Assembly: GCA_021404785.1 (NCBI GenBank)
Contig: QWHH01000012.1
Location: 1 to 64,000, forward strand
DNA from: Lysobacterales bacterium PRO7
Lineage (GTDB): Bacteria; Pseudomonadota; Gammaproteobacteria; Xanthomonadales; Rhodanobacteraceae
Reading direction: 5' to 3'
Length of the DNA: 64,000 bases
Shown here: piece by piece, positions 1-64,000 of the stretch
Layout of the letters: every line of letters starts with the position of its first letter
Numbering within the stretch: position 1 is the first letter of the stretch
Made by a program: the position numbers and the translations under genes
Notes under the pieces: model-generated
Database searches by the model: none
What the model saw: the letters and a program-made list of their open reading frames with translations, nothing else
Told to the model about the DNA's origin: nothing

Positions 1-152
1 CTCCGGCAAGAACGGCACCGGAAGATGTTGGGGAGGTGGCTCAAAATTGGATGCAAAACCCTATGAAACCTGGCTCAGTTCTGTGTGCAAATCAACAGAC
101 CGAAACGCAGGCGCTGTGGTAGTTTAGGCGATCCAATTCGCCGGACTACTGC

Positions 153-1619
153 ATGGATTCGCAACTGCGCCGCACCAAGATCATCGCCACGCTCGGCCCC
201 GCCACCGATGCGCCGGGCGTGCTCGCGCGCATTCTCGAAGAAGGCGTCGATGTGGTGCGCCTGAATCTGTCGCATGGCGCTGCCGACGATCACCGCAAGC
301 GCTGTGAAGCCGCCCGTGCCGAAGCCGCCAAGCTCGGCCGCGAGGTCGGCGTGCTGGCCGACCTGCAAGGCCCGAAGATCCGCATCACGAAATTCGCGTC
401 CGCGCCGGTAATGCTCGAGCCCGGCCAGCCCTTTGCGCTGGAATGCGACGCCAACGCCGCGCCCGGCGATGCGCGTCGCGTCGGCGTGGGTTACCTCGGC
501 CTGTACAACGACGTGAAAGAGGGTGACACCCTGTTGCTCGACGATGGCCTGATCGCGCTCGGGGTGGATCGCGTCGACGGTACTACGATTCACACCACGG
601 TGAAGGTTGGCGGCGCGCTATCCGACCGCAAGGGCATCAATCGCCTCGGCGGTGGTCTTTCGCTGGCCGCGCTCGCGGAGAAGGACAAGAACGACATCAA
701 GCTCGCGGCGCAGCTCGGCGCGGACTTCCTCGCCGTGTCGTTCGCCAAGTCCGCCGCCGACATGATCGAAAGCCGCAAGTTGCTGCGTGCTGCCGGCGGC
801 AGCGCGGCCCTGGTCGCCAAGATCGAGCGCGCCGAGGCGATTGCGGTGCTCGGCGAGATCATCGACGCCTCCGATGCGGTGATGGTCGCGCGCGGCGACC
901 TCGGCGTGGAGATCGGCGATGCCGAACTGCCCGGCATCCAGAAAAAAATCATTCGCGAGGCGCTGTCACGCAACAAGGCCGTGATCACCGCCACGCAAAT
1001 GATGCAATCGATGGTCGAGTCGCCGATCCCGACGCGCGCCGAAGTGCTGGATGTCGCCAATGCCGTGCTCGACGGCACCGACGCGGTGATGCTGTCGCAG
1101 GAAACCGCGGCCGGCAAGCATCCGGACAAGGCGGTCGCGGCGATGCGCCGCGTGTGCCTGGGAGCCGAACACCAGTTCGACACCACCGAGCGCTACAAGC
1201 CCGGCGTGCGCAAGTTCGAACGCACCGACCAGGCCGTGGCGATGGCAGCGATGTTTCTTTCCGCGCAGGTCGAGCCGCGCGCGATCGTGGCGCTGACCGA
1301 ATCCGGTGCCACCGCGCAGTGGCTGTCGCGTTTTCGCTCGCCAGTGCCGATTTACGCCTTGTCGCGGCGCCAGGCCGCGCTGCGGCGCATGTTGTTGCTG
1401 CGCGACGTGTTTCCGGTCGAGTTCGACCCGCATGGCGTGGATGCCGCGCACGCGGCAAAAGCCGCGATCCAGCATTTGTACAATCAATCGCGCCTGAGTG
1501 AAGGCGACCGCGTCATCCTCACCCACGGCGACCACACCGGCCAGCGTGGCGGCACGAACACGCTCAAGCTGTTGGGCGTCGGTGCGGGCGGCGTGGCGGA
1601 AGGGTTGGGGGATTTGTAG
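153..1619 (+). CDS. pyk: Pyruvate kinase
   Basis: Converts phosphoenolpyruvate and ADP to pyruvate and ATP, the last step of glycolysis, in the cytosol. The 488-residue protein has the full family layout. The N-terminus carries the RRTKIIATLGPAT start and the RLNLSHG motif, followed by ADLQGPKIRI. The active-site stretch contains KIERAEA, MVARGDLGVE and TATQMMQSM...PTRAE, and a C-terminal allosteric-type domain follows. Length is normal for a bacterial enzyme. The ATG at 153 is the first one ahead of the conserved N-terminus. It lies just upstream of a small secreted-protein gene and an aldolase gene, which suggests a glycolytic cluster. The 152 bases before it hold nothing I can identify. 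Confidence 0.97.
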   Translation: MDSQLRRTKIIATLGPATDAPGVLARILEEGVDVVRLNLSHGAADDHRKRCEAARAEAAKLGREVGVLADLQGPKIRITKFASAPVMLEPGQPFALECDANAAPGDARRVGVGYLGLYNDVKEGDTLLLDDGLIALGVDRVDGTTIHTTVKVGGALSDRKGINRLGGGLSLAALAEKDKNDIKLAAQLGADFLAVSFAKSAADMIESRKLLRAAGGSAALVAKIERAEAIAVLGEIIDASDAVMVARGDLGVEIGDAELPGIQKKIIREALSRNKAVITATQMMQSMVESPIPTRAEVLDVANAVLDGTDAVMLSQETAAGKHPDKAVAAMRRVCLGAEHQFDTTERYKPGVRKFERTDQAVAMAAMFLSAQVEPRAIVALTESGATAQWLSRFRSPVPIYALSRRQAALRRMLLLRDVFPVEFDPHGVDAAHAAKAAIQHLYNQSRLSEGDRVILTHGDHTGQRGGTNTLKLLGVGAGGVAEGLGDL

Positions 1620-1628
1620 GAGATCAGC

Positions 1629-2105
1629 ATGAACAGACTATCGATCATCGTCATTGTGGCCTTGTGCGCGGGCAGCGCGCTCGCCGCCGAAAACGTGAAG
1701 AAGGTGTCGCCGCAGGATCTTGCTCGCTACTGGTTGCTCGAATCCAAGACCGCGCAGCAGGCCAACATCCCGTGGCGCGGCAAGAACCTGAACGCACCAA
1801 CGTGCGCGGCGGTGGCCTACACGATCGGCAACGACGGGCGTACGCGCGACGTGACTTTGGAAAAAATTGTCCCCGATGGCGACCTCGGCAAGACCGCGGT
1901 CGACGTGGTTTCGCACATGCGCTTTGCGGCCACGGCGCAAAACGCGAGCCGCCTGCCGGTGCGCACCTACGTGGCGATGCCGTTCAATTTGCCGGACGCG
2001 AATGCGCCGAGTGCCGCCGACCGCGCCAGGCGCGAGCAGGCGCTGGCCGCCTGCAAGCTCAGCGGCTACGGCAACGACAATGACGTCGTGATTCCGGTGC
2101 GCTGA
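1629..2105 (+). CDS. Secreted TonB C-terminal-like protein
   Basis: A 158-residue protein with a clear signal peptide (residues about 1-19, cleaved near ALA-AE), so it is probably periplasmic. The rest resembles a TonB C-terminal or energy-transducer fold (CAAVAYTIGNDGRTRDVTLEK, then a pattern of partner residue changes ending in MRF). There is no membrane anchor after the signal peptide, so it is not a classical TonB. It starts 10 bases after the pyruvate kinase stop and is likely co-transcribed with it, although no functional link to glycolysis is evident. Function unknown. The domain call is by resemblance only. Confidence 0.75.
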   Translation: MNRLSIIVIVALCAGSALAAENVKKVSPQDLARYWLLESKTAQQANIPWRGKNLNAPTCAAVAYTIGNDGRTRDVTLEKIVPDGDLGKTAVDVVSHMRFAATAQNASRLPVRTYVAMPFNLPDANAPSAADRARREQALAACKLSGYGNDNDVVIPVR

Positions 2106-2205
2106 TCGCACGGCGGATTCCGGCTCGCGCCCGCGCAGCGCCGGGACTATACTTCGCGGTTCAAACTACGGGCGGCGCTGGGCTGCCCGGTCCGCGGAGT
2201 CAGTC

Positions 2206-3216
2206 ATGAGCATCGAACAACTCGAATCCATCGCCCAGGCGATGGTTGCGCCCGGCAAGGGCATCATCGCGATCGACGAATCCACGAACACGATCGCCAA
2301 ACGCTTCGCCGCGGTGAATGTGCCGAACAGCGAGGAAAACCGCCGCGCCTACCGCGAAATGCTGCTGACCGCGCCGAACCTTGGCGAGCACATCTCCGGT
2401 GCGATCCTGTACGACGAGACCCTGCGCCAGTCGACCAAGGCCGGGGTGCCGTTCACCAAGGTCATGATGGACAACGGCATCTTGCCCGGCATCAAGGTGG
2501 ACAAGGGCCCGCAACCGCTGGCCGGATTTCCGGGCGAGGTCGTCACCGAAGGCCTGGATGGCTTGCGCGAGCGTCTGAACGAATACGCCAAGCACGGCGC
2601 GAAGTTCGCCAAGTGGCGCGCGGTCATCACCATTGGCGACGACATGCCGACCGGCACCTGCATCGAGGCGAACTGCCACGCGCTCGCGCGCTACGCCGCG
2701 CTGTGCCAGGAAGCCGGCATCGTGCCCATGGTCGAGCCCGAAGTGTTGATGGACGGCGCGCACGATATCGAGGAATGTTTCGAGGTGACCGAGGCGACGC
2801 TGCGTTCGCTGTTCGGTTCGCTGTATGAGCACAACGTCATGCTGGAGGGCACCATCCTCAAGGCCAGCATGGTGCTTTCCGGCAAGAGTTGCGCCACCCA
2901 GGCCGACGTGGACGAAGTCGCCGAAGCGACGGTGCGTTGCCTCAAGGCGTCGGTGCCGGCGTCGATTCCGGGCATCGTGTTCCTGTCCGGAGGCCAATCC
3001 GATGAACAGGCCACCGCGCATCTCAACGCCATGAACCAGATCGGCCCGCATCCCTGGCCGTTGTCCTTCAGTTATGGCCGCGCGATGCAGTCGGCCGCGC
3101 TGCAGCTGTGGGCCAAGGACATGGCCAAGAACTTTGCCGCAGCTCAGAAGACGGTGTCACAGCGCGCGAGAGAGAACGGACTCGCTGCGCTCGGGCAGTG
3201 GCAGAAAGCGGCCTGA
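2206..3216 (+). CDS. fba: Fructose-bisphosphate aldolase, class I
   Basis: Cleaves fructose 1,6-bisphosphate to the two triose phosphates by a Schiff-base mechanism. The 336-residue protein aligns throughout with animal-type class I aldolases: GKGIIAIDEST near residues 18-27, KVMMDNGILPGIKVDKG around 85-101, and EGTILKASMVLSG with the likely Schiff-base lysine at 219. The C-terminal SGGQSDEQAT and the YGRAMQ region are also present. Class I enzymes of this type are usual in Xanthomonadales. The gene is separated from the preceding one by 100 bases and ends in a strong terminator shared with the convergent gene. Confidence 0.95.
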   Translation: MSIEQLESIAQAMVAPGKGIIAIDESTNTIAKRFAAVNVPNSEENRRAYREMLLTAPNLGEHISGAILYDETLRQSTKAGVPFTKVMMDNGILPGIKVDKGPQPLAGFPGEVVTEGLDGLRERLNEYAKHGAKFAKWRAVITIGDDMPTGTCIEANCHALARYAALCQEAGIVPMVEPEVLMDGAHDIEECFEVTEATLRSLFGSLYEHNVMLEGTILKASMVLSGKSCATQADVDEVAEATVRCLKASVPASIPGIVFLSGGQSDEQATAHLNAMNQIGPHPWPLSFSYGRAMQSAALQLWAKDMAKNFAAAQKTVSQRARENGLAALGQWQKAA

Positions 3217-3240
3217 AGAACCACTTGCGAGATGCGTGAC

Positions 3241-3265
3241 AAAACGGGCGCCTCGCGCCCGTTTT
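3241..3265. terminator. Bidirectional intrinsic terminator
   Basis: Perfect hairpin: ACGGGCGC, loop CTC, GCGCCCGT. It is flanked by an A-run on the left and a T-run on the right. It lies between the convergent aldolase gene and the SCO gene and can serve both strands. Confidence 0.85.
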
Positions 3266-3267
3266 TG

Positions 3268-3837
3268 TTATGGCGCCGCAGCCAACTTCTTCGCCGCCGC
3301 CACGAAATCCGCATCGACGCCGTCCATCTTCTCGGACCGCGCGATGATGCGGCCTTGCCCATCGAGCAGGATCAGCACCGAGGTGTGGTTGAAATCGCCG
3401 TCGGGCAGAGCGCGATACTGGATGTCGAGCGCAGCCGCGAGCTGGCGCACGCTCGCCGCATCCGCGTGCGCGAACGTCCATGTTGTTGCGTCGATCTTGC
3501 GCTTGCCGAATGTTTCCTTCAATTTCGCCGGCGTGTCGTGGGCCGCATCGAAACTGACCATCAGCACCGGCAGCTTCGTGTGACCGCCATCGCTGATCGC
3601 GTTTTGCGTGCGCTTGAGCTCTTCGATGATGAGCGGGCACATGAACTGGCACGAAGTGTAGAACATGCTCACGAGTTGCGGCTTGCCGGCGCGGTCGGCG
3701 AGTTGGAACGCTCGGTTGTCCTGGTCGCTCAGCGCGATCGGCAGGCGATAGACGGAATGGCCGGGCAGTTCGGCAGCGCGCGCGGGCACGATACCGGCAA
3801 AGACGAGCGTGATTGCGAGCAAGCGGATGAAATTCAT
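3268..3837 (-). CDS. SCO1/SenC-family copper protein
   Basis: A 189-residue thioredoxin-fold protein with a signal peptide (residues 1-21, ending ARA-AE). It carries the SCO copper motif CxxxC at Cys63 and Cys67 (TSCQFMCP) and the third ligand His151 (DFNHTS). SCO proteins deliver copper or reduce thiols during assembly of copper centres, classically CuA of cytochrome oxidase. Here it is the last gene of a nirK-nirV-SCO operon, overlapping nirV by 4 bases, so a role in copper supply to the nitrite reductase is a reasonable inference. The ATG at 3837 was chosen because it begins the signal peptide. The open frame extends further upstream but without a plausible leader. Confidence 0.9.
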   Translation of the reverse strand: MNFIRLLAITLVFAGIVPARAAELPGHSVYRLPIALSDQDNRAFQLADRAGKPQLVSMFYTSCQFMCPLIIEELKRTQNAISDGGHTKLPVLMVSFDAAHDTPAKLKETFGKRKIDATTWTFAHADAASVRQLAAALDIQYRALPDGDFNHTSVLILLDGQGRIIARSEKMDGVDADFVAAAKKLAAAP

Positions 3838-4622
3838 GGCGTGGCTCCTGAAGCCGTGGCGCGGGCACAGCGAAAACCGAGGTTGACCGTGGTGTCGGCG
3901 GCCTTGAGCGCGGACAGCATGGCCACGCGCATCAGCACCGCGTAGTTGTCGCGGTCGCGCAGGTTGAGCGCGCCAGCGCCGCAGAACTTGAGCCGGTCCG
4001 GATCGTTCTGGTCGCGACTGTCGCTGGCTACCAGCAGCGCGTTGAAATCGTCCGTCCATTCCCAGACCAGTCCATGCAGGTCGCGCACGCCGTAGAAATT
4101 CGCTTCGCCGCCCACGCGCGCGACGGCCGCGTTGGATGGTCGCGAATACCAGTTGAGGATGCGCTCGCGCCAGGCCGGATCGCTGCGCGCATCGGCATGC
4201 GTGGCATCCGCTGCGGCGGCGAATTCCCATTCGTTCCAGCTCGGCAGGCGCGCGTTTTCGCTGGCGCAGAAGGCCTGCGCGGCGAACCAGCTCACCTGTG
4301 TCACCGGTTGATCGGGCTGCGCTTCGGCGCCGAGCGTCGTCGCCGATTGCCAGCTCGCGAGGTAGCGCGATTCAGCGAAAATCGGCGCGACGTTGCCGCG
4401 CTGCCACTGCGGATGCGTTTTTACGAAGGCGAGAAACTGCGCATTCGTCACCGGCTCGCGACGCAACGCGAACGGGGCGATGATCGTGTCCGCGCCTTTG
4501 GCATCTGCCGGCAACACGCTGGCGAAACGTCCGCCCGGCAGCGCGGCGTACTCGGCCGCCGGCATGGTACCGGCGGCGAGCATGGCGGCGCATGCAAACG
4601 TGGTGCGCAAGAACGCCATCAA
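3834..4622 (-). CDS. nirV: NirV-like protein, formylglycine-generating enzyme (SUMF1) fold
   Basis: A 262-residue protein with a signal peptide (residues 1-22) and an FGE-sulfatase/SUMF1-type domain: PGGRF near the start, [39 protein letters not shown], a tryptophan-rich [12 protein letters not shown] and a final GFRCAR. Proteins of this fold encoded directly after nirK are known as NirV. Their exact role in nitrite reduction is not settled. It overlaps nirK by 4 bases upstream and SCO by 4 bases downstream, so translation is likely coupled. I cannot confirm that the two catalytic cysteines of true formylglycine-generating enzymes are present, so sulfatase activation should not be assumed. 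Confidence 0.88.
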
Positions 4623-6109
4623 TGTTCCGCCTTGGCCGTCTGCGCTGGTTCGGCGCGGGCCTTGGCCACTTCCGCCGCCTCGATGCGCCCGCCCGGATTG
4701 CCCCAGCTGTTGAGCACGAAGGTGAGGATGTTCGCGACCTCGTCGTCGTTGAGCTGGGTCATCGGCGGCATCACCGAGTTGTAGTCCTTGCCGTTGACCT
4801 TGACCGGGCCGGACAAGCCATGCAGCACGATGCGCATGGTCTGTTTCGGGTCGGCGGCAATCAGACTCGACTTGGCGAGCGGCGGAAACACGCCGGGCAG
4901 GCCTTCGCCGTTGGCCTGGTGGCAGACCGAACAGGTGCCCGTGAACAACTGCTGGCCTGCCTTGATCTGCTCTTCTTTCGTCAGCTTGCCGGCGGCAGCG
5001 GCCTTCGTTGCCTGTGTCACCGCGGCGAGGTTCGGTTCGGCGCGGTCGCCCAGGTACACCGAGTCGACTTCCTTGCCCGAGTACACGGTCTTGTTCTCCG
5101 GCCCGTCCACTTTCAGGATCGCCAACGCACCCTTGTTGAACGCGCGAAAGATCGAGTGGTCGACCAGCACGTAGCTGCCCGGTACTTCGGTGTGGAACTC
5201 CACCATCGCTGCGCCGCCGGCCGGAATCAACGTGGTCTGTACGTTGTGCTGCTCGACGGTGCCGCCTTCCGGTCGCACGGTATCGAAAATCTCGCCGATC
5301 ACGTGGAAGCTCGACACCAGGTTCGGGCCGCCGTTGCCGACGAACAGGCGCACGGTTTCGCCGGTCTTTGCGGTAATCGCCTTGTCGCCGGTGAGCGCGC
5401 CTTCGGCGCCATTGAACAACACATAGGTTGGCTTCTCGTCGATGGCTCGTTCCATGTCGAACGGCTGATGGCCTTTTTCGCGGTACTTGCCGGTGGTGTA
5501 GAAATCGCCCTGCATGACGTAGTACTCATGATCCACGGGCGCCAGGCCTTCCGGCGGTTCGATCAGGATCAACCCGTACATGCCATTGGCGATATGCATG
5601 CCTACCGGCGCGGTTGCGCAGTGGTAGACGTACAGGCCTTGGTTCAACGCCTTGAACGTGAACTGCGATTGGTGCCCGGGTGCGGTGAAGCTCGACGCGG
5701 CGCCGCCGCCCGGCCCGGTCACGCCGTGCAGGTCGATGTTGTGCGGCATCTTGCTGTTCGGATGGTTCTTCAGGTGGAACTCGACCGTGTCGCCCTGGCG
5801 CACGCGGATGAAGCTGCCCGGCACGGTGCCGCCGAAGGTCCAGAACGTGTAGGTCACGCCTTCTGAAATCGGCAATTCCTTTTCGATGACCTCCAGTTCC
5901 ACGATCACCTTGGCCGGATAATTGCGCAGCGTCGGCGCCGGCACGTTCGGTGGACTGGTCAGCACGGCATGGATCGGATCGCCGCGCGGCGGACCGAAAT
6001 CGCCGTGGATGTAGTTGCTCGGCGAAGAGCCGGCATCATCGGCCAGCGCGTAGCCGGCGCAGCCGAAAAACCCGGCGACAATGCCCAGTGCGAACACGAG
6101 TGGTTTCAT
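4619..6109 (-). CDS. nirK: Copper nitrite reductase with C-terminal cytochrome c domain
   Basis: Periplasmic reduction of nitrite to nitric oxide. The 496-residue protein has a signal peptide (1-23), two cupredoxin domains (about 45-335) and a C-terminal class I cytochrome c domain (about 380-470). Visible ligands: His123, Asp126 and His128 in PHNIDLHG; His163, Cys164, His172 and Met177 in the [18 protein letters not shown] stretch; His269; and His318 in VDHSIF. The C-to-H spacing of eight residues fits class II (AniA-like) enzymes. Haem attaches at Cys393-Cys396-His397. Such three-domain NirKs carry their own electron-entry haem. The ATG at 6109 starts the signal peptide. An FNR-type box lies about 70 bases upstream. 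Confidence 0.96.
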
Positions 6110-6176
6110 GGTTGGACCCCAGAATGTAGCCGTTTGGCCGATGTCAGTATCTAACAATGTGGTGGATTCCAGCGAC

Positions 6177-6190
6177 TTGATTCCGGTCAA
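6177..6190 (-). promoter_or_regulatory. FNR/ANR-type box, nirK side
   Basis: TTGATTCCGGTCAA matches 9 of 10 positions of TTGAT-N4-ATCAA. Its centre is about 74 bases before the nirK start, a spacing that fits a class II activator site plus a short leader. The regulator is probably the FNR-type protein encoded at 9701-10459. Confidence 0.75.
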
Positions 6191-6226
6191 GCGTTCGGCG
6201 TGTTTTTCCTGCGACGCAACATGAAT

Positions 6227-6240
6227 TTGACATGGATCAA
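6227..6240 (+). promoter_or_regulatory. FNR/ANR-type box, porin side
   Basis: TTGACATGGATCAA matches 9 of 10 consensus positions. Its centre is about 72 bases before the porin start, nearly the same distance as the other box from nirK. The divergent region therefore holds one box per direction. Confidence 0.75.
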
Positions 6241-6305
6241 GGTAGGCGGGACGCGCGCGGCGAAACTGCCAATGCCGCGGCGCGGTGCCGCCTTGGGGGT
6301 CGACT

Positions 6306-7505
6306 ATGTCCATCCGTAAAAATGCCTTGTTTGGAGCCATTCTCCTGGCGATGTTGCCGGTCGGAGCCATGGCCCAATCCGCGCCTGATGGCGTGGCCCA
6401 GAGCCGGCCGGTCGTCGAGTTGCGCTACCGCTACGAATCTGTCGATGATGCTGCATTTGCACAAGATGCGAACGCAAGCACCGTGCGCCTGCGCCTTGGC
6501 TATCGCTGGGCCTTCGCGCCGGGCTGGCGCGCGGTTGTTTCCGGCGACCGCGTACAGGCACTGGGCAGCGCGCATTACAACAGCACGGCGAACGGCAAGA
6601 CGCAGTACCCGACCGTGGCCGATCCGCAATCCAGCGAATTCCACGAGGCCTATGTCGGCTACGCGAACGACGCGTTCGAGGGCGCGCTCGGCCGCCAGAT
6701 CGTAGCGTTCGACAACCAGCGCTTCTTCGGCAATGTCGGCTGGCGCCAGAACGAGCAGACCTTCGATGCGCTGGCGTTGCGTTATGCGTTTGATGGCGGG
6801 CCGGTCGTGCGTTACGCCTACCTTGATCGTGTGCAGCGCGTGTTCGGCAACGCCAATCCCAATCCGCTGCTGCGCGCGTGGGACTTGAACGCAAACCTGC
6901 TCAACATCGCGCAGGCGCTGCCGCTGGGCACGCTTGTCGGTTACGCGTACCTCGTGCGCAATGACACGGTGGCTACCGCATCCACGCGCACGTTCGGCGC
7001 GCGCTGGACCGGAACGCAAACCGCTGGCGAAGCGAAATTCGGCTGGACGCTCGAGTACGCCCATCAGAACGACTATGCGAACAACCCGGCATCGCAGAGC
7101 GCCGATTACCGCCTGATCGAGCCGACGCTGACTTGGCGTGGCGTCACGTTCAAGGCCGGCGACGAGGTCATGGGCGGCAATGGCAACTACGGATTCGCCA
7201 CTCCCTTCGCGACGCTCCACGCCTTCGACGGCTGGGCCGACCGTTTCCTCACCACGCCGATCGACGGCATCGACGACCGCTACCTCGGCGCGAACGGGAA
7301 TATCGGCAAGGCCGCATGGACGCTGGTTTGGCACGATTTCCACGCCGACCGCGGCGGACGCGCCTACGGCACCGAAGCGGACGCCATGCTGACGTATCCG
7401 TTGGCCAGGGGCCTGACTGGATTGCTCAAATTCGCCGATTACCGCAGCGACGGGTTCAGCACGAACGAACGCAAGGTCTGGGCGGGACTCGAATACAAGT
7501 TTTAA
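6306..7505 (+). CDS. Alginate-export-family outer membrane porin
   Basis: A 399-residue protein with a signal peptide (residues 1-24, AMA-QS) and alternating beta-strand pattern throughout ([32 protein letters not shown]...). It ends in an aromatic residue (EYKF) as outer membrane barrels do. The composition and motifs resemble the Alg_E (alginate export) porin family, members of which are often found beside denitrification genes. Substrate unknown. Nitrite, nitrate or an organic anion is possible. The start at 6306 begins the signal peptide. A further in-frame ATG lies 21 bases upstream. An FNR-type box upstream suggests anaerobic induction together with nirK. Confidence 0.8.
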
Positions 7506-7514
7506 GCGCGTGCC

Positions 7515-7919
7515 TCAACCGGCGAAGCGCGTGAAGATTCCCCGCGGATCGTGCGCGATCGCGATGCTGACGATGAAAAGGAATACCGCGAGCGCGGCGA
7601 CAAAGTAAACCGCGCGGCTCGCGCGCGAGCGCCCGCGCCGCAGCGCAAACACCCCGAGCACGATGTAGACCACCAGCAGCAGCACTTTGGCGGTGAGCCA
7701 GGATTGCACGAACGGATACTGGTGCAGGATCAACGTCAGCAGCACGGCCGCCGTGAGCAGGGTCGTGTCGATGAGGTAGGAAAGATACTTCAGCGCCGGA
7801 TGGTAGACGCCATTGGATCCGGCCAACATCATCGTTCCGCGCAGCGCGAACAGGCTGCCGGAGAGGACGACGCAGGCGATGTGCAGGAATTTTATTTGCG
7901 GATAAAACGCGATGAGCAT
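7515..7919 (-). CDS. SirB-family membrane protein
   Basis: A 134-residue integral membrane protein with four predicted segments (about 5-25, 45-65, 75-95, 105-125). It carries features of the SirB family, such as FLHIACVVLSGSLFALRG near the start and a histidine in the first helix that could bind haem. The biochemical role of SirB proteins is not known. It follows nnrS on the minus strand by 7 bases and is presumably in the same transcript, which ties it to nitric oxide or anaerobic metabolism. Confidence 0.8.
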   Translation of the reverse strand: MLIAFYPQIKFLHIACVVLSGSLFALRGTMMLAGSNGVYHPALKYLSYLIDTTLLTAAVLLTLILHQYPFVQSWLTAKVLLLVVYIVLGVFALRRGRSRASRAVYFVAALAVFLFIVSIAIAHDPRGIFTRFAG

Positions 7920-7926
7920 TCGCGCA

Positions 7927-9225
7927 TTATCCGGGAATCCCGTCCCGGCGCGGAGTCGAATAGATCCACAAGCTTCGCAGCACCCACGGCGCGAAAGCGA
8001 TCACCCAGCCGAACGCGGCGATAACCAGCCACAGCGACGTATTGGCTGCCAGCTCCGCGCAGATGCGCGTCAGCACGACGCCTTGCAGCAGCGCAAACGT
8101 GAGCCAGGGAATCGCGCCCATCTGCAGTGGGCGTCCGGAATGGCCATGGGTGACACGCGTGACCATGGCCACCAGCATCGAGGCGAAGAATCCCACGGTA
8201 AGGGCGTGCACCGGCGCGCGGCCGAGCGTGAATTCGCCGGTCCAGCGCAAGATCAGGCTCTGCACGGTGAACAGCACGAAGGCCGTCGGCAGCCAGAGCA
8301 ACGCGATGTGCAATGCGGCCAGCAATCCGGGGCGCAGGCATTTCCACGGCTGCCAGCCGATCCAGTGATAGGCGAAAAATAGCGCGAGTGGCGCATCGAC
8401 GAGGAACATCAGGTCGTAGCGGTGCGCCAGTTCCAGGCCCTGGTGCGCAAGCAACAACGCCCACAGCACAGGCAGGCTCCAGGCCGGACGGAACGCACGA
8501 TACGAAGGCCCGACCACATTGCTGCTGAAGAACGGAACCATGCGGTGGCTGACCGTGAAGAAGATCGGCAGCAGCAGGCCGAAGGTTCCAACCTTGATGG
8601 AGACGATCGCGCACTGCCATGGCGCGCCGAGCACGAATGCAAGAAAGCACGCCAAGCCGAGGAATCCGAAACTCAACGCCGCGAAACACGACAACGCGTG
8701 GCGATCCTTCCACTGGTTTCGGCGCAATACACCACTGAGCGCGCGCAGGGCCATGAGCCAGCCGCCGAGCATCAATGCGAGTCCGGCGATCAGCACGGGT
8801 TTCAGGTTCAGCAAGCCGATGTGCGAAAGCAGGTAACCGCCGAACACGCCGGCGAAAACCGGAACGTAGGCGCGCTTGGGCAGCGCCGGTTGTCCCATCC
8901 AGCGCGGAAACACGGTAAGCAGGAAACCGAAGATGAACATCGCCAGCATGCCGTATTGCGTGAACACCGCGTGCGCCCAACCGGCATAGACCGGCGCGGC
9001 AGGAAACGCGTGGCCGAAGTATCCGGCGCCGAGGAAGCACGCCCACCACGTCATGGTGACGAGCAGCGCGGTGGCGCCGCCGAAGAACATCATGCGGTGC
9101 GGCGCGGCGGCGAGAATGCGCGGCAAATCGGCGAGCGAAGGAAAGCCGGCAGGGGCAGCGTTCGCCGCTCCTGCTGGCTGCCTGGGTCGGGATGGGAAGG
9201 ATCCCGATCCAATGCGCGTATCCAT
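7927..9225 (-). CDS. nnrS: NnrS-family haem-copper membrane protein
   Basis: A 432-residue polytopic membrane protein with about 12 hydrophobic segments. It shows NnrS-like features: a conserved AAPHRMMFFGG start, WWACFLGAGYFGHAFP, FTVSHRMVPFF in the centre and a histidine-rich MVTRVTHGHSGRP loop. NnrS proteins relieve nitrosative stress and often accompany nitrite reductases. Metal binding through conserved histidines is known for the family. The ATG at 9225 is preceded by GGAGG with 10-base spacing. Two FNR-type half-matched boxes lie upstream between this gene and the divergent small gene. Confidence 0.93.
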   Translation of the reverse strand: MDTRIGSGSFPSRPRQPAGAANAAPAGFPSLADLPRILAAAPHRMMFFGGATALLVTMTWWACFLGAGYFGHAFPAAPVYAGWAHAVFTQYGMLAMFIFGFLLTVFPRWMGQPALPKRAYVPVFAGVFGGYLLSHIGLLNLKPVLIAGLALMLGGWLMALRALSGVLRRNQWKDRHALSCFAALSFGFLGLACFLAFVLGAPWQCAIVSIKVGTFGLLLPIFFTVSHRMVPFFSSNVVGPSYRAFRPAWSLPVLWALLLAHQGLELAHRYDLMFLVDAPLALFFAYHWIGWQPWKCLRPGLLAALHIALLWLPTAFVLFTVQSLILRWTGEFTLGRAPVHALTVGFFASMLVAMVTRVTHGHSGRPLQMGAIPWLTFALLQGVVLTRICAELAANTSLWLVIAAFGWVIAFAPWVLRSLWIYSTPRRDGIPG

Positions 9226-9284
9226 GAACCCGATACCTCCGTGACTCGACGGGCGCAGCATGCTCCGTCGCAAACACCCGGGCC

Positions 9285-9298
9285 TTGACCTGTGTCAG
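9285..9298 (-). promoter_or_regulatory. Weak FNR/ANR-type box, nnrS side
   Basis: TTGACCTGTGTCAG keeps the TTGA...TCA core (7 of 10 positions). The centre is about 66 bases before the nnrS start, the same distance as the better boxes of this block keep from their genes. Confidence 0.5.
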
Positions 9299-9313
9299 GC
9301 GACTGCGGATCGT

Positions 9314-9327
9314 TTGATCGCGATCAG
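9314..9327 (+). promoter_or_regulatory. FNR/ANR-type box upstream of small gene
   Basis: TTGATCGCGATCAG matches 9 of 10 positions. Its centre is 60 bases before the GTG at 9381. A transcript starting 41 bases downstream would begin near 9362, after the ATG at 9351, which supports the GTG as the real start. Confidence 0.65.
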
Positions 9328-9380
9328 GGCGGCGCCCGGCGCGTCAGCGCATGCTGGCGCGCGTTTGCGGAGCGAATGAC

Positions 9381-9692
9381 GTGACTGATTATATCCAGGC
9401 ATGGCAATGCATTGGTTGCGGAAAGATCGAAGCGCCGCAGCCGTGCATCGGCGTGTGCCGCGATCGCAAGGTCTTTTTCATCGGCAAGGGCGAGCACGAG
9501 GCCGCGCTCGCCGAAATCGGGCGCCTGCGCGCGCAGCTGCAAACGGCAGCGTCACACCTGCAGCGTTTCGCGCTCGCCGCGCCGCATCCGCAGCAATGGG
9601 AATCTGCCTACGCAGCGCTGCGCGACGAAGCGCGCGCCCTGGTCGCGGCATTGAACAGCGCGCTCGAAACCGGCCCCGCGGATGTTCGCTGA
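9381..9692 (+). CDS. Small cysteine-rich conserved protein in anaerobic block
   Basis: A 103-residue protein with no signal peptide. The N-terminal third has a compact cysteine cluster, WQCIGCGKIEAPQPCIGVC, which could bind zinc or an iron-sulfur cluster. The rest is helical and coiled-coil-like (EHEAALAEIGRLRAQLQTAA onward). The GTG start is preferred over the in-frame ATG at 9351 because GGAG sits 8 bases before it and the upstream FNR-type box would place the transcript start downstream of 9351. Function unknown. Position between nnrS and anr and the box suggest a role in denitrification or nitric oxide response. Confidence 0.7.
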   Translation: MTDYIQAWQCIGCGKIEAPQPCIGVCRDRKVFFIGKGEHEAALAEIGRLRAQLQTAASHLQRFALAAPHPQQWESAYAALRDEARALVAALNSALETGPADVR

Positions 9693-9700
9693 GGCTCGGT

Positions 9701-10459
9701 TCAATCGCGCAGGATATGCCGCGCGAGTTTGAGCAGCGCCGGCTTGTCGGTCAGCTCCAGCTCGCGGCCATCGACGCGGATCAGGCCCTGGTCCTGGAAC
9801 CGCCGCAGCACGCGGCTGACGGTTTCGGCGGCCAGTCGAAGATAGTTTGCGATATCCGCGCGCGGCATTACGAGCCGGTACGCATTGGATGCAAAGCCGC
9901 GCGCGGCGTAGCGGTTGGCAAGATCCAGCAGGAACGCGGCGAGGCGCTCGTCGGCGGTGTGGTCGCCCGAGAAACGGCTGGATTTGCCGATATCCGCGCT
10001 GAGCAGGTCGAACAGGCGCTGCTGCACGTCGGGAATCTTCGCCGCCAGCATGGACAGGGCCGGGAACGAGAACCGGCACACGAACACGGTGTCCAGCGCG
10101 ATCGCGTCGCAGGGATATTTCGCCGGATGGATCGCGTCCAGCCCGATCATTTCGCCGGGCAAGTGGAACCCGAGTACCTGCTCGTGGCCTTCATCGTCGA
10201 GCTGGCGCGTCTTCACCATGCCCGCACGCACCGCGTACAGTGCGCCGAAGCGTTCACCGCTGCGGAAGATGTGGTCGCCGGCATGGAATGGGCCGACATG
10301 CTCGACCAGCATGTGCAACTCGTTCAATGCGATCTTGTCCAGGCCTGCGGGCAGGCAGACTGAGCCGAACGCGCAAGTCGAACAAAAATGGACATCGTCG
10401 CCGTCGTCGGCGATCGGGTTGTGCGGCGCCAATTTGCCGGGTTGGTGCAGTTGCGTCAT
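9701..10459 (-). CDS. anr: FNR/ANR-type oxygen-sensing transcription regulator
   Basis: A 252-residue Crp/Fnr-family activator. Cysteines at 26, 29 and 35 (CSTCAFGSVC) plus Cys117 have the spacing that holds the oxygen-labile 4Fe-4S cluster of FNR. A cyclic-nucleotide-binding fold follows (about 40-160, with PGEMIG), then the helix-turn-helix with LAAETVSRVLRRF. Its Glu-x-x-Ser-Arg set contacts TTGAT half-sites. It lies 31 bases after hemN on the same strand, so the pair is probably one operon, an arrangement also known in pseudomonads. It is the likely reader of the five TTGAT-type boxes in this block. It could equally be named fnr. Confidence 0.93.
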   Translation of the reverse strand: MTQLHQPGKLAPHNPIADDGDDVHFCSTCAFGSVCLPAGLDKIALNELHMLVEHVGPFHAGDHIFRSGERFGALYAVRAGMVKTRQLDDEGHEQVLGFHLPGEMIGLDAIHPAKYPCDAIALDTVFVCRFSFPALSMLAAKIPDVQQRLFDLLSADIGKSSRFSGDHTADERLAAFLLDLANRYAARGFASNAYRLVMPRADIANYLRLAAETVSRVLRRFQDQGLIRVDGRELELTDKPALLKLARHILRD

Positions 10460-10490
10460 GCGTGCGTTCCGCCCGGAGCGGAACGCCGGG

Positions 10491-11885
10491 CTACAAAGCT
10501 CGTGAATAGCGTACCGCAGGCGTGGCCTCGCGCGCGAGATAGGCATCGAAACACATGGCGACATGGCGCAGCAGATAGCGGCCGCGCGCGGTCACCTGCA
10601 GATAGTCCGGGGTCATTTCCACGAGGTCGTCGCGCGCGAGCTTGCGCAAGCGGCGCAGGCTGGCGTCGAAATACGCCTGGAAATCCAGGCTGTGGCGTGC
10701 TTCGAACGCGGCGATGTCCAGGCGCCCCTGGCACATCAGCAAGCCGATCGCGTCGGCGCGGATGACGTCGTCCGCGCTCATGGCTAGCCCGCGCGCAACC
10801 GGCAGGCGGCCGCCATCGATCGCGCCGTAGTAGTTCGGCAGATCGTGTGCGTTCTGGCTGAAACTCGCGCCGATATGCGAGATCGCGCTCATGCCCAGGC
10901 CGATCAGGTCGCAGCCGCCATGCGTGGAATAGCCCTGGAAGTTGCGCTGCAAGGTACCGGCATCCTGCGCGCGCGCCAGTTCATCGCCTTCGCGTGCGAA
11001 GTGATCCATGCCGATGTAGCGATAGCCGGCAGCGGTGAGCTTTTCCACGGTCAGGCCGAGCAGGCGCAGGCGCGTGGCCGCATCGGGCAGGTCGGCGGCA
11101 TGGATCTGGCGCTGCGCCTTGAAGCGTTGCGGCAGGTGGGCGTAGGCGTAGGCCGCGACGCGGTCGGGAGCAAGCGCGATCACCTCGTCGAGGGTGCGTG
11201 CGAAACCGGAAGTGGTTTGTTTCGGCAAGCCATAGATCAGGTCGACGCTGGTGGAACGGAATCCCGATTCGCGCGCCGCGTCGAGCACCGCGCGCGTCTG
11301 CGCCACGCTCTGGATGCGGTTGACTGCGGCCTGCACGTCGGGATCGAAATCCTGGATGCCGACCGAGACGCGGTTGAATCCCATCGGGGCCAGCGCGCGC
11401 ACATAATCGGCATCGCAGAAACGCGGATCGAGTTCGATGCCGAATTCGCGCTGTGCGTCGCGGCTGAAGGAAAAATGCTGGGCCAGCGTCTCCAGCAGTT
11501 CGGCCATCTGCGAATGATCCAGGAAGTTCGGCGTGCCGCCGCCGAAATGCAGTTGCCGCACCGAGCGATCGCGGTCGAACAGCGGCGCGATCAGTTCGAT
11601 CTCGCGATGCAGGCGCTGCAGGTAGATCGGCGAGCGGCCGGTGTCGCTGGTGATGATGCGCGTGCAACCGCAGTAGAAGCACGGGCTCAGGCAGAACGGC
11701 ACATGTACGTACACCGACAACGGCCGCGGAATCGGATCCTCGTTGGACGCCAGCGCGGTCGCGCGCAGCTGCGCTTCGCCGAAACCGGCATGGAACTGCG
11801 GCGCGGCGGGATACGAGGTATAGCGCGGCCCGTTCACGTCGTAACGCGCGATCAGGCCGGGATCGAATTCGGCGAGGTTTTGCAT
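10491..11885 (-). CDS. hemN: Oxygen-independent coproporphyrinogen III dehydrogenase
   Basis: Radical-SAM enzyme that decarboxylates coproporphyrinogen III to protoporphyrinogen IX without oxygen, keeping haem synthesis running under anaerobiosis. The 464-residue protein has YVHVPFC followed by the CxxxCxxC iron-sulfur motif at Cys65, Cys69 and Cys72, then GGGTPNFL and SVGIQDFD. Length is normal for HemN. The ATG at 11885 (MQNLAEFDPG) fits the family start better than the in-frame ATG at 11915. It precedes anr on the same strand. The FNR-type box at 11920-11933 is only about 41 bases from this start, so control of hemN by that box would need a nearly leaderless transcript. Confidence 0.95.
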   Translation of the reverse strand: MQNLAEFDPGLIARYDVNGPRYTSYPAAPQFHAGFGEAQLRATALASNEDPIPRPLSVYVHVPFCLSPCFYCGCTRIITSDTGRSPIYLQRLHREIELIAPLFDRDRSVRQLHFGGGTPNFLDHSQMAELLETLAQHFSFSRDAQREFGIELDPRFCDADYVRALAPMGFNRVSVGIQDFDPDVQAAVNRIQSVAQTRAVLDAARESGFRSTSVDLIYGLPKQTTSGFARTLDEVIALAPDRVAAYAYAHLPQRFKAQRQIHAADLPDAATRLRLLGLTVEKLTAAGYRYIGMDHFAREGDELARAQDAGTLQRNFQGYSTHGGCDLIGLGMSAISHIGASFSQNAHDLPNYYGAIDGGRLPVARGLAMSADDVIRADAIGLLMCQGRLDIAAFEARHSLDFQAYFDASLRRLRKLARDDLVEMTPDYLQVTARGRYLLRHVAMCFDAYLAREATPAVRYSRAL

Positions 11886-11919
11886 GTGGCGATGGTGAAC
11901 GTCGGGACCGTGCATCGCA

Positions 11920-11933
11920 TTGATCTACATCAA
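11920..11933. promoter_or_regulatory. Perfect FNR/ANR-type box
   Basis: TTGATCTACATCAA matches all ten consensus positions. The centre is 66 bases before the cytochrome-porin start at 11993, matching the spacing of the other boxes in this block, and about 41 bases before hemN. It is more likely to drive the cytochrome-porin gene. Confidence 0.8.
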
Positions 11934-11992
11934 CGCGAGTCCGGCGGAACCGGCGCATGCTGACCACTGAGGTTGGATAGCGGAGGTTGGCC

Positions 11993-13378
11993 ATGAAGCT
12001 GACAAGATTCGTTTTCCTGCCACTGGCAGCCATGCTGATATTGGCGGCCGTCATGCGACGGGCCGAAGCGGTACCGGCTTTCGCGCGCCAGACCGGTCAG
12101 GCCTGCGCTGCCTGCCACGTGAGCTTTCCGGAATTGACCCCTTACGGCCGCATGTTCAAGCTCGGCGGCTACACCATCGGCCAACGCCAAACACTGCCGA
12201 TCGCGGCGATGGCGCAAGTCGGCGACACGCACGTCAAGAACAACAAGGACGGTCAGGGCAACGCCATCGTGCCCAAGACCGACCAGCTCGCGCTTTCGGC
12301 CGCCAGTTTGTTCCTTGCCGGCAAGGCCACCGACAACCTCGGCGCGTTCGTCCAGTGGACCTACAACAACCTGAATGTGAACGATGCCGGCAAGACGGTC
12401 GGACACAGCGGCATCGACAATACCGACATCCGGCTGGTGGGGCGCGTGGTCAATGAAGACAAGACCGATGTGCGCTGGTTGTACGGCGCCACCTTGCACA
12501 ACAATCCCACCGTGCAGGATGTCTGGAACTCCACGCCCGCATTCGGCTATCCCTTCACCGCGCCGCCGAATGGCATCGGCCCGATCGCGGGCACGCTGAT
12601 CGACGGCGCGCTCGCGCAGCAGGTCGCCGGCATGGGCGGATATGTCTTCTGGAATCGCACCGTCTACGCCGAATTGAGCGATTACCGCACTGCCGACGGC
12701 GTGTTTTCCTGGCTGCGCGCGGGGCAGGACACGCATACGCCCGGCGGCGTGCTGCGCCTGAAAGGCAACAATCCCTACTGGCGCTTCGCCTATAACCGGG
12801 AGTGGGGCGCCAATTCGCTGATGCTCGGCACGTACGGTTTGATTGCGGACGTCTATCCCGACGACACCTTGCCGGGCACGCCGACCGATCGCTACACCGA
12901 CGTGGCGGCGGATGCGCAATACCAGTACATCACCGATCCCAACACGTTCACAGTGCAGGCGACTTACATCCACGAAAAACAGGACTTCCGCGCCAGCTAT
13001 CCGGCGACGTTGGCGGGCGCACCGATCGGAGTCGGGCCGACACCCGCCAATCCGCGCGACACCCTGCGCACGGCCAAGTTGAAGCTGAGCTACTACTACG
13101 AGCATCGCTACGGCGCGACGCTGTCCTTGTTCGACACCACCGGCACGGCCGACCCGGGCCTGTACGGGCCGGGCTCGGTCGGCGGCAGCAACAACGGCAA
13201 CCCGGGTTCGAGGGGCTACATCGTCGAACTGAGTTACCAGCCGATCCAGTACTTGCGCCTGATGCTGCAGTACACCGGGTTCGACAAGTTCAACGGCGCG
13301 CGGCGCAATTACGACGGCTTCGGCCGCACCGCATCGGACAACAACATGCTGTTTCTGAATGCCTGGTTCGCGTTTTGA
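11993..13378 (+). CDS. Fused monohaem cytochrome c / outer membrane porin, Cyc2-like
   Basis: A 461-residue protein. After the signal peptide (1-26) comes a short cytochrome segment, VPAFARQTGQ then the haem site Cys38-Cys41-His42, then PELTPYGRMFKLGGY. The remaining 400 residues read as an outer membrane beta-barrel and end in an aromatic strand (NAWFAF). The N-terminal pattern and the fusion resemble Cyc2, the outer membrane cytochrome-porin used by iron oxidisers to take up electrons. Such fusions also occur in organisms not known to oxidise iron, so the substrate is open. GGAGG sits 6 bases before the ATG. A perfect FNR-type box is upstream and a c4-type cytochrome is downstream. Confidence 0.75.
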   Translation: MKLTRFVFLPLAAMLILAAVMRRAEAVPAFARQTGQACAACHVSFPELTPYGRMFKLGGYTIGQRQTLPIAAMAQVGDTHVKNNKDGQGNAIVPKTDQLALSAASLFLAGKATDNLGAFVQWTYNNLNVNDAGKTVGHSGIDNTDIRLVGRVVNEDKTDVRWLYGATLHNNPTVQDVWNSTPAFGYPFTAPPNGIGPIAGTLIDGALAQQVAGMGGYVFWNRTVYAELSDYRTADGVFSWLRAGQDTHTPGGVLRLKGNNPYWRFAYNREWGANSLMLGTYGLIADVYPDDTLPGTPTDRYTDVAADAQYQYITDPNTFTVQATYIHEKQDFRASYPATLAGAPIGVGPTPANPRDTLRTAKLKLSYYYEHRYGATLSLFDTTGTADPGLYGPGSVGGSNNGNPGSRGYIVELSYQPIQYLRLMLQYTGFDKFNGARRNYDGFGRTASDNNMLFLNAWFAF

Positions 13379-13422
13379 CAGCCGTGGAAACGCGTTTGCC
13401 GGAGTCCGGATAAGGAAAAGCC

Positions 13423-14046
13423 ATGAAAGCGATCATCTGTGCAATTGCCATCGTCTTGTCGCTGTCCGCCGCGGTGGCAGCGGCCGAGTCCGCAGCCACG
13501 GTGCAGGCGGATCAGAATGCGGAAACATTGGCGACGCATGTTTGTTCCAACTGCCACGGTGCCGGAGGCGACAGCCGGTCGCCGACCTTCCCGCGGCTGG
13601 CCGCGCAACAGGCGCCTTACATCGTCGCCCAGATCAAGGCGTTTCGCGCGAACACACGCGGCGAGCAGGAGGCGCACGACTACATGCTCGGCATGGTGGC
13701 GCTGTTCGATGACGCCACCGCCGAAGCGCTGGGCCGGTATTTCGCCAAACAGCCTGCAGTAGCGGGCACGCCCGGCGATCCGAAGCTGATGGCCGAGGGC
13801 AAGCGGCTGTTCACGCAGGGTGAAAATGGCCAAGGCATTCCCGCCTGCGCGACTTGCCACGGTGCCGACGCCCACGGCAACGGCATCTTCCCGCGGGTTG
13901 CCGGACAACATGCGCAATACATCGTCAAGCAACTGCATGCGATCCAGGCGCAGATCCGGAAATCCCCGGTCATGCACGGCATCATCAAGAACCTGACGCC
14001 CGAGCAGATGAACGCCGTGGCGGCGTATCTGCGATCGTTGAGCTAG
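13423..14046 (+). CDS. Dihaem c4-type cytochrome
   Basis: A 207-residue periplasmic cytochrome with a signal peptide (1-21) and two homologous halves. Each half has a haem site: Cys41-Cys44-His45 (CSNCHG) and Cys142-Cys145-His146 (CATCHG). Each half also has the PRLAxQ or PRVAGQ pattern followed by a YIVxQ helix, as in cytochrome c4. It can shuttle electrons in the periplasm to terminal reductases. It starts 44 bases after the cytochrome-porin gene with AAGGA before the ATG, so the two are likely co-transcribed. It may carry electrons between that protein, the bc1 complex and NirK; that is inference. Confidence 0.9.
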
Positions 14047-14585
14047 ATTCCGTTTTCCGCGACCGCTTCGGCGATGCGGCTGTAGGCGGCGAGGGTTTCC
14101 GTGCCGAAGCAGCAGAAAGTCACGCGCGTTGCGGGCGCGAGCGTGGCCTGCCAGGTACGCACTTCACGCACCGCAATGGCAGCGGCGGCCGCCAGCGGAT
14201 AGCCGTACACGCCGCAACTGATAGCCGGAAACGCGATGCTGCGCACGCTGTTTTCCAATGCCAGGCGAAGTGTTTCGCGATAACACGAAGCCAAAAGGTC
14301 AGGCTCGCCGCGCGATCCTCCAGCCCAGACCGGCCCGACCGTATGAATCACGAATTTTGCCGGCAAATCGAATCCCGGCGTGATGCGTGCCTGCCCGGTC
14401 GGACAGCGCACATTGGGACGCAGTTGCGGCAGCTCGCGGCAGGCGGCGACGAGGCGTGGGCCGGCGGCACGGTGGATGGCGCCGTCGACACCGCCGCCGC
14501 CGAGCAGCGTTTCGTTCGCCGCATTGACGATGGCGTCCACGCGCAGCGCGGTGATGTCGGCCTGGACGATTTCGATGGCGCGCAT
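14043..14585 (-). CDS. Macro-domain ADP-ribose hydrolase family protein
   Basis: A 180-residue single macro domain. Motifs: [27 protein letters not shown] near residues 16-42 and [25 protein letters not shown] further on. [16 protein letters not shown] forms the second ADP-ribose-binding loop. The family (YmdB/MacroD type) removes ADP-ribose from proteins or from O-acetyl-ADP-ribose. Length is close to E. coli YmdB. It overlaps the convergent cytochrome gene by 4 bases at the stop codons. No link to its neighbours is evident. Confidence 0.92.
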
Positions 14586-14640
14586 GCGGTTTTTGCCGTC
14601 GCAGCAAGGGTTTGGCGATTATCCGCCGGCACTCTTGAAA

Positions 14641-14676
14641 AATAATTGTCTAGGACATAATATACCGAGCTATTAT
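14641..14676 (+). promoter_or_regulatory. AT-rich putative MarR operator/promoter
   Basis: Markedly AT-rich in a GC-rich context. Contains TGTCTAGGACA (TGTC/GACA inverted, 14647-14657) and ATAATA...TATTAT (14657-14676). The latter runs into the marR start at 14675. MarR-family repressors commonly bind such sites to control their own operon. The site itself is inferred. Confidence 0.5.
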
Positions 14677-15121
14677 GAAGGCGACAGACAAACCCTCGTT
14701 TGGTGTTCTGGTCACCGACGTCACCCGCTTGATGCGCAAGCATTTCGACCGGCGCGCGGTATGTTTCAATCTGACCCGCGCGCAGTGGCGCGCGCTCAAG
14801 CGCCTGCATCGCGGCGAGGGCATGCGTCAGAACGAGTTGGCGGAACAATTGGAGATGGAGCCGATCGCGATCGGCCGCGTCATCGACCGCCTGCAAAAGG
14901 CCGGTTTCGTCGAACGCCGCGCCGACCCCGCCGACCGCCGCGCCTGGCGCTTGTATTTGACGCCACGCGCGCACGGCGTGGTCGACGACATGGAGCAGAT
15001 TTCCACTGAATTGCTGCGCGAGGCGCAACGTGGCGTATCCGCTGCCGAAATGAAGGCGATGATGTCCACGCTGACGCGGATGAAGAACAACTTGCACGCG
15101 CTGGACCAGCTCGGCGCGTGA
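14675..15121 (+). CDS. MarR-family transcriptional regulator
   Basis: A 148-residue winged-helix protein with the MarR layout: an N-terminal dimerisation helix, helix-turn-helix GMRQNELAEQLEMEPIAIGRVIDRLQ, wing RRADPADRRAWRLYLT and a C-terminal helix. The D-x-R-D/R wing signature is present. It is followed at 16 bases by an EmrAB-type efflux pair on the same strand, so it most likely represses that pump and is released by a small lipophilic ligand. The overlapping AT-rich inverted sequences at its start suggest autoregulation. Confidence 0.92.
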   Translation: MKATDKPSFGVLVTDVTRLMRKHFDRRAVCFNLTRAQWRALKRLHRGEGMRQNELAEQLEMEPIAIGRVIDRLQKAGFVERRADPADRRAWRLYLTPRAHGVVDDMEQISTELLREAQRGVSAAEMKAMMSTLTRMKNNLHALDQLGA

Positions 15122-15137
15122 TCGAACAGGATCGAAC

Positions 15138-16262
15138 ATGACCGACAAACAATATGGGTCGCCCGTCACCGAGCAGGCGCCTGCGCCGGGAAAGCGCCGG
15201 CACCGCAATACCGTGCTGTGGATCCTCGGGCCGGCCCTGGTGATCATCGTCGGCGCCTGGATGTATGTCACCGCCGGTCGTTATGTGTCCACCGACAACG
15301 CCTACGTGCAGGCTGACCGCGCCACCATTGCCCCGCAAGTCGCCGGCCGCGTGGTCGAGGTCGACGTGCGCGAGAATCAGGCGGTGAAGAAGGGCGACGT
15401 GCTGTTTCGCATCGATCCGGAACCGCTGCAGATCGCCGTGGCCCGCGCGCAGGCGCAGATGGAAGGCATCAGCAGCCTGCTCGATGCGGCGCGCGCGGGA
15501 TTTCGTTCCGCGCAGGCGAATGTGCGTTCGGCCGACGAAGCGCTGCGCGTGAACGAGGCACAGTACAAACGCATGCAGGAGTTGCGGCGCAAGGGCCTGG
15601 TCGCGCAGAAGGACGTGGACGACGCCGCGAACAACCTCGCCGACGCGCGCGGCAAGCGCGACTCCAACGTTGCCGGCGTGGCCAAGGCGCAGAGCCTTCT
15701 GGGTGGCCTGCCGGAAACCCCGGACCAGGAATTATCCGGCTACAAGCTCGCCAAGGCACAACTGGCTGCTGCGGAACTGGATCTTGATCACGCCACTGTG
15801 CGCGCGCCGATCGACGGCACCATCGGCAGGCAGAACTTGCAACCCGGCGATTTTCTCGCGCCGGGGCAGCCCGCGATGCCGCTGGTGGCGACGCGCGGAT
15901 TGTGGATCGACGCGAATTTCAAGGAAACCGACCTGACCAATGTCCGCGTCGGCCAGCCGGTCAGCATCGAAGTCGATACCTATCCGGGCAAGGCGTGGAA
16001 GGGGCACGTTGCCTCGATCAGTCCCGCTTCCGGCTCGGAGTTCTCCGTGCTGCCGGCGCAGAACGCGACCGGCAACTGGGTCAAGATCGTGCAGCGCATT
16101 GCCGTGCGTATTGCGGTGGATGACGAAAGCGCGGGGCCGACCTTGCGCGCCGGCATGAGTGCCGTGGTCAAGATCGACACCGGCAAGCAGAACTCCCTGC
16201 TCGGCCGCATCGAAGGCGCGCGCGCCGAACCGCAAACGCGCGCGGCCACAGCAGCGCACTGA
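15138..16262 (+). CDS. emrA: EmrA-type membrane fusion protein
   Basis: A 374-residue HlyD-family adaptor. It has an N-terminal membrane anchor at about residues 24-44 and the first lipoyl half ATIAPQVAGRVVEVDVRENQ. A long coiled-coil hairpin spans about 95-200, followed by the second lipoyl half VRAPIDGTIGRQNLQPGDFL and a beta-barrel domain. It bridges the inner-membrane pump EmrB and an outer membrane channel (not encoded here). It sits between marR and emrB in a tight operon. Confidence 0.93.
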   Translation: MTDKQYGSPVTEQAPAPGKRRHRNTVLWILGPALVIIVGAWMYVTAGRYVSTDNAYVQADRATIAPQVAGRVVEVDVRENQAVKKGDVLFRIDPEPLQIAVARAQAQMEGISSLLDAARAGFRSAQANVRSADEALRVNEAQYKRMQELRRKGLVAQKDVDDAANNLADARGKRDSNVAGVAKAQSLLGGLPETPDQELSGYKLAKAQLAAAELDLDHATVRAPIDGTIGRQNLQPGDFLAPGQPAMPLVATRGLWIDANFKETDLTNVRVGQPVSIEVDTYPGKAWKGHVASISPASGSEFSVLPAQNATGNWVKIVQRIAVRIAVDDESAGPTLRAGMSAVVKIDTGKQNSLLGRIEGARAEPQTRAATAAH

Positions 16263-16269
16263 CGCGCGC

Positions 16270-17796
16270 ATGAGTCACGCGCCGGGTCATCGCGAAGTCG
16301 AAAACCGCGGCCTGCTGGTCGTGTCGGTGATGCTCGCGACGTTGATGCAGGCGCTGGATACGACCATCGCCAACGTTGCCCTGCCGAACATGCAAGGCTC
16401 GCTGTCGGCGACCCAGGATGAAATCGCCTGGGTGTTGACCTCGTACATCGTCGCCGCGGCGATCGCTACGCCGGCCAGCGGCTGGCTCGCTTCGGTACTC
16501 GGCCGCCGTCGTCTGCTGCTGATTGCCGTGGCCGGCTTCACCGTGGCCTCGATCCTGTGCGGCAGCGCCACCACGATCGACGAGATGGTGGTGTTCCGCC
16601 TGTTGCAGGGCCTGTTCGGCGCGGCCCTGGTGCCGGTGTCGCAATCGACGCTGCTCGACGTTTTCCCGCGCGAGAAACACGGCGCGGCGATGGCGATGTG
16701 GGGCATGGGCGTGATGGTCGGTCCGATCCTCGGTCCGCCGCTCGGCGGCTGGCTCACGGACAACTACAGTTGGCACTGGGTGTTCCTGATCAACGTGCCG
16801 ATCGGCGCGCTGTGCCTGTTCGGCGTGGCCGCGAGCCTGCCCGCCGACGATACGCACGCGTCGCGTTTCGACTGGCGCGGCTTCGCTTTCCTGGCCATCG
16901 GCATCGGCGCGCTGCAGATGTTGCTCGATCGCGGCCAGATCAAGGACTGGTTCGATTCGCCGGAAATCCGCATCGAAGCGGCACTGGCGTTGCTCGGGTT
17001 CTATCTTTACCTCGTGCATTGGCTCAGCAGCGAACGGCCATTCGTGGACCTGGGCCTGTTCCGCGATCGCAACTTCCTCGCCAGCAACATCTTCATCTTC
17101 ATCATCGGCATCGTCCTGTTCGCGACGATGGCGCTGCTGCCGCCGTACCTGCAAACCCTGATGAACTACCCGGTCGTCACCGTGGGCGTGCTGCTCGCGC
17201 CGCGCGGCATCGGTACCCTGATCGCAATGGTCGTCGTCGGTCGCCTGCTTGCGCGCGGCGCGGACGCGCGCCTGGTCGCCGGCATCGGCATGTTGATCAC
17301 CGCGTATTCGATGTGGCAGATGACGTTGTGGACATCCGACGTGCCACAGTGGGACATCATCTACACCGGCATCGTGCAGGGCGTGGGCGTGGGTCTGGTG
17401 TTCGTGCCGGTGTCGACCGTCGCGTATTCGACGTTGCCAATGGCCACGCGCACCGAGGCGGCCGGCATCTACAGCCTGACCCGCAACATCGGATCCAGCG
17501 TCGGCATCTCGATAATGATGGCGTTGCTCGCGCGCAGCACGCAGGTCAATCACGCGGAAATCGCTTCGCGCCTCACGCCGTTCGATGCGACCGTGTTGCC
17601 GCACATGAGCGGGCTCTCGGCGGTTGCAAGCCTGGAGGCATTGAACGGCGAAGTCACGCGGCAGGCAGCGACAATCGCCTATTTGAACGATTTCTGGTTG
17701 ATGATGGTCCTCACCCTGGTCGCTGTGCCCCTGCTGGCTTTGCTGCGTCCACCCAAGCACACTGCGCCGGCCGATGCCGCGATGGCCCTGGAATGA
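16270..17796 (+). CDS. emrB: EmrB-type multidrug MFS transporter (DHA2 family)
   Basis: A 508-residue transporter with 14 predicted transmembrane segments. Family motifs: LDTTIANVALPNMQ in the first helix (motif D1), GWLASVLGRRRLL (motif A) and GVMVGPILGPPLGGWL (motif C). Driven by the proton gradient, it exports hydrophobic compounds through the EmrA adaptor. The ATG at 16270 lies 7 bases after the emrA stop and begins ahead of the first conserved helix. The stop overlaps the next gene by 4 bases. Confidence 0.93.
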   Translation: MSHAPGHREVENRGLLVVSVMLATLMQALDTTIANVALPNMQGSLSATQDEIAWVLTSYIVAAAIATPASGWLASVLGRRRLLLIAVAGFTVASILCGSATTIDEMVVFRLLQGLFGAALVPVSQSTLLDVFPREKHGAAMAMWGMGVMVGPILGPPLGGWLTDNYSWHWVFLINVPIGALCLFGVAASLPADDTHASRFDWRGFAFLAIGIGALQMLLDRGQIKDWFDSPEIRIEAALALLGFYLYLVHWLSSERPFVDLGLFRDRNFLASNIFIFIIGIVLFATMALLPPYLQTLMNYPVVTVGVLLAPRGIGTLIAMVVVGRLLARGADARLVAGIGMLITAYSMWQMTLWTSDVPQWDIIYTGIVQGVGVGLVFVPVSTVAYSTLPMATRTEAAGIYSLTRNIGSSVGISIMMALLARSTQVNHAEIASRLTPFDATVLPHMSGLSAVASLEALNGEVTRQAATIAYLNDFWLMMVLTLVAVPLLALLRPPKHTAPADAAMALE

Positions 17797-18596
17797 ACGA
17801 ACAATCCCCCGAACGCGCCGCACCGCCGCGCCGCAACCACGACGAGATGCGCGTGTACGGCATCAACGCCTGCCTTGCACTGTTCGCGCAACGTCCGCAC
17901 GACTTGCGCAAGGTCTATCTGCTCGAATCGCGCATTGCGCAGCTCAAGACGGTGCTCGCCTGGTGCGTGCAGAAGAAACTCGGCTATCGCGTGGTCGGGA
18001 ATGCGGATCTGGACAAGCTGACCGCCAGCCAGCACCACGAAGGCGTGTGCTTCGAGGCGCGCCGGCGCACGCCGATGGCGCTGACGGCGCTGTTGCAAAG
18101 ACTGGCGCCGCACAAAAACGCGCTGCTCGCGTGGCTCGACGGGGTCGGCAATCCGCACAATTTTGGCGCGGTGCTGCGCAGTGCCGCGAACTTCGGCGTC
18201 GACGGCGTGCTGCTGTCCGGCGATGCGGCGCTGGCCGAGTCCGGCGCGGCCCTGCGCGTGGCTGAAGGCGGCGCCGAGGCAGTCGCAATGGCGCGCATCG
18301 CGCCGGGCGAAGATGCGTTCGGCGCGCTGCGCAATGCCGGATTCGCGATCGCCGCATGCGTGCCGCGCGAAGGCGAAGCCCTGTTCGCATCGCGCCTGCC
18401 GTCGCGACTGGTGTTCGCACTGGGTGCGGAAGGCGAAGGCCTGAGCCGCGGGCTGATCGACCGCGCCGACCTGCACCTGACGATTCCCGGCAGCGGCGCA
18501 GTGGAAAGCCTCAATGTGTCCGCCAGTGCGGCGGTGCTATTCGGCGAATACTGGCGCCAGCGGCACGCGGCGGCCACAAGACCGCCGCGGCGCTGA
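17793..18596 (+). CDS. SpoU/TrmH-family RNA 2'-O-methyltransferase
   Basis: A 267-residue SPOUT methyltransferase. An N-terminal substrate-binding domain (about 14-95, VYGINACLALFAQRP) is followed by the knotted catalytic domain. Motif 1 is LDGVGNPHNFGAVLRSAANFG, motif 2 is FALGAEGEGLSRGLID, and motif 3 is LTIPGSGAVESLNVSASAAV. It methylates ribose in tRNA or rRNA using S-adenosylmethionine. The layout resembles RlmB and YfiF, and I cannot tell which target it has. It overlaps the emrB stop by 4 bases, so it is co-translated with an unrelated efflux pump. Confidence 0.9.
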   Translation: MNEQSPERAAPPRRNHDEMRVYGINACLALFAQRPHDLRKVYLLESRIAQLKTVLAWCVQKKLGYRVVGNADLDKLTASQHHEGVCFEARRRTPMALTALLQRLAPHKNALLAWLDGVGNPHNFGAVLRSAANFGVDGVLLSGDAALAESGAALRVAEGGAEAVAMARIAPGEDAFGALRNAGFAIAACVPREGEALFASRLPSRLVFALGAEGEGLSRGLIDRADLHLTIPGSGAVESLNVSASAAVLFGEYWRQRHAAATRPPRR

Positions 18597-18601
18597 CTCG
18601 C

Positions 18602-21283
18602 TCAATCGACCTTGAACGACTGCAACCTCACCGGCAGCGTGGTCGAATCGTCGTAGTGATTGTTGCCGGTGTCGCCGTCGTTGCCGCCGGAGACATCCAC
18701 CGCATTGATCACTTGCGCCGGCGGATTCGCGGCGACATTGACGGTGAGCGTGATTGCGGGATACGCCGTGGCGGGCGCGAGTGCATCGGAGCGCGTGCAG
18801 CTCAATGTCGGTGGCGCCTGGCAGTTCCAGCCGGATCCACTGATCGCGGTCGCAGTGAGTCCCGCGGGCAGCGTATCAACCACCATCACCGTACCGCTGC
18901 TGGCGCCGGCGCCAATATTGCTCACGCTGATGGTGTAGGTGGCGCCGATCTGGCCGGGATTGAAATTGCCGCTGTGCGACTTGGTCACGATCAGGTCCGG
19001 CGGTGCCGAGAAATTGGTCAAGTCCGTCGCTGTGTCGTTGCTGGTATCCGTCTCGCCGCCACCGGACACGGTGACGGAATTGTTGACGCTGCTGCTCAGG
19101 CCGCTGGCGGTGTCCACCGTCAAAATGATTGACGGATACGACGCACTCGTCGCCAGCGCATCGCTGCGCGTGCAGGTAAGCGTCGCCAACGTGCAGGACC
19201 AACCGGTGCCGCTCATATCGGTTGCGTTCAAGCCGGCGGGCAAGGTGTCGACCACGCTGACCGTGCCGCTGGTGGCTGCATTGCCGCCATTGCTAACCGT
19301 GATCGTGTAGGTGTCGCCGTTTGATGGCGAAATGAACGGGTCGGTGTGCGACTTGGCGACAGTCAAGTCAGGCGCGGTTGCCGGGCCATCGTACTCGAAC
19401 GCGCCGATGTCGCAATTCGTGGCGCCACTGGGCCGCGTGTTGAGCGCGGCATCGAGGTTGTAGATCGGCGATGCGCTGCACGTCGCGGGGTCACCGTTAC
19501 CGGAAGCGGCGCTGCCATTGTTGAGCTGCATGACGAAAACCGCGAAGTTGACGCCGCCGAACGGTGCCGGCCCGGACAAGATCGGATCGCCCACGGTCAT
19601 GCCCGCGCCGCAGTCGGTTCCCGAGCCGAATTGCAGGTTGTGCGTCTGGTCGGTGATGCCATTGGGTCCGGCGCAGTTTCCGCCCGCGCTGCTGTTGGCC
19701 AGAATGCTGTTGGCGACGACCACATCGGCTTGCGCACCGCCGTTGTAGAGCGCACCGCCGCCGTTGCTGCCTGCGGTATTTCCCGACAGCGTGTCGTTGG
19801 CCAGCGTCATCGTGGGATTGAAATTGTCGGCGCTGTTGCGCAGGTTGGCGATGCCGCCACCATTCGCGCTGGCCGTGTTGCCATTGAACGTGACATTGCC
19901 GAAGTAGGCCGTTGCACTGGATCCGTAAAGCGCGACGCCGCCGCCATTGCTGCCGGTGTTGTTGACCAGGCTGGAATCGAGCATGTCGAGATTGCCGTGC
20001 ACGAAGATCGCGCCGCCGGCGCCTGCGCGGGTATCGACGGGCGATCCATTCCAGGTGCCGCCGGCCGAGTTGTTGAAAAACTGGCTGTTGAACACGCCAC
20101 CGGGAATGCTGATGTTCAAGCCGGGCGCAACCGGCCCGGGACCGGGCGGCAGGATCCACGGCGGCGGCGGCAGGGCCTGGCCGAGGTTGAGGTTGCCGCC
20201 GCTGCCGATCAGGATCGCGCCGCCAGTGCCCTTGGGCGCGGAGTTGGCCGTGAACACCGTACCCAGGATGAGGAAATGGCTGGGAATGTCGGGCAGCGAG
20301 TGGCCGCCATTGGCGGTGTTGGAACCGAAGATCGCGCCGCCGCCGATTTCCGCGCTGCCGGCGTTGAACGTATCGCCGTTCGCGGTGTTGTTGGTGAATG
20401 CGCCGTTGACGATCGACAGCGCATCGGTGCCGGTCAAATAGATCGCACCGCCGCTTTCGCCGGCCGTATTGCTGGTGAACACGACATTGGTCAACGCAGC
20501 ATTCGCCGGGGTGCTCACACTGCCGATGTGCAGCGCGCCGCCGTAGCCCTTGTTCGGGCCGTTCGTGTCGATGGCGCAGTTGCCGAAGGTCGAATCGGTA
20601 ATGTTGAGGCTGCCGCTGCCGTGATCGATGCAGCCGCCGAAGCCGCCGTCCGTCGAATGGATGCCATTGGCACTGACCAGTTGGTCGCCGATCGTGGCAT
20701 TGGTCAGGGTAGTGTTGCCGGAGTCGTTCTGCACCACGATGCCCCGCACGCTCGCCGTACACTTGTTGGCGGTAAGGTTCTTCAACGTCAAATCGCCTCC
20801 GACGACGTGGAACATGCGTATGCCGTCGTTGGAGACAGGATCGACAAAACATTGCACGGTACCGTTCTGTATCGTCAGTTTGCCGATGCTGGAGCTCGGG
20901 AAAATGTCCGGCATGGTGCTGTTGTAGGTGGTCATGCCCGTTACGGGATCGGGTACAGCACTGTTGAGGATGACGGTCTTGCCGCCCAGATCGATAACAT
21001 TGTCGGCGCCCGATCCGGTCTCCGGTGCCGGGGTGCATTCCGGGAACGCCGTGGTATTGCCGTTATCGACATTGGCGATTGCTTCGCGCAGCGAACAGCC
21101 CTGGCTCAAGGGCGGCAGCGGCATATCACCGGACACGTCACACCCTGGATTGGGGCTGCTGCCGTTCTTGTTGCAGTTCTTCTCGTCGACAGCCGTCGTG
21201 ACGTTGATGGTTACGGTGGCGTTTGCCGGTATGGCGGTGACAAGCGCAACAAGCGCAATCCAGCGGTAAATTGACGCGGACAT
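18602..21283 (-). CDS. CSLREA/DUF11 surface protein with beta-helix repeats
   Basis: An 893-residue secreted protein. After the signal peptide (1-22) comes a CSLREA domain (CSLREAIANVDNGN near residues 60-75). A long glycine-, asparagine- and serine-rich region follows, with the short repeats of right-handed beta-helix or polymorphic-outer-membrane-type proteins (about 130-690). Two DUF11 repeats complete it (about 690-885), each with a VVDTLPAGL and CTRSDAL pattern. Such proteins sit on the cell surface; adhesion is a guess. Cysteine content is high for a surface protein. It ends 5 bases from the convergent methyltransferase gene. Confidence 0.85.
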   Translation of the reverse strand: MSASIYRWIALVALVTAIPANATVTINVTTAVDEKNCNKNGSSPNPGCDVSGDMPLPPLSQGCSLREAIANVDNGNTTAFPECTPAPETGSGADNVIDLGGKTVILNSAVPDPVTGMTTYNSTMPDIFPSSSIGKLTIQNGTVQCFVDPVSNDGIRMFHVVGGDLTLKNLTANKCTASVRGIVVQNDSGNTTLTNATIGDQLVSANGIHSTDGGFGGCIDHGSGSLNITDSTFGNCAIDTNGPNKGYGGALHIGSVSTPANAALTNVVFTSNTAGESGGAIYLTGTDALSIVNGAFTNNTANGDTFNAGSAEIGGGAIFGSNTANGGHSLPDIPSHFLILGTVFTANSAPKGTGGAILIGSGGNLNLGQALPPPPWILPPGPGPVAPGLNISIPGGVFNSQFFNNSAGGTWNGSPVDTRAGAGGAIFVHGNLDMLDSSLVNNTGSNGGGVALYGSSATAYFGNVTFNGNTASANGGGIANLRNSADNFNPTMTLANDTLSGNTAGSNGGGALYNGGAQADVVVANSILANSSAGGNCAGPNGITDQTHNLQFGSGTDCGAGMTVGDPILSGPAPFGGVNFAVFVMQLNNGSAASGNGDPATCSASPIYNLDAALNTRPSGATNCDIGAFEYDGPATAPDLTVAKSHTDPFISPSNGDTYTITVSNGGNAATSGTVSVVDTLPAGLNATDMSGTGWSCTLATLTCTRSDALATSASYPSIILTVDTASGLSSSVNNSVTVSGGGETDTSNDTATDLTNFSAPPDLIVTKSHSGNFNPGQIGATYTISVSNIGAGASSGTVMVVDTLPAGLTATAISGSGWNCQAPPTLSCTRSDALAPATAYPAITLTVNVAANPPAQVINAVDVSGGNDGDTGNNHYDDSTTLPVRLQSFKVD

Positions 21284-21306
21284 GGCCTTCTCCCCAGCAA
21301 GCGGCA

Positions 21307-21325
21307 GGACGGCACTATGCCGTCC
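21307..21325 (-). promoter_or_regulatory. Hairpin in leader of the CSLREA gene
   Basis: Perfect 8-base inverted repeat GGACGGCA-CTA-TGCCGTCC, located 24 bases before the start of the CSLREA gene and upstream of its GGGGAGAAGG ribosome-binding region. The leader also contains T-runs. It could be an attenuator, a protein site or a riboswitch part. No known family recognised. Confidence 0.5.
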
Positions 21326-21500
21326 CCCCGAATGGTATAAACGCAAGTTGGCGTAAAAAACGAACGCCGCAAGCCAAAAAAACCTGAAACATGCCCTCGG
21401 GTAGGCCAATGTGCCCGGTGCCGAAGCGAAATGGCTATTTCAGTTCCGCGCAAATGGGCCGCGCGCGATCCTGACACGGGGATCACGCGCAGGGGGTATT

Positions 21501-21911
21501 TCAGGTCTTTTGCTTGAGCAGGTCGCGGATTTCGGTCAGCAGCACTTCCTGCGGGGGCGGCGCGGCCGGTGCGGCCTCCTGCTTCTTGACCATGCGGTTC
21601 ATCAGTTTGATCACGAGGAAGATCGCGAACGCAATGATGACGAACTGGATGATGGTGTTGAGGAACACGCCGTACTTGATGATCGCGCCGCCGGTGATCA
21701 CGCCTTTTGCGTCGGCAACGGGATTGCCGATGTTGACCGCCAGACTCGAGAAGTCGATGCCGCCGATGAGCACGCCGATCGGCGGCATGATCACGTTGTC
21801 GACCAGCGACGAGACGATCTTGCCGAATGCCGCGCCGATCACGATACCGGTGGCCATGTCGACCACGTTGCCCTTCATCGCGAAGGTCTTGAACTCGCTG
21901 AAGAAACTCAT
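21501..21911 (-). CDS. mscL: Large-conductance mechanosensitive channel
   Basis: A 136-residue MscL. It has the N-terminal amphipathic helix [39 protein letters not shown] (read here in parts), transmembrane helix 1 at about 16-45 and helix 2 at about 75-100. The C-terminal helix is [11 protein letters not shown]. It opens under membrane tension to release solutes during osmotic downshock. Length matches the family. The ATG at 21911 is the conserved start; the frame extends upstream without homology. Confidence 0.97.
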
Positions 21912-22008
21912 GCGCCTGCTCCTTGGGTGGACGAACCGGACGCCGCTCCCCATCGCGGCGTGTCGAATTTAGCGCAACCGATGCGAAAAAGCGTGACGCG
22001 CCGCGGCT

Positions 22009-22701
22009 TCAGGCGATGCGGCCGCGCAGTTCCGCCACTCCGGCAAGGCGCGCATGCACGACATCGCCGCGCGCCAGCGGTCCGACACCGGCCGGCGTAC
22101 CGGTGAAAACGAGGTCGCCGGCCTTGAGTTCGAACAGGCGCGACAAGCGCGCGAGGATCTCGGGCACGGCGAAAATCATTTGTGCGATGTCGGTGTTCTG
22201 GCGCAGCGTGCCGTTCACTTCCAGCGTCAGCGCTGCGCCGCGCGGGTGGCCGATTTCGCTTGCAGGGCGAATCGCCGACAGCGGCGCGGAATGGTCGAAC
22301 GCCTTGGCGGTATCCCACGGCAATCCCTTCGCTTTCGCAGCGGCCTGCAGGTCGCGGCGGGTCAGGTCCAGTCCGACCGCGTAACCGAACACGTGCGCCA
22401 GCGCGTCCGCTTCGGCGATATCCGTCCCGCCCGAATGCAGGGCCACGACCATTTCCACCTCGTGATGCAATTCCTGCGTGGCCTGTGGATAGGGAATGTC
22501 CGTGCCATCGGCAACGAGCGCGTCGGCCGGCTTGCAGAAGAACACCGGATTGCCGCGGTCCACGCTCGCGCCCATCTCCGCGGCGTGCTCGGCGTAGTTG
22601 CGGCCGATGCAGAAGATGCGCCGCACGGGAAAGCGCGCGGCGCTGCCGGCGATGGCGGCGCTCGCGGCAGCGACGGAAAACGAAACGATCGGTTGCGTCA
22701 T
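22009..22701 (-). CDS. Fumarylacetoacetate hydrolase-family enzyme
   Basis: A 230-residue FAH-domain protein. Motifs: IFCIGRNYAEHAAEMG, PVFFCKPADALV, the metal-binding HHEVEMVVAL region, GYAVGLDLTRRDLQ and FTGTPAGVGPL. The family hydrolyses or decarboxylates beta-diketo acids, such as fumarylpyruvate and oxaloacetate. This short form resembles YcgM/fumarylpyruvate hydrolase-like enzymes. A GTG three codons upstream (22710) is an alternative start, 1 base after the aminopeptidase stop, so the two genes are probably co-transcribed. Substrate uncertain. Confidence 0.9.
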   Translation of the reverse strand: MTQPIVSFSVAAASAAIAGSAARFPVRRIFCIGRNYAEHAAEMGASVDRGNPVFFCKPADALVADGTDIPYPQATQELHHEVEMVVALHSGGTDIAEADALAHVFGYAVGLDLTRRDLQAAAKAKGLPWDTAKAFDHSAPLSAIRPASEIGHPRGAALTLEVNGTLRQNTDIAQMIFAVPEILARLSRLFELKAGDLVFTGTPAGVGPLARGDVVHARLAGVAELRGRIA

Positions 22702-22711
22702 GGCGGTCACG

Positions 22712-25366
22712 TCATTTCATGATTGCCGCGGGATCCTGTCTGGCCTGCAACGCCGCGCACAGCAGCGTGGATTCGGTGCTTTGCGCGAGGCCGCGATCGG
22801 CGCCGGACAACTCCTTCAGTCGCGGCGTGAAAAATTGCGTCATGCGCTCGGCTTCGGCCTGCGAACATCCGCCGCCGCCGGCCAGACCCGGCAGGTAACC
22901 GCTGGCGAAGGTGCCGATGCGCACGAGGACCTGATCGTAGTGTTTCACGAACCAATTCCACATCGCGGTGCGGCCTTCGGCGGTGTCGCGGTTGGTGTAG
23001 AACAGGCGCGCCATCTCGCCGACCTTGACGTCCTTGCCGATGGCGAAGTCGCGCACGCGGTCGGCCTGGTCGGCGGGCGCGCCGCCGAGGCCGCCGAGGA
23101 TGGCGTTGCGCTGCGCCGGATCGCTGGTCGCCGGCAGCGCGGCGATCAATTCGTCCACGGCCGGCTTGCCGCGCTCGGAAACCGCCACCGCCAGCGCCGA
23201 GCCGATGATGTCGGGATTCGCGGCGGCGAAGTCGAGTTTGCCATCGGCGGTCTTCTTCAGCACGGCATCGCCCTGTTCGAGCAGTGCGGCGCGTACTTCG
23301 GGCAGTTTCAACGTCCAGCCGAGCGTGCCGGCCAGGGAGCTGCGCATCTGCGTGTCTTCCACCGGTTCACCGGCCTTGCGCGCATAACCGAGCGCCTGCA
23401 GGCGCGGCAGGTAGGCGGCCTTGGCCACCTCGCGCAGGCGTGTCTTCTGCGCATCGGTCCGCGCTTCGTGGTGCCAGATCCATTCGAACGTGGACAAGGG
23501 CGCCAGCGCCACCTGCGTGGTCCTGGACGGCGCCAGCTTGCGCACGGCCGCGAGCACGTCGTGCGCATCGATGTCGCCGCGGCGGAAGGCGGCGTCGATG
23601 GCATCGGCATAGGCCAGCTTCTCGGTGTCGGTGAGCTGGTCGAGCGCGCCGTTGAGCCTGGCCAGGTCCTGCGCGGCCATGCTGAAGCGGTAGTAGCCGC
23701 GCGCACCGGCGTTGGGCATATACCACGCCGGGCACGTCGTGTCGGGCAGCGCCATGCTGCCGGTCGCGCCATCGAACAGTTCGCAGCGAGTGCCGGCCGG
23801 CGTGCGTACGCACATGGGCACGCCCCACACGCGAGAGGCATCGCCCGTGGAGCCGAGCGGCAGGTAGCGGCTCTGCGCGAGTTTCAGCACGGGCTGTTTG
23901 CCGCTGCAATCGAGTTGCGTCGTCACCATCGGCACCCCGGACTGGTCGAGGAAGCTGCCGAACGCCTGCTTGAACCTCACGCCCTTGTCGGCCGCCTTGG
24001 CGATCGCGTCGATCAGATCCTCGGCGCTGGCGTTGCCGAACTGGTGATTCTTGATGTAGGCGCGCATGCCGTCGCGGAACGTGTCCGCACCGACGAAGGC
24101 CTCGAACATGCCCAGCACGGCGGCGCCCTTGCGGTAGGTGATGCTGTCGAACGCCGTCTGGATGTCGCCGTTGCCGGTGATCGGCTGGCGGATCTTGCGC
24201 GCGCTCACCAGGGAGTCGTTCGCCATCGCGCGCTGCGCGCCGTCGACGCGTTGCAGGTCGGCGCGGTACTCCGGATGCACCTTTTCGGTGACCTTTTGCT
24301 GCATCCAGGTGGCAAAGGCCTCGTTCAACCACAGGTCGTTCCACCAGGTCATGGTGACGGTGTCGCCGGTCCACTGGTGCGCGAGTTCGTGCGCGGTGAC
24401 GTCGAAGGAGCCTTGCACGTAGCGCTGGGCGGAATCCGGATCGAGCAGCAGCAGCCAGTCGCGGAACGTGACCAGGCCCGCGTTTTCCATCGCGCCGGCG
24501 CTGAAATCGGGCACCGCCGCGAGATCGAGCTTGTCGAACGGATAGCCGAAGCCGTAGTAATCCTCCAGCGTGCGGATGATCACCGGCGTCTCGACGAGGA
24601 CGTGCGCCATGCGGTGCGCCTGCCCCGCGGCGGCGATGCCGCGCAGCGGCAGCGGCTGCTTGCGCCACTGGCTCGGAGGAATGTCCGCGGCGGGATTGAT
24701 GTCCCACGGCCCGACCATGTAGGCGACGAGGTAGGTCGGCAGCGGTTGCGTCGTGGCGAACGTCACCGTCTTCCAGTCCTTGTCCGCCTTGGCCGACTTG
24801 ACCTGGGCGGTGTTGGCAACGGCAACGTCGTGCTCGGGCAGGGTGATGCGCAGGTCGAACGGGGCCTTGAAATCCGGCTCGTCGAAACCCGGAAACGCGT
24901 AGCGCGCGCTGATCGGCTCCATCTGTGTCATCACGTAGGGATTGCCGGCGAGCTCGACCTTGTACAGACCTTCCAGGTGACCGTTGTAGGGTGCCGTGTA
25001 GACGAAGTTCAGGGTCAATTCCTGCGCGCCAAGTTCGCGCCCGAAATCCACGCGCACCACGCCGGCCTGCGGCGCGGCGTCGACGTATTTGGCCGGATGC
25101 GCCTTGCCCTTGGCATCGACGACCGTGACCTTCTCGACCTTCAGGTCCTTGCCGTGCAGCCAGACGTGGTCGGATGGCTGCTTGAGCTGCAGCTTGATCG
25201 CGACCTTGCCGCTGAAGTCTTTTTGCGCCGGATCGATGCGCAGGTCGAGCGCGTAGGATTCGGGCACGGCCCAGCGTGGCAGGGTTTCCAGCGGCGGCTG
25301 GTCGGTCGTGGCGGCGAATACGGATGCACAGGCCAGCGCGAGGCTCGCGCCGAGTAATGAACGCAT
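22712..25366 (-). CDS. M1-family aminopeptidase, secreted
   Basis: An 884-residue zinc aminopeptidase with a signal peptide (1-19, VFA-AT). It has the N-terminal M1 beta-domain, the exopeptidase motif GAMEN at 291-295 and the zinc site HELAH at 326-330. The third ligand is Glu349, 19 residues further on in NEAF. A C-terminal ERAP1-like helical domain completes the protein. It removes N-terminal residues from peptides, presumably in the periplasm. Unlike E. coli PepN it carries a leader and resembles the Xanthomonadales periplasmic type. The start at 25366 begins the signal peptide; the frame is open well upstream without support. Confidence 0.95.
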   Translation of the reverse strand: MRSLLGASLALACASVFAATTDQPPLETLPRWAVPESYALDLRIDPAQKDFSGKVAIKLQLKQPSDHVWLHGKDLKVEKVTVVDAKGKAHPAKYVDAAPQAGVVRVDFGRELGAQELTLNFVYTAPYNGHLEGLYKVELAGNPYVMTQMEPISARYAFPGFDEPDFKAPFDLRITLPEHDVAVANTAQVKSAKADKDWKTVTFATTQPLPTYLVAYMVGPWDINPAADIPPSQWRKQPLPLRGIAAAGQAHRMAHVLVETPVIIRTLEDYYGFGYPFDKLDLAAVPDFSAGAMENAGLVTFRDWLLLLDPDSAQRYVQGSFDVTAHELAHQWTGDTVTMTWWNDLWLNEAFATWMQQKVTEKVHPEYRADLQRVDGAQRAMANDSLVSARKIRQPITGNGDIQTAFDSITYRKGAAVLGMFEAFVGADTFRDGMRAYIKNHQFGNASAEDLIDAIAKAADKGVRFKQAFGSFLDQSGVPMVTTQLDCSGKQPVLKLAQSRYLPLGSTGDASRVWGVPMCVRTPAGTRCELFDGATGSMALPDTTCPAWYMPNAGARGYYRFSMAAQDLARLNGALDQLTDTEKLAYADAIDAAFRRGDIDAHDVLAAVRKLAPSRTTQVALAPLSTFEWIWHHEARTDAQKTRLREVAKAAYLPRLQALGYARKAGEPVEDTQMRSSLAGTLGWTLKLPEVRAALLEQGDAVLKKTADGKLDFAAANPDIIGSALAVAVSERGKPAVDELIAALPATSDPAQRNAILGGLGGAPADQADRVRDFAIGKDVKVGEMARLFYTNRDTAEGRTAMWNWFVKHYDQVLVRIGTFASGYLPGLAGGGGCSQAEAERMTQFFTPRLKELSGADRGLAQSTESTLLCAALQARQDPAAIMK

Positions 25367-25503
25367 GAAGGATGGCAAGAGGAAGCTCGTCGATGGGGCA
25401 GAAAAACCAACTGATAAGCACACCACGTCCCAGTTCCGGCGACACGTGCCAAAAGACATGATCTGCGAGACCCCGCAGCGACGGGCAGCAATCTGGACTT
25501 TCG

Positions 25504-26202
25504 TCAACCGGCCTGGGGCAGGAAGGAAGTGTCGACGTGATAGCGCCTGGGGTTGTCCATGTCCACCAGCACGTCGAGCGTTTCGCGCTTGACGAACGAG
25601 GTGGGATCGAACCAGATGTTCGCACTCTTGAACAGGTAAACCTTTTGCGTTACCGGATGCTGCCACTGGCAAATCAGCCGCCATGGACTGCGGCCATTGA
25701 CCTTGAGACTGGTGTCGTACAGCACGTTTTCGAGCTTTGCCTGCACGCGCAGGCCGTTTGTGGCCAGCCATTTGTTGACCCGGCGCGTGCGCAGGCCGCT
25801 GTAAATCATGCCGCCGCCGATCAAACCGAAAATCAGGCCCATACCGCCCAGTATCAGCACGCCCAGCCAGTTCTCGGAAAAGCTGTCGATGTGCGCGCCT
25901 TCCGGGTTTCCCGGCGCGTAAAGCAAATCGACCTTTTCGCCGCGAGTGTAGGCTGCGGGATTGGAGCCGGTCGAACCGGTGATGTGCACCATGCTGCCGT
26001 TGGGCGTGGTGAATTCCACCTCGGGCACATAGGTGCCGCTGTCGCCATTGGAGCCACTGCGATAGTGCAAATCGATGACCACACCATCCGCACGCACCGC
26101 GTGCATGGCGAAATTGGCCTTGCTACGCCAAATGAATCCGGCGCCAGTGAGCAGTCCCAGTCCGATTACGAAAAACAGCACGCTGATGAACTTCACGACC
26201 AT
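25504..26202 (-). CDS. DUF3592-domain membrane protein
   Basis: A 232-residue protein with two transmembrane helices (about 5-25 and 113-138). Between them lies a small beta-rich segment resembling DUF3592: ADGVVIDLHYRSGSNGDSGTYVPEVEF, then GEKVDLLYAPGNPEGAHIDSF. The C-terminal half repeats a similar beta pattern in the cytoplasm or periplasm. Function unknown. It lies between the aminopeptidase gene and the divergent ABC transporter operon, with no tight coupling to either. Confidence 0.75.
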   Translation of the reverse strand: MVVKFISVLFFVIGLGLLTGAGFIWRSKANFAMHAVRADGVVIDLHYRSGSNGDSGTYVPEVEFTTPNGSMVHITGSTGSNPAAYTRGEKVDLLYAPGNPEGAHIDSFSENWLGVLILGGMGLIFGLIGGGMIYSGLRTRRVNKWLATNGLRVQAKLENVLYDTSLKVNGRSPWRLICQWQHPVTQKVYLFKSANIWFDPTSFVKRETLDVLVDMDNPRRYHVDTSFLPQAG

Positions 26203-26375
26203 CTCCCCGGCTGCGCAGCGGGCGCAAGCATGCTGGTTTCGGCGGTACTGCGCAAATTCTTGCGGCTCTGACAGTTGTCACCCCTGATTCGTGACCTCCG
26301 GCTCTGTTGCATTGCGGCACGGGCTGCGACTCTATGGCACACTTGAAGGCCGGCTTTTTGACGCACATGGGCATC

Positions 26376-27611
26376 ATGGATCAATCCGATTTGTTGAAGG
26401 AATTGCGCATCGATTCGCGCCATCGCGAGGATGCCGGCGGCGGCTCGCGCTGGCCGTGGATCGCGGGCGCGTTCGTGCTGGCGCTCGCGCTGATTGGCGG
26501 TGGCGTCTGGTTTTTCTTCGGCGGCAAGACGTTCGATGTGCAGGCGGCGACGGCGACCGCGCCATCGACCAGCGGCGGTGATACCGCAGTCTTGCAGGCG
26601 ACCGGTTACGTCACCGCGCGGCGCGAGGCGACCGTTTCGACGCAGATCACCGGTACCCTGACGCAAGTGCTGATCGAGGAAGGCGAGCACGTCGACAAGG
26701 ATCAGGTGCTTGCGCATCTGGATGACACCGCGCAGAAAGCCACGCTGGCCCAGGCGCAGGCGCAGGCGAGCGCCGCGCTGGCGACGTTGGCCCAATTTCA
26801 GGCGCAGTTGGCGCAGGCACAGCGCGATCTCAAGCGCGCGCAGGATCTTGTCGGCCGCCATCTGGTGTCGCAGCAGTCGCTGGAAGACGCGCAGACGCAG
26901 GTGGCCACGCTCACCGCGCAGCTCGACGCGCAGCGCAGGCAGATCGATCTGGCCCAGGCCGGCGTGAAGGCCGCCCAGGTGCAACTCGACTACTGCACCG
27001 TGCGCGCGCCGTTCGCGGGCGTCGTCATAGCCAAGAACGCGCAGGTCGGCGAAATCGTCTCGCCGTTCTCCGCCGGCGGCGGTTTCACCCGCACCGGCGT
27101 CGGCACCATCGTCGACATGGACTCGCTGGAAGTGGACGTCGACGTGAACGAGTCCTACATCAACCGCGTGCAGGCGAACCAGAAGGCGCAGGCCGTTCTC
27201 GACGCCTATCCCGACTGGACGATTCCGGCGCACGTGATCGCGGTTATCCCGACCGCCGATCGCGGCAAGGCGACGGTCAAGGTGCGCATCGCGCTCGACC
27301 AGAAGGATGCGCGCGTGCTCCCCGACATGGGCGCGCGCGTGTCGTTTCTGGAGGAAGCGAAGAAGAACGGCGCGGCCGTGCAACTCAAGGGCGTGCTGGT
27401 GCCGGCGACGAGCATCGTGCAGCGCGATGGCAAATCCGTGGTGTTCACGATCGACGGTGGCCGCGCGCATGCGCGTGTGGTGAGTCCCGGACAAACCTTC
27501 AGCGACCTGCGCCTGGTCGAAGGCATCGTGGCGGGCACGCAAGTGGTGAAACAGCCGCCGGCCGATTTGGGCAATGGCGCGAAAGTGACGGCCGAAACGG
27601 CCGCGAAATAA
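26376..27611 (+). CDS. MacA-like periplasmic adaptor (HlyD/RND type)
   Basis: A 411-residue membrane fusion protein with one N-terminal transmembrane helix (about 24-47). The lipoyl half TVSTQITGTLTQVLIEEGEHVDKDQ is followed by a glutamine- and alanine-rich coiled-coil hairpin (about 115-205). The second lipoyl half VRAPFAGVVIAKNAQVGEIVSP and a beta-barrel come next. It forms a system with the following ATPase and two permeases. The ATG at 26376 (MDQSDLLKELR) is preferred. Another in-frame ATG lies at 26367, and neither has a clear ribosome-binding site. No TolC-like gene is nearby. Confidence 0.88.
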   Translation: MDQSDLLKELRIDSRHREDAGGGSRWPWIAGAFVLALALIGGGVWFFFGGKTFDVQAATATAPSTSGGDTAVLQATGYVTARREATVSTQITGTLTQVLIEEGEHVDKDQVLAHLDDTAQKATLAQAQAQASAALATLAQFQAQLAQAQRDLKRAQDLVGRHLVSQQSLEDAQTQVATLTAQLDAQRRQIDLAQAGVKAAQVQLDYCTVRAPFAGVVIAKNAQVGEIVSPFSAGGGFTRTGVGTIVDMDSLEVDVDVNESYINRVQANQKAQAVLDAYPDWTIPAHVIAVIPTADRGKATVKVRIALDQKDARVLPDMGARVSFLEEAKKNGAAVQLKGVLVPATSIVQRDGKSVVFTIDGGRAHARVVSPGQTFSDLRLVEGIVAGTQVVKQPPADLGNGAKVTAETAAK

Positions 27612-27634
27612 CCAATACGAACGAGGATCGAACG

Positions 27635-28324
27635 ATGGGCAATCTGGTCGAAATCCGCAATGTCAGCAAAGTCTACGAGCGCGGCAAGCAGAAGGTCGAA
27701 GTGCTGCACCACATCGACCTCGACATCGCGCAGGGCGATTTCCTCGCCTTGATGGGTCCGTCGGGTTCGGGCAAGACCACGTTGCTGAACCTGATCGGCG
27801 GGCTGGATTCGCCCAGCGACGGCAGCATTGCCGTGGGCGGCGCGCGCATCGACCAGCTCGGTCAGGGCGCGCTCGCGAAATGGCGCGCGGCGAATGTCGG
27901 TTTCGTGTTCCAGTTCTACAACCTGTTGCCGATGCTCAGCGCGCAGAAGAACGTGGAACTGCCGCTGCTGTTGACCAAGCTGTCGGCGGCGCAGCGCAAG
28001 AAGAACGCGAGCGTCGCCCTGCAACTGGTCGGTCTTGCCGATCGCGCCACGCACAAACCGACCGAGCTTTCGGGTGGCCAGCAGCAACGCGTGGCGATCG
28101 CGCGCGCGATCGTGTCCGATCCTTCATTGCTGGTGTGCGACGAGCCGACCGGCGACCTCGATCGCCAGTCCGCAGAAGATGTCCTCAAATTGCTGCAGAC
28201 GCTCAATCGCGAACACGGCAAGACCATCGTCATGGTCACGCATGACCCCAAGGCCGCCGAACATGCGCGCCAGACCCTGCATCTGGACAAGGGCACGCTC
28301 GTTGAACAAGCCGCGCATGCCTGA
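27635..28324 (+). CDS. ABC transporter ATPase, MacB/LolD type
   Basis: A 229-residue nucleotide-binding subunit. It has Walker [10 protein letters not shown], the Q-loop region [12 protein letters not shown] typical of the LolD/MacB group, signature LSGGQQQR, Walker [13 protein letters not shown] and the H-loop VTHD. It powers the two permeases encoded downstream. It starts 24 bases after the adaptor gene with GAGGA before the ATG. Confidence 0.95.
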
Positions 28325-28336
28325 GGGAGCATTGTC

Positions 28337-29503
28337 ATGAAATATTTCCATCTGATCTGGGCCGCGCTGTTCCGGCGCAAGACGCGCACGATCCTGACCC
28401 TGGTCTCGATCATCGCCGCGTTCCTGCTGTTCGGATTGCTCGATGCCGTTCGGGTTTCGTTCGAGCAGGCCGGCCAGAGCGCGAATGGCGCCGAGCGCCT
28501 GCAGACCGGCGCGCGCCTGTCCTTCATCGAAACTTTGCCGTTCAGTCTCGGCGCGCAGATCGAGCGCGTGCCGGGCGTGAGTGCGGTTGCCTACGCGAAT
28601 TGGTTCGGCGGCGCCTACCAGGATGCGCACAATCAGATATTCACGTTTGCGGTGAGCCCGAACTACATCGACATGTACCCGGAGTTCGTGCTCGATGCGG
28701 CGCAACGCAAGACCTGGGATACCGACCTCAACGGTGTCGTGGTCGGCTCGGTGCTGGCCAAGCGCTACAACTGGAAAGTCGGCGACAAGTTGCCGTTGAT
28801 GTCGCAGATCTTCCCGAACAAGGAAGGCAGCAAGAACTGGAATTTCACCATCGACGGCATCCTGCATTCCAAGGATCCGAACCAGAACGGCTTCTTCGAC
28901 GCCATCGTGCTGATGCACTGGAAAAATTTTGACGAAACCACGCCCTACAACCGCGGCCAGGTGGGCTGGTACATCTCGCATGTGACCGATGTGAACCAGT
29001 CCGACCGCGTGGCCAAGGCGATCGACGCGCTGTCGGCGAATTCCGATCACGAAACCAAGACCCAGACCGAGCAGGCGGCCAGTGCAAATTGGGTCAAGCA
29101 GATGATGAACATCGGCCTGATCGTCACCTCGATCATGGGCGCGGTGTTCTTCACCCTGCTGCTGCTCACCGGCAACACCATGATGCAGGCGGTGCGCGAG
29201 CGCACCTCGGAACTGGCCGTGCTCAAGACGATCGGATTCTCCAACACGAGCGTGCTCGGCATGGTGCTGGCCGAATCGGTCTTGCTGCTGGTGCTCGGCG
29301 GCGTGATCGGGCTGGGGCTGGTCAGCATCCTTGCGCCAGCCATCTCCGCCGGCAGCGGCGGCATGCTGCATCTGCCGAGTGTGGGCGCCAGCAGCTGGGC
29401 GCTCGGCATCGCACTCGCGCTGGGCATCGGATTCGTCGTCGGCGCGCTGCCGGCAATGCGCGCGATGCGGTTGAACATCGTCGACGCGCTGGCCGGACGC
29501 TGA
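28337..29503 (+). CDS. ABC transporter permease, MacB/FtsX type (first)
   Basis: A 388-residue protein with the four-helix MacB/FtsX layout: one helix near residues 15-40, a large periplasmic domain (about 45-255), then three helices, with an FtsX-like core near [15 protein letters not shown]. Such transporters export substrates from the periplasmic side by a mechanotransmission cycle. It overlaps no neighbour but is 13 bases from the ATPase gene and 13 bases from the second permease gene, so all four are one operon. Confidence 0.9.
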
Positions 29504-29515
29504 GGAGAACAGCTA

Positions 29516-30835
29516 ATGAAATTCCTGAAAGGATTGCTCACCCTGATCGTCGTCTTCGCCGGCATCGCCGTGTTCCTCGTGTTGCCGTGGCCGGGACTGG
29601 CGGCGATCGTCGTGCTGCTCGGACTCTGGATGGCGCTGACCCGGCGCGGTCAGCAGGCGGCTTCGGTCGCCGCGATCGGCATCGCCACGCTGGCGCAACG
29701 CGCCGGTTCCGCGGCCGTTATTGTCGTCGGCATTGCCGGTGTGGTCGGCGTGCTCGTGGCCATGCTTGCGATGGCGCAAGGTTATGCCGACACCTTGCGC
29801 CGAACCGGCAGCGACGATACTGCGATCGTGCTGCGCGGCGCGTCCGCATCGGAAGTCTCGTCGGTGCTTGCGCACGACAGTGTGGTCGTGATCGAACAGG
29901 CTCCGGGCGTGGCCAGGGACGACGCCGGCAAACCGATCGTGTCGCCCGAGCTCGTGGTCGCGGCGAACCTGCTGGTGCGCGGAGCCAAGAATGACGACGA
30001 CATGGGCAGCGTGCAGTTGCGTGGCATCGGCGACGAGGCGTGGAAACTGCGCACGAACGCGAAGATCATCGCCGGGCGCAAATTCGAGCCGGGCAAGTAC
30101 GAACTGGTCGCCGGCAAGGGCGCGCAGGCGCATTTCGCCGGACTCGAACCCGGCGCGCAGATCAGGATCGGCAGCCGGGTCTGGACTGTCGCCGGCATCT
30201 TCGAAAGCGGCGATGCGCTGGATTCGGAAATCTGGGCCGATGCAAAAGTGGTCGGCGATACGTATCGTCGTGGCGCCAGCGTGACCAGCGTGTTCGCCAG
30301 ACTGACCAGTCCGGCTGCATTCGACTCGTTCAAGAACGCGCTCACCACTGACCCGCGCCTGCAGGTGGATGTCGACACCTCGCAGCACTATTTCAGCAAA
30401 CAATCCGAAGGCACCTCGAAAGCGATCCGCATCATCGGCATCGTGGTCGGCGTGATCATGGCGATCGGCGCGATCTTCGGCGCGCTCAACACCATGTTCG
30501 CCGCAGTCGCCGTGCGCGCGCGCGAGATCGCCACCCTGCGCGCGATCGGATTCCGCGGCTTGCCGGTCGTGGTCGCGGTGATGCTGGAGACGATGTTGCT
30601 GGCGCTGGCCGGCGGCGTGCTCGGCGGCCTGATTGCGTGGCTCGTATTCAATGGCTATTCGGCGTCAACCCTGAGCATGGGCAGCACGGGACAATTGATG
30701 TTCCAGTTCAATGTGGCGCCATCGGTGTTGTGGACGGGCATCAAGTGGGCGCTCGCGATCGGATTCGTCGGCGGCCTGTATCCGGCGTTGCGCGCCGCGC
30801 GCTTGCCGGTGACGGTGGCGTTACGCGAGCAGTGA
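29516..30835 (+). CDS. ABC transporter permease, MacB/FtsX type (second)
   Basis: A 439-residue permease with two helices near the N-terminus (about 7-40, and a further one at 60-90) and a periplasmic domain (about 95-300). Three C-terminal helices include VRAREIATLRAIGFRGLPVV, the FtsX-type coupling region. It differs from the first permease in sequence and has an extra N-terminal hydrophobic segment. The two probably form a heterodimer with one kind of ATPase. Substrate unknown. Peptides, macrolides or lipid-linked molecules are possible. Confidence 0.9.
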   Translation: MKFLKGLLTLIVVFAGIAVFLVLPWPGLAAIVVLLGLWMALTRRGQQAASVAAIGIATLAQRAGSAAVIVVGIAGVVGVLVAMLAMAQGYADTLRRTGSDDTAIVLRGASASEVSSVLAHDSVVVIEQAPGVARDDAGKPIVSPELVVAANLLVRGAKNDDDMGSVQLRGIGDEAWKLRTNAKIIAGRKFEPGKYELVAGKGAQAHFAGLEPGAQIRIGSRVWTVAGIFESGDALDSEIWADAKVVGDTYRRGASVTSVFARLTSPAAFDSFKNALTTDPRLQVDVDTSQHYFSKQSEGTSKAIRIIGIVVGVIMAIGAIFGALNTMFAAVAVRAREIATLRAIGFRGLPVVVAVMLETMLLALAGGVLGGLIAWLVFNGYSASTLSMGSTGQLMFQFNVAPSVLWTGIKWALAIGFVGGLYPALRAARLPVTVALREQ

Positions 30836-31735
30836 TCAACGCGGCTTGGCTTTCGCCAGCGTGATCGCGACCACGCCAGCGAGAATGATGGCGGTGCCGA
30901 CGATATCCAGCGCGTGCACCGCCTCGCCGCCGAGCGCGACGCCGACGAGTACGGCCACCGGCGGATTGACGTAGGCATAGCTCGTCGCCAGCGCCGGGCG
31001 CACGTTGTGCAGCAGGTAGATGTACGCGGTGAATCCGACGATGGAACCGGCGACGATCAGGTAAGCGAGCGCGAGCGTGGCATGCGCAGACGGCACATGC
31101 GTGAAACGCTCGCCGGCCACCAGCGCCATCAAACCCAGCGGAATGCCGCCGCAGATCATCTGCGCGGCGGCGCCCATCGCCGGCGCGGGCATGTCGCGAC
31201 GTCGGCTCCAGATGGAACCGAAGGCCCAGCCGGCAGCTGCCAATACCAGCGCCGCGGCGCCAAGCGGCGAGGCACGCAGGCCGTTGCCGAGATTGAGCAC
31301 CACGACACCGGCAAAGCCGATGATGAGTCCGAGCCATTCGAGCCGGGTTGGCCACTGGCCGTAGAGTCCCGCGAAAATCGCCATGAATAGGCCGACGCTG
31401 GCGACCGCGACGGCCGCGATTCCGGATGGCACGGTCTGTTCGGCGTAGCACACCAGGCCGTTGCCGAGACCAAGCAGGAATACCGAGGTGATCAGGCAGT
31501 TGAACCATTGCTGGCGCGTTGGCGCGGGCATGCCGCGCCAGCGCAAAAACGCGTACATCAAGCCGCCAGCGATCGGAAAGCGGATCGCCGCCATCAGGAA
31601 CGGCGGATAGTCGGCGACGCCGATGCGGATGGCAAGGTAGGTCGAACCCCAGATCAGGTATACGCCGATCAGCGCCAGCGGCACGAGGACGCGCGGCGAG
31701 GACAGTGCGGAATCGCCGGGTGCGGCATTGTTCAT
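30836..31735 (-). CDS. EamA/DMT-family transporter
   Basis: A 299-residue membrane protein with ten predicted helices in two EamA repeats. Recognisable stretches: GVYLIWGSTYLAIRIGVADYPPFLMAAIRF in the first half, and GSIVGFTAYIYLLHNVRPALATSYAYVNPPVAVLVG in the second (both read in parts). It resembles YedA-like exporters of amino acids or metabolites. The start at 31735 gives a typical family N-terminus; the frame is open 23 codons upstream. It ends convergent with, and 1 base after, the second ABC permease gene. Confidence 0.9.
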   Translation of the reverse strand: MNNAAPGDSALSSPRVLVPLALIGVYLIWGSTYLAIRIGVADYPPFLMAAIRFPIAGGLMYAFLRWRGMPAPTRQQWFNCLITSVFLLGLGNGLVCYAEQTVPSGIAAVAVASVGLFMAIFAGLYGQWPTRLEWLGLIIGFAGVVVLNLGNGLRASPLGAAALVLAAAGWAFGSIWSRRRDMPAPAMGAAAQMICGGIPLGLMALVAGERFTHVPSAHATLALAYLIVAGSIVGFTAYIYLLHNVRPALATSYAYVNPPVAVLVGVALGGEAVHALDIVGTAIILAGVVAITLAKAKPR

Positions 31736-31829
31736 CGAGGCACATCGAAAATCGGTTGCGCACTGTAACCGCTCACGGTGCCGTGCGACAGCGCCACTGG
31801 TCACATGCCGGACAGGGCCGTCGCCGGTT

Positions 31830-32105
31830 TCAGTGTTTCAGGGCGGCCGGATCGTTGCGCACGACCACAAATTCGCCTTCGATCACGCGAGGATCGCTAA
31901 CCCGCGAGGTCGTGTTGGCTGGCGCATGCGTACGCGTCAGCGCGCGCACGATGGCGACGACCGTGCCAATGAACGCGAACGCAAGCAGGGCAAAGAATCC
32001 GAGCACGACGATGCCGGCCACGAACACGATGGCAAGCACACCCAGCAACAAACGCAGGGCGGGATGCTGTGGGCGTTGGATCCATTGCCAGTGAAAAATG
32101 GCCAT
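31830..32105 (-). CDS. Small membrane protein of unknown function
   Basis: A 91-residue protein with one or two hydrophobic helices (about 20-58: LRLLLGVLAIVFVAGIVVLG and FALLAFAFIGTVVAIVRAL). A short polar C-terminal tail ends in DPRVIEGEFVVV. That tail is seen in a group of short Xanthomonadales proteins, but I do not recognise a function. The ATG at 32105 begins at MAIFHWQW. It is divergent from the Rieske protein gene across 61 bases. Confidence 0.6.
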   Translation of the reverse strand: MAIFHWQWIQRPQHPALRLLLGVLAIVFVAGIVVLGFFALLAFAFIGTVVAIVRALTRTHAPANTTSRVSDPRVIEGEFVVVRNDPAALKH

Positions 32106-32166
32106 GTCGCTTCCTGTGGCAGAATGATGACCGCGAATGCGGGTCGTGGAAGGGCTAGATACGCCA

Positions 32167-32499
32167 ATGGACGTTAGAAAATCGTTAGCCGGCATCGACG
32201 ACATCCCGGACGGAGGCGCCATCGCGGTACATGTGGACTCGAGTACGGGTGGCTTCGATTTGATCCTCACGCGAAGCGGCGAAAGCGTATCCGCATTTCA
32301 CAACGAGTGCCCGCACGCCGCCCGCCGCCTGGATTATGCGCCGGGGAAATTCCTGATCGACAACAGCATGCTCATTTGCGCCGCACATGGCGCGGTGTTC
32401 GGCCTGGAATCCGGGCACTGTTACGGTGGCCCATGCCGCGGCAGCGGTTTGCGTTCGGTGCGTGTGGAAATCATCGATGGGAAAGTTTGCCTGCCCTGA
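32167..32499 (+). CDS. Rieske [2Fe-2S] protein
   Basis: A 110-residue soluble Rieske domain. The cluster ligands fit C-x-H (NECPHAARRLDY) and C-x2-H (LICAAHGAVFGLESGHCYGG), followed by a GPCRG loop. It resembles the short Rieske ferredoxins that pass electrons to an oxygenase or reductase, but no such partner is encoded nearby. The ATG at 32167 is preferred. An in-frame ATG at 32137 would add ten residues. GGAAGGG lies 12 bases upstream, a little far for a ribosome-binding site. Confidence 0.88.
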   Translation: MDVRKSLAGIDDIPDGGAIAVHVDSSTGGFDLILTRSGESVSAFHNECPHAARRLDYAPGKFLIDNSMLICAAHGAVFGLESGHCYGGPCRGSGLRSVRVEIIDGKVCLP

Positions 32500-32505
32500 A
32501 TCCTT

Positions 32506-32859
32506 TCAATAGACCAGTGCGCGGACGTCGGTGCGAGCCGTGCTTCCTGCCATGCAGGTGAACGCGGGCGACATGCCGACGATCGACCGCGTCGACAGGC
32601 GCGAGCCGGTGACGGCGGTCGGCGCACTGAGCAGGTCGACGCGATAGCGCGTACCGGGCGCGAGATCGGCAAAGGCGAAGCCGGCGCTGGCGTCGGTGAC
32701 AAAAAATGCGGCGTTTTGGTTTTGCGTGTCGGTCAGGCGCACCACGGCTGCGCGCAATGGCTGACCGTGGTAGCCATAGGCAGTGCCGGATACGCTGCAT
32801 GTGTTTGCCGTAGCGACGGCGGGAACGCAAAGAACCAGAATCACGGCGAGACGGATCAT
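32506..32859 (-). CDS. Secreted protein with carboxypeptidase-regulatory-like domain
   Basis: A 117-residue protein with a signal peptide (1-18, ATA-NT). A short beta-sandwich follows, resembling the carboxypeptidase-regulatory-like fold: CSVSGTAYGYHGQPLRAAVVRL, then FAFADLAPGTRYRVDLL. Two cysteines (near residues 21 and 102) may form a disulfide. It has no obvious anchor. Function unknown. It ends 6 bases from the convergent Rieske gene. Confidence 0.7.
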   Translation of the reverse strand: MIRLAVILVLCVPAVATANTCSVSGTAYGYHGQPLRAAVVRLTDTQNQNAAFFVTDASAGFAFADLAPGTRYRVDLLSAPTAVTGSRLSTRSIVGMSPAFTCMAGSTARTDVRALVY

Positions 32860-32948
32860 GGCGAACCTCCGATTGATGCGTTACGCATCCGTGCGGAGCG
32901 GATTCCTGCGCCGATTCTAGCGCAACTCAGAAGCGGTGGCGTACCGCG

Positions 32949-34793
32949 TCAGCGGAACACCAGATTCACGGCGACCAGCATCACCACCAGCATCAGGATG
33001 GTCAGCGGCAGGCCGACGCGCACGAAATCGCGACTGGTGTAACCGCCGGGTCCGGCGACGATCAGGATGGTCGGGCTCGCGCCGGGAATGATGAACGTGT
33101 TCGACGTGGATATCGCTACCACAATGGCGAACGCGGCGGGATTGCCACCAGCGGCCAGTGCGATGTTGATCGCGATCGGCACCATCATCACCGCGGCGCC
33201 GACATGCGAAATCACCTGCGCGAACAGCAAGGTGATGATCGCCACGCAGGCTTCCAGCGCCCAGATCGGCAGGTGGCCGGCGTAGCGCATCAGTTCCTGC
33301 GCCAGCCATGCCGCCGCGCCGGTGGAATCCATCGCCCAGCCGAGCGGGATCAGGCAGGCCATGATGAAGATGGTTTTCCAGTTGATCGCGCGGTATGCCT
33401 CGTCCATGTTGAGCACGCCCGCGAGCAGCATGCCGACCGCGCCGGTCATCATCGCCACCGACAATTTGATGTCGGTGAACAGGCCCAGGCCCATGGCCAG
33501 CGCAAAAAATGCGACCGCGTGCCAGATCTTGGCCGGGCGGTGGTCTTCTTTCGGATAATCGGTGATGACGGCGATGTCGCGCTCTTCCGACGCCATCGCC
33601 AGATCGCGCCAGAACCCGTGCAGCACCAGGGTATCGCCGGCGCGCAGTGCGGTCTTGCGCACGTCTTCGCGGAACACTTCCTCGCCGCGGTACACGGCCA
33701 GCACGCTGATGCCGAAACGTTTGCGCAGGCGCAACTCGCCGACCTCCTGCTTGATGAAGCGCGAGGTCGGCGGCACCACCGCTTCGGCGATGCCGGCACG
33801 GTTCGGGTTGAACATGTCGCGGAACACGCGCAGGCGCGACTGCACGCGCAAAAGATTCAGGTTGGCGAACTCGTTCACCGCCTCGCGCTTGCCGAGCGCG
33901 CCGAGCACGGTGCCGACCCAGATCATGGTGTCCGCGGGCGGCGCCAGACGCGTTTCATCGCCATTCTTGATCGCCAGCATCAGCGGTGCGCCACGCAACG
34001 CCTCGGTTTCGGCGATGCTCATGCCGACCAGCGGGCTTTCGGCGGTGACGGTGAGTTCGAACACTTCGCCGTCGATGCCATAGGTTTCGGCAAAATAGGT
34101 TTCGGTGCGGCCGGGCGTGACGCCCTGCGATTCCTCGTCGCCCGGCAGCAACTTGCGCGTGAACAGCGCGAAGTAGGCCAGGCCCACGATCAGCAGCGGC
34201 AATCCGACCGGGGCGATCGCGAACAGCGAAAACGGTTCGATCGTCTGCGCGCCCGGTGGCAGGTTGCGGTTCGCGCTGGCAATCAGGTCGTTGAGCAGGA
34301 TCAGCGGCGAATTGCTGATCATCGTCATGTTGGTGCCGGCCAGGATGCAGCACGCCATCGGCAGCAGCAGGCGCGAAATCGGTACGCCGGTGCGTGCGCT
34401 GACGCGGCTGGCCACGGGCAGGAACAACGTCGCCAATGCCTGGCTCTGGATGATCGACGACAGCGCGCCAGCCATGGAATTGATGAGCAATCCCAGGCGC
34501 GACTCTATGCCGCCGGCCAGGCGCAGGATGAACGACGCAGCCTTGTTCAGCACGCCGGTGCGGTCCAGTCCCGCGCCCATGATCATGATCGCGAGCAGGG
34601 AGATCACCGCGTTGCCGGCAAAGCCATCGAACAGGCGCTCGACCGGAATCAGGCGCGTGATGCCGATGACGACGATGACCAGCAGTGCGACCAGGTCGGC
34701 ACGGATCCATTCGAGCACCAGCATCAACACCGTGAACGCGACCAGACCAAGCACGAGCATCATGTCGTGGCTGAGGACGAGTCCAGTGTTCAT
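32949..34793 (-). CDS. SLC13/DASS-type anion permease with TrkA-C domains
   Basis: A 614-residue transporter. About six helices lie in the N-terminal half (8-205), then two RCK C-terminal (TrkA-C) regulatory domains (about 220-395; TVTAESPLVGMSIAE and FGISVLAVYRGEEVFRED). About six more helices follow (410-614). Conserved transport-core stretches such as MTMISNSPLILLND and TSNTFIIPGASP are present, in positions where SLC13 proteins bind sodium and substrate. Substrates in the family include dicarboxylates, sulfate and arsenite. This one is not predictable from sequence alone. Confidence 0.88.
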   Translation of the reverse strand: MNTGLVLSHDMMLVLGLVAFTVLMLVLEWIRADLVALLVIVVIGITRLIPVERLFDGFAGNAVISLLAIMIMGAGLDRTGVLNKAASFILRLAGGIESRLGLLINSMAGALSSIIQSQALATLFLPVASRVSARTGVPISRLLLPMACCILAGTNMTMISNSPLILLNDLIASANRNLPPGAQTIEPFSLFAIAPVGLPLLIVGLAYFALFTRKLLPGDEESQGVTPGRTETYFAETYGIDGEVFELTVTAESPLVGMSIAETEALRGAPLMLAIKNGDETRLAPPADTMIWVGTVLGALGKREAVNEFANLNLLRVQSRLRVFRDMFNPNRAGIAEAVVPPTSRFIKQEVGELRLRKRFGISVLAVYRGEEVFREDVRKTALRAGDTLVLHGFWRDLAMASEERDIAVITDYPKEDHRPAKIWHAVAFFALAMGLGLFTDIKLSVAMMTGAVGMLLAGVLNMDEAYRAINWKTIFIMACLIPLGWAMDSTGAAAWLAQELMRYAGHLPIWALEACVAIITLLFAQVISHVGAAVMMVPIAINIALAAGGNPAAFAIVVAISTSNTFIIPGASPTILIVAGPGGYTSRDFVRVGLPLTILMLVVMLVAVNLVFR

Positions 34794-34845
34794 GTCAGGC
34801 CGTTCATCGGGGCTTGTTGTTGTTCGGCGGCGTCAGCGCTGAGAG

Positions 34846-35556
34846 TCAACAGCGTTCATAGAGCAGGTCCCAGACGCCGTGACCGAGCTTGCGTCCGCGT
34901 TTCTCGAAATGCGTCTGCGTGCGCCATGGTGGCTGCGCGACGGAACCATCCGCGCCGCCGAGGTTGCGCCAGCCGCTCGCGTTGTCCAGGACCTCGTGCA
35001 TCTGCGCCGCATAGTCCGCCCAGTCGGTTGCCAGATGCAAGCGTCCGCCGGCAGCCACGCGCGTTGCCAGTCTTGCCACGAATTCCGGCTGGATCAGGCG
35101 GCGCTTGTTCTGGCGTTTCTTCGGCCACGGATCGGGGAAGTAGATGCGCACCTCGCTCAGAGCCGCGCGTGCGATCGCCGCGTCCAGCACGCCGACAGTG
35201 TCGGAATTATACAAACGCACATTGTACACATTGGCGCCTGCCAGCGCGTTGAGCAGGCGGCCGACGCCCGGACGGTGCACTTCCACGCCGATGAAATCCT
35301 TGTCCGCTTCGCGCTGTGCCGACCACAGCAGCTGCTCGCCGTTGCCGAAGCCGATTTCCAGCACCAATGGCGCGCGCCGGCCAAACACGGCGGCGGCATC
35401 GAGCCGCGCCTGCGGATCGAGACCATAGCGTTGCCAGTGCGCATCGAATGCGCGTTGCTGCGCGGGCGTGAATCGGCCCTGACGCAGCACGAAGCTGCGG
35501 AGGTGGCGGGTGGTCGCGAGCGCGGCGGCGCCCGCGGAGTCAGGCAATGGTTCCAT
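34846..35556 (-). CDS. trmB: tRNA (guanine-N7-)-methyltransferase
   Basis: A 236-residue enzyme that makes m7G46 in tRNA from S-adenosylmethionine. Motifs: [14 protein letters not shown] for cofactor binding, [35 protein letters not shown] with the catalytic aspartate, and [11 protein letters not shown]. The ATG at 35556 falls inside the end of thiG (17-base overlap), so the two genes are translationally linked. An in-frame start 20 codons upstream lies deeper in thiG and is less likely. Confidence 0.95.
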
Positions 35557-36349
35557 CGATCGGACTCGATGCGGAAGCGTAGCGTTTGCGCGGGATGCGA
35601 CCGGCGCGAAATGCATCGCGCCCGGCTTCGACCGCCTTGCGCATCGCCGCGGCCATCAGCACCGGATCCTTCGCGCCGGCGATTGCGGTGTTCATCAGTA
35701 CGCCGTCGCAACCCAGTTCCATGGCGATGGCGGCATCGGATGCGGTGCCGACGCCGGCGTCGACGATGATCGGCACCTTCGCGTTCTCGACGATCTCGAG
35801 GATGTTCCAGCGGTTCTGGATGCCAAGGCCCGAGCCGATCGGCGCGGCCAGTGGCATCACCGCGACGCAGCCGATTTCCTCCAGCCGTTTGGCCAGGATC
35901 GGATCGTCGCTGGTGTAGACCATCACTTCGAACCTTTCCGCGACCAGGGTTTCGGCGGCCTTGAGCGTTTGCACGACATCCGGGAACAGCGTCTTCTGGT
36001 CGCCGAGGACTTCTAGCTTGACCAGGTTGTGCCCGTCGAGCAGCTCGCGCGCGAGGCGGCAGGTGCGCACGGCGTCGTCGGCGTTGTAGCAGCCGGCCGT
36101 GTTCGGCAAAATTGTATACTTTTGCGGCGGCAGCACGTCGAGCAGGTTCGGCGCATTGCGGTCTTGTCCGATATTCGTGCGCCGGATCGCCACGGTGACG
36201 ATTTGCGCGCCCGCCGCTTCGGTGGCGCGACGCGTTTCGTCCAGATCCGTGTACTTGCCGGTGCCAGTGAGCAGGCGCGAGCGGTAGGATATTCCGGCGA
36301 TGACCAGCGCGTCGTCGAATGTGGCGGCGGTTTTCAGTTGCGCATTCAT
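35540..36349 (-). CDS. thiG: Thiazole synthase
   Basis: A 269-residue TIM-barrel enzyme that builds the thiazole phosphate ring of thiamine from deoxyxylulose phosphate, dehydroglycine and ThiS-thiocarboxylate. Motifs: [12 protein letters not shown] near residue 25, [26 protein letters not shown] (a ThiG hallmark) and [35 protein letters not shown] and [18 protein letters not shown] with the phosphate-binding loop follow. It follows thiS by 3 bases, a standard pairing. Confidence 0.97.
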
Positions 36350-36352
36350 GAT

Positions 36353-36556
36353 TCAACCTCCACCCAGCGCATGTACGATTTCGATGCGATCGCCATCGCG
36401 GATTTCGCGCTGCGCGTGCTCGCTCTTCGGCACGATTTCGTGATTGATCTCCACGGCGACGCGGCGTTGCGCGTAGCCGGCCTCGTCGAGCAGATCGCGC
36501 AGCGTGCGCCCTGCAGTGCAAGTGCGGGAGTCTCCATTCAGGACGATCGAGATCAT
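36353..36556 (-). CDS. thiS: Sulfur carrier protein ThiS
   Basis: A 67-residue beta-grasp protein. It ends in HALGGG, giving the diglycine C-terminus that is adenylated and converted to a thiocarboxylate for thiazole formation. It includes TLRDLLDEAGY and VAVEINHEIVPKSEHAQ typical of ThiS. It begins the thiS-thiG-trmB series on the minus strand. The activating enzyme ThiF is not in the window. Confidence 0.93.
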   Translation of the reverse strand: MISIVLNGDSRTCTAGRTLRDLLDEAGYAQRRVAVEINHEIVPKSEHAQREIRDGDRIEIVHALGGG

Positions 36557-36603
36557 TGCACTAGTTTAGCCGGTTGACCGTGCCGGTGAAATTCGCGGGC
36601 CGC

Positions 36604-36634
36604 AAAAAACCGCGCCCGGACTTGCCGGGCGCGG
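36604..36634 (-). terminator. Intrinsic terminator after the FecR-domain gene
   Basis: Perfect 10-base stem CCGCGCCCGG / CCGGGCGCGG with a 5-base loop. On the minus strand the stem is followed by six T. It lies 26 bases after the stop of the gene at 36660-39062 and before thiS. Confidence 0.9.
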
Positions 36635-36659
36635 TTCGCAGGATCACGGATGCTCGCGA

Positions 36660-39062
36660 TCAATTGCGATGATCCTTGTTGTCGTCGTTCTTCTTGTGTT
36701 CCTGCGCATTGCCGCGCTGCACCGGTTCCGCCACGCGTGCGTTTGGCTGGGCGTTGCCCTGCGGCGCGCGGTACTCCTGCACGTTGCGTTGCGGTGCGCG
36801 ATATTCCTGCTGCGGTTGCTGGACCGGAGCACGGTATTCCTGCACGTTGCGCTGCGGTGCGCGATATTCCTGCTGCGGTTGCTGGACCGGAGCATGGTAT
36901 TCCTGCACGTTGCGCTGCGGTGTGCGGTATTCCTGCTGCGGTTGCTGGGCCGGAGCATGGTACTCCTGCACGTTGCGCTGCGGTGCGCGGTATTCCTGTT
37001 GTGGAGCGCGGTTCTCCTGCACGTTGCGCTGCGGGGCCCGGTATTCAGGCTGCGCTTGCGCCGGCGCCACCGTGCGGTTGCCGAAATTGGTGGTCGCGCG
37101 TCCGTTGTCGCTGGCATTGCCGCGATCCTCGTTGGACGTTGGCTTGGTTGCCGGCACGGTGCGCTGGATTTCACGGTTCGGCACGGCACGCGCCGGTTGT
37201 GCGTCGCGCACGCCGGTTTCTTGCGGGTGGGCAAATCGCGACGAGTCCAGGTGCCGCGGTGCTTCGTTCACCGTCTGCGGTCGCACCGAACCGTCGCCCA
37301 GGCGCTGTGTACCTGGCGCAACGGGACGTACCGATCCGTCTCCCGCGCGCTGCAATACCTCACGCGTCGGATTCGGACGCACCGAACCATCTGCAGCACG
37401 CTGTGCGGCGGGCTGGTCAGGTGCTACCGACGCGCGCGCCGGCAAGGCCTTGGCGGGCGTGAAGGTCGGCGCGCCATGCTCAGTGACCACGCGCACATTC
37501 GGACGCGCGCCGATGGCGTGCGCCTCCGCGGCACCACCGGCGACGGCTCCCGCGGCAACCGCCGCGGTGCGCAGCTGGTGTTCGCTCAACGGCCGGCCCG
37601 GATTCTTGTCCAGCACGGCCTGGCGTTGCGCGAACGAGGCCACTCGCGGCGGCGGCTGGGTTGCCGCGACGATCGGACGATTGACCACGGTCGCCGCCGG
37701 TACTGCGCGTGCCGCGACGGCTGGCGCAAGGCTGGCGCGGGTCGGGGCGATCGCGGCGAAACCGGAGACGCGCGCGTTGGCGAAGGTTTCGCGATTGACG
37801 GCGATGGCCGCGCCGGCAACCGGACGCGAAGCGACGAACGCCGCCGCCGGCACCGCGGTCACCGCGCCGGCGATGTTGCGGTTGGCGTAGTTGATGCGCG
37901 TGTAATCGACGTTGCCGCGTGAATAGTTGCCGTAATAGTTGTTGATCACGGTATTGTTGATCACCGTGTTGGTCACGTTTACTCGCGTGAAATAATTGCG
38001 GCTGACGCGATACGGCGGGATGTAGACGTCGCGATAGCCAAGCGGGAACCAGCCGATCGGTCCGCCCACCGAGATGTTGACGCCGAATCCGCCGCGACCG
38101 CCGATGAAGGCGACCAGCGCAGGCGCATAGACCGGGCGCACCGCGACCGGACCCGGGCACCAGCCCCAGCGGTTGCCGATGTAGGCCCAGCGACCATAGT
38201 GGAACGGCGCAAAGCCCCACGGCGAATCATCGATCCAGGTCCAGCCGTAGGCGCCGACCCAGGCCCAGTGGCCGGAGTGGTACGGAGACCAGCCCACGGC
38301 GACCGACGTCGGATACCAGACGTTGCCGTACTCGGGCACGTCGTTCCACGAGCCGTAGTTGTCCAGGTCCTGGTAGCCGATCACGTCCTCGGACACATAG
38401 CGGCGCGAGGATGAATTGTCCCAGCGCGTGTCGCGTTCATGGCAGAAATCGTCGAACGCGTCGGTCCGCGGCAAGCCGTTGACCTGATAATCGCGCAATT
38501 GCGCGTCATGGAACGTCACCGACTGGCCTTCGTCGACGGCAAAGCGCGCGCCGCCTTCGCCATAAACATCGCCGCCGCCGCTGAGCACGGTGACGACGGT
38601 CGAACGGCCGTCGGGTTCCACATCGATGCGGAACACGCCGACGCGATTGACCACGAACGCAAGCGTGGGTGTGTCGATCTCGTAGCTCTGGCCGTCATAC
38701 AGGCGGCGCACGCGCAGGTTAAGCGTGCCTTGGGTCAATTCCATCTGCGCGACGTTGTCGGTGAGATTGAGGAAGTCGAAACTCGTGCTCTGGTCCATGC
38801 GCACGGCGGCGGCGCCGATTTCCAGCGACGCGCGCGAGCTGCGGTCGGTCCACAGCTTGTCGCCGGTGATCAGCGGACGATTCAATTGCGCCTGCACCCA
38901 GTCGTTTTCGCCGGCCGGTACGAAGCTGACATCGCCCTGCATGTAGGAAAGCCGGGCCACGCGGCCGGGCGGGTCGACCGGCGTGCCGTTGTCTTGCGCC
39001 AACACGGCGAAGGCAAGGCCGAGGCCGGCCAGTAGGACAGCGATTCGAGAGAGTCGGAACAT
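36660..39062 (-). CDS. FecR-domain (DUF6600-type) secreted protein with C-terminal repeats
   Basis: An 800-residue secreted protein with a signal peptide (1-22). A FecR-type domain (about 30-200, VARLSYMQGDVSF, DGQSYEIDTPTLAFVV, VTVLSGGGDVYGE) is followed by an aromatic-rich region (about 210-340; tryptophan, tyrosine and glycine in short motifs such as SPYHSGHWAWVGAYGW). Alanine- and arginine-rich linkers come next, and then 21-residue repeats (about 670-767). The tail is charged and lysine-rich. Architecture resembles DUF6600 proteins of Proteobacteria. Function unknown. It is not a sigma-factor regulator because no transmembrane helix precedes the FecR domain and no fecI gene is nearby. 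Confidence 0.8.
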   Translation of the reverse strand: MFRLSRIAVLLAGLGLAFAVLAQDNGTPVDPPGRVARLSYMQGDVSFVPAGENDWVQAQLNRPLITGDKLWTDRSSRASLEIGAAAVRMDQSTSFDFLNLTDNVAQMELTQGTLNLRVRRLYDGQSYEIDTPTLAFVVNRVGVFRIDVEPDGRSTVVTVLSGGGDVYGEGGARFAVDEGQSVTFHDAQLRDYQVNGLPRTDAFDDFCHERDTRWDNSSSRRYVSEDVIGYQDLDNYGSWNDVPEYGNVWYPTSVAVGWSPYHSGHWAWVGAYGWTWIDDSPWGFAPFHYGRWAYIGNRWGWCPGPVAVRPVYAPALVAFIGGRGGFGVNISVGGPIGWFPLGYRDVYIPPYRVSRNYFTRVNVTNTVINNTVINNYYGNYSRGNVDYTRINYANRNIAGAVTAVPAAAFVASRPVAGAAIAVNRETFANARVSGFAAIAPTRASLAPAVAARAVPAATVVNRPIVAATQPPPRVASFAQRQAVLDKNPGRPLSEHQLRTAAVAAGAVAGGAAEAHAIGARPNVRVVTEHGAPTFTPAKALPARASVAPDQPAAQRAADGSVRPNPTREVLQRAGDGSVRPVAPGTQRLGDGSVRPQTVNEAPRHLDSSRFAHPQETGVRDAQPARAVPNREIQRTVPATKPTSNEDRGNASDNGRATTNFGNRTVAPAQAQPEYRAPQRNVQENRAPQQEYRAPQRNVQEYHAPAQQPQQEYRTPQRNVQEYHAPVQQPQQEYRAPQRNVQEYRAPVQQPQQEYRAPQRNVQEYRAPQGNAQPNARVAEPVQRGNAQEHKKNDDNKDHRN
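36762..37050 (-). repeat. 63-bp tandem repeats coding a 21-residue unit
   Basis: The same TGCACGTTGC sequence recurs at 36778, 36841, 36904 and 36967, exactly 63 bases apart, and again at 37018. Each unit encodes a sequence like QEYRAPQRNVQEYRAPVQQP. The DNA copies are close to identical, which favours copy-number change by slippage or recombination. Confidence 0.9.
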
Positions 39063-39290
39063 GGCAGCGCTCCTTGGCGCGTCACGCGGTGGTTGAAAAA
39101 CTGCCGGCGAGTCCGGGTTGCCGAACGACCCCGCCGGATCCCTAACTTTACGCCACAAATCTTTGCGCGGTGAAGCTGAATGGCCGCCTTCCCCCGCGGC
39201 ATGCGTGCATGCTGCATTAGCCGCCATTCAGCCGGCGTGAACGGCGGCGCTTGCCCGATTCGGCCCTGCTTCGTACAGTAGCGTCCCGGC

Positions 39291-39364
39291 GCGGGTGTAG
39301 CTCAATGGCAGAGCTGTAGCTTCCCAAGCTACTGACGAGGGTTCGATTCCCTTCACCCGCTCCA
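39291..39364 (+). tRNA. tRNA-Gly (anticodon CCC)
   Basis: A complete cloverleaf: acceptor stem GCGGGTG/CACCCGC, D-arm GCTC...GAGC, anticodon stem GTAGC/GCTAC with loop TTCCCAA giving CCC, T-arm with GGTTCGATTCC, and encoded CCA. The sequence closely matches E. coli glyU. It reads GGG codons. It stands alone between the FecR-domain gene and the RimB-like gene. Confidence 0.97.
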
Positions 39365-39382
39365 ATCGTACGGACCCGCGTC

Positions 39383-39829
39383 ATGCAAGAACCGCTACTG
39401 ATCGGCTGGCGCGAATGGGTGTCCCTGCCGCAGCTCGGGCTGACGGCGATCAAGGCCAAGATCGATACCGGCGCGCGCTCGTCGTCCCTGCATGTAACCG
39501 CACTCGAAGCGTTCGAGCGCGATGGCCGCACCTGGTTGCGTTTTGCGGTCGCGCCACGGCGGCGCAGCGCGCGCACCGTGGCGTGCGAGGCGCCGGCACT
39601 GGAACGCCGCGCGGTGACGGATTCCGGCGGATGCACCACCCAGCGCTGGTTTATCCGCAGCACGATCGCACTTGGAGGTAATCGCTTCGACGCAGAGATC
39701 AACCTCAGCGATCGCGGCGGCATGCTGTTTCCGATGTTGCTCGGACGCACGGCCCTGCGCGGGCGCTTTCGCGTCGATCCGGACCTGTCGTGGGTGTGCG
39801 GGCGCCGCAAGCGGAGCGCCCGCGCATGA
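39383..39829 (+). CDS. RimB-like ATP-dependent zinc-protease family protein (retropepsin-like)
   Basis: A 148-residue protein of the RimB/DUF785 family. It has the aspartic-protease-like motif [12 protein letters not shown] near residues 26-37 (DTG), then RRAVTDSGG and GRTALRGRF. It is usually encoded next to RimK, as here, where the stop overlaps the rimK start by 4 bases. The pair is thought to add and trim glutamates on ribosomal protein S6. The start is the first ATG after tRNA-Gly, 19 bases away. Confidence 0.85.
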
Positions 39830-40719
39830 AGATCGCCATCCTCTCGCGCAATGCCAAGTTGTACTCGACGGCGCGCCTGGTCGAGGCCGCGCGCGCGCGC
39901 GGGCACCGCGTGCGTGTGCTCGATCCGCTGCGCTGCTACATGCGCATTGCGCCTGGCGATTTCGCCGTGCACTACAAGGGCCGTGCGCTGGCCGGCTTCG
40001 ACGCGGTGATTCCGCGCGTCGGTGCCTCGATTACGTTTTATGGCACCGCAGTGCTGCGCCAGTTCGAGATGATGGGCGTCTACACGCCCAATTCATCGGA
40101 CGCGATCCTGCGCGCACGCGACAAGCTGCGCTGTTTGCAGTTGCTCGCGCGCGAAAACATCGGCCTGCCTACGACGGTGTTCGGCGACTACCCGGATGAC
40201 ACCGTCGACCTGCTGGCCATGCTCGGCGAACCGCCGCATGTCATCAAGCTCAACGAAGGCGCGCAAGGGCAGGGCGTGCTGCTCGCCGAGAAGCGATCGG
40301 CCTCGCAGGGTGTGATCGAGGCGTTTCGCGGGCTGTACGCGAATTTCCTCGTGCAGGAATTCATCCGCGAGGCACGCGGCGCGGACATCCGTTGCTTCGT
40401 CGTCGGCGGCAAGGTAATCGCGGCAATGCGCCGGCAGGCGCGCGCCGGGGAATTTCGTTCCAACCTGCATCGCGGCGGATCGGCGACGGCGGTGAAGCTC
40501 AGTCAGGCCGAAATCGATACCGCGCTGCGAGCGGCGCGCACGATGGGCCTGAACGTGGCTGGCGTCGATTTGCTGCGCTCGCGCCGCGGGCCGCTGGTGC
40601 TGGAGGTCAATTCCTCGCCCGGATTGGAAGGCATCGAGTCCGCCACCGGCGTCGACGTGGCCGGCGAGGTGGTCGAATACCTGGTGCGGCGCGTGCGCAA
40701 GCGCCGCGCGCGCGAATAG
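39826..40719 (+). CDS. rimK: ATP-grasp ligase RimK
   Basis: A 297-residue ATP-grasp enzyme that adds glutamate to the C-terminus of ribosomal protein S6 in E. coli. Motifs: N-terminal MKIAILSRN, then the ATP-binding core with [54 protein letters not shown] and the metal-binding [25 protein letters not shown] (read in parts). It overlaps the RimB-like gene (ATGA). The start at 39826 matches the family N-terminus; the frame is open 12 codons upstream. Confidence 0.93.
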
Positions 40720-40805
40720 TACGAAAGTCATCGTTGACAGGGGCCGATTGGTGTGTCTACGATACTTGCCGTACATCTTGATCCCGAACCAAACAGGAGC
40801 CTGCA

Positions 40806-41297
40806 ATGAACCGTTTCGCCACATTTTCCGCCGCGCTGGCCCTGGTCTCGTGCGCCGCATGCATTCCCGCCGCGCTCGCCGCGCCGCCGGTCGCCAAACC
40901 GCTGGTGGCGCAGTCGCTGGATTCGTTCATGCGGGACCAGGCGCGCATTCGCAAGGACATGCAGCCTGGCGGCCAGTACGGATACATTTCGAACCTCGAA
41001 AAAAATCGCGTGGAAGCGAGCCTGGCCCAGATGCAGAGCCTGCTGACCGCGAACAAGTCCAAGGCGGACATGCCCGAGTCCGACAAGGTTGCGTTGGTCA
41101 ATGCACAGGAAGAGATCAACGGCATTCTCGAACACAACGACAACAACCGCCTGGTTTGCGAGCACGTAGCGCCGGTCGGTTCGCACCGTCCGATCACCAC
41201 GTGCCATACCTACGCCGAGATCATGGAACAGCGCGAGCGTACCCAGCACGACATGCAGCGCATGCAGGCCACGCCACAATTCAAGTCTGGCGGCTGA
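40806..41297 (+). CDS. Periplasmic protein of unknown function
   Basis: A 163-residue protein with a signal peptide (1-25, ALA-AP). It has a helical, charged centre (MRDQARIRKDMQPGG, LAQMQSLLTAN) and two cysteines in the C-terminal part (RLVCEHV and TTCHTYAE), likely a disulfide. I do not recognise a domain. The conserved look of VGSHRPITTCHTYAEIMEQRER hints at a family found in Xanthomonadales. It is preceded by a GGAGC ribosome-binding sequence. It lies 64 bases before the BlaI-family gene and may be unrelated to it. Confidence 0.75.
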   Translation: MNRFATFSAALALVSCAACIPAALAAPPVAKPLVAQSLDSFMRDQARIRKDMQPGGQYGYISNLEKNRVEASLAQMQSLLTANKSKADMPESDKVALVNAQEEINGILEHNDNNRLVCEHVAPVGSHRPITTCHTYAEIMEQRERTQHDMQRMQATPQFKSGG

Positions 41298-41361
41298 TCC
41301 GGGCTTTCCCGCCTGCACGCCGCGAGCAGGGTGCAGGCGGATTTCGAGGGGGTAGTCCAAC

Positions 41362-41769
41362 ATGAGTCCGCGCCACGCTTCCGATTCGCATTGGCCCACG
41401 AGTGCCGAACTCGGCATCCTGCGCGTATTGTGGGATCGTGGCCCCTGCACCGTGCGCGAAGTGCACGATGCACTTTATGCGGACGACGGCGCCGGCTACA
41501 CCACCGCCCTCAAGCTCATGCAAGTCATGCATGCCAAGGGTCTGGTCGAGCGCGACGATTCGCAGCGCGCGCACGTGTATCGCGCCGCAATCAACAAGCA
41601 GCGCACGCAGAAGCGCTACCTCACCGACATGGCGCGCCGCCTGTTCAACGGCTCGACCCCGCAGATGGTGTTGCACGCGCTGGGCAACCATCCCGGCGCT
41701 TCGCGCGAGGAATTGGCGCAGATCCGCGCCTTGCTCAACAAGATCGAGGCGGAAGGGGGCAGGTCATGA
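41362..41769 (+). CDS. BlaI/MecI-family repressor
   Basis: A 135-residue winged-helix repressor. WPTSAELGILRVLWDRGPCTVREVHDAL is the helix-turn-helix, GAGYTTALKLMQVMHAKGLVERDD contains the recognition helix, and a C-terminal dimerisation helix has the site that a BlaR1-type protease cleaves in characterised pairs. It overlaps the following M56 gene by 4 bases. No beta-lactamase gene is nearby, so its target genes are unknown and probably include this operon. Confidence 0.92.
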   Translation: MSPRHASDSHWPTSAELGILRVLWDRGPCTVREVHDALYADDGAGYTTALKLMQVMHAKGLVERDDSQRAHVYRAAINKQRTQKRYLTDMARRLFNGSTPQMVLHALGNHPGASREELAQIRALLNKIEAEGGRS

Positions 41770-43343
41770 TCGCATCGATGAACTGGATGGCTGCGATCGA
41801 CGCGATCGGCACGGCATTGCTGCATTTCCTGTGGCAGGGCGCCGTGCTGGGCTTGTTGTACTTCGTGTTGCGGCCGCTGTGCACGACTGCGCACGCGCGT
41901 TATCGCCTGGGACTTTGCCTGATCGCTGCACTTGCGCTGTGCCCGCTGCTGACCCTGGCCTGGCTGTGGCCCGCCGCGGATTCGTCGGCAACATCCGTCA
42001 GTTTCGGGACCATCGCGGCGGTCGGCGCACAGGAATTGCCACGTTGGCAACTGCGTGCGTGCCTGCCGTGGCTGGTGGCGGTCTGGTTTGGCGGCATGCT
42101 GGTGATGGCGTCGCGTTCGCTGTGGCAATGGCGCAACCTGCAGCGCCTCGTACGCGATGCCGGCAGCGCAGGTGCGGTTTGGGAATCGCGAATGGCACAC
42201 CTGCGTGAACGCTTCGGAATCACCCGTCCGGTGCGCCTGCTGGCCAGTGCGCGCGTGCTCACGCCGATGCTGGTCGGCTGGATCAAGCCCGCGATCCTGC
42301 TTCCTGCGAGCCTGCTCAGCGGATTTCCACCGCAACAGGTGGAACTCATCATCGCCCATGAACTGGGCCACATCCGGCGCTGGGATTACCTCGTCAATCT
42401 GGCCCAGGTTGTCGTCGAAACCGTGCTGTTTTATCACCCGGTCGTGCACTGGATTTCACGCGACGTGCGTAATGCGCGCGAGGAATGTTGCGACGATCTA
42501 GTCCTGCAAGTGGCTTCGGGCAAGGCCCTGGCGTATGCGCGCGCGCTGGCCGGGCTCGAGGAATTGCGCCACGACCCGGGGTTCGCCGGTGCGGCGCTGG
42601 GCGCCGGTGGCGGCGAGCTGCTGGCGCGCATCCGCCGCATCGTCGGCGTCAACGCGATTGCGCAGCCGGCGCCGCGCAATGTCCTGGTGCCCATGGTGCT
42701 GGCGGCGGCAACCCTGGCATTCGGCACGTGGCGCGTGCAACAACACAATGCTGATTTCGCGCTTGTACTCGATGCCTTGCCGGCGCGCTCACTTGCCGTG
42801 ATCAGTGGTAATCCGCAATTGATTGCTGTGCCGGAATTCACCGTACCGCTGCCTGCTACGCACATCGCGCCGTTGGCGCTCGCCAGCGTGGCACAAGCGG
42901 ATGTGCAGAATTCCGTACGCATCGATCCGGTGCACACCGCACTCACCGCTGTCGCCGTGGAACGCGTACGCGATCTGGCGCCGGAACCGGTGCACCCGGT
43001 TTTCGCGTCGCCGCCGATTTCCGCGCCAGTCACCGAAATCGCGCCGTCACAAGTCGTGCAACCGGTGTATCCGCAACGCGCGATGCTCGGCGGCATCCAG
43101 GGCAATGTGGAGTTGTCCTATCGCATCGGCGCTGACGGCGCGGTGACCCAGATACGCGTGCTGCATGCCCGCCCCGCCGGCTTGTTCGAGGACGCGGCCA
43201 GGACGGCGCTCGGCGCCTGGCGTTTCCCGGCAGCGGCCGCGGGGCAGCAGCGTACCCAGAATTTCGCCTTTGCCTTGCGCGGCAAGGACGACAAGTGCCA
43301 ATCGCCGACCGGAACCCTGATCTGCCGTCACCCCGGGGATTGA
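41766..43343 (+). CDS. M56-family (BlaR1-type) metallopeptidase with TonB C-terminal domain
   Basis: A 525-residue membrane protein with about four transmembrane segments in the first 330 residues. The zinc-peptidase motif HELGH is at 198-202, followed by IRRWDYLVN and REECCDDLVL. The last 90 residues are a TonB-like C-terminal domain (QPVYPQRAMLGGIQGNVELSYRIGADG in parts) instead of the penicillin-binding domain of BlaR1. In characterised pairs the peptidase inactivates the BlaI repressor. The fused TonB domain suggests sensing of or acting on the periplasm or outer membrane. The ATG at 41766 overlaps the BlaI stop. Confidence 0.88.
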   Translation: MIASMNWMAAIDAIGTALLHFLWQGAVLGLLYFVLRPLCTTAHARYRLGLCLIAALALCPLLTLAWLWPAADSSATSVSFGTIAAVGAQELPRWQLRACLPWLVAVWFGGMLVMASRSLWQWRNLQRLVRDAGSAGAVWESRMAHLRERFGITRPVRLLASARVLTPMLVGWIKPAILLPASLLSGFPPQQVELIIAHELGHIRRWDYLVNLAQVVVETVLFYHPVVHWISRDVRNAREECCDDLVLQVASGKALAYARALAGLEELRHDPGFAGAALGAGGGELLARIRRIVGVNAIAQPAPRNVLVPMVLAAATLAFGTWRVQQHNADFALVLDALPARSLAVISGNPQLIAVPEFTVPLPATHIAPLALASVAQADVQNSVRIDPVHTALTAVAVERVRDLAPEPVHPVFASPPISAPVTEIAPSQVVQPVYPQRAMLGGIQGNVELSYRIGADGAVTQIRVLHARPAGLFEDAARTALGAWRFPAAAAGQQRTQNFAFALRGKDDKCQSPTGTLICRHPGD

Positions 43344-43352
43344 ATCGGGCGA

Positions 43353-43390
43353 TTAACGAAAGTCCGCGCCGGATTTAACGCCGATTTAAT
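43353..43390 (+). promoter_or_regulatory. 11-bp direct repeats upstream of the two-component system
   Basis: TTAAC at 43353, TTAAC at 43375 and TTAAT at 43386 lie at multiples of 11 bases, with ATTTAA at 43373 and 43384. OmpR/PhoB-family regulators bind such direct repeats. TAGTAT at 43402-43407 is a plausible -10 box 12 bases downstream. Site and regulator are inferred. Confidence 0.45.
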
Positions 43391-43413
43391 CGCACCGCAC
43401 CTAGTATCGACCC

Positions 43414-43538
43414 CACTGTAGGCTGCTCGACACTCCTAAGGTCAGGTCAGGTGACAGGCAGATTACGGTAATCGGGGCAGTAGCTTTAGGCCCAAGGCAG
43501 GTGTGTTCCCCCAATGACACCTCCTTGGGCCTTTTTAT
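43414..43538 (+). ncRNA. Structured leader or small RNA upstream of the response regulator
   Basis: About 125 bases between a possible -10 (TAGTAT, 43402) and a very strong terminator. The segment has no open frame of note. It ends in a two-part stem and T-run before the response-regulator start at 43579. It could be a stand-alone small RNA or an attenuated leader of the two-component operon. No known RNA family was recognised. Confidence 0.45.
43488..43538 (+). terminator. Strong intrinsic terminator ahead of the response-regulator gene
   Basis: Long stem AGGCCCAAGG-(C)-AGGTGT paired with ACACCT-CCTTGGGCCT around a 12-base loop, followed by TTTTATT. It stops 41 bases before the ATG of the response regulator. 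This position is too close to serve only the upstream M56 gene, so conditional read-through is possible. Confidence 0.8.
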
Positions 43539-43578
43539 TGCCTGCGATTTCCCAATGCCAGAGTGTATGCTTGCATCC

Positions 43579-44265
43579 ATGCGAATTCTTGTCATCGAAG
43601 ACAACAGCGACATCGCCGCGAATATCGGCGACTACCTCGAAGAAAAAGGCCATGTGGTGGATTTCGCCGGCGACGGCGTGACCGGCCTGCATCTGGCCGT
43701 GGTGCACGAGTTCGACGCCATCGTACTCGACCTGACCTTGCCCGGCATGGATGGTCTGGAATTGTGCCGCAAGCTGCGTCAGGAAGCGCGCCGGCAAACA
43801 CCGGTGCTGATGCTCACCGCGCGCGACGCGCTGGAGCAAAAACTTACCGGCTTCGATTCCGGCGCCGACGATTACATGGTCAAGCCGTTTGCGCTGCAGG
43901 AACTCGAAGCGCGCCTGCAAGTGCTCGGGCGTCGCGGCAAGGGCGTGCAGAGCCGACTGCTGCAACTCGCCGATCTCACCTACAACCTCGACACGCTCGT
44001 GGTCACGCGCGCGGGCAAGTCGATCCAGCTCAATCCGATCGGGCTGAAGCTGCTGCAGCATCTGATGGAATCCAGTCCCTCCGTGGTCACGCGCCAGGAC
44101 CTGGAAACTCGCGTTTGGGGCGAGGAGCTTCCAGACAGCGACAGCCTGCGCGTGCATATCCACGGCCTGCGTGCGGCGATCGACAAGCCGTTCGGCAAGC
44201 CGCTGATCCAGACCCGCCACGGCATCGGCTATCGCATGGTCGATCCCGATGCCGCCGTAGCGTAA
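43579..44265 (+). CDS. OmpR-family response regulator
   Basis: A 228-residue regulator. The receiver domain (1-118) has the acidic pair in VIEDNS, phosphoacceptor Asp51 (IVLDLTLPGMDG), Thr in LMLTARD and Lys in MVKPF. A winged-helix DNA-binding domain follows (about 130-225; VVTRQDLETRVWGEELPDSDSLRVHIHGLRAAI in parts). The start at 43579 gives a standard N-terminus; the frame is open 26 codons upstream across the terminator. It pairs with the histidine kinase 10 bases downstream. The signal is unknown. Confidence 0.94.
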   Translation: MRILVIEDNSDIAANIGDYLEEKGHVVDFAGDGVTGLHLAVVHEFDAIVLDLTLPGMDGLELCRKLRQEARRQTPVLMLTARDALEQKLTGFDSGADDYMVKPFALQELEARLQVLGRRGKGVQSRLLQLADLTYNLDTLVVTRAGKSIQLNPIGLKLLQHLMESSPSVVTRQDLETRVWGEELPDSDSLRVHIHGLRAAIDKPFGKPLIQTRHGIGYRMVDPDAAVA

Positions 44266-44275
44266 GCTCCGGCGC

Positions 44276-45577
44276 ATGCCGAGAATCCATTACCGTCGGC
44301 GGCTGCGCAGCCGCATCATCATTTCGTTCGTGCTGTTCGGTTTCGCGCTGACGGCGCTGTTCGCGCTGAGCGCGATTTACCTGCGCGGTTATCTCGAGGA
44401 CAAGCTCATCGGCGGTACGCTGGAGCAGAATCTGCAAGGCTATGCCGATGCGTTCTACAAGGATCCGAATACGCCTGGCGTGCCGTTCGACAAGATCGTC
44501 GGCTATACGCTTGGCCCAGACAAGTTCGCTAACGTGCCTTTCGCGTGGCGCGACTTGGCCAATGGGGTATACGACCTGACTGAACCCGACGGCCGCGGTG
44601 GCCGCATCATCTACAAACTCGCTGTCCGCAAGGATCCCGGGCGCTGGTTCTTCCTCAAATACGACACGACGCAGGAACGCCACAGCCAGCGTTTGCTGGA
44701 AGGCGCGCTGTTTCTTTCCGTGCTGGCATTCCTCGTGGTTTCGCTGGTGCTCGGGTTCTGGCTTTCCGCGCGCGTGATGAGTCCGGTGACGGATCTCGCG
44801 CGGCGCGTGCAGGCGATGGGTCGCAGCGGCAAGTCCGAGGCGCTGGCGCCGCATTTCGCCACCGACGAGGTCGGCGCGCTCGCCGCTGCATTCGACGACT
44901 ATGCGCGCAAACTCACTGCGCTGGTAGAGCGCGACCGTGAATTCAACGCGGACGTCAGCCACGAATTGCGCACGCCGCTGGCGGTGATTGCCACCACGAC
45001 GGAACTGTTGCTCAACGCCGAGAACCTCACCGACAAGGTGCGCGAACGCTTGAAGCGCATCGAGCGCGCCTCGCGCCAGTCCGCGGAACTGACCAATGCG
45101 CTGCTGCTGCTCTCGCGCAGCGAACGCTCTGCGCCGGTCGATGGCGAAACCACGGATGTTGCGCAGGTCGTCGAGCAAGTCATCGACGTGTATCGCGCGC
45201 ACCTTGGCAAGAAGCCGGTCGAGGTCAGGATGGATCTGGAAAACACGGTCGAGGTTGTTGCGCCGGCGTCGGTCGTCGCGGTCGCGCTCGGCAATTTGAT
45301 CGGCAATGCGTTCAAGTACACCCAGGCCGGTGAAGTGGTGGTCACGGTCGGTTCGGGCAAGATCACGGTCGAGGACACCGGCCCGGGCATCAAGCCGGAG
45401 GATGCCGAGCGTTTGTTCGAGCGTGGCGTGCGCGGCGAAGGCGCCGGCGGCAAGGGTGCTGGCCTCGGGTTGGCGATCGTGCGCCGCCTGTGCGAACTCT
45501 ACGACTGGCGCGTGTCACTCGCGCCAAGGCCCCAGGGCGGAGCGGTCGCGACGCTGGATTTCCGCTTGCGCGCCTAA
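44276..45577 (+). CDS. Sensor histidine kinase
   Basis: A 433-residue kinase with two transmembrane helices (about 13-37 and 142-165). The periplasmic sensor domain between them is about 100 residues, followed by a HAMP domain (165-220). The HisKA phosphoacceptor is His229 in ADVSHELRTPLAV. The catalytic domain has N, G1 and G2 boxes (LGNLIGNAFKYT, VEDTGPGIK, GKGAGLGLAIV). It phosphorylates the preceding response regulator. The sensor domain resembles none that I can name, so the stimulus is unknown. Confidence 0.94.
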   Translation: MPRIHYRRRLRSRIIISFVLFGFALTALFALSAIYLRGYLEDKLIGGTLEQNLQGYADAFYKDPNTPGVPFDKIVGYTLGPDKFANVPFAWRDLANGVYDLTEPDGRGGRIIYKLAVRKDPGRWFFLKYDTTQERHSQRLLEGALFLSVLAFLVVSLVLGFWLSARVMSPVTDLARRVQAMGRSGKSEALAPHFATDEVGALAAAFDDYARKLTALVERDREFNADVSHELRTPLAVIATTTELLLNAENLTDKVRERLKRIERASRQSAELTNALLLLSRSERSAPVDGETTDVAQVVEQVIDVYRAHLGKKPVEVRMDLENTVEVVAPASVVAVALGNLIGNAFKYTQAGEVVVTVGSGKITVEDTGPGIKPEDAERLFERGVRGEGAGGKGAGLGLAIVRRLCELYDWRVSLAPRPQGGAVATLDFRLRA

Positions 45578-45589
45578 GCCGGATTTTCA

Positions 45590-45611
45590 CCTCTCCCGCA
45601 AGCGGGAGAGG
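45590..45611. repeat. Short palindromic element in intergenic region
   Basis: CCTCTCCCGC-AA-GCGGGAGAGG, a perfect hairpin between the kinase gene and the convergent aminotransferase gene. Without a clear T-run it may be a repetitive extragenic palindrome rather than a terminator. Confidence 0.6.
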
Positions 45612-45615
45612 GGCT

Positions 45616-46533
45616 TCAGACGTATTCCAGCCAGCCACGGGTGTCCGGCGTACTGCCATCGAACAATCCGAAGAACAGCTTTTGCATCTTGGCCGTGACC
45701 GGCCCGGGCTTGCCCGCGCCCACCGGTTTGCCGTCTACCGAACGGATCGGCGTGATCTCCGCCGCCGTGCCGCACATGAACAACTCGTCGCACAGATACA
45801 GGTACTCGCGCGGAATGTCGCGTTCGACGACTTCGATGCCGGCGTCGCGCGCCAGCGTCATCAGCGAATTGCGCGTGATGCCATTCAACAGCGCGGCGCT
45901 CACCGGCGTCGTGTGCAGCGCGCCGTCGAAGACCATGAACAGATTCTCGCCCGCGCCTTCGCTCAACAATCCGGTGGACGCCAGCGCGATGCCTTCGCCG
46001 AATCCCAGGCGCCGCGCTTCGCGCGCAATGAGCTGGCCGGAAAGATAATTGCCGCCGGCTTTCGCGCCGGCCGGAATCGTGTTCGGCGCAAAGCGCTGCC
46101 AGCTCGACACGCAAGCATCGATGCCTTGCTCGATTACGCCGGGGCCCAGATACGGGCCCATATCCCACGCCGCCACGGCGACATCGGTCGGGCATTCGGC
46201 GGATAGACCGAACCCGCCGAGTCCGCGAAACGCGACCGGGCGCAGATACGCTTTCGGAAGTTTGTTGGCGCTGATGACATCGCGGCTGGCGCGCGCGAGT
46301 TCGTCCTGCGCGAATGGCATCGGCAGATCGTAGATTTTCGCCGAATGGAACAGGCGCTTGAGATGATCGCTCAGGCGAAAGATCGCCTGGCCCTTCGGCG
46401 TTGTATAACTGCGGATGCCTTCGAAGACCGACGAGCCGTAATGCACCGCATGCGCCATCACGTGCGTGGTGGCCTCGGCCCAGGGCTTGATCTTGCCGTT
46501 GTGCCAGATGAACGGCGGGTATTCTCGGGCCAT
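45616..46533 (-). CDS. ilvE: Branched-chain amino acid aminotransferase
   Basis: A 305-residue class IV aminotransferase that transfers amino groups between glutamate and the keto acids of leucine, isoleucine and valine. Motifs: FIWHNGKIKPWAEATTHVMAHAVHYGSSVFEGIRSY, with the arginine pocket near GLGGFGLS and the PLP-lysine in IPAGAKAGGNYLSG. SEGAGENLFMVFDG and GTAAEITPIRSVDG follow (the longer motifs read in parts). Length is standard. It is convergent with the histidine kinase gene across the palindrome at 45590. Confidence 0.95.
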   Translation of the reverse strand: MAREYPPFIWHNGKIKPWAEATTHVMAHAVHYGSSVFEGIRSYTTPKGQAIFRLSDHLKRLFHSAKIYDLPMPFAQDELARASRDVISANKLPKAYLRPVAFRGLGGFGLSAECPTDVAVAAWDMGPYLGPGVIEQGIDACVSSWQRFAPNTIPAGAKAGGNYLSGQLIAREARRLGFGEGIALASTGLLSEGAGENLFMVFDGALHTTPVSAALLNGITRNSLMTLARDAGIEVVERDIPREYLYLCDELFMCGTAAEITPIRSVDGKPVGAGKPGPVTAKMQKLFFGLFDGSTPDTRGWLEYV

Positions 46534-46607
46534 GGTGATTCTCCGTGCGGCGAAAAAGTTGCCAATTATGGCATGCTAGCCTTTTGCATGATTCGGGACG
46601 ATTGCGC

Positions 46608-47348
46608 ATGAGCGAGCACGAACTGCTTCTGACCGTGGCGTTTGCGCTCGTCGCGTTGCTGTATTCCAGCGTCGGCCATGCCGGTGCGTCGGGATACCTT
46701 GCGGTGATGGCGCTGGCCGAGCTTGCGCCCGCGCAGATGAAGCCCGTCGCATTGGTGATGAATACGGCGGTCGCCGCGATCGGCACCTACAATTTCTGGC
46801 GCGGCGGCTGGTTTCGGTGGCACCTGTTCTGGCCGTTTGCGATCACCTCGATTCCGCTCGCGCTCTTCGGTGGAGCGATCACCTTGCCTGATATCTACTA
46901 CAAGCCGCTGGTCGGCGCGGTATTGCTCTATTCGGGCGCGCGCTTGATGTTTCCGCCGCGCGGCCGCGAAACGAACCTGCATCCGCCCGCGATTCCGGTC
47001 GCGGTCGGCACTGGCGCGGGTCTGGGATTCCTGTCGGGTCTCACCGGCGTCGGCGGCGGAATTTTCCTGAGTCCCGTTGTCATGTTTGCCGGATGGGGCA
47101 ATGCGCGCGAGGCATCCGGCGTCGCCGCGCCGTTCATCCTGGTCAATTCCATCGCCGGCCTGGTCGGGCGCGGGCTCGTCGACACATCCATTCCCGGTCC
47201 GACTCTGCCGTGGCTCGCCGCCGTGCTTGTCGGCGGCGCGGTGGGATCGTGGCTCGGCAGCCGCCGCTTGCCGATGCCGTCGATCCGGCGTCTGCTTGCG
47301 GTCGTGCTGTTTCTTGCCGGCGCGAAGATGCTGTTCGGGCTGGGTTGA
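46608..47348 (+). CDS. TSUP (TauE/SafE)-family permease
   Basis: A 246-residue membrane protein with about eight hydrophobic segments. Family features: VGHAGASGYLAVMALAEL near the start and a second repeat, GFLSGLTGVGGGIFLSPVVMF. TSUP members move sulfite, sulfonates or related organic acids. No sulfur gene cluster surrounds it, so the substrate is open. The start at 46608 (MSEHELLL) follows a weak ribosome-binding site; 21 in-frame codons lie upstream. The divergent gene is ilvE. Confidence 0.85.
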   Translation: MSEHELLLTVAFALVALLYSSVGHAGASGYLAVMALAELAPAQMKPVALVMNTAVAAIGTYNFWRGGWFRWHLFWPFAITSIPLALFGGAITLPDIYYKPLVGAVLLYSGARLMFPPRGRETNLHPPAIPVAVGTGAGLGFLSGLTGVGGGIFLSPVVMFAGWGNAREASGVAAPFILVNSIAGLVGRGLVDTSIPGPTLPWLAAVLVGGAVGSWLGSRRLPMPSIRRLLAVVLFLAGAKMLFGLG

Positions 47349-47355
47349 GTAGCTT

Positions 47356-47466
47356 GTCATTCCGGCATGGAATGCCGGAATCCAGAAGCCAGGGAAGGCA
47401 GACTTGTCGGTTCATCCAGCATGGCATCCATGCAGTCTGGTTCCCGGCAATCCATGCCGGGATGAC
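47356..47466. repeat. REP/MITE-like element with inverted ends
   Basis: Two hairpins, TTCCGGCAT-GGA-ATGCCGGAA (47360-47380) and TCCCGGCA-ATCCA-TGCCGGGA (47442-47462), lie in opposite orientation. Outer ends GTCATTCCGGC and GCCGGGATGAC are nearly inverted copies of each other. It sits between the convergent TSUP and metF genes. A repetitive extragenic element is likely. Confidence 0.7.
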
Positions 47467-47478
47467 GACATTCCAAGC

Positions 47479-48300
47479 TCAAAGCCGCTCGCAGACCGCC
47501 AGCGTCGCTTTCGCACGGTTCAATGTGTAGAAGTGGATTCCTGGCGCTCCGCCGGCGATGAGCTTGCGGCACAGGTCGGCGACCACGTCGGCGCCGAATT
47601 CGCGGATCGCTTCGACGTCGTCGCGATACGCTTCCAGGCGCTTGGCGATCCAGCGCGGGATTTCCGCGCCGCACAGGTCGGAGAACCGGCGCAGCTGCGC
47701 GTACTGTGAAATCGGCATGATGCCCGGAACGATGGGAATATCGATGCTGTGCTTGCGCGCCTCGTCCACGAAGCGGAAGTAGGCATCCGCATTGTAGAAA
47801 TATTGTGTGATCGCGCCGTTCGCGCCGGCCTTCACCTTGGCCGCGAAATTTTTCAGATCCGCGTGCGCATCGCCGGCCTGCGGGTGCATTTCCGGATAGC
47901 AGGCCACCTCGATGTGGAAGAAACCGTCGCATTCGCGGCGGATGAATTCCACTAATTCGCTGGCATAACGGAAGTCGCCATAGCTGGCCATGCCCGAAGG
48001 CAGGTCGCCGCGCAGCGCGACGATGCGCTTGCAGCCCATCGCCTTGTAGTCGTCGAGCAAGGCGCGGATTTCCGCGCGCGTGCCGCCCATGCACGAGACA
48101 TGCGGCGCGGCGTCGAGGCCGTGCGCGTCGCGCAGATGGCGCACGATCTGCGGCGTATAGGCGAGCGTAGATCCGCCCGCGCCGAACGTGACGCTGACGT
48201 AATCCGGATTCAGCGCCTTCAGTTTCGGCAGCGCCGCTTCGAGCGTGGCCTTCTGCTCATCGGTTTTCGGCGGAAAGAATTCGAGGCTGATCAGTGGCAT
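47479..48300 (-). CDS. metF: Methylenetetrahydrofolate reductase
   Basis: A 273-residue flavoprotein that reduces 5,10-methylene-THF to 5-methyl-THF, feeding methionine synthesis. Motifs: SLEFFPPKT at the start, DYVSVTFGAGGST, PHVSCMGGTRAEIRALLDDY, IVALRGDLPSG and GANGAITQYFYNADAYFRFVDEA (parts), with PIVPGIMPISQY near the end. It forms the (beta/alpha)8 barrel alone, as in bacteria. It functionally links to ahcY, 5 kb away, through the methyl cycle. Confidence 0.96.
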   Translation of the reverse strand: MPLISLEFFPPKTDEQKATLEAALPKLKALNPDYVSVTFGAGGSTLAYTPQIVRHLRDAHGLDAAPHVSCMGGTRAEIRALLDDYKAMGCKRIVALRGDLPSGMASYGDFRYASELVEFIRRECDGFFHIEVACYPEMHPQAGDAHADLKNFAAKVKAGANGAITQYFYNADAYFRFVDEARKHSIDIPIVPGIMPISQYAQLRRFSDLCGAEIPRWIAKRLEAYRDDVEAIREFGADVVADLCRKLIAGGAPGIHFYTLNRAKATLAVCERL

Positions 48301-48409
48301 CGCGGCGAAAAATGCTGGGCAGATGCGCCAGTATATCTCTTCGTCGCGATGAAGCGATATTCGAACGGACGCTCCGGCACGAGGTCAGTCGCGCCGGAGT
48401 TTCGCATGG

Positions 48410-49273
48410 TCAGTTCATGCTGCCGAAACGCCCGCTGTTGAAATCCGCCATGGCCTGGTTGATTTCGTCCGCCGTGTTCATCACGAACGGGCCGTAGCCG
48501 ACGATGGGTTCGTCGATCGGTTCACCGCTGAGCACGACGAGTTTGGCGTCGTTGTTCGCCTCGATGTGCACGCCGCTGCCGCTGCGGTCGAATAGCACGA
48601 GTTGCGCGTCGCGCGCGAGTTGCGTGCCGTTGATCTGCACGGTGCCGCTCAACACCGCCACGGCGAGCGTGCGTCCTTCGGCGACGTCGAAACGCGCCGT
48701 GCCGCCCTGTTTCAGGCGCACGTCCCACACGTCGATCGGCGTGAACGTGCGCGCCGGACCGTGTTGCCCTGCGTATTCGCCGGCAATCACGCGCAACGTG
48801 CCCGCGCCGTCGGGCAATGCGACCGACGGAATGTCGCGGTTGAGCAGGGTCTGGTAACCCGGCGTGGCCATCTTGTCCTTGGCCGGCAGGTTCACCCACA
48901 ACTGCACGACTTCGAAGCGGCCACCCTTGCGCGTGAACTCGGGCGAATGGAATTCCTCGTGGATGATGCCGGACGCCGCCGTCATCCACTGCACGTCGCC
49001 GGGACCGATCATGCCGCCCGCGCCGGTGGAATCGCGGTGCGTGACTTCGCCGTCGTAGACGATGGTGACGGTTTCGAAACCGCGGTGCGGATGCTGGCCG
49101 ACGCCGCGCGGACGCGCCGCCGGGATGAAGTCCATCGGGCCGGCGTAGTCGAACAGCAGGAACGGGCTGGTGTGCTTGCCGTGGCTGTCGTAGGAAAACA
49201 GCGAGCGCACCGGAAAACCGTCGCCGACCCAATGCTGGCGCGGGGCGGAGTAGACACCTTGAATCGCTTTCAT
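48410..49273 (-). CDS. Pirin-family protein
   Basis: A 287-residue bicupin. The N-terminal cupin carries the metal-binding residues in QHPHRGFETVTIVYDGEVTHRDS and the glutamate of IIHEEFH. The C-terminal domain includes FDVAEGRTLAVAVLSG. Bacterial pirins such as YhhW can act as quercetin 2,3-dioxygenases, and others have redox or regulatory roles. The ATG at 49273 begins the family N-terminus (MKAIQGVYSAPRQHWVGDGF). It lies upstream of and divergent from mazE across 145 bases. Confidence 0.9.
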   Translation of the reverse strand: MKAIQGVYSAPRQHWVGDGFPVRSLFSYDSHGKHTSPFLLFDYAGPMDFIPAARPRGVGQHPHRGFETVTIVYDGEVTHRDSTGAGGMIGPGDVQWMTAASGIIHEEFHSPEFTRKGGRFEVVQLWVNLPAKDKMATPGYQTLLNRDIPSVALPDGAGTLRVIAGEYAGQHGPARTFTPIDVWDVRLKQGGTARFDVAEGRTLAVAVLSGTVQINGTQLARDAQLVLFDRSGSGVHIEANNDAKLVVLSGEPIDEPIVGYGPFVMNTADEINQAMADFNSGRFGSMN

Positions 49274-49388
49274 GTCGGATTCCTCGTGGAGTTTGCGTGG
49301 CGGACGATATGGGTCCGCGAGGCGGCTTTTCCAGTGGATGGCATGAAGCCTTCTTGAAAGGTTGCGCCCGAAACCGGCGAAGTTTAGA

Positions 49389-49409
49389 CTTCGTATAAAC
49401 GTATCGAAG
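49389..49409 (+). promoter_or_regulatory. Imperfect palindrome before mazE
   Basis: CTTCG...CGAAG (49389-49409) encloses TATAAACGTAT, which resembles a -10 region. The site lies directly before the mazE ribosome-binding sequence AAGGAG. MazE-type antitoxins commonly bind such palindromes to repress their own operon. Confidence 0.45.
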
Positions 49410-49418
49410 GAGCGTGTC

Positions 49419-49673
49419 ATGGCAATGGTCGAACTGGACATCAAGCAGTGGGGCAACAATCTCGGCGTGCGCTTGCCGGTGGCGATCGCGCGCGCGGCGC
49501 ATCTGCGCGCGGATCAGCGCGTGAGCATCGCCGTCGAGGATGGCCGCGTCGTCGTCACGCCGATGGACGACGCGCCCCTCACGCTTGAACAACGCCTTGC
49601 GCGGTTCGATCCGCAAAGCCACGGCGGCGAAGCCATGGCCGCCGATGAGCGCATCGGGGCCGAGCGCTGGTGA
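49419..49673 (+). CDS. mazE: MazE-type antitoxin (AbrB/SpoVT fold)
   Basis: An 84-residue antitoxin with the AbrB-type beta-hairpin DNA-binding segment LDIKQWGNNLGVRLPVAIARA, then a flexible tail (TPMDDAPLTLEQRLARF) expected to wrap around the toxin. AAGGAG lies 6 bases before the ATG at 49419. It overlaps the toxin gene by 4 bases, as in other mazEF operons. The pair is near the pirin gene and the accessory segment. Confidence 0.92.
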   Translation: MAMVELDIKQWGNNLGVRLPVAIARAAHLRADQRVSIAVEDGRVVVTPMDDAPLTLEQRLARFDPQSHGGEAMAADERIGAERW

Positions 49674-50071
49674 ACAAGCGCGTTGGAAAACGCATCATCA
49701 ATCCGGCGCGTGCATGGGTGCCGGATCGGCAGGACGTGATCTGGATCGACTGCAACCCGCAAGCCGGGCGGGAAATGCGCGACGTGCATCCGTTCCTCGT
49801 GCTGTCGCCCAAGGCATTCAACCAGCGCACTTCGCTTGTCGTCGGGCTACCCATGACGACTGCCGAGTACAACGCGAGCAATCCGTTCGCCGTTGCCGCT
49901 GGTGTTGCGAGTGGGCGCAAGTCGGGCGCGACGAGTTACGTGCTGTGCCATCAGCCCAAATCGTTCGATTGGCGATTGCGCGGCGGCAAGCCGCATCCCA
50001 TGCGCAGGCTGGATGACAAACCGTTCGCCGAGGTGCTGCTGGTGTTGAACCAGATTGTGCAGTTGGCGTAG
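49670..50071 (+). CDS. mazF: MazF-type toxin endoribonuclease
   Basis: A 133-residue PemK/MazF-fold protein that cleaves mRNA at short sequences when freed from MazE. Motifs: WVPDRQDVIWIDCNPQAGREM, then HPFLVLSPKAFNQRTSLVVGLPMT, and SYVLCHQPKSFDWR near the end. The start is a GTG that overlaps the mazE stop (GTGA), giving translational coupling. Length and layout fit MazF/ChpA proteins. The recognition sequence cannot be predicted. Confidence 0.92.
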   Translation: MNKRVGKRIINPARAWVPDRQDVIWIDCNPQAGREMRDVHPFLVLSPKAFNQRTSLVVGLPMTTAEYNASNPFAVAAGVASGRKSGATSYVLCHQPKSFDWRLRGGKPHPMRRLDDKPFAEVLLVLNQIVQLA

Positions 50072-50103
50072 ATCGCCACCAGATTGCGAAGCAACGCGGT
50101 ACG

Positions 50104-50190
50104 GTAGGGCGGGGGAAATCGCGTAGCGGCGCATCCCGCCGTCGCCGCGCTGAGACTATGAAAGGCGGGATACGCTTCGCTCCTCCCGCC
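50104..50190. repeat. Pair of REP-like palindromes
   Basis: Two hairpins built on GGCGGG/CCCGCC (50108-50140 and 50164-50190), each starting near GTAGGGCGGG or AAAGGCGGG. They lie between mazF and the ParA-like gene, at the left edge of the lower-GC segment. Such elements are common intergenic repeats and may mark a rearrangement boundary. Confidence 0.65.
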
Positions 50191-50241
50191 TTACGCGGGC
50201 TATGTTATTTTCCAGTGGCCTGTCTGCAGGGGAGGGGAGAC

Positions 50242-51123
50242 TTGAAAACTATCGCAACGATCAACTTCAAGGGCGGCGTTGGGAAAACCACAGCCACTTG
50301 GGCTCTGGGGAACGTCGCGGCTCGCGACACTGGAATCCGATCGCTGATCTTCGATCTGGATGCCCAGATGTCGCTCACGCAAGCGATTGCGCTCAACGAG
50401 GACGGCAATCCGTTCAAGGACTTTACCAATTGGTATGAGCGATCAATCAGCAAGAAAAAGACAATATTTGATGCGCTTGATGAGTTCACGAAGCCAACGA
50501 CGTTCAATTTCGGCATTAATCATGATTTCATCTACAAAATCTCGGAGCGCTATCACTTTATTCCATCGGTCGAAGATCTCTATTGGACCGAACTTGAGCT
50601 ATTTGATCGAGAGAAGGTTAAGTTCTTCATTCAACGCTTACTGGAGAAGGTTCAGAATTCATCGAATGTCCCCAAATACGACTACGCGCTATTCGATTGC
50701 CCGCCTTCTTTTAGCCTTTTGAGCTATTCGGTCTTGTCTACCTGTGACCTTGTGCTTATCCCCATCAATCCTGATTTCTTCGCTGCTAAGGGCCTATCGC
50801 TGCTGTTGAACAGTCTTCGCATGCGCATAGAACCATTCCCTGTTCCGAAGATCGGTGTCTTCATGAATCGTGCGAAGAAGCCAGGTGGGAGTTCCGTCAA
50901 ACGATACAGCAATGAGACACAGCGCTATCTCGATGATGCCGCGGACGTGCTAAAACACGTCGCTGCCGACCGCGGCCTGAATGTCCGGCTTTTTGATCAG
51001 GCCATCTTTGAGAAGGTCGGCATGAAGCGAGCGATTCAAGAGGGATTGCCCACTGACTTTGCGGCACAATACGCAGCTCTTTGGAAACAGGTTCAAGGCT
51101 TCTTAAATGAGAAGACCAAATGA
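50242..51123 (+). CDS. ParA/MinD-family ATPase
   Basis: A 293-residue P-loop ATPase. It has the deviant Walker A FKGGVGKTT at residues 9-17, the ParA LIFDLDAQMSLTQ motif, and YDYALFDCPPSFSLL as Walker B. C-terminal QAIFEKVGMKRAIQEGLP follows. ParA-type proteins move plasmids, chromosomes or protein cargos by cycling on DNA. The start is a TTG preceded by GGAGG with 6-base spacing; the frame is open upstream through the REP-like repeats. Base composition is clearly lower in GC than the neighbourhood, suggesting transfer. It overlaps a small gene that may encode its partner. No ParB or centromere-like array seen. Confidence 0.88.
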   Translation: MKTIATINFKGGVGKTTATWALGNVAARDTGIRSLIFDLDAQMSLTQAIALNEDGNPFKDFTNWYERSISKKKTIFDALDEFTKPTTFNFGINHDFIYKISERYHFIPSVEDLYWTELELFDREKVKFFIQRLLEKVQNSSNVPKYDYALFDCPPSFSLLSYSVLSTCDLVLIPINPDFFAAKGLSLLLNSLRMRIEPFPVPKIGVFMNRAKKPGGSSVKRYSNETQRYLDDAADVLKHVAADRGLNVRLFDQAIFEKVGMKRAIQEGLPTDFAAQYAALWKQVQGFLNEKTK

Positions 51124-51521
51124 CTAACGACAACCTCCGACTGGAAATTTCGAAGCTTCATGAAAAGCTGGATCGCATACTTGTTTTGCTCGATGCAAGA
51201 ACTGCATCTGCGCAGAAGAAAGCAGCTGATCGCAAGGCAAAGCAACAAAAACCTAAACCTTTGACTGAGGCTGAGATTAGGTTACAACAGGAGCATTTCC
51301 AGGAACTTTTCTCTCGCTGGATGAATGGCTCCGAGGTCGAGGTTCAGAATGAACTTGAGCGGGAAGATGCAGATGCGCTCAGACGGTTTGCCGATGCGAA
51401 CAACTTGAACATCACTACTAAGACACCCAAGACCAAGGCTCTACAACTGATCGCAGCGAGATTCCGAGAAAAACGGCAACTCATGCAGGGGCTCCCGTCG
51501 CGACGAGACGTTGACCTTTAG
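51120..51521 (+). CDS. Small coiled-coil protein coupled to ParA-like ATPase
   Basis: A 133-residue protein, overlapping the ParA-like gene by 4 bases (ATGA), so production is linked. The first 50 residues form a coiled coil (LRLEISKLHEKLDRILVLLD) followed by a lysine-rich stretch (KKAADRKAKQQKPKP). The C-terminal half is helical and basic (FADANNLNITTKTPKTKALQ, AARFREKRQ) and may bind nucleic acid or the ATPase. No known domain recognised. It may be the adaptor of an uncharacterised ParA-type system. Confidence 0.65.
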   Translation: MTNDNLRLEISKLHEKLDRILVLLDARTASAQKKAADRKAKQQKPKPLTEAEIRLQQEHFQELFSRWMNGSEVEVQNELEREDADALRRFADANNLNITTKTPKTKALQLIAARFREKRQLMQGLPSRRDVDL

Positions 51522-51546
51522 TGCGGGAACAAAGTGAATGTCGCGT

Positions 51547-51596
51547 GGCGCCAGTCTTGTTTTCAGCAATGAACAGTTCGAAGGTCAGTAGCGATA
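51547..51596. repeat. Diverged copy 1 of the ahcY 3' end and terminator arm
   Basis: Fifty bases, ungapped, with 39 matches to the original at 52995-53044. The minus strand retains TATCGCTACTGA, which in ahcY encodes the last Tyr-Arg-Tyr and the stop codon. It sits just downstream of the zinc-ribbon gene on the minus strand. Confidence 0.8.
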
Positions 51597-51641
51597 ACGT
51601 CTCCTTATGTATGGCTCTTTCAGCACGTTACCCCACGAGAC

Positions 51642-52175
51642 TCAGTCCCAGCATCCCGCGCTTTTAAAATGCAGGGTTCTCTGTTCGCATTTCGGGCATG
51701 GATAGGCACAGTCATAGAGGGTGTAATACTCGCCCGCTCGAACTTTCTCCCATGTGGCTTCATAGTTGGCAACAAGCTCAGCCCGTAGCCCGTTCAGATC
51801 AAGTTCAAGATCGGACAAGATCGCTTCGAATTGAGCGCGACTGTCGTCAGTATCGCCCCTCTCCATCTGGATGATGTCATCAGCAAAGGCTTCAGCTGAC
51901 GGCGCACGCAGGATGCTTGAGTTGGGGTGCTCGTGCCACTCATATACCGTATGGTGCAACGGTTGGCCCAAAAACATCGACGGGTCGCTGTAAGGTGTCA
52001 CTGCGGCCCCCTGGCATTGATTGCAACGAGGTTCCGGATCCATGGCGTTCAACACCACGAGTTCGGAGCATGCCTCGCACAAGTAAGGGAAGGCATTGCG
52101 CTCTGTGAAATCATCGAAGCCACCGCCAAGAGCCATACTGGTCTTGTAGCCACATTTGCACGATGCACTGACCAT
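51642..52175 (-). CDS. Zinc-ribbon protein of unknown function
   Basis: A 177-residue protein with three cysteine pairs: SCKCGYKT near the N-terminus, YLCEACSELV and RCNQCQG, and a fourth late set, YPCPKCEQRTL with a final Cys. Together they suggest two zinc ribbons, one near the start and one at the end. The middle (about 95-150) is helical. Function unknown. No signal peptide. The ATG at 52175 is preferred; a GTG three codons upstream is possible. Composition is lower in GC than the flanking core genes. It lies between two diverged copies of the ahcY end. Confidence 0.65.
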   Translation of the reverse strand: MVSASCKCGYKTSMALGGGFDDFTERNAFPYLCEACSELVVLNAMDPEPRCNQCQGAAVTPYSDPSMFLGQPLHHTVYEWHEHPNSSILRAPSAEAFADDIIQMERGDTDDSRAQFEAILSDLELDLNGLRAELVANYEATWEKVRAGEYYTLYDCAYPCPKCEQRTLHFKSAGCWD

Positions 52176-52308
52176 GGTACCCACACCACACCCCCGATTG
52201 CCTGGAGTTTGAAATTCCGCAGTTTCTCATCAACCGTGATCTCACCGAGGGCAGTATCTTCCGGAGTCTGTGTCAGAGTCCACTATCGACCGAGTCGAAA
52301 TAAAAACG

Positions 52309-52358
52309 AGCGCCCTTTTCGTTTCCAGCGATGACCAGCCCGACGATCAGTCGCGAAC
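52309..52358. repeat. Diverged copy 2 of the ahcY 3' end and terminator arm
   Basis: Fifty bases, ungapped, with 42 matches to the original at 52995-53044, including 16 identical bases in TTTCCAGCGATGACCA. It ends one base before the brnA stop codon (minus strand), so this copy forms the 3' flank of brnTA. Confidence 0.85.
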
Positions 52359-52664
52359 TTATTGCTTCACCGAAGCCGACAACCGCGCGACCATGCGCGT
52401 TTGCCAGCCGGGGCCGGTAGCTTTCCAGCGTTCGATAACCGACACCGGGACACGCAGGGAGATGGCGGTTTTCGCTTCGCCGACGACAGGGCGGCCGCGC
52501 TTGCGCGCGATCAGCTCGCCGATCTTGCGGTCCCATTTGACGGCGCGCGGGTCTTTGCGCGCTTCACGGCGCACGCGTTCCCAATCGGTGCGATCTTCGC
52601 CGCGCGCGCGGGCGGCGCGCATCTGTTCACTGGTCATCACGGTAATCTTTTTCGAGCCACGCAT
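52359..52664 (-). CDS. brnA: BrnA-family antitoxin
   Basis: A 101-residue antitoxin. It has a charged N-terminal half (TSEQMRAARARGEDRTDWERVR) and a C-terminal ribbon-helix-helix segment (TAISLRVPVSVIERWKATGPGWQTRM), as in BrnA proteins. It neutralises BrnT and represses the operon. The ATG at 52664 has GGGAG 7 bases upstream and overlaps the brnT end by 38 bases. Downstream ATGs would shorten it to about 92 or 87 residues. Confidence 0.9.
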   Translation of the reverse strand: MRGSKKITVMTSEQMRAARARGEDRTDWERVRREARKDPRAVKWDRKIGELIARKRGRPVVGEAKTAISLRVPVSVIERWKATGPGWQTRMVARLSASVKQ

Positions 52665-52923
52665 AGTAGTTCTCCCGTTCTTTCCGCTTCGCTTGGCGGA
52701 AACTCACGATGCGGCAGCGTTCTTCTCCGGAAACAAACGCAACCGTCAGCACTGTCAACACATCGAACACATAGGCGAATGCTTGCTTCCGGGCTTCGCC
52801 TTTGCGTTCGCTGTCCACGATCAGGACGTAATCGCTTTCGAGCACCAGGTCGGCGTCGGCGAAATCCAGCCCGTGCTTGTGCAGGTTCGCGGCACGCTTG
52901 GCTTCGTCCCATTCGTAGATCAT
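52627..52923 (-). CDS. brnT: BrnT-family toxin
   Basis: A 98-residue toxin of the BrnT family, RelE-like fold ribonuclease. Motifs: IYEWDEAKRAANLHKHGLDFADA near the start, then CRIVSFRQAKRKERENY with the conserved basic residues. The first of two adjacent ATGs (52926) is an alternative start. It precedes brnA on the minus strand, the usual toxin-first order. A perfect 16-base palindrome lies just upstream. Confidence 0.92.
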   Translation of the reverse strand: MIYEWDEAKRAANLHKHGLDFADADLVLESDYVLIVDSERKGEARKQAFAYVFDVLTVLTVAFVSGEERCRIVSFRQAKRKERENYYAWLEKDYRDDQ

Positions 52924-52933
52924 CATGAATAAT

Positions 52934-52949
52934 GTATATACGTATATAC
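52934..52949 (-). promoter_or_regulatory. Perfect 16-bp palindrome, likely brnTA operator
   Basis: GTATATACGTATATAC is its own reverse complement and lies 8 to 11 bases before the brnT start, depending on which ATG is used. It is AT-rich in a GC-rich context. BrnA ribbon-helix-helix antitoxins repress their own operon through palindromes in this position. Confidence 0.7.
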
Positions 52950-52981
52950 GAAATGTCAAGTTCTGCGGGACTCAAAGCAAA

Positions 52982-53003
52982 ACGGGCGCCTCTCGGCGCC
53001 CGT
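52982..53003 (-). terminator. Intrinsic terminator of ahcY
   Basis: Stem ACGGGCGCC-TCTC-GGCGCCCGT, with TTTT on the minus-strand side, 30 bases beyond the ahcY stop. Its right arm is the part shared with the diverged copies at 51547 and 52309, which lack a complete partner arm. Confidence 0.85.
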
Positions 53004-53032
53004 TTCGTTTCCAGCGATGACCAATCCGCCGA

Positions 53033-53044
<12 letters not shown>
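52995..53044. repeat. Parent copy of the ahcY 3'-end repeat
   Basis: Overlaps the right arm of the terminator and the last codons of ahcY (Tyr-Arg-Tyr-stop, minus strand). Two diverged copies lie at 52309 and 51547, spaced 686 and 762 bases apart. Confidence 0.85.
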
Positions 53045-54457
<1,413 letters not shown>

Positions 54458-54625
54458 TGGCGTAGCTCCGTTGCGTTGGAGGGCGCGGTTTCGGTTGATG
54501 GAACCCGAAAACCCGCCGAGCCTGATTTCGCGTCCGTATCGATCACGGCGGGAAAATGCAGCGCCCCTCGGCGGGGAGGGGCGCGCATTGTATCGCTTAT
54601 TCGCGATGAAAGGATGAATACGCGG

Positions 54626-55273
54626 TCAGTGCTGCTCGAAGCGGGCGATTTCGTCCAACGCGTTGCTTGCATCGCGCAGGCCGCGCGGCGTGTCGGCGTC
54701 GTCCGCCTGCCCGGCCAAGCGGGCATTGCGCCTGCGGAAGTACCAGACGGTTGCGGCGAATCCGATCACGCCGATTGCGCCTGTTATCCCGATGAAGGCG
54801 GGGGCGGCCACGAAGAGATCGACACCGACGTTCGCCTTCATTTCCAGCACGAAGATGGCGATCCACAGGAACCACCACGGCAGGCCGAGGCACCAGTTGG
54901 CGAGGACGTGGGTGCGACGCAAGGTGTCGACGCGCTTGGAGATTTCCGCGACCGGAGCCGTGTAGTCGATGCCGGCGATCCTGCCCAGGGACACGCCGCC
55001 GAATACGACGGTCAGCAATCCATAGGCGAGCATGAACAGGCTGCAAGCCAGCAAGTGCGGCACGTCGCGATGGCGGATCGCGGCCATGATGCCGAAATAA
55101 ATCAGTGCGTCGCCGAACAGGATCTGCACGATCTTGCCCCAGTACAGCCGGCGCAAGCCCGAGCGCGCCTTGTCGAGCTTGCGTTCGAGGAACAAGTGCA
55201 GGTTCAGCGTGGATTGCTGCTGTACATGGCGGTCCAGCGTCTGCCATGCGGATTTGAGTTCATCGATGTCCAT
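54626..55273 (-). CDS. Membrane protein cotranscribed with ECF sigma factor
   Basis: A 215-residue protein with four transmembrane segments (about 45-65, 75-95, 125-145 and 150-175), a soluble N-terminal region (MDIDELKSAWQTLDRHVQQQ) and a charged C-terminal tail. The position after an ECF sigma factor gene suggests an anti-sigma-like partner. The ZAS-type cysteine/histidine motif is not visible, so this is uncertain. The ATG at 55273 has GGAG 6 bases upstream. An alternative ATG at 55291 overlaps the sigma stop. Confidence 0.7.
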   Translation of the reverse strand: MDIDELKSAWQTLDRHVQQQSTLNLHLFLERKLDKARSGLRRLYWGKIVQILFGDALIYFGIMAAIRHRDVPHLLACSLFMLAYGLLTVVFGGVSLGRIAGIDYTAPVAEISKRVDTLRRTHVLANWCLGLPWWFLWIAIFVLEMKANVGVDLFVAAPAFIGITGAIGVIGFAATVWYFRRRNARLAGQADDADTPRGLRDASNALDEIARFEQH

Positions 55274-55287
55274 CGTCGTCTCCATCT

Positions 55288-55809
55288 TCATTTCTCGCTC
55301 ATGTCGTTGCGCAGGCGTTCCTTCAAACGCCCGATCCGGGTGGCCACGTTCGTTTCGCTGATGCCAAGGATGTGCGCGATGTCGCGCTGGCTGCGCTCGT
55401 CCAGATACAGGATCAGCAGGGCGCGGTCGAACGGATCGAGGCGGTCGATGCAGCGGTACAGCTCGCGCACGCGCGCGTCCGCCGCCGGATCGGAATTCGC
55501 GTCGGCCGTGTCGTGGACGGCGACGTCCAGCGGTTCATGGTGCCGCTCGTAGCGGCTGCGTTCGCGCAGGTGCGAGATCGCCACGTTCAGGGCGACGCGG
55601 TACATCAAGGTCGAAAAACTCCGCGAGCCATCGTATTTCGGAAACGCGCGCCACAGCTGCACGGCGATTTCCTGCGCCAGGTCTTCGCGGTCCTGCGCGC
55701 CGCGCGCATAGCTGTTCGCCACCTTGAACACGATGCCGCGATGGCGCTCGAGCAATTCGCGGAATTGTCCGTCGAAATCCGCCGTCGTCATTGTCAAAGT
55801 CTGCTCCAT
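55288..55809 (-). CDS. ECF-type RNA polymerase sigma factor
   Basis: A 173-residue sigma-70-family factor with regions 2 and 4 only. Region 2 includes VFKVANSYARGAQDREDLAQEIAVQLWRAF and SFSTLMYRVALNVAISHLR. Region 4 has DPFDRALLILYLDERSQRDIAHILGISETNVATRIGRLKERLR (parts), with a helix-turn-helix. Such factors direct transcription to stress or surface-related genes. It is followed by the membrane-protein gene at 54626. The neighbouring TonB receptor gene is a possible but unproven target. It lacks the FecI-type partner. Confidence 0.9.
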   Translation of the reverse strand: MEQTLTMTTADFDGQFRELLERHRGIVFKVANSYARGAQDREDLAQEIAVQLWRAFPKYDGSRSFSTLMYRVALNVAISHLRERSRYERHHEPLDVAVHDTADANSDPAADARVRELYRCIDRLDPFDRALLILYLDERSQRDIAHILGISETNVATRIGRLKERLRNDMSEK

Positions 55810-55874
55810 TTCCCGGGTTCCGTGTGTGTCTCGGAACCGTGATTCGCGCGGAAGCGGAAAAAATCACACAAAAA

Positions 55875-55898
55875 GAAAGCGGCCCGAAGGCCGCTTTC
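55875..55898 (-). terminator. Intrinsic terminator of the TonB receptor gene
   Basis: Perfect stem GAAAGCGGCC-CGAA-GGCCGCTTTC with TTTTT on the minus strand. It lies about 30 bases beyond the stop of the receptor gene and 66 bases before the sigma-factor start. Confidence 0.88.
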
Positions 55899-55927
55899 AA
55901 GATAGGGCAGTAAATGCCGCGGACGCT

Positions 55928-58669
55928 TCAGTGGCTGCCGCCGAAACGATAGTTGAACTCGAGCATATAGGTGCGGCCCATCGGGTTGAACCAGCGCCGC
56001 GCATAGTACGGATAGCTGATCCAGGTGGCGTCGCGACCTGGCTTGGAATCGAACAGGTTGTCGACGGTGAAGCCGATGTTGACGTCCTTGCTCCAGCGGT
56101 AGCCGAACGATGCGTTGTACAGCATGGTCGGGCCCATGCGCTGGTCGCCGTCGTAATTCGGCAGGCCGCCGAGGCGCGCGCCGTACAGCGTGGTGGTGAA
56201 GTTGCCGTAGTTCCAGGTCACCGAACCGTTGGCCTTGCTGCGCGGAATCACGTAGTCGTAATAATCCTCGATCTCGCTGACGAACGGATCGCCCGGGTAG
56301 TTCTGGATGCGGTTGGTGACGACATAGGTGCCGCCGAGGTTGAAGTCGAAACTGCCGAAACGGTTGGTTTGCCACAGGTAGTGGATCTTGAAATCCGTGC
56401 CTGAGGTGCGATGCGTGGCCGCATTGATCGGCAATACCAGCACCGATGTGATGTCACCGGCCGAATTGCGGAAAACCTGGTTGACCGCCGCCTGGCACAG
56501 ACCTGAATTGATGTCCAGTTCGCCCGTGCGGCATTGCGCTTCCCAGCGCAGGATCTGGTCGCTGCTCTGGTAGACGAGTTCGTTCTTGAGGTTGATGATG
56601 TAGTAGTCGGCGCTGAAGTCGAGATTGCTCAACGGCGAGTAGACGAAGCCCCACGTCGCGGATTTGCTGGTCTCGTTGTTGAGGTCGATGCTGCCGTGGC
56701 TGCGGCCGTTGAAGCTGACGTCGCTCCAGTCGCAGTCGCCGATATCCACGTCGGGTTCTTCCGTGGCGCAGCGGTAGTAGTCGGTGCCGCCTGAACTGGA
56801 TCCGCTAGGACCGGCGTACAGGTAGGCAAGGTCGGGCGCGCGGAAGCCGGTCGAGTACGAGCCGCGCAGCAGCAGCGTGTCGATCGGGCGGTATTCCAGG
56901 CCGAGCGCGTAGGTGAACTTGCTCGCCGAATTGCCGCTGTACTCGTAACGGTCGAAGCGCCCGGCTGCCGTGGCGGTCAGTTTAGAGAACACCGGCACGC
57001 TGAACTCGAAGCCCGCGCCGGAGTGGCTGCGCGAACCGACGGCAACGGTGTTGTGCAAGCCGAAATAACTGCCGTCAAGCGACAGCGGATCGGGCTTGAG
57101 GCCGAAATACTGGTTGCCGAATTCGGCGGTCGCGGCGAAGCCAACCGATCCCGCGGGCAGCTGGAACAGCTCGGTGTTGTTCACCGTCAGCGAGAAATTT
57201 TCGGCACGGCTGGTGTCGTGGTCGATCGAATCCTGCGTGATCGAAGCGAACTGCGCCGGCGTCAGCGGCGTGTACAGGCGCTCGTGCGGCGCGTAATACA
57301 TCTGGTAACCCGAATCCGGATCCACGCCCAGGGACGGGCCGAGGTAGAGCATCTGCGCCTTGGCGGCGACCAGCGCCGGCCATTTCGCTTCGAGGTCGTT
57401 CTGCGCATGGCTGAACATGGCCTCGTAATTCCACGCCTCTCCGAACGTGCCCTTGATGCCGGCGTTGAGCGAATACGTGTTGTTGATGTTGCGGATCATG
57501 GCGCGATCCAGGCCGCCGTTCTCCTCGTAGGTGAAATACTGGCGTTGCCATTGCTCGACCTGGTCGGTCGCGGTGTTGTAGAACGGCGTCGGCGAGGAGT
57601 CACCATCGACCGGGTAGCTGTTTTCCCACTTCAACGAGGTGTTATAGGTTTCCTGATGCGAGGTGCTGTACTGCAGGTCGGCGAAGAAATCCATGTGATC
57701 GTTGAAGTGATAGGTGGCCGAGCCGTAGAAATTTGCCGCTTTGCGACCATTTTGCATCGTGCCGTAACCGACGTCCGCGAGGCTGCCGCAATACATGCCG
57801 TAATTGCGGCGTTGCAGGTATTGCACGGTGCCCTGATCGAGATAGGCGAGCTTGTCGCAGGTCGCCTTGCCCGGGTCGATGTAGTTTTCGTCCTCGTCGA
57901 GGATGACGAACGTCGGTGCGGCGACGCGGGTCGGACTGGTGGCGTAGCGCGGATCGTTGGTGCGCGAGGCGAGGAATTTTCGCTGGTACGCCCACAGCGG
58001 ATTCTGGTTGTACAGTTCCACGCCAAAGGTCGAATCGAACTTGTCGTTCGACCAGCCGCTGGTCAGGGTGAATCGCTGCGAAGCGCCGCCGCCGTGCTCG
58101 GAGTCACCGACGCGAAAATCGAGCGTGGTGCCGTTGGCCTTCTTCTTCATGATGAAGTTGACTACGCCGGAAATCGCGTCCGAACCGTAGATCGCCGAAG
58201 CGCTGCCGGTAAGGATTTCCACGCGCTCGATCATCGAGGTGGGGATGTTCGTGATGTCGGTGAAATTGCTTTCGCCGTTGTATGACTGCGGATAGTCGGC
58301 GATGCGGCGGCCGTTGATCAGGATCAGGGTGTGGTTCGGGCCGAGGCCGCGCAGATCGACGGCCTGCGCACCATTGGAGAAGCCATTGGTGATCTGGTTG
58401 TTGTCGATGTTGCCCAGGTTCTGGCTCAGCGAGGTCATGATGTCCGCCGCCGTGGCGAAGCCGCGCTCGCGGATGTCCTTGTCGGTGATGACCGTGATGG
58501 GCGCGGGCCCCTCGACCTGCGCGCGCGGAATGAGCGAGCCGGTCACCTGGATGGTTTCGAGTTTTTGCGTGGATGTACTCGTCGTCGCGGTGTTGTCCTG
58601 CGCGATGGCGGGTGTGGCCGTGCAGGCAAACGCGGCAAACACTGCCATGGCCAGTAGATCGTGCTTCAT
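55928..58669 (-). CDS. TonB-dependent outer membrane receptor
   Basis: A 913-residue receptor. Signal peptide (1-23). The plug domain follows (about 35-170: IQVTGSLIPRAQVEG, ITVITDKDIRERGFATAADIM, and ILINGRRIADYPQSYNGESN). The beta-barrel carries typical GSDAISGVVNFIMKKK and SYSTGFRAPDLAYLY patterns and ends in aromatic YRFGG-SH. No N-terminal signalling domain, so it is not a FecA-type transducer. Such receptors, numerous in Xanthomonadales, import iron-siderophores, cobalamin or carbohydrates. The substrate cannot be told. Confidence 0.94.
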   Translation of the reverse strand: MKHDLLAMAVFAAFACTATPAIAQDNTATTSTSTQKLETIQVTGSLIPRAQVEGPAPITVITDKDIRERGFATAADIMTSLSQNLGNIDNNQITNGFSNGAQAVDLRGLGPNHTLILINGRRIADYPQSYNGESNFTDITNIPTSMIERVEILTGSASAIYGSDAISGVVNFIMKKKANGTTLDFRVGDSEHGGGASQRFTLTSGWSNDKFDSTFGVELYNQNPLWAYQRKFLASRTNDPRYATSPTRVAAPTFVILDEDENYIDPGKATCDKLAYLDQGTVQYLQRRNYGMYCGSLADVGYGTMQNGRKAANFYGSATYHFNDHMDFFADLQYSTSHQETYNTSLKWENSYPVDGDSSPTPFYNTATDQVEQWQRQYFTYEENGGLDRAMIRNINNTYSLNAGIKGTFGEAWNYEAMFSHAQNDLEAKWPALVAAKAQMLYLGPSLGVDPDSGYQMYYAPHERLYTPLTPAQFASITQDSIDHDTSRAENFSLTVNNTELFQLPAGSVGFAATAEFGNQYFGLKPDPLSLDGSYFGLHNTVAVGSRSHSGAGFEFSVPVFSKLTATAAGRFDRYEYSGNSASKFTYALGLEYRPIDTLLLRGSYSTGFRAPDLAYLYAGPSGSSSGGTDYYRCATEEPDVDIGDCDWSDVSFNGRSHGSIDLNNETSKSATWGFVYSPLSNLDFSADYYIINLKNELVYQSSDQILRWEAQCRTGELDINSGLCQAAVNQVFRNSAGDITSVLVLPINAATHRTSGTDFKIHYLWQTNRFGSFDFNLGGTYVVTNRIQNYPGDPFVSEIEDYYDYVIPRSKANGSVTWNYGNFTTTLYGARLGGLPNYDGDQRMGPTMLYNASFGYRWSKDVNIGFTVDNLFDSKPGRDATWISYPYYARRWFNPMGRTYMLEFNYRFGGSH

Positions 58670-58837
58670 GATGGTCCCCCTCACATGTGAATTGAATCCG
58701 CCAAGATCGATGGCGGTTCCCCAAACCCCGCCATCGTGGCTGGTTCCCGAACAGTCGTCAATTTCGGAAAACTTATACGGCTGCCGAAGTTGCCGTGACA
58801 AGGCCGGAAGTCATGATCCGGCCATGTCGTCCCGGGT

Positions 58838-61048
58838 TCACGGATCGCTGCGCAACAGCGATCCGAAGGTCAGGTACAAGGCATTGTGGCCGCCTTGCGC
58901 GTAGCCGTAGCCGAGGAAGATCGGGCCGAGGAAGGTGTCCACGCCCAGGAACACGCTGCCCGCGCCGATCCAGTCGCGACCGATCTGGCGGCGCGATTCC
59001 CAGAAGCCGCCGGCTTCCAGGCTTCCGCCCAGGTACACCGGCACGCTGAACAGGTGCTGCGCGTCGGTCAGGCGGCGGTAGTACACGCCGCGCAACAACG
59101 CGGTTTGGGTGGCGAACAACTGGTTTTCGGTGTAGCCGGAAAGATTGGTCAGGCCGCCGAGTGGACTGTAGGCGGCGATCTGCACGTCGCGGCCGCCGCC
59201 ACTGGAACTGCTCAGGTTTGCGCCGAGCAGAAAGGTGTTCGCGCCCGTTGTCAGCGCAGTGTCCCAGCGCAGGCGTGTGATTTGCGCCGATGCGGTCGAA
59301 CCCAGCTCCGCGATCAGGTATTCCTGCGAAACATCCAGGCGCGTGCCATGGCGCGGAAATCCCGAGCTGTCCAGATCGTCGAACACCGCGTGCGCGATGA
59401 TGCCGCCAAAGGCTGAAGAAATGTTCGGAAAATCCGGCGTGCCGATGCGCAGCCGCGCCGCGTCGCGCCCGTATTCGAGCGCGCCGGAAAATTGCCAGCT
59501 TTCGTCCGGCGTGAAGCCGAATTCCAGCGCGCCGACGCCGCGCGTATGGCGGTATTCGGCATAGTCGATTTTGGCGCCATTGTTGATCGGGAAGTCGTTG
59601 GCCCGATACTGCAGGTAGGGCGCGATGTAGTATTGCCCGCGATTGCCAAACGGTTGCAGGAATTCGCTGTACATTTCGGTGACCCGACCCAGCTGCACGC
59701 GGTTGCGGCTTTCGCCGCCATAGGCATTCAGGCCGGTGAAATTCGCCTCGCTGATGAGCTGATAGCTGTTGCTGCCGTTGAAGTTGTCGGAAAGGCGCAG
59801 GCCCACGCGCAGGAAGTTTGGCCCCCAACCCTTGTCCACCGGCTCCACGGTCAGGCCGGTGGCGCCGTCGTCGCGCCGGGTCAATTCGTAGCCGATGCGT
59901 TCGTAGCTGCCCTCGCCATAGGCCTGGCCGATGCGTTGGTCCACGGTCTTGGCGTCGAACGGTTCGCCGACGAGGCCGGACAGATGCTGCTCGACATAAC
60001 CGGCGGTGCGGCTGCGATCGTGCAGCACGTCGAGGAACGCGATCAGCGGCGGATCGAATTTCGGCAGGCGATGCGCTTGCGTGAATCGCGCATAGTCGTC
60101 CGCATCGACCGCATCGCGGCGCAGCGCCGCGAGCTTTTCTTCCGCCGCCGCCATGCCGATCTGCACGGCTTGTGGCGCGCGGTCGAAATTCGCGCTGCCC
60201 AGGTCGCCCAGCTCCGGTGTGATCAGTACGTCGTCGGGCCCGAGTGTGGCCAGTTGCGCGTCGGTTTGCTTCTTCATCATCACCGTGAGCATCTGGCTGG
60301 CTATCGCGAACGGGGAATTGAGCTGGTCGGCAGGGGTCAGCCGCTCGCCCACGTCGACGACGATCATGCGCTGCGCGCCAAGTGCGCGCGCCACGTCGAT
60401 CGGCACGTTGTCGCTGATGCCGCCGTCCACGAGCATGTGGCCATGGTAGCGCAGCGGCGCGAACGCGGCCGGCACCGACATGCTGGCGCGGATCGCCATG
60501 GCCAGGTCGCCCGAGCCGAACACCACCCGTTGGCCGTTGCCGATATCGGTGGCGACGGCGCGAAACGGAATCGCCAGGTCGTCGAAATCTTGCGAGATGC
60601 CGACGGGCAACAGCAGGCGACGCAGCAGCAATTGCAGTTTCTGGCCCTGCACGGCGCCACGCGGAAACGCGATCTTGCCGTCGCGCAGACCGAGTTCGAC
60701 ACCACCGAGAAAGCGCAGCTCGTCCTGCTTGCGCCGCATCGGCAGTTCGGCGCGCGACGGATCGTCGCTGAACATGTTCTTCCAGTCGATGTGGTCGAGC
60801 ACGTCACGAATATGCGTCGCGTCGTAGCCGGCGGCGTACAGGCCTCCCACGATCGCTCCCATCGATGTGCCGACCACGCAGTCCACGGGAATGTGCTCGC
60901 GTTCGAGCACCTCGAGCACGCCGATGTGTGCCGCTCCACGCGCGCCGCCGCCGCCAAGGACGAGACAGGTCTTCGGCCTCTGCGTCGCCTGCGCAATCGA
61001 GCAAACCGACAACACGATCAGGCACAGGCAAAAGCGAAGGCGCGGCAT
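58838..61048 (-). CDS. PlpD-like patatin phospholipase with outer membrane barrel (type Vd)
   Basis: A 736-residue protein. Signal peptide (1-21). The patatin domain (25-320) has oxyanion loop GGGGARG at 32-38, nucleophile Ser62 in GTSMG and catalytic Asp208 in VDGG. A POTRA-like segment (about 335-420) and a BamA/surface-antigen-type barrel (about 425-736, ending TFGSLLRSDP) follow. Type Vd autotransporters secrete the lipase domain through their own barrel. In Pseudomonas PlpD has phospholipase A1 activity and is released from the cell. No processing site is obvious here. Confidence 0.92.
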   Translation of the reverse strand: MPRLRFCLCLIVLSVCSIAQATQRPKTCLVLGGGGARGAAHIGVLEVLEREHIPVDCVVGTSMGAIVGGLYAAGYDATHIRDVLDHIDWKNMFSDDPSRAELPMRRKQDELRFLGGVELGLRDGKIAFPRGAVQGQKLQLLLRRLLLPVGISQDFDDLAIPFRAVATDIGNGQRVVFGSGDLAMAIRASMSVPAAFAPLRYHGHMLVDGGISDNVPIDVARALGAQRMIVVDVGERLTPADQLNSPFAIASQMLTVMMKKQTDAQLATLGPDDVLITPELGDLGSANFDRAPQAVQIGMAAAEEKLAALRRDAVDADDYARFTQAHRLPKFDPPLIAFLDVLHDRSRTAGYVEQHLSGLVGEPFDAKTVDQRIGQAYGEGSYERIGYELTRRDDGATGLTVEPVDKGWGPNFLRVGLRLSDNFNGSNSYQLISEANFTGLNAYGGESRNRVQLGRVTEMYSEFLQPFGNRGQYYIAPYLQYRANDFPINNGAKIDYAEYRHTRGVGALEFGFTPDESWQFSGALEYGRDAARLRIGTPDFPNISSAFGGIIAHAVFDDLDSSGFPRHGTRLDVSQEYLIAELGSTASAQITRLRWDTALTTGANTFLLGANLSSSSGGGRDVQIAAYSPLGGLTNLSGYTENQLFATQTALLRGVYYRRLTDAQHLFSVPVYLGGSLEAGGFWESRRQIGRDWIGAGSVFLGVDTFLGPIFLGYGYAQGGHNALYLTFGSLLRSDP

Positions 61049-61171
61049 GAAGGCGATCTCCGGTTACACGCCCAGCCTAACCAAAGCGACTGGGCAAGAA
61101 AACCTCAAGGCGCACTTGAAGCGCAGGCAATGCGGCCATACAGTGGGATTTCCTGCACCGGAGCCCGCACC

Positions 61172-61366
61172 ATGCCGACCTTCATCCTGTGGCTGTTGCT
61201 GTTGATCTTCTGCTGGCCGCTGGCATTGCTCGCGCTGGTCCTTTATCCGCTGGTATGGCTGATCCTGCTGCCGTTCCGCCTCGTCGGCATTGCGGTGGAA
61301 GGCGTGTTCGCGTTTTTGCGCGCGTTGATCATGCTGCCGGCAAGGGTGCTGGGCGGTCGCGCCTGA
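61172..61366 (+). CDS. Small hydrophobic membrane protein
   Basis: A 64-residue protein almost entirely hydrophobic (two segments: MPTFILWLLLLIFCWPLALL and LVLYPLVWLILLPFRLVGI). A basic C-terminal end (ARVLGGRA) follows. No domain recognised. It lies between the divergent plpD-like gene and uup (stop codons adjacent, 61366/61367). The ATG at 61172 is preceded by CGGAGCCC. A small membrane peptide is credible but untested. Confidence 0.6.
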   Translation: MPTFILWLLLLIFCWPLALLALVLYPLVWLILLPFRLVGIAVEGVFAFLRALIMLPARVLGGRA

Positions 61367-63232
<1,866 letters not shown>

Positions 63233-63292
63233 GGCGCATTGTAAACGCTGGTGATGCTGCGCGGACCATTCGCGTCCGGTATTCTTGCGTCG

Positions 63293-63307
63293 GTCCCAAA
63301 ATGGGAC
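63293..63307 (+). promoter_or_regulatory. Palindrome before higB, likely operator
   Basis: GTCCCA-AAA-TGGGAC, a 6-base perfect inverted repeat with a 3-base spacer, 14 bases before the ATG at 63322. HigA-type antitoxins repress their operon through sites in this position. Confidence 0.65.
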
Positions 63308-63321
63308 TAAGCTGCCGATCG

Positions 63322-63624
63322 ATGCGAATCATTGCCGTCTCAACGCTCAAGGTATTCTGGACAGGCAAGCCCGAGTACCGTGATGCGGAGAAACCCGTGT
63401 TGGCCTGGTATCGTGAAGTCCTGCGGGCCGATTGGGCCAGGCCTGCTGGCGCGAAAGCGCAGTTCGGAAATGCCAGCATCCTGCGCGATGGCCGTGCCGT
63501 GTTCAACATCGGCGGCAACAAATACCGCATCGTGGTCTGGGTCAACTATCCGTACCGCGTGGTTTACATTCGCTTCATCGGCACGCATGCGCGATACGAC
63601 GCGATCGACGCGCAAACGATTTGA
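63322..63624 (+). CDS. higB: HigB-family toxin
   Basis: A 100-residue toxin of the HigB (RelE-like fold) family. It begins MRIIAVSTLKVFWT, and the core includes AQFGNASILRDGRAVFNIGGNKYRIVVWVNYPYRVVYIRFIGTH in parts. The conserved histidine and tyrosine near the end fit the family. HigB cleaves mRNA bound to the ribosome. The ATG at 63322 lies beyond the palindrome and matches the family start; frames upstream lack support. The antitoxin gene follows 10 bases later. Confidence 0.92.
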   Translation: MRIIAVSTLKVFWTGKPEYRDAEKPVLAWYREVLRADWARPAGAKAQFGNASILRDGRAVFNIGGNKYRIVVWVNYPYRVVYIRFIGTHARYDAIDAQTI

Positions 63625-63634
63625 GGGTACGTCA

Positions 63635-64000
63635 ATGAACATCAAACCGATCCGCACAAAATCCGACTACCGCGCTGCGCTGGCCGAGATCGAAACCTTG
63701 ATGACCGCCAAGGCGCGCACGCCGCAGGGCGATCGCCTGGATGTGATCGTCACGCTCGTGGAGGCATACGAACGCGTGCATTTTCCAATGGATTTGCCCG
63801 ACGCGGTCGACGCGATCAAGTTCCGCATGGAGCAGCAAAATCTCTCCATCGAAGACCTCGAGCCGGTAATCGGACGCCGCAACCGCGTGTACGAAGTGCT
63901 GGCACGCAAGCGCCCGTTGACATTGCGCATGATCGAGGGCCTGCATGCACGGTTTGGAATTCCCGCGGAGAGCTTGCTCAAGCAGTCGCACGAACCGCGC
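63635..64000 (+). CDS. higA: HigA-family antitoxin, cut by window end
   Basis: The first 122 residues are in the window and no stop codon occurs before 64000. The N-terminus is MNIKPIRTKSDYRAALAEIE, followed by a helix-turn-helix of the Xre type (about 65-110: DAIKFRMEQQNLSIEDLEPVIG, then NRVYEVLARKRPLTLRMIEGL). It neutralises HigB and represses the operon. Typical HigA proteins of this type end at about this length, so only a few residues are missing. The start is 10 bases after the higB stop, with GAGGGT before it. Confidence 0.9.
   Translation, partial: MNIKPIRTKSDYRAALAEIETLMTAKARTPQGDRLDVIVTLVEAYERVHFPMDLPDAVDAIKFRMEQQNLSIEDLEPVIGRRNRVYEVLARKRPLTLRMIEGLHARFGIPAESLLKQSHEPR

What the first reader, a model, noticed from the sequence alone, without database searches (positions are those of the whole stretch)
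51547..53044. Three ahcY 3'-end repeats bracket two accessory modules
The 50 bases covering the ahcY terminator arm and the codons for its last Tyr-Arg-Tyr plus stop (52995-53044) recur without gaps at 52309-52358 (42 of 50 match) and 51547-51596 (39 of 50 match). Spacings are 686 and 762 bases. Between copies 2 and 3 lies only brnTA; between copies 1 and 2 lies only the zinc-ribbon gene. All accessory genes in these intervals point the same way as ahcY, and each repeat lies just past their 3' end. This looks like successive cassette-style gains at the ahcY 3' end, with older copies more diverged. No integrase gene is in the window. It could be an uncharacterised insertion mechanism that rebuilds the terminator each time.
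Basis: partly seen in the sequence, partly recalled or inferred. Interest (0 to 1): 0.8.

Follow-up and report, generated by a model that had tools for sequence, protein, structure and literature searches.

The report
ahcY gene-tail copies between gained modules
Short copies of the tail end of a housekeeping gene mark places where small foreign gene blocks, mostly toxin-antitoxin genes, were added behind it, most likely by ordinary DNA recombination rather than by a new insertion enzyme.

Summary
The repeats are real: 42/50 and 39/50 matches, against at most 30/50 in 300 simulated windows, and nowhere else in the genome. They are copies of the end of ahcY (last codons, stop, terminator region). 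The ahcY-metF spacer is a gene-gain hotspot: 65 bp to 15 kb in 104 genomes, 24 under 500 bp. Stop-spanning tail copies occur in 5 of 136 genomes by one scan, plus G216; they are about 50 to 588 bp long with different left ends. G216 shares brnTA and copy 2 but lacks the zinc-ribbon module; G031 is the empty site for G038. No tyrosine-recombinase domain lies near ahcY in 7 of 7 genomes. Near and far copies are mosaics of different alleles. The pattern recurs elsewhere: brnTA behind a pilin gene (G015) and mazEF behind a PEP-synthase-like gene, each followed by that gene's tail. Best reading: modules captured by homologous plus short-homology recombination, duplicating a gene end. Copies 2 and 1 no longer fold as terminators, so 'rebuilding the terminator' is not supported.

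The parts
53033..54457 (-). ahcY, S-adenosylhomocysteine hydrolase; conserved anchor gene
   Evidence: Pfam PF05221/PF00670
52995..53044 (-). copy 3: native ahcY 3' end (Tyr-Arg-Tyr-stop, 3' UTR, left arm of the terminator; the hairpin continues to about 52976)
   Evidence: -26.2 kcal/mol, z -5.67
52627..52959 (-). brnT toxin gene (likely start near 52926)
   Evidence: PF04365 E 2.9e-19
52359..52664 (-). brnA antitoxin gene; its stop abuts copy 2
   Evidence: PF14384 E 5.6e-11
52309..52358 (-). copy 2 of the ahcY 3' end; hairpin spoiled by a 10-bp deletion relative to the orthologous, still folding copy in G216 (L036)
51642..52184 (-). 180-aa gene of unknown family with CxxC pairs (weak zinc-ribbon resemblance); one distant match (34%, G035) in the other 233 family genomes
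51547..51596 (-). copy 1 of the ahcY 3' end, most diverged, keeps TATCGCTACTGA; no terminator fold
51120..51521 (+). 133-aa orf overlapping the ParA-like gene, convergent to ahcY
   Evidence: no Pfam family
50158..51123 (+). ParA/CbiA-like ATPase gene
   Evidence: PF13614 E 3.8e-32
49670..50071 (+). mazF-like toxin gene; part of a 713-bp unit matched in 6 of 234 family genomes, each time behind ahcY
   Evidence: PF02452
49362..49673 (+). mazE-like antitoxin gene
   Evidence: PF04014
48410..49459 (-). pirin-like gene (name recalled from the sequence; start over-called into the mazE promoter)
   Evidence: ORF only
47479..48300 (-). metF-like gene (name recalled), conserved far border; on the same strand behind ahcY in 104 of 136 family genomes

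Best explanation
The spacer between ahcY and metF is a variable locus that collects small gene modules without a recombinase of its own. Incoming or sister DNA pairs with the strongly conserved ahcY 3' end (homologous step), while the other end of the new stretch is joined at or inside a second ahcY 3' end by very short homology. Such an event puts cargo behind the ahcY terminator and leaves a second, partial ahcY tail (from about 10 to 533 bp of coding end, plus stop and terminator) on the cargo's far side. The tails then decay. The same kind of scar at a pilin gene and a PEP-synthase-like gene, and one with a gene start, suggests a general way in which toxin-antitoxin modules are captured, with ahcY a favoured place rather than a special site. 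Shown: the repeats, the variable spacer, near-empty sites, different cargo at one place, mosaic near and far copies, one short-homology junction, no tyrosine recombinase nearby, similar scars elsewhere. Inferred: RecA and natural transformation as the route, the order of the window's own events, and one mechanism for the window's short old copies and the long copies of relatives.
For: metF was found behind ahcY within the fetched flank in 112 of 136 genomes, on the same strand in 104; those intervals run from 65 bp to 15.3 kb, 24 under 500 bp and 27 at 9 kb or more. Stop-spanning copies: G000 (two), G034 (two), G038, G104, G210 of 136 genomes, plus G216. Left ends: -533, about -182 twice, -36 twice, -9, -11. 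Empty site: the two genes behind G038's far copy stand directly behind ahcY in G031. Window +3..723 equals G216 +150..870 at 88.6%; the zinc-ribbon module is absent there. G038 junction: the mazE flank, judged from its relatives, resembles ahcY -533 over about 17 bases, by eye. dN/dS near versus far is 0.18 (G038, last 180 bases 0.36), 0.15 (G034), 0.17 (G104, on 4 differences). G104's copies differ at 4 of 183 coding bases yet have different UTRs; G038's UTRs are identical over 54 bases while the coding is 93%. G114 has G104's UTR and Rhs-like cargo without a tail copy. No PF00589 near ahcY in 7 of 7 genomes: absent from the ahcY contig in 5, at least 148 kb away in G104 and G209. Elsewhere: in G015 brnTA lies between a ComP-like pilin gene (PF16732) and an 83-bp copy of that gene's end, stop included; in L324 mazEF is followed by a decayed, stop-spanning tail of a PEP-synthase-like gene. 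Bracketing direct repeats within 1.5 kb: 5 of 67 mazEF intervals against 3 of 230 control intervals in the same loci, Fisher p 0.016. ComEC-type domain in 8 of 8 genomes.
Against: Left ends fall in pairs (-182, -36, about -10), which chance joining does not predict. A short homology is visible at one junction only; the pre-insertion sequences of the others were not found. No donor molecule or within-species polymorphism was seen. G104 and G114 differ about as much in ahcY (94.1% over 660 bp) as in UTR plus cargo (91.0%), so that cargo may be vertical. The window's copies 1 and 2 are each most like the window's own ahcY end among the ends compared, which fits self-duplication as well. The excess over other genes is modest: 4 of 136 ahcY against 5 of 1176 other genes at equal settings, Fisher p 0.009. 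brnTA in G220 and G009 has no bracketing repeat. ComEC-type domains also ring in 10 of 14 control genomes, so they are weak support.
Confidence: 0.6

Rival explanations
1. Self-duplication with templated insertion: an end or stalled fork at the ahcY terminator copies a piece from elsewhere, then switches back to an upstream point of ahcY and re-copies its 3' end; no donor ahcY is involved.
For: The near/far match ends at or just past the terminator T-run in the intact copies; G038's UTRs are identical over 54 bases and G104's copies differ at 4 of 183 coding bases; in G015 the tail copy is almost identical to its source; the window's copies are closest to the window's own ahcY end.
Against: dN/dS of 0.15-0.18 in G034 and G038 and the mismatched UTRs in G034 and G104 point to two functional alleles rather than a fresh copy drifting; the mazEF unit recurs at this locus in three genera.
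Confidence: 0.2
2. Integrated elements or satellites using a site-specific recombinase supplied in trans or since lost; the tails are attL/attR-like sites.
For: Direct repeats of a gene's 3' end border the modules; left ends coincide in pairs between genera (G034 and G104 at about -182).
Against: Four classes of left end; no PF00589 near ahcY in 7 of 7 genomes; tblastn of 26 proteins from integrase loci against 120 flanks gave only three matches of 17-27 query residues, 5 kb or more behind ahcY; no phage record matches the ahcY tail at E<=0.1 (50,697 records); scars at other genes, once with a gene start. Serine recombinases and transposases were not searched for systematically.
Confidence: 0.12
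3. Integron-like cassettes: each module is a gene plus a folded 3' site (the tail copy), moved by an integron integrase.
For: In the window each module is followed, in the same orientation, by one repeat whose native form folds.
Against: Copies carry up to 533 bp of ahcY coding sequence in relatives; neither GTTRRRY nor RYYYAAC (motifs recalled) occurs in the 50-mer on either strand; no integrase domain on the contig.
Confidence: 0.02
4. Dispersed REP-type or terminator repeats that happen to lie near ahcY.
For: The terminator part alone (about 25-31 bases of the query) matches other places in several relatives.
Against: The three matches in the own genome are all at ahcY; the downstream copies counted here include the stop codon and ahcY coding bases.
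Confidence: 0.02

Closest known systems
[quoted passage not shown] 2017, PMC5635113; passages read)
   Same: Accessory genes gather between two conserved genes, no recombinase is found, and the content turns over.
   Different: That work defines hotspots from many genomes of one species; here one genome per species was available, and partial copies of the core gene are seen directly.
Homology-facilitated illegitimate recombination (PMC3240628, listing and start of abstract only; invoked for Vibrio T6SS immunity arrays in PMC5361080, passages read)
   Same: One conserved anchor, one short-homology joint, foreign cargo, older modules pushed downstream in a row.
   Different: There the anchor is the T6SS effector region; here it is the end of a housekeeping gene, and a partial copy of the anchor is left behind.
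Transformation-made merodiploids in Streptococcus pneumoniae (PMC3784515, passages read)
   Same: Incoming DNA paired at two places makes duplications; small ones without flanking repeats are also reported.
   Different: Those duplications are from about 3 kb to hundreds of kilobases and were selected in the laboratory.
Islands in gene 3' ends that carry a replacement gene end (e14/phage 21 in icd; recalled, not looked up)
   Same: A gene tail is duplicated around the insert and the gene stays intact.
   Different: No integrase and no constant crossover point were found here.

Membership tests
Integrase-mediated island at a gene 3' end | direct repeats of the target gene end border the insert | tested here: met
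Integrase-mediated island at a gene 3' end | recombinase gene in the element | tested here: not met
   PF00589 not near ahcY in 7 of 7 genomes; 26 proteins from integrase loci gave three short matches in 120 flanks. Serine recombinases not tested.
Integrase-mediated island at a gene 3' end | one constant crossover site | tested here: not met
   left ends -533, about -182, -36, about -10; but they fall in pairs
Integron gene cassettes | integron integrase and attC sites with conserved cores | tested here: not met
   no integrase domain on the contig; core motifs absent from the 50-mer; copies with long ahcY coding parts
Core-gene-flanked hotspot without mobile elements | variable accessory content between fixed core genes, with near-empty sites | tested here: met
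Core-gene-flanked hotspot without mobile elements | raised homologous recombination in the flanking core gene | tested here: inconclusive
   mosaic near/far copies and dN/dS; no within-species data
Homology-facilitated illegitimate recombination | one homologous joint and one joint at short or no homology | tested here: inconclusive
   short homology seen in G038 only; the homologous joint inside ahcY is inferred
Homology-facilitated illegitimate recombination | RecA dependence and uptake of foreign DNA | not testable with these tools
   needs an experiment; ComEC-type domain in 8 of 8 genomes only
REP/dispersed repeat | many copies at unrelated positions | tested here: not met
   three matches in the genome, all at ahcY

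The most novel reading that the evidence does not exclude
Toxin-antitoxin and similar small modules move between chromosomes in a cassette-like way without an integrase, docking at the end of a resident gene (ahcY, a PEP-synthase-like gene, a ComP-like pilin) and leaving a partial copy of that gene on their far side; at ahcY the docking prefers a few points (about -182, -36 and -10), so some specific machinery may take part. (Raised from 0.12 to 0.18 after searches showed the scar at other genes.)
Probability: 0.18. Interest if true: 0.7.

Novelty: new member of a known kind. Interest (0 to 1): 0.45.

Why it matters
Many gene-gain hotspots lack any recombinase, and how genes, toxin-antitoxin modules among them, enter them is inferred mostly from statistics. 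This locus keeps a readable record: partial copies of a core gene, of graded age, mark single gains, so the joints can be dated, compared across genera and re-made in the laboratory. That similar scars flank toxin-antitoxin genes at unrelated genes makes a general, testable route of capture worth pursuing.

Tried and rejected
Rejected: REP-type repeats; tyrosine-integrase island; phage with an ahcY tail (no match). The viral-contig scan kept 80 of 116 contigs encoding an ahcY relative; they were not examined further and nothing is drawn from them. The plasmid search gave 39 records; the 20 listed were at or near ahcY or at brnT. An order-wide search for extra ahcY C-terminal fragments (399 genomes, 386 with a match) added only G301 with two matches; not followed up. 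Not counted as tail copies: terminator-only matches (G209, G210 second copy, G030) and a 31-base coding match in G180. brnTA relatives: G015 has the pilin tail copy, G220 and G009 have no bracketing repeat, and the G035 region held no brnT. A plasmid search with the G015 region found nothing. The 149-bp insert behind the ahcY stop of G216 has no relative in the loci held. A first idea that G104's Rhs-like cargo was a recent import was weakened by G114. The mazF family as a whole is not tied to ahcY: of 80 loci kept of 537, 7 have ahcY in the flank, 4 with this family's arrangement and 3 from two Zhongshania genomes with mazF before ahcY. dS of mazEF against metF is mixed: G195-G199 differ more in mazF (0.91) than in metF (0.54), which argues against strict vertical descent; WIN-G195 are alike (0.72, 0.76). 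In one search, 11 of 80 mazF loci had repeats within 4 kb; some are paralogous genes or repeats of unknown kind (L293, L305, L342, L350), L330 is a 281-bp copy of a ROK gene's start, L353 a terminator copy, and L309, L321 and L358 were not resolved. Literature: (six searches of the held library) listed no paper on an ahcY insertion hotspot; absence is claimed for those listings only.

Full report
OBSERVATION. The 50-base end of ahcY (52995-53044) matches 52309-52358 at 42/50 and 51547-51596 at 39/50; no other place in the 64 kb reaches 30/50, and 300 first-order Markov windows gave a best score of 30. The repeat finder gives the same copies with spacings 762 and 686. In the whole genome (2.8 Mb, 19 contigs) a 90-base query finds only these three. 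Between copies 3 and 2 lies brnTA (PF04365, PF14384); between copies 2 and 1 lies a 180-aa gene of no known family with a weak zinc-ribbon resemblance. Past copy 1 come a 133-aa orf, a ParA-like gene, mazEF, a pirin-like gene and metF. The native ahcY copy folds as a strong terminator (-26.2 kcal/mol, z -5.67); copies 2 and 1 do not (z +0.67, +0.55).

THE LOCUS IN RELATIVES. ahcY 3' flanks of 136 genomes passed the filters, of 234 family genomes searched; some flanks are cut by contig ends. metF was found behind ahcY in 112, on the same strand in 104. The interval is 65 bp to 15.3 kb, median about 2 kb; 24 of 104 are under 500 bp and 27 are 9 kb or more. So ahcY, terminator, metF is a common bare state and the space between is a place of repeated gene gain. 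In the window's own genus G220 and G224 have 445 and 749 bp there.

TAIL COPIES AT ahcY. A downstream copy of the ahcY end that spans the stop codon was found in G000 (two), G034 (two), G038, G104 and G210. In G216 the scan missed it because the native end is split by a 149-bp insert just behind the stop; the copy is seen. Positions relative to the end of the stop codon: G038 -533..+54 (588 bp, 93%); G034 -181..+54 (88%) and -36..+52 (76%); G104 -183..+55 (90%); G210 -36..+60 (80%), 11.9 kb away; window -9..+37 and -11..+38. A search with the last 61 residues found extra C-terminal fragments only in G034, G038 and G104 among 222 family genomes with a match; G049 has ahcY twice. At equal settings 4 of 136 ahcY genes and 5 of 1176 other genes in the same flanks have such a downstream tail copy (Fisher p 0.009). 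The excess is modest, and three of the five control genes look like tandem paralogues (my reading).

ORDER OF EVENTS IN THE WINDOW. The nearest relative, G216 (ahcY 95% identical in protein), matches the window's +3..+723 with its own +150..+870 at 88.6%: UTR, terminator, brnTA and copy 2. Copy 2 therefore predates the split. In G216 it still folds as a terminator (-29.7 kcal/mol, z -6.50); the window has lost ten bases of the hairpin. Behind copy 2 the two differ: the window has the unknown gene and copy 1, G216 a membrane-protein-like gene. Both then reach mazEF or its remains, and the chromosome is collinear again from +4673 (window) and +4123 (G216). Whether the unknown gene was gained in the window or lost in G216 is open.

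SAME PLACE, DIFFERENT CARGO. The mazEF unit is matched in 6 of 234 family genomes (E<=1e-10), in two of them only as remains, and in all six it lies behind ahcY. In G195 and G199 the mazF stop abuts the ahcY terminator; in the window, G038, G216 and contig L280 inserts sit between terminator and mazF. G031 shows the state before insertion for G038: the two genes that follow the far copy in G038 stand behind ahcY in G031 at +107 and +2102. G114 has the same UTR and Rhs-like gene behind ahcY as G104 but no tail copy.

THE SAME SCAR ELSEWHERE. While checking this report I found that brnTA in G015, far from ahcY, lies between a ComP-like minor pilin gene (PF16732) and an 83-bp copy (96%) of that gene's last codons and stop. 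In an Azonexaceae MAG (L324) mazEF is followed by a decayed tail, stop included, of the PEP-synthase-like gene before it; in Dechloromonas sp. H13 (L353) mazEF lies behind the same kind of gene and only its terminator stretch is repeated. In a Propionivibrio MAG (L330) a 281-bp copy of the start of a ROK gene brackets mazEF. Within 1.5 kb, 5 of 67 mazEF intervals with enough flank (of 80 loci, themselves the best 80 of 537) have bracketing direct repeats, against 3 of 230 control intervals in the same loci (Fisher p 0.016). One of the 5 is G038 itself, and L309 and L358 were not resolved. So the pattern is neither confined to ahcY nor always a tail.

MECHANISM. A tyrosine integrase is not supported: none of 7 tested genomes has a PF00589 domain near ahcY; proteins from 26 of 30 integrase loci gave only three matches of 17-27 query residues in 120 flanks, 5 kb or more behind ahcY; left ends differ between cases; no phage record matches the ahcY tail. 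Recombination between alleles is supported: in G038 the far copy begins where the mazE flank resembles ahcY over about 17 bases (read by eye, the flank judged from relatives); dN/dS between near and far copies is 0.18 in G038 (0.36 in the last 180 bases), 0.15 in G034 and 0.17 in G104 on 4 differences, low for a copy decaying in place; G104's copies differ at only 4 of 183 coding bases while their UTRs differ, and G038's UTRs are identical over 54 bases while the coding is 93% identical. These mosaics fit homologous pairing at the gene end with a short-homology joint on the other side. All 8 genomes tested have a ComEC-type domain, as do 10 of 14 controls, so this shows only that uptake is possible.

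WHAT DOES NOT FIT. The left ends fall in pairs (about -182 in G034 and G104, two genera; -36 in G034 and G210; -9 and -11 in the window). If this holds in more genomes, some points of ahcY are preferred and a more specific mechanism is back on the table. The window's copies are each closest to the window's own ahcY end among the ends compared, so for the window self-duplication cannot be told from import.

COMPARISON WITH WHAT IS KNOWN. Oliveira et al. [quoted passage not shown] this locus fits that kind. The sequential T6SS immunity arrays of Vibrio (PMC5361080, passages read) were explained by an anchor plus an illegitimate joint. Duplications triggered by transformation are documented in pneumococcus (PMC3784515, passages read). 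No account of an ahcY-metF hotspot appeared in the listings of six searches.

VERDICT. Observation confirmed; stepwise gains supported; a new terminator-rebuilding insertion mechanism not supported, though not excluded. A new example of a known kind.

Noticed in passing
window 50158-51521: An orphan ParA-like ATPase gene overlapping a 133-aa gene lies between copy 1 and mazEF; no relative in the other ahcY flanks held (140 sets).
   Followed up: partly
L036, just behind the ahcY stop (149 bp): G216 has a 149-bp insert between the ahcY stop and its terminator with no relative in the loci held.
   Followed up: partly
L066, first 600 bp behind ahcY: G106 carries about three tandem ~150-bp repeats containing GTCGTTCCTGCGAACGCAGGAACCC directly behind the ahcY terminator.
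   Followed up: no
L280: A contig filed as a Bacteroidetes MAG carries an ahcY end (90% protein identity) and mazF (94%) very like the window's; probably a binning error.
   Followed up: partly
L034, L051, L035, window: Left ends of the ahcY tail copies fall in pairs (about -182, -36, -10) in separate cases; unexplained.
   Followed up: partly
L330:1325-1605 and 2506-2786: mazEF in a Propionivibrio MAG is bracketed by a 281-bp copy (94%) of the start and promoter region of a ROK-family gene.
   Followed up: partly
L302, L320, L296: Two Zhongshania genomes carry mazF about 3 kb before an ahcY-metF pair; a distant ahcY link of the same toxin family.
   Followed up: no
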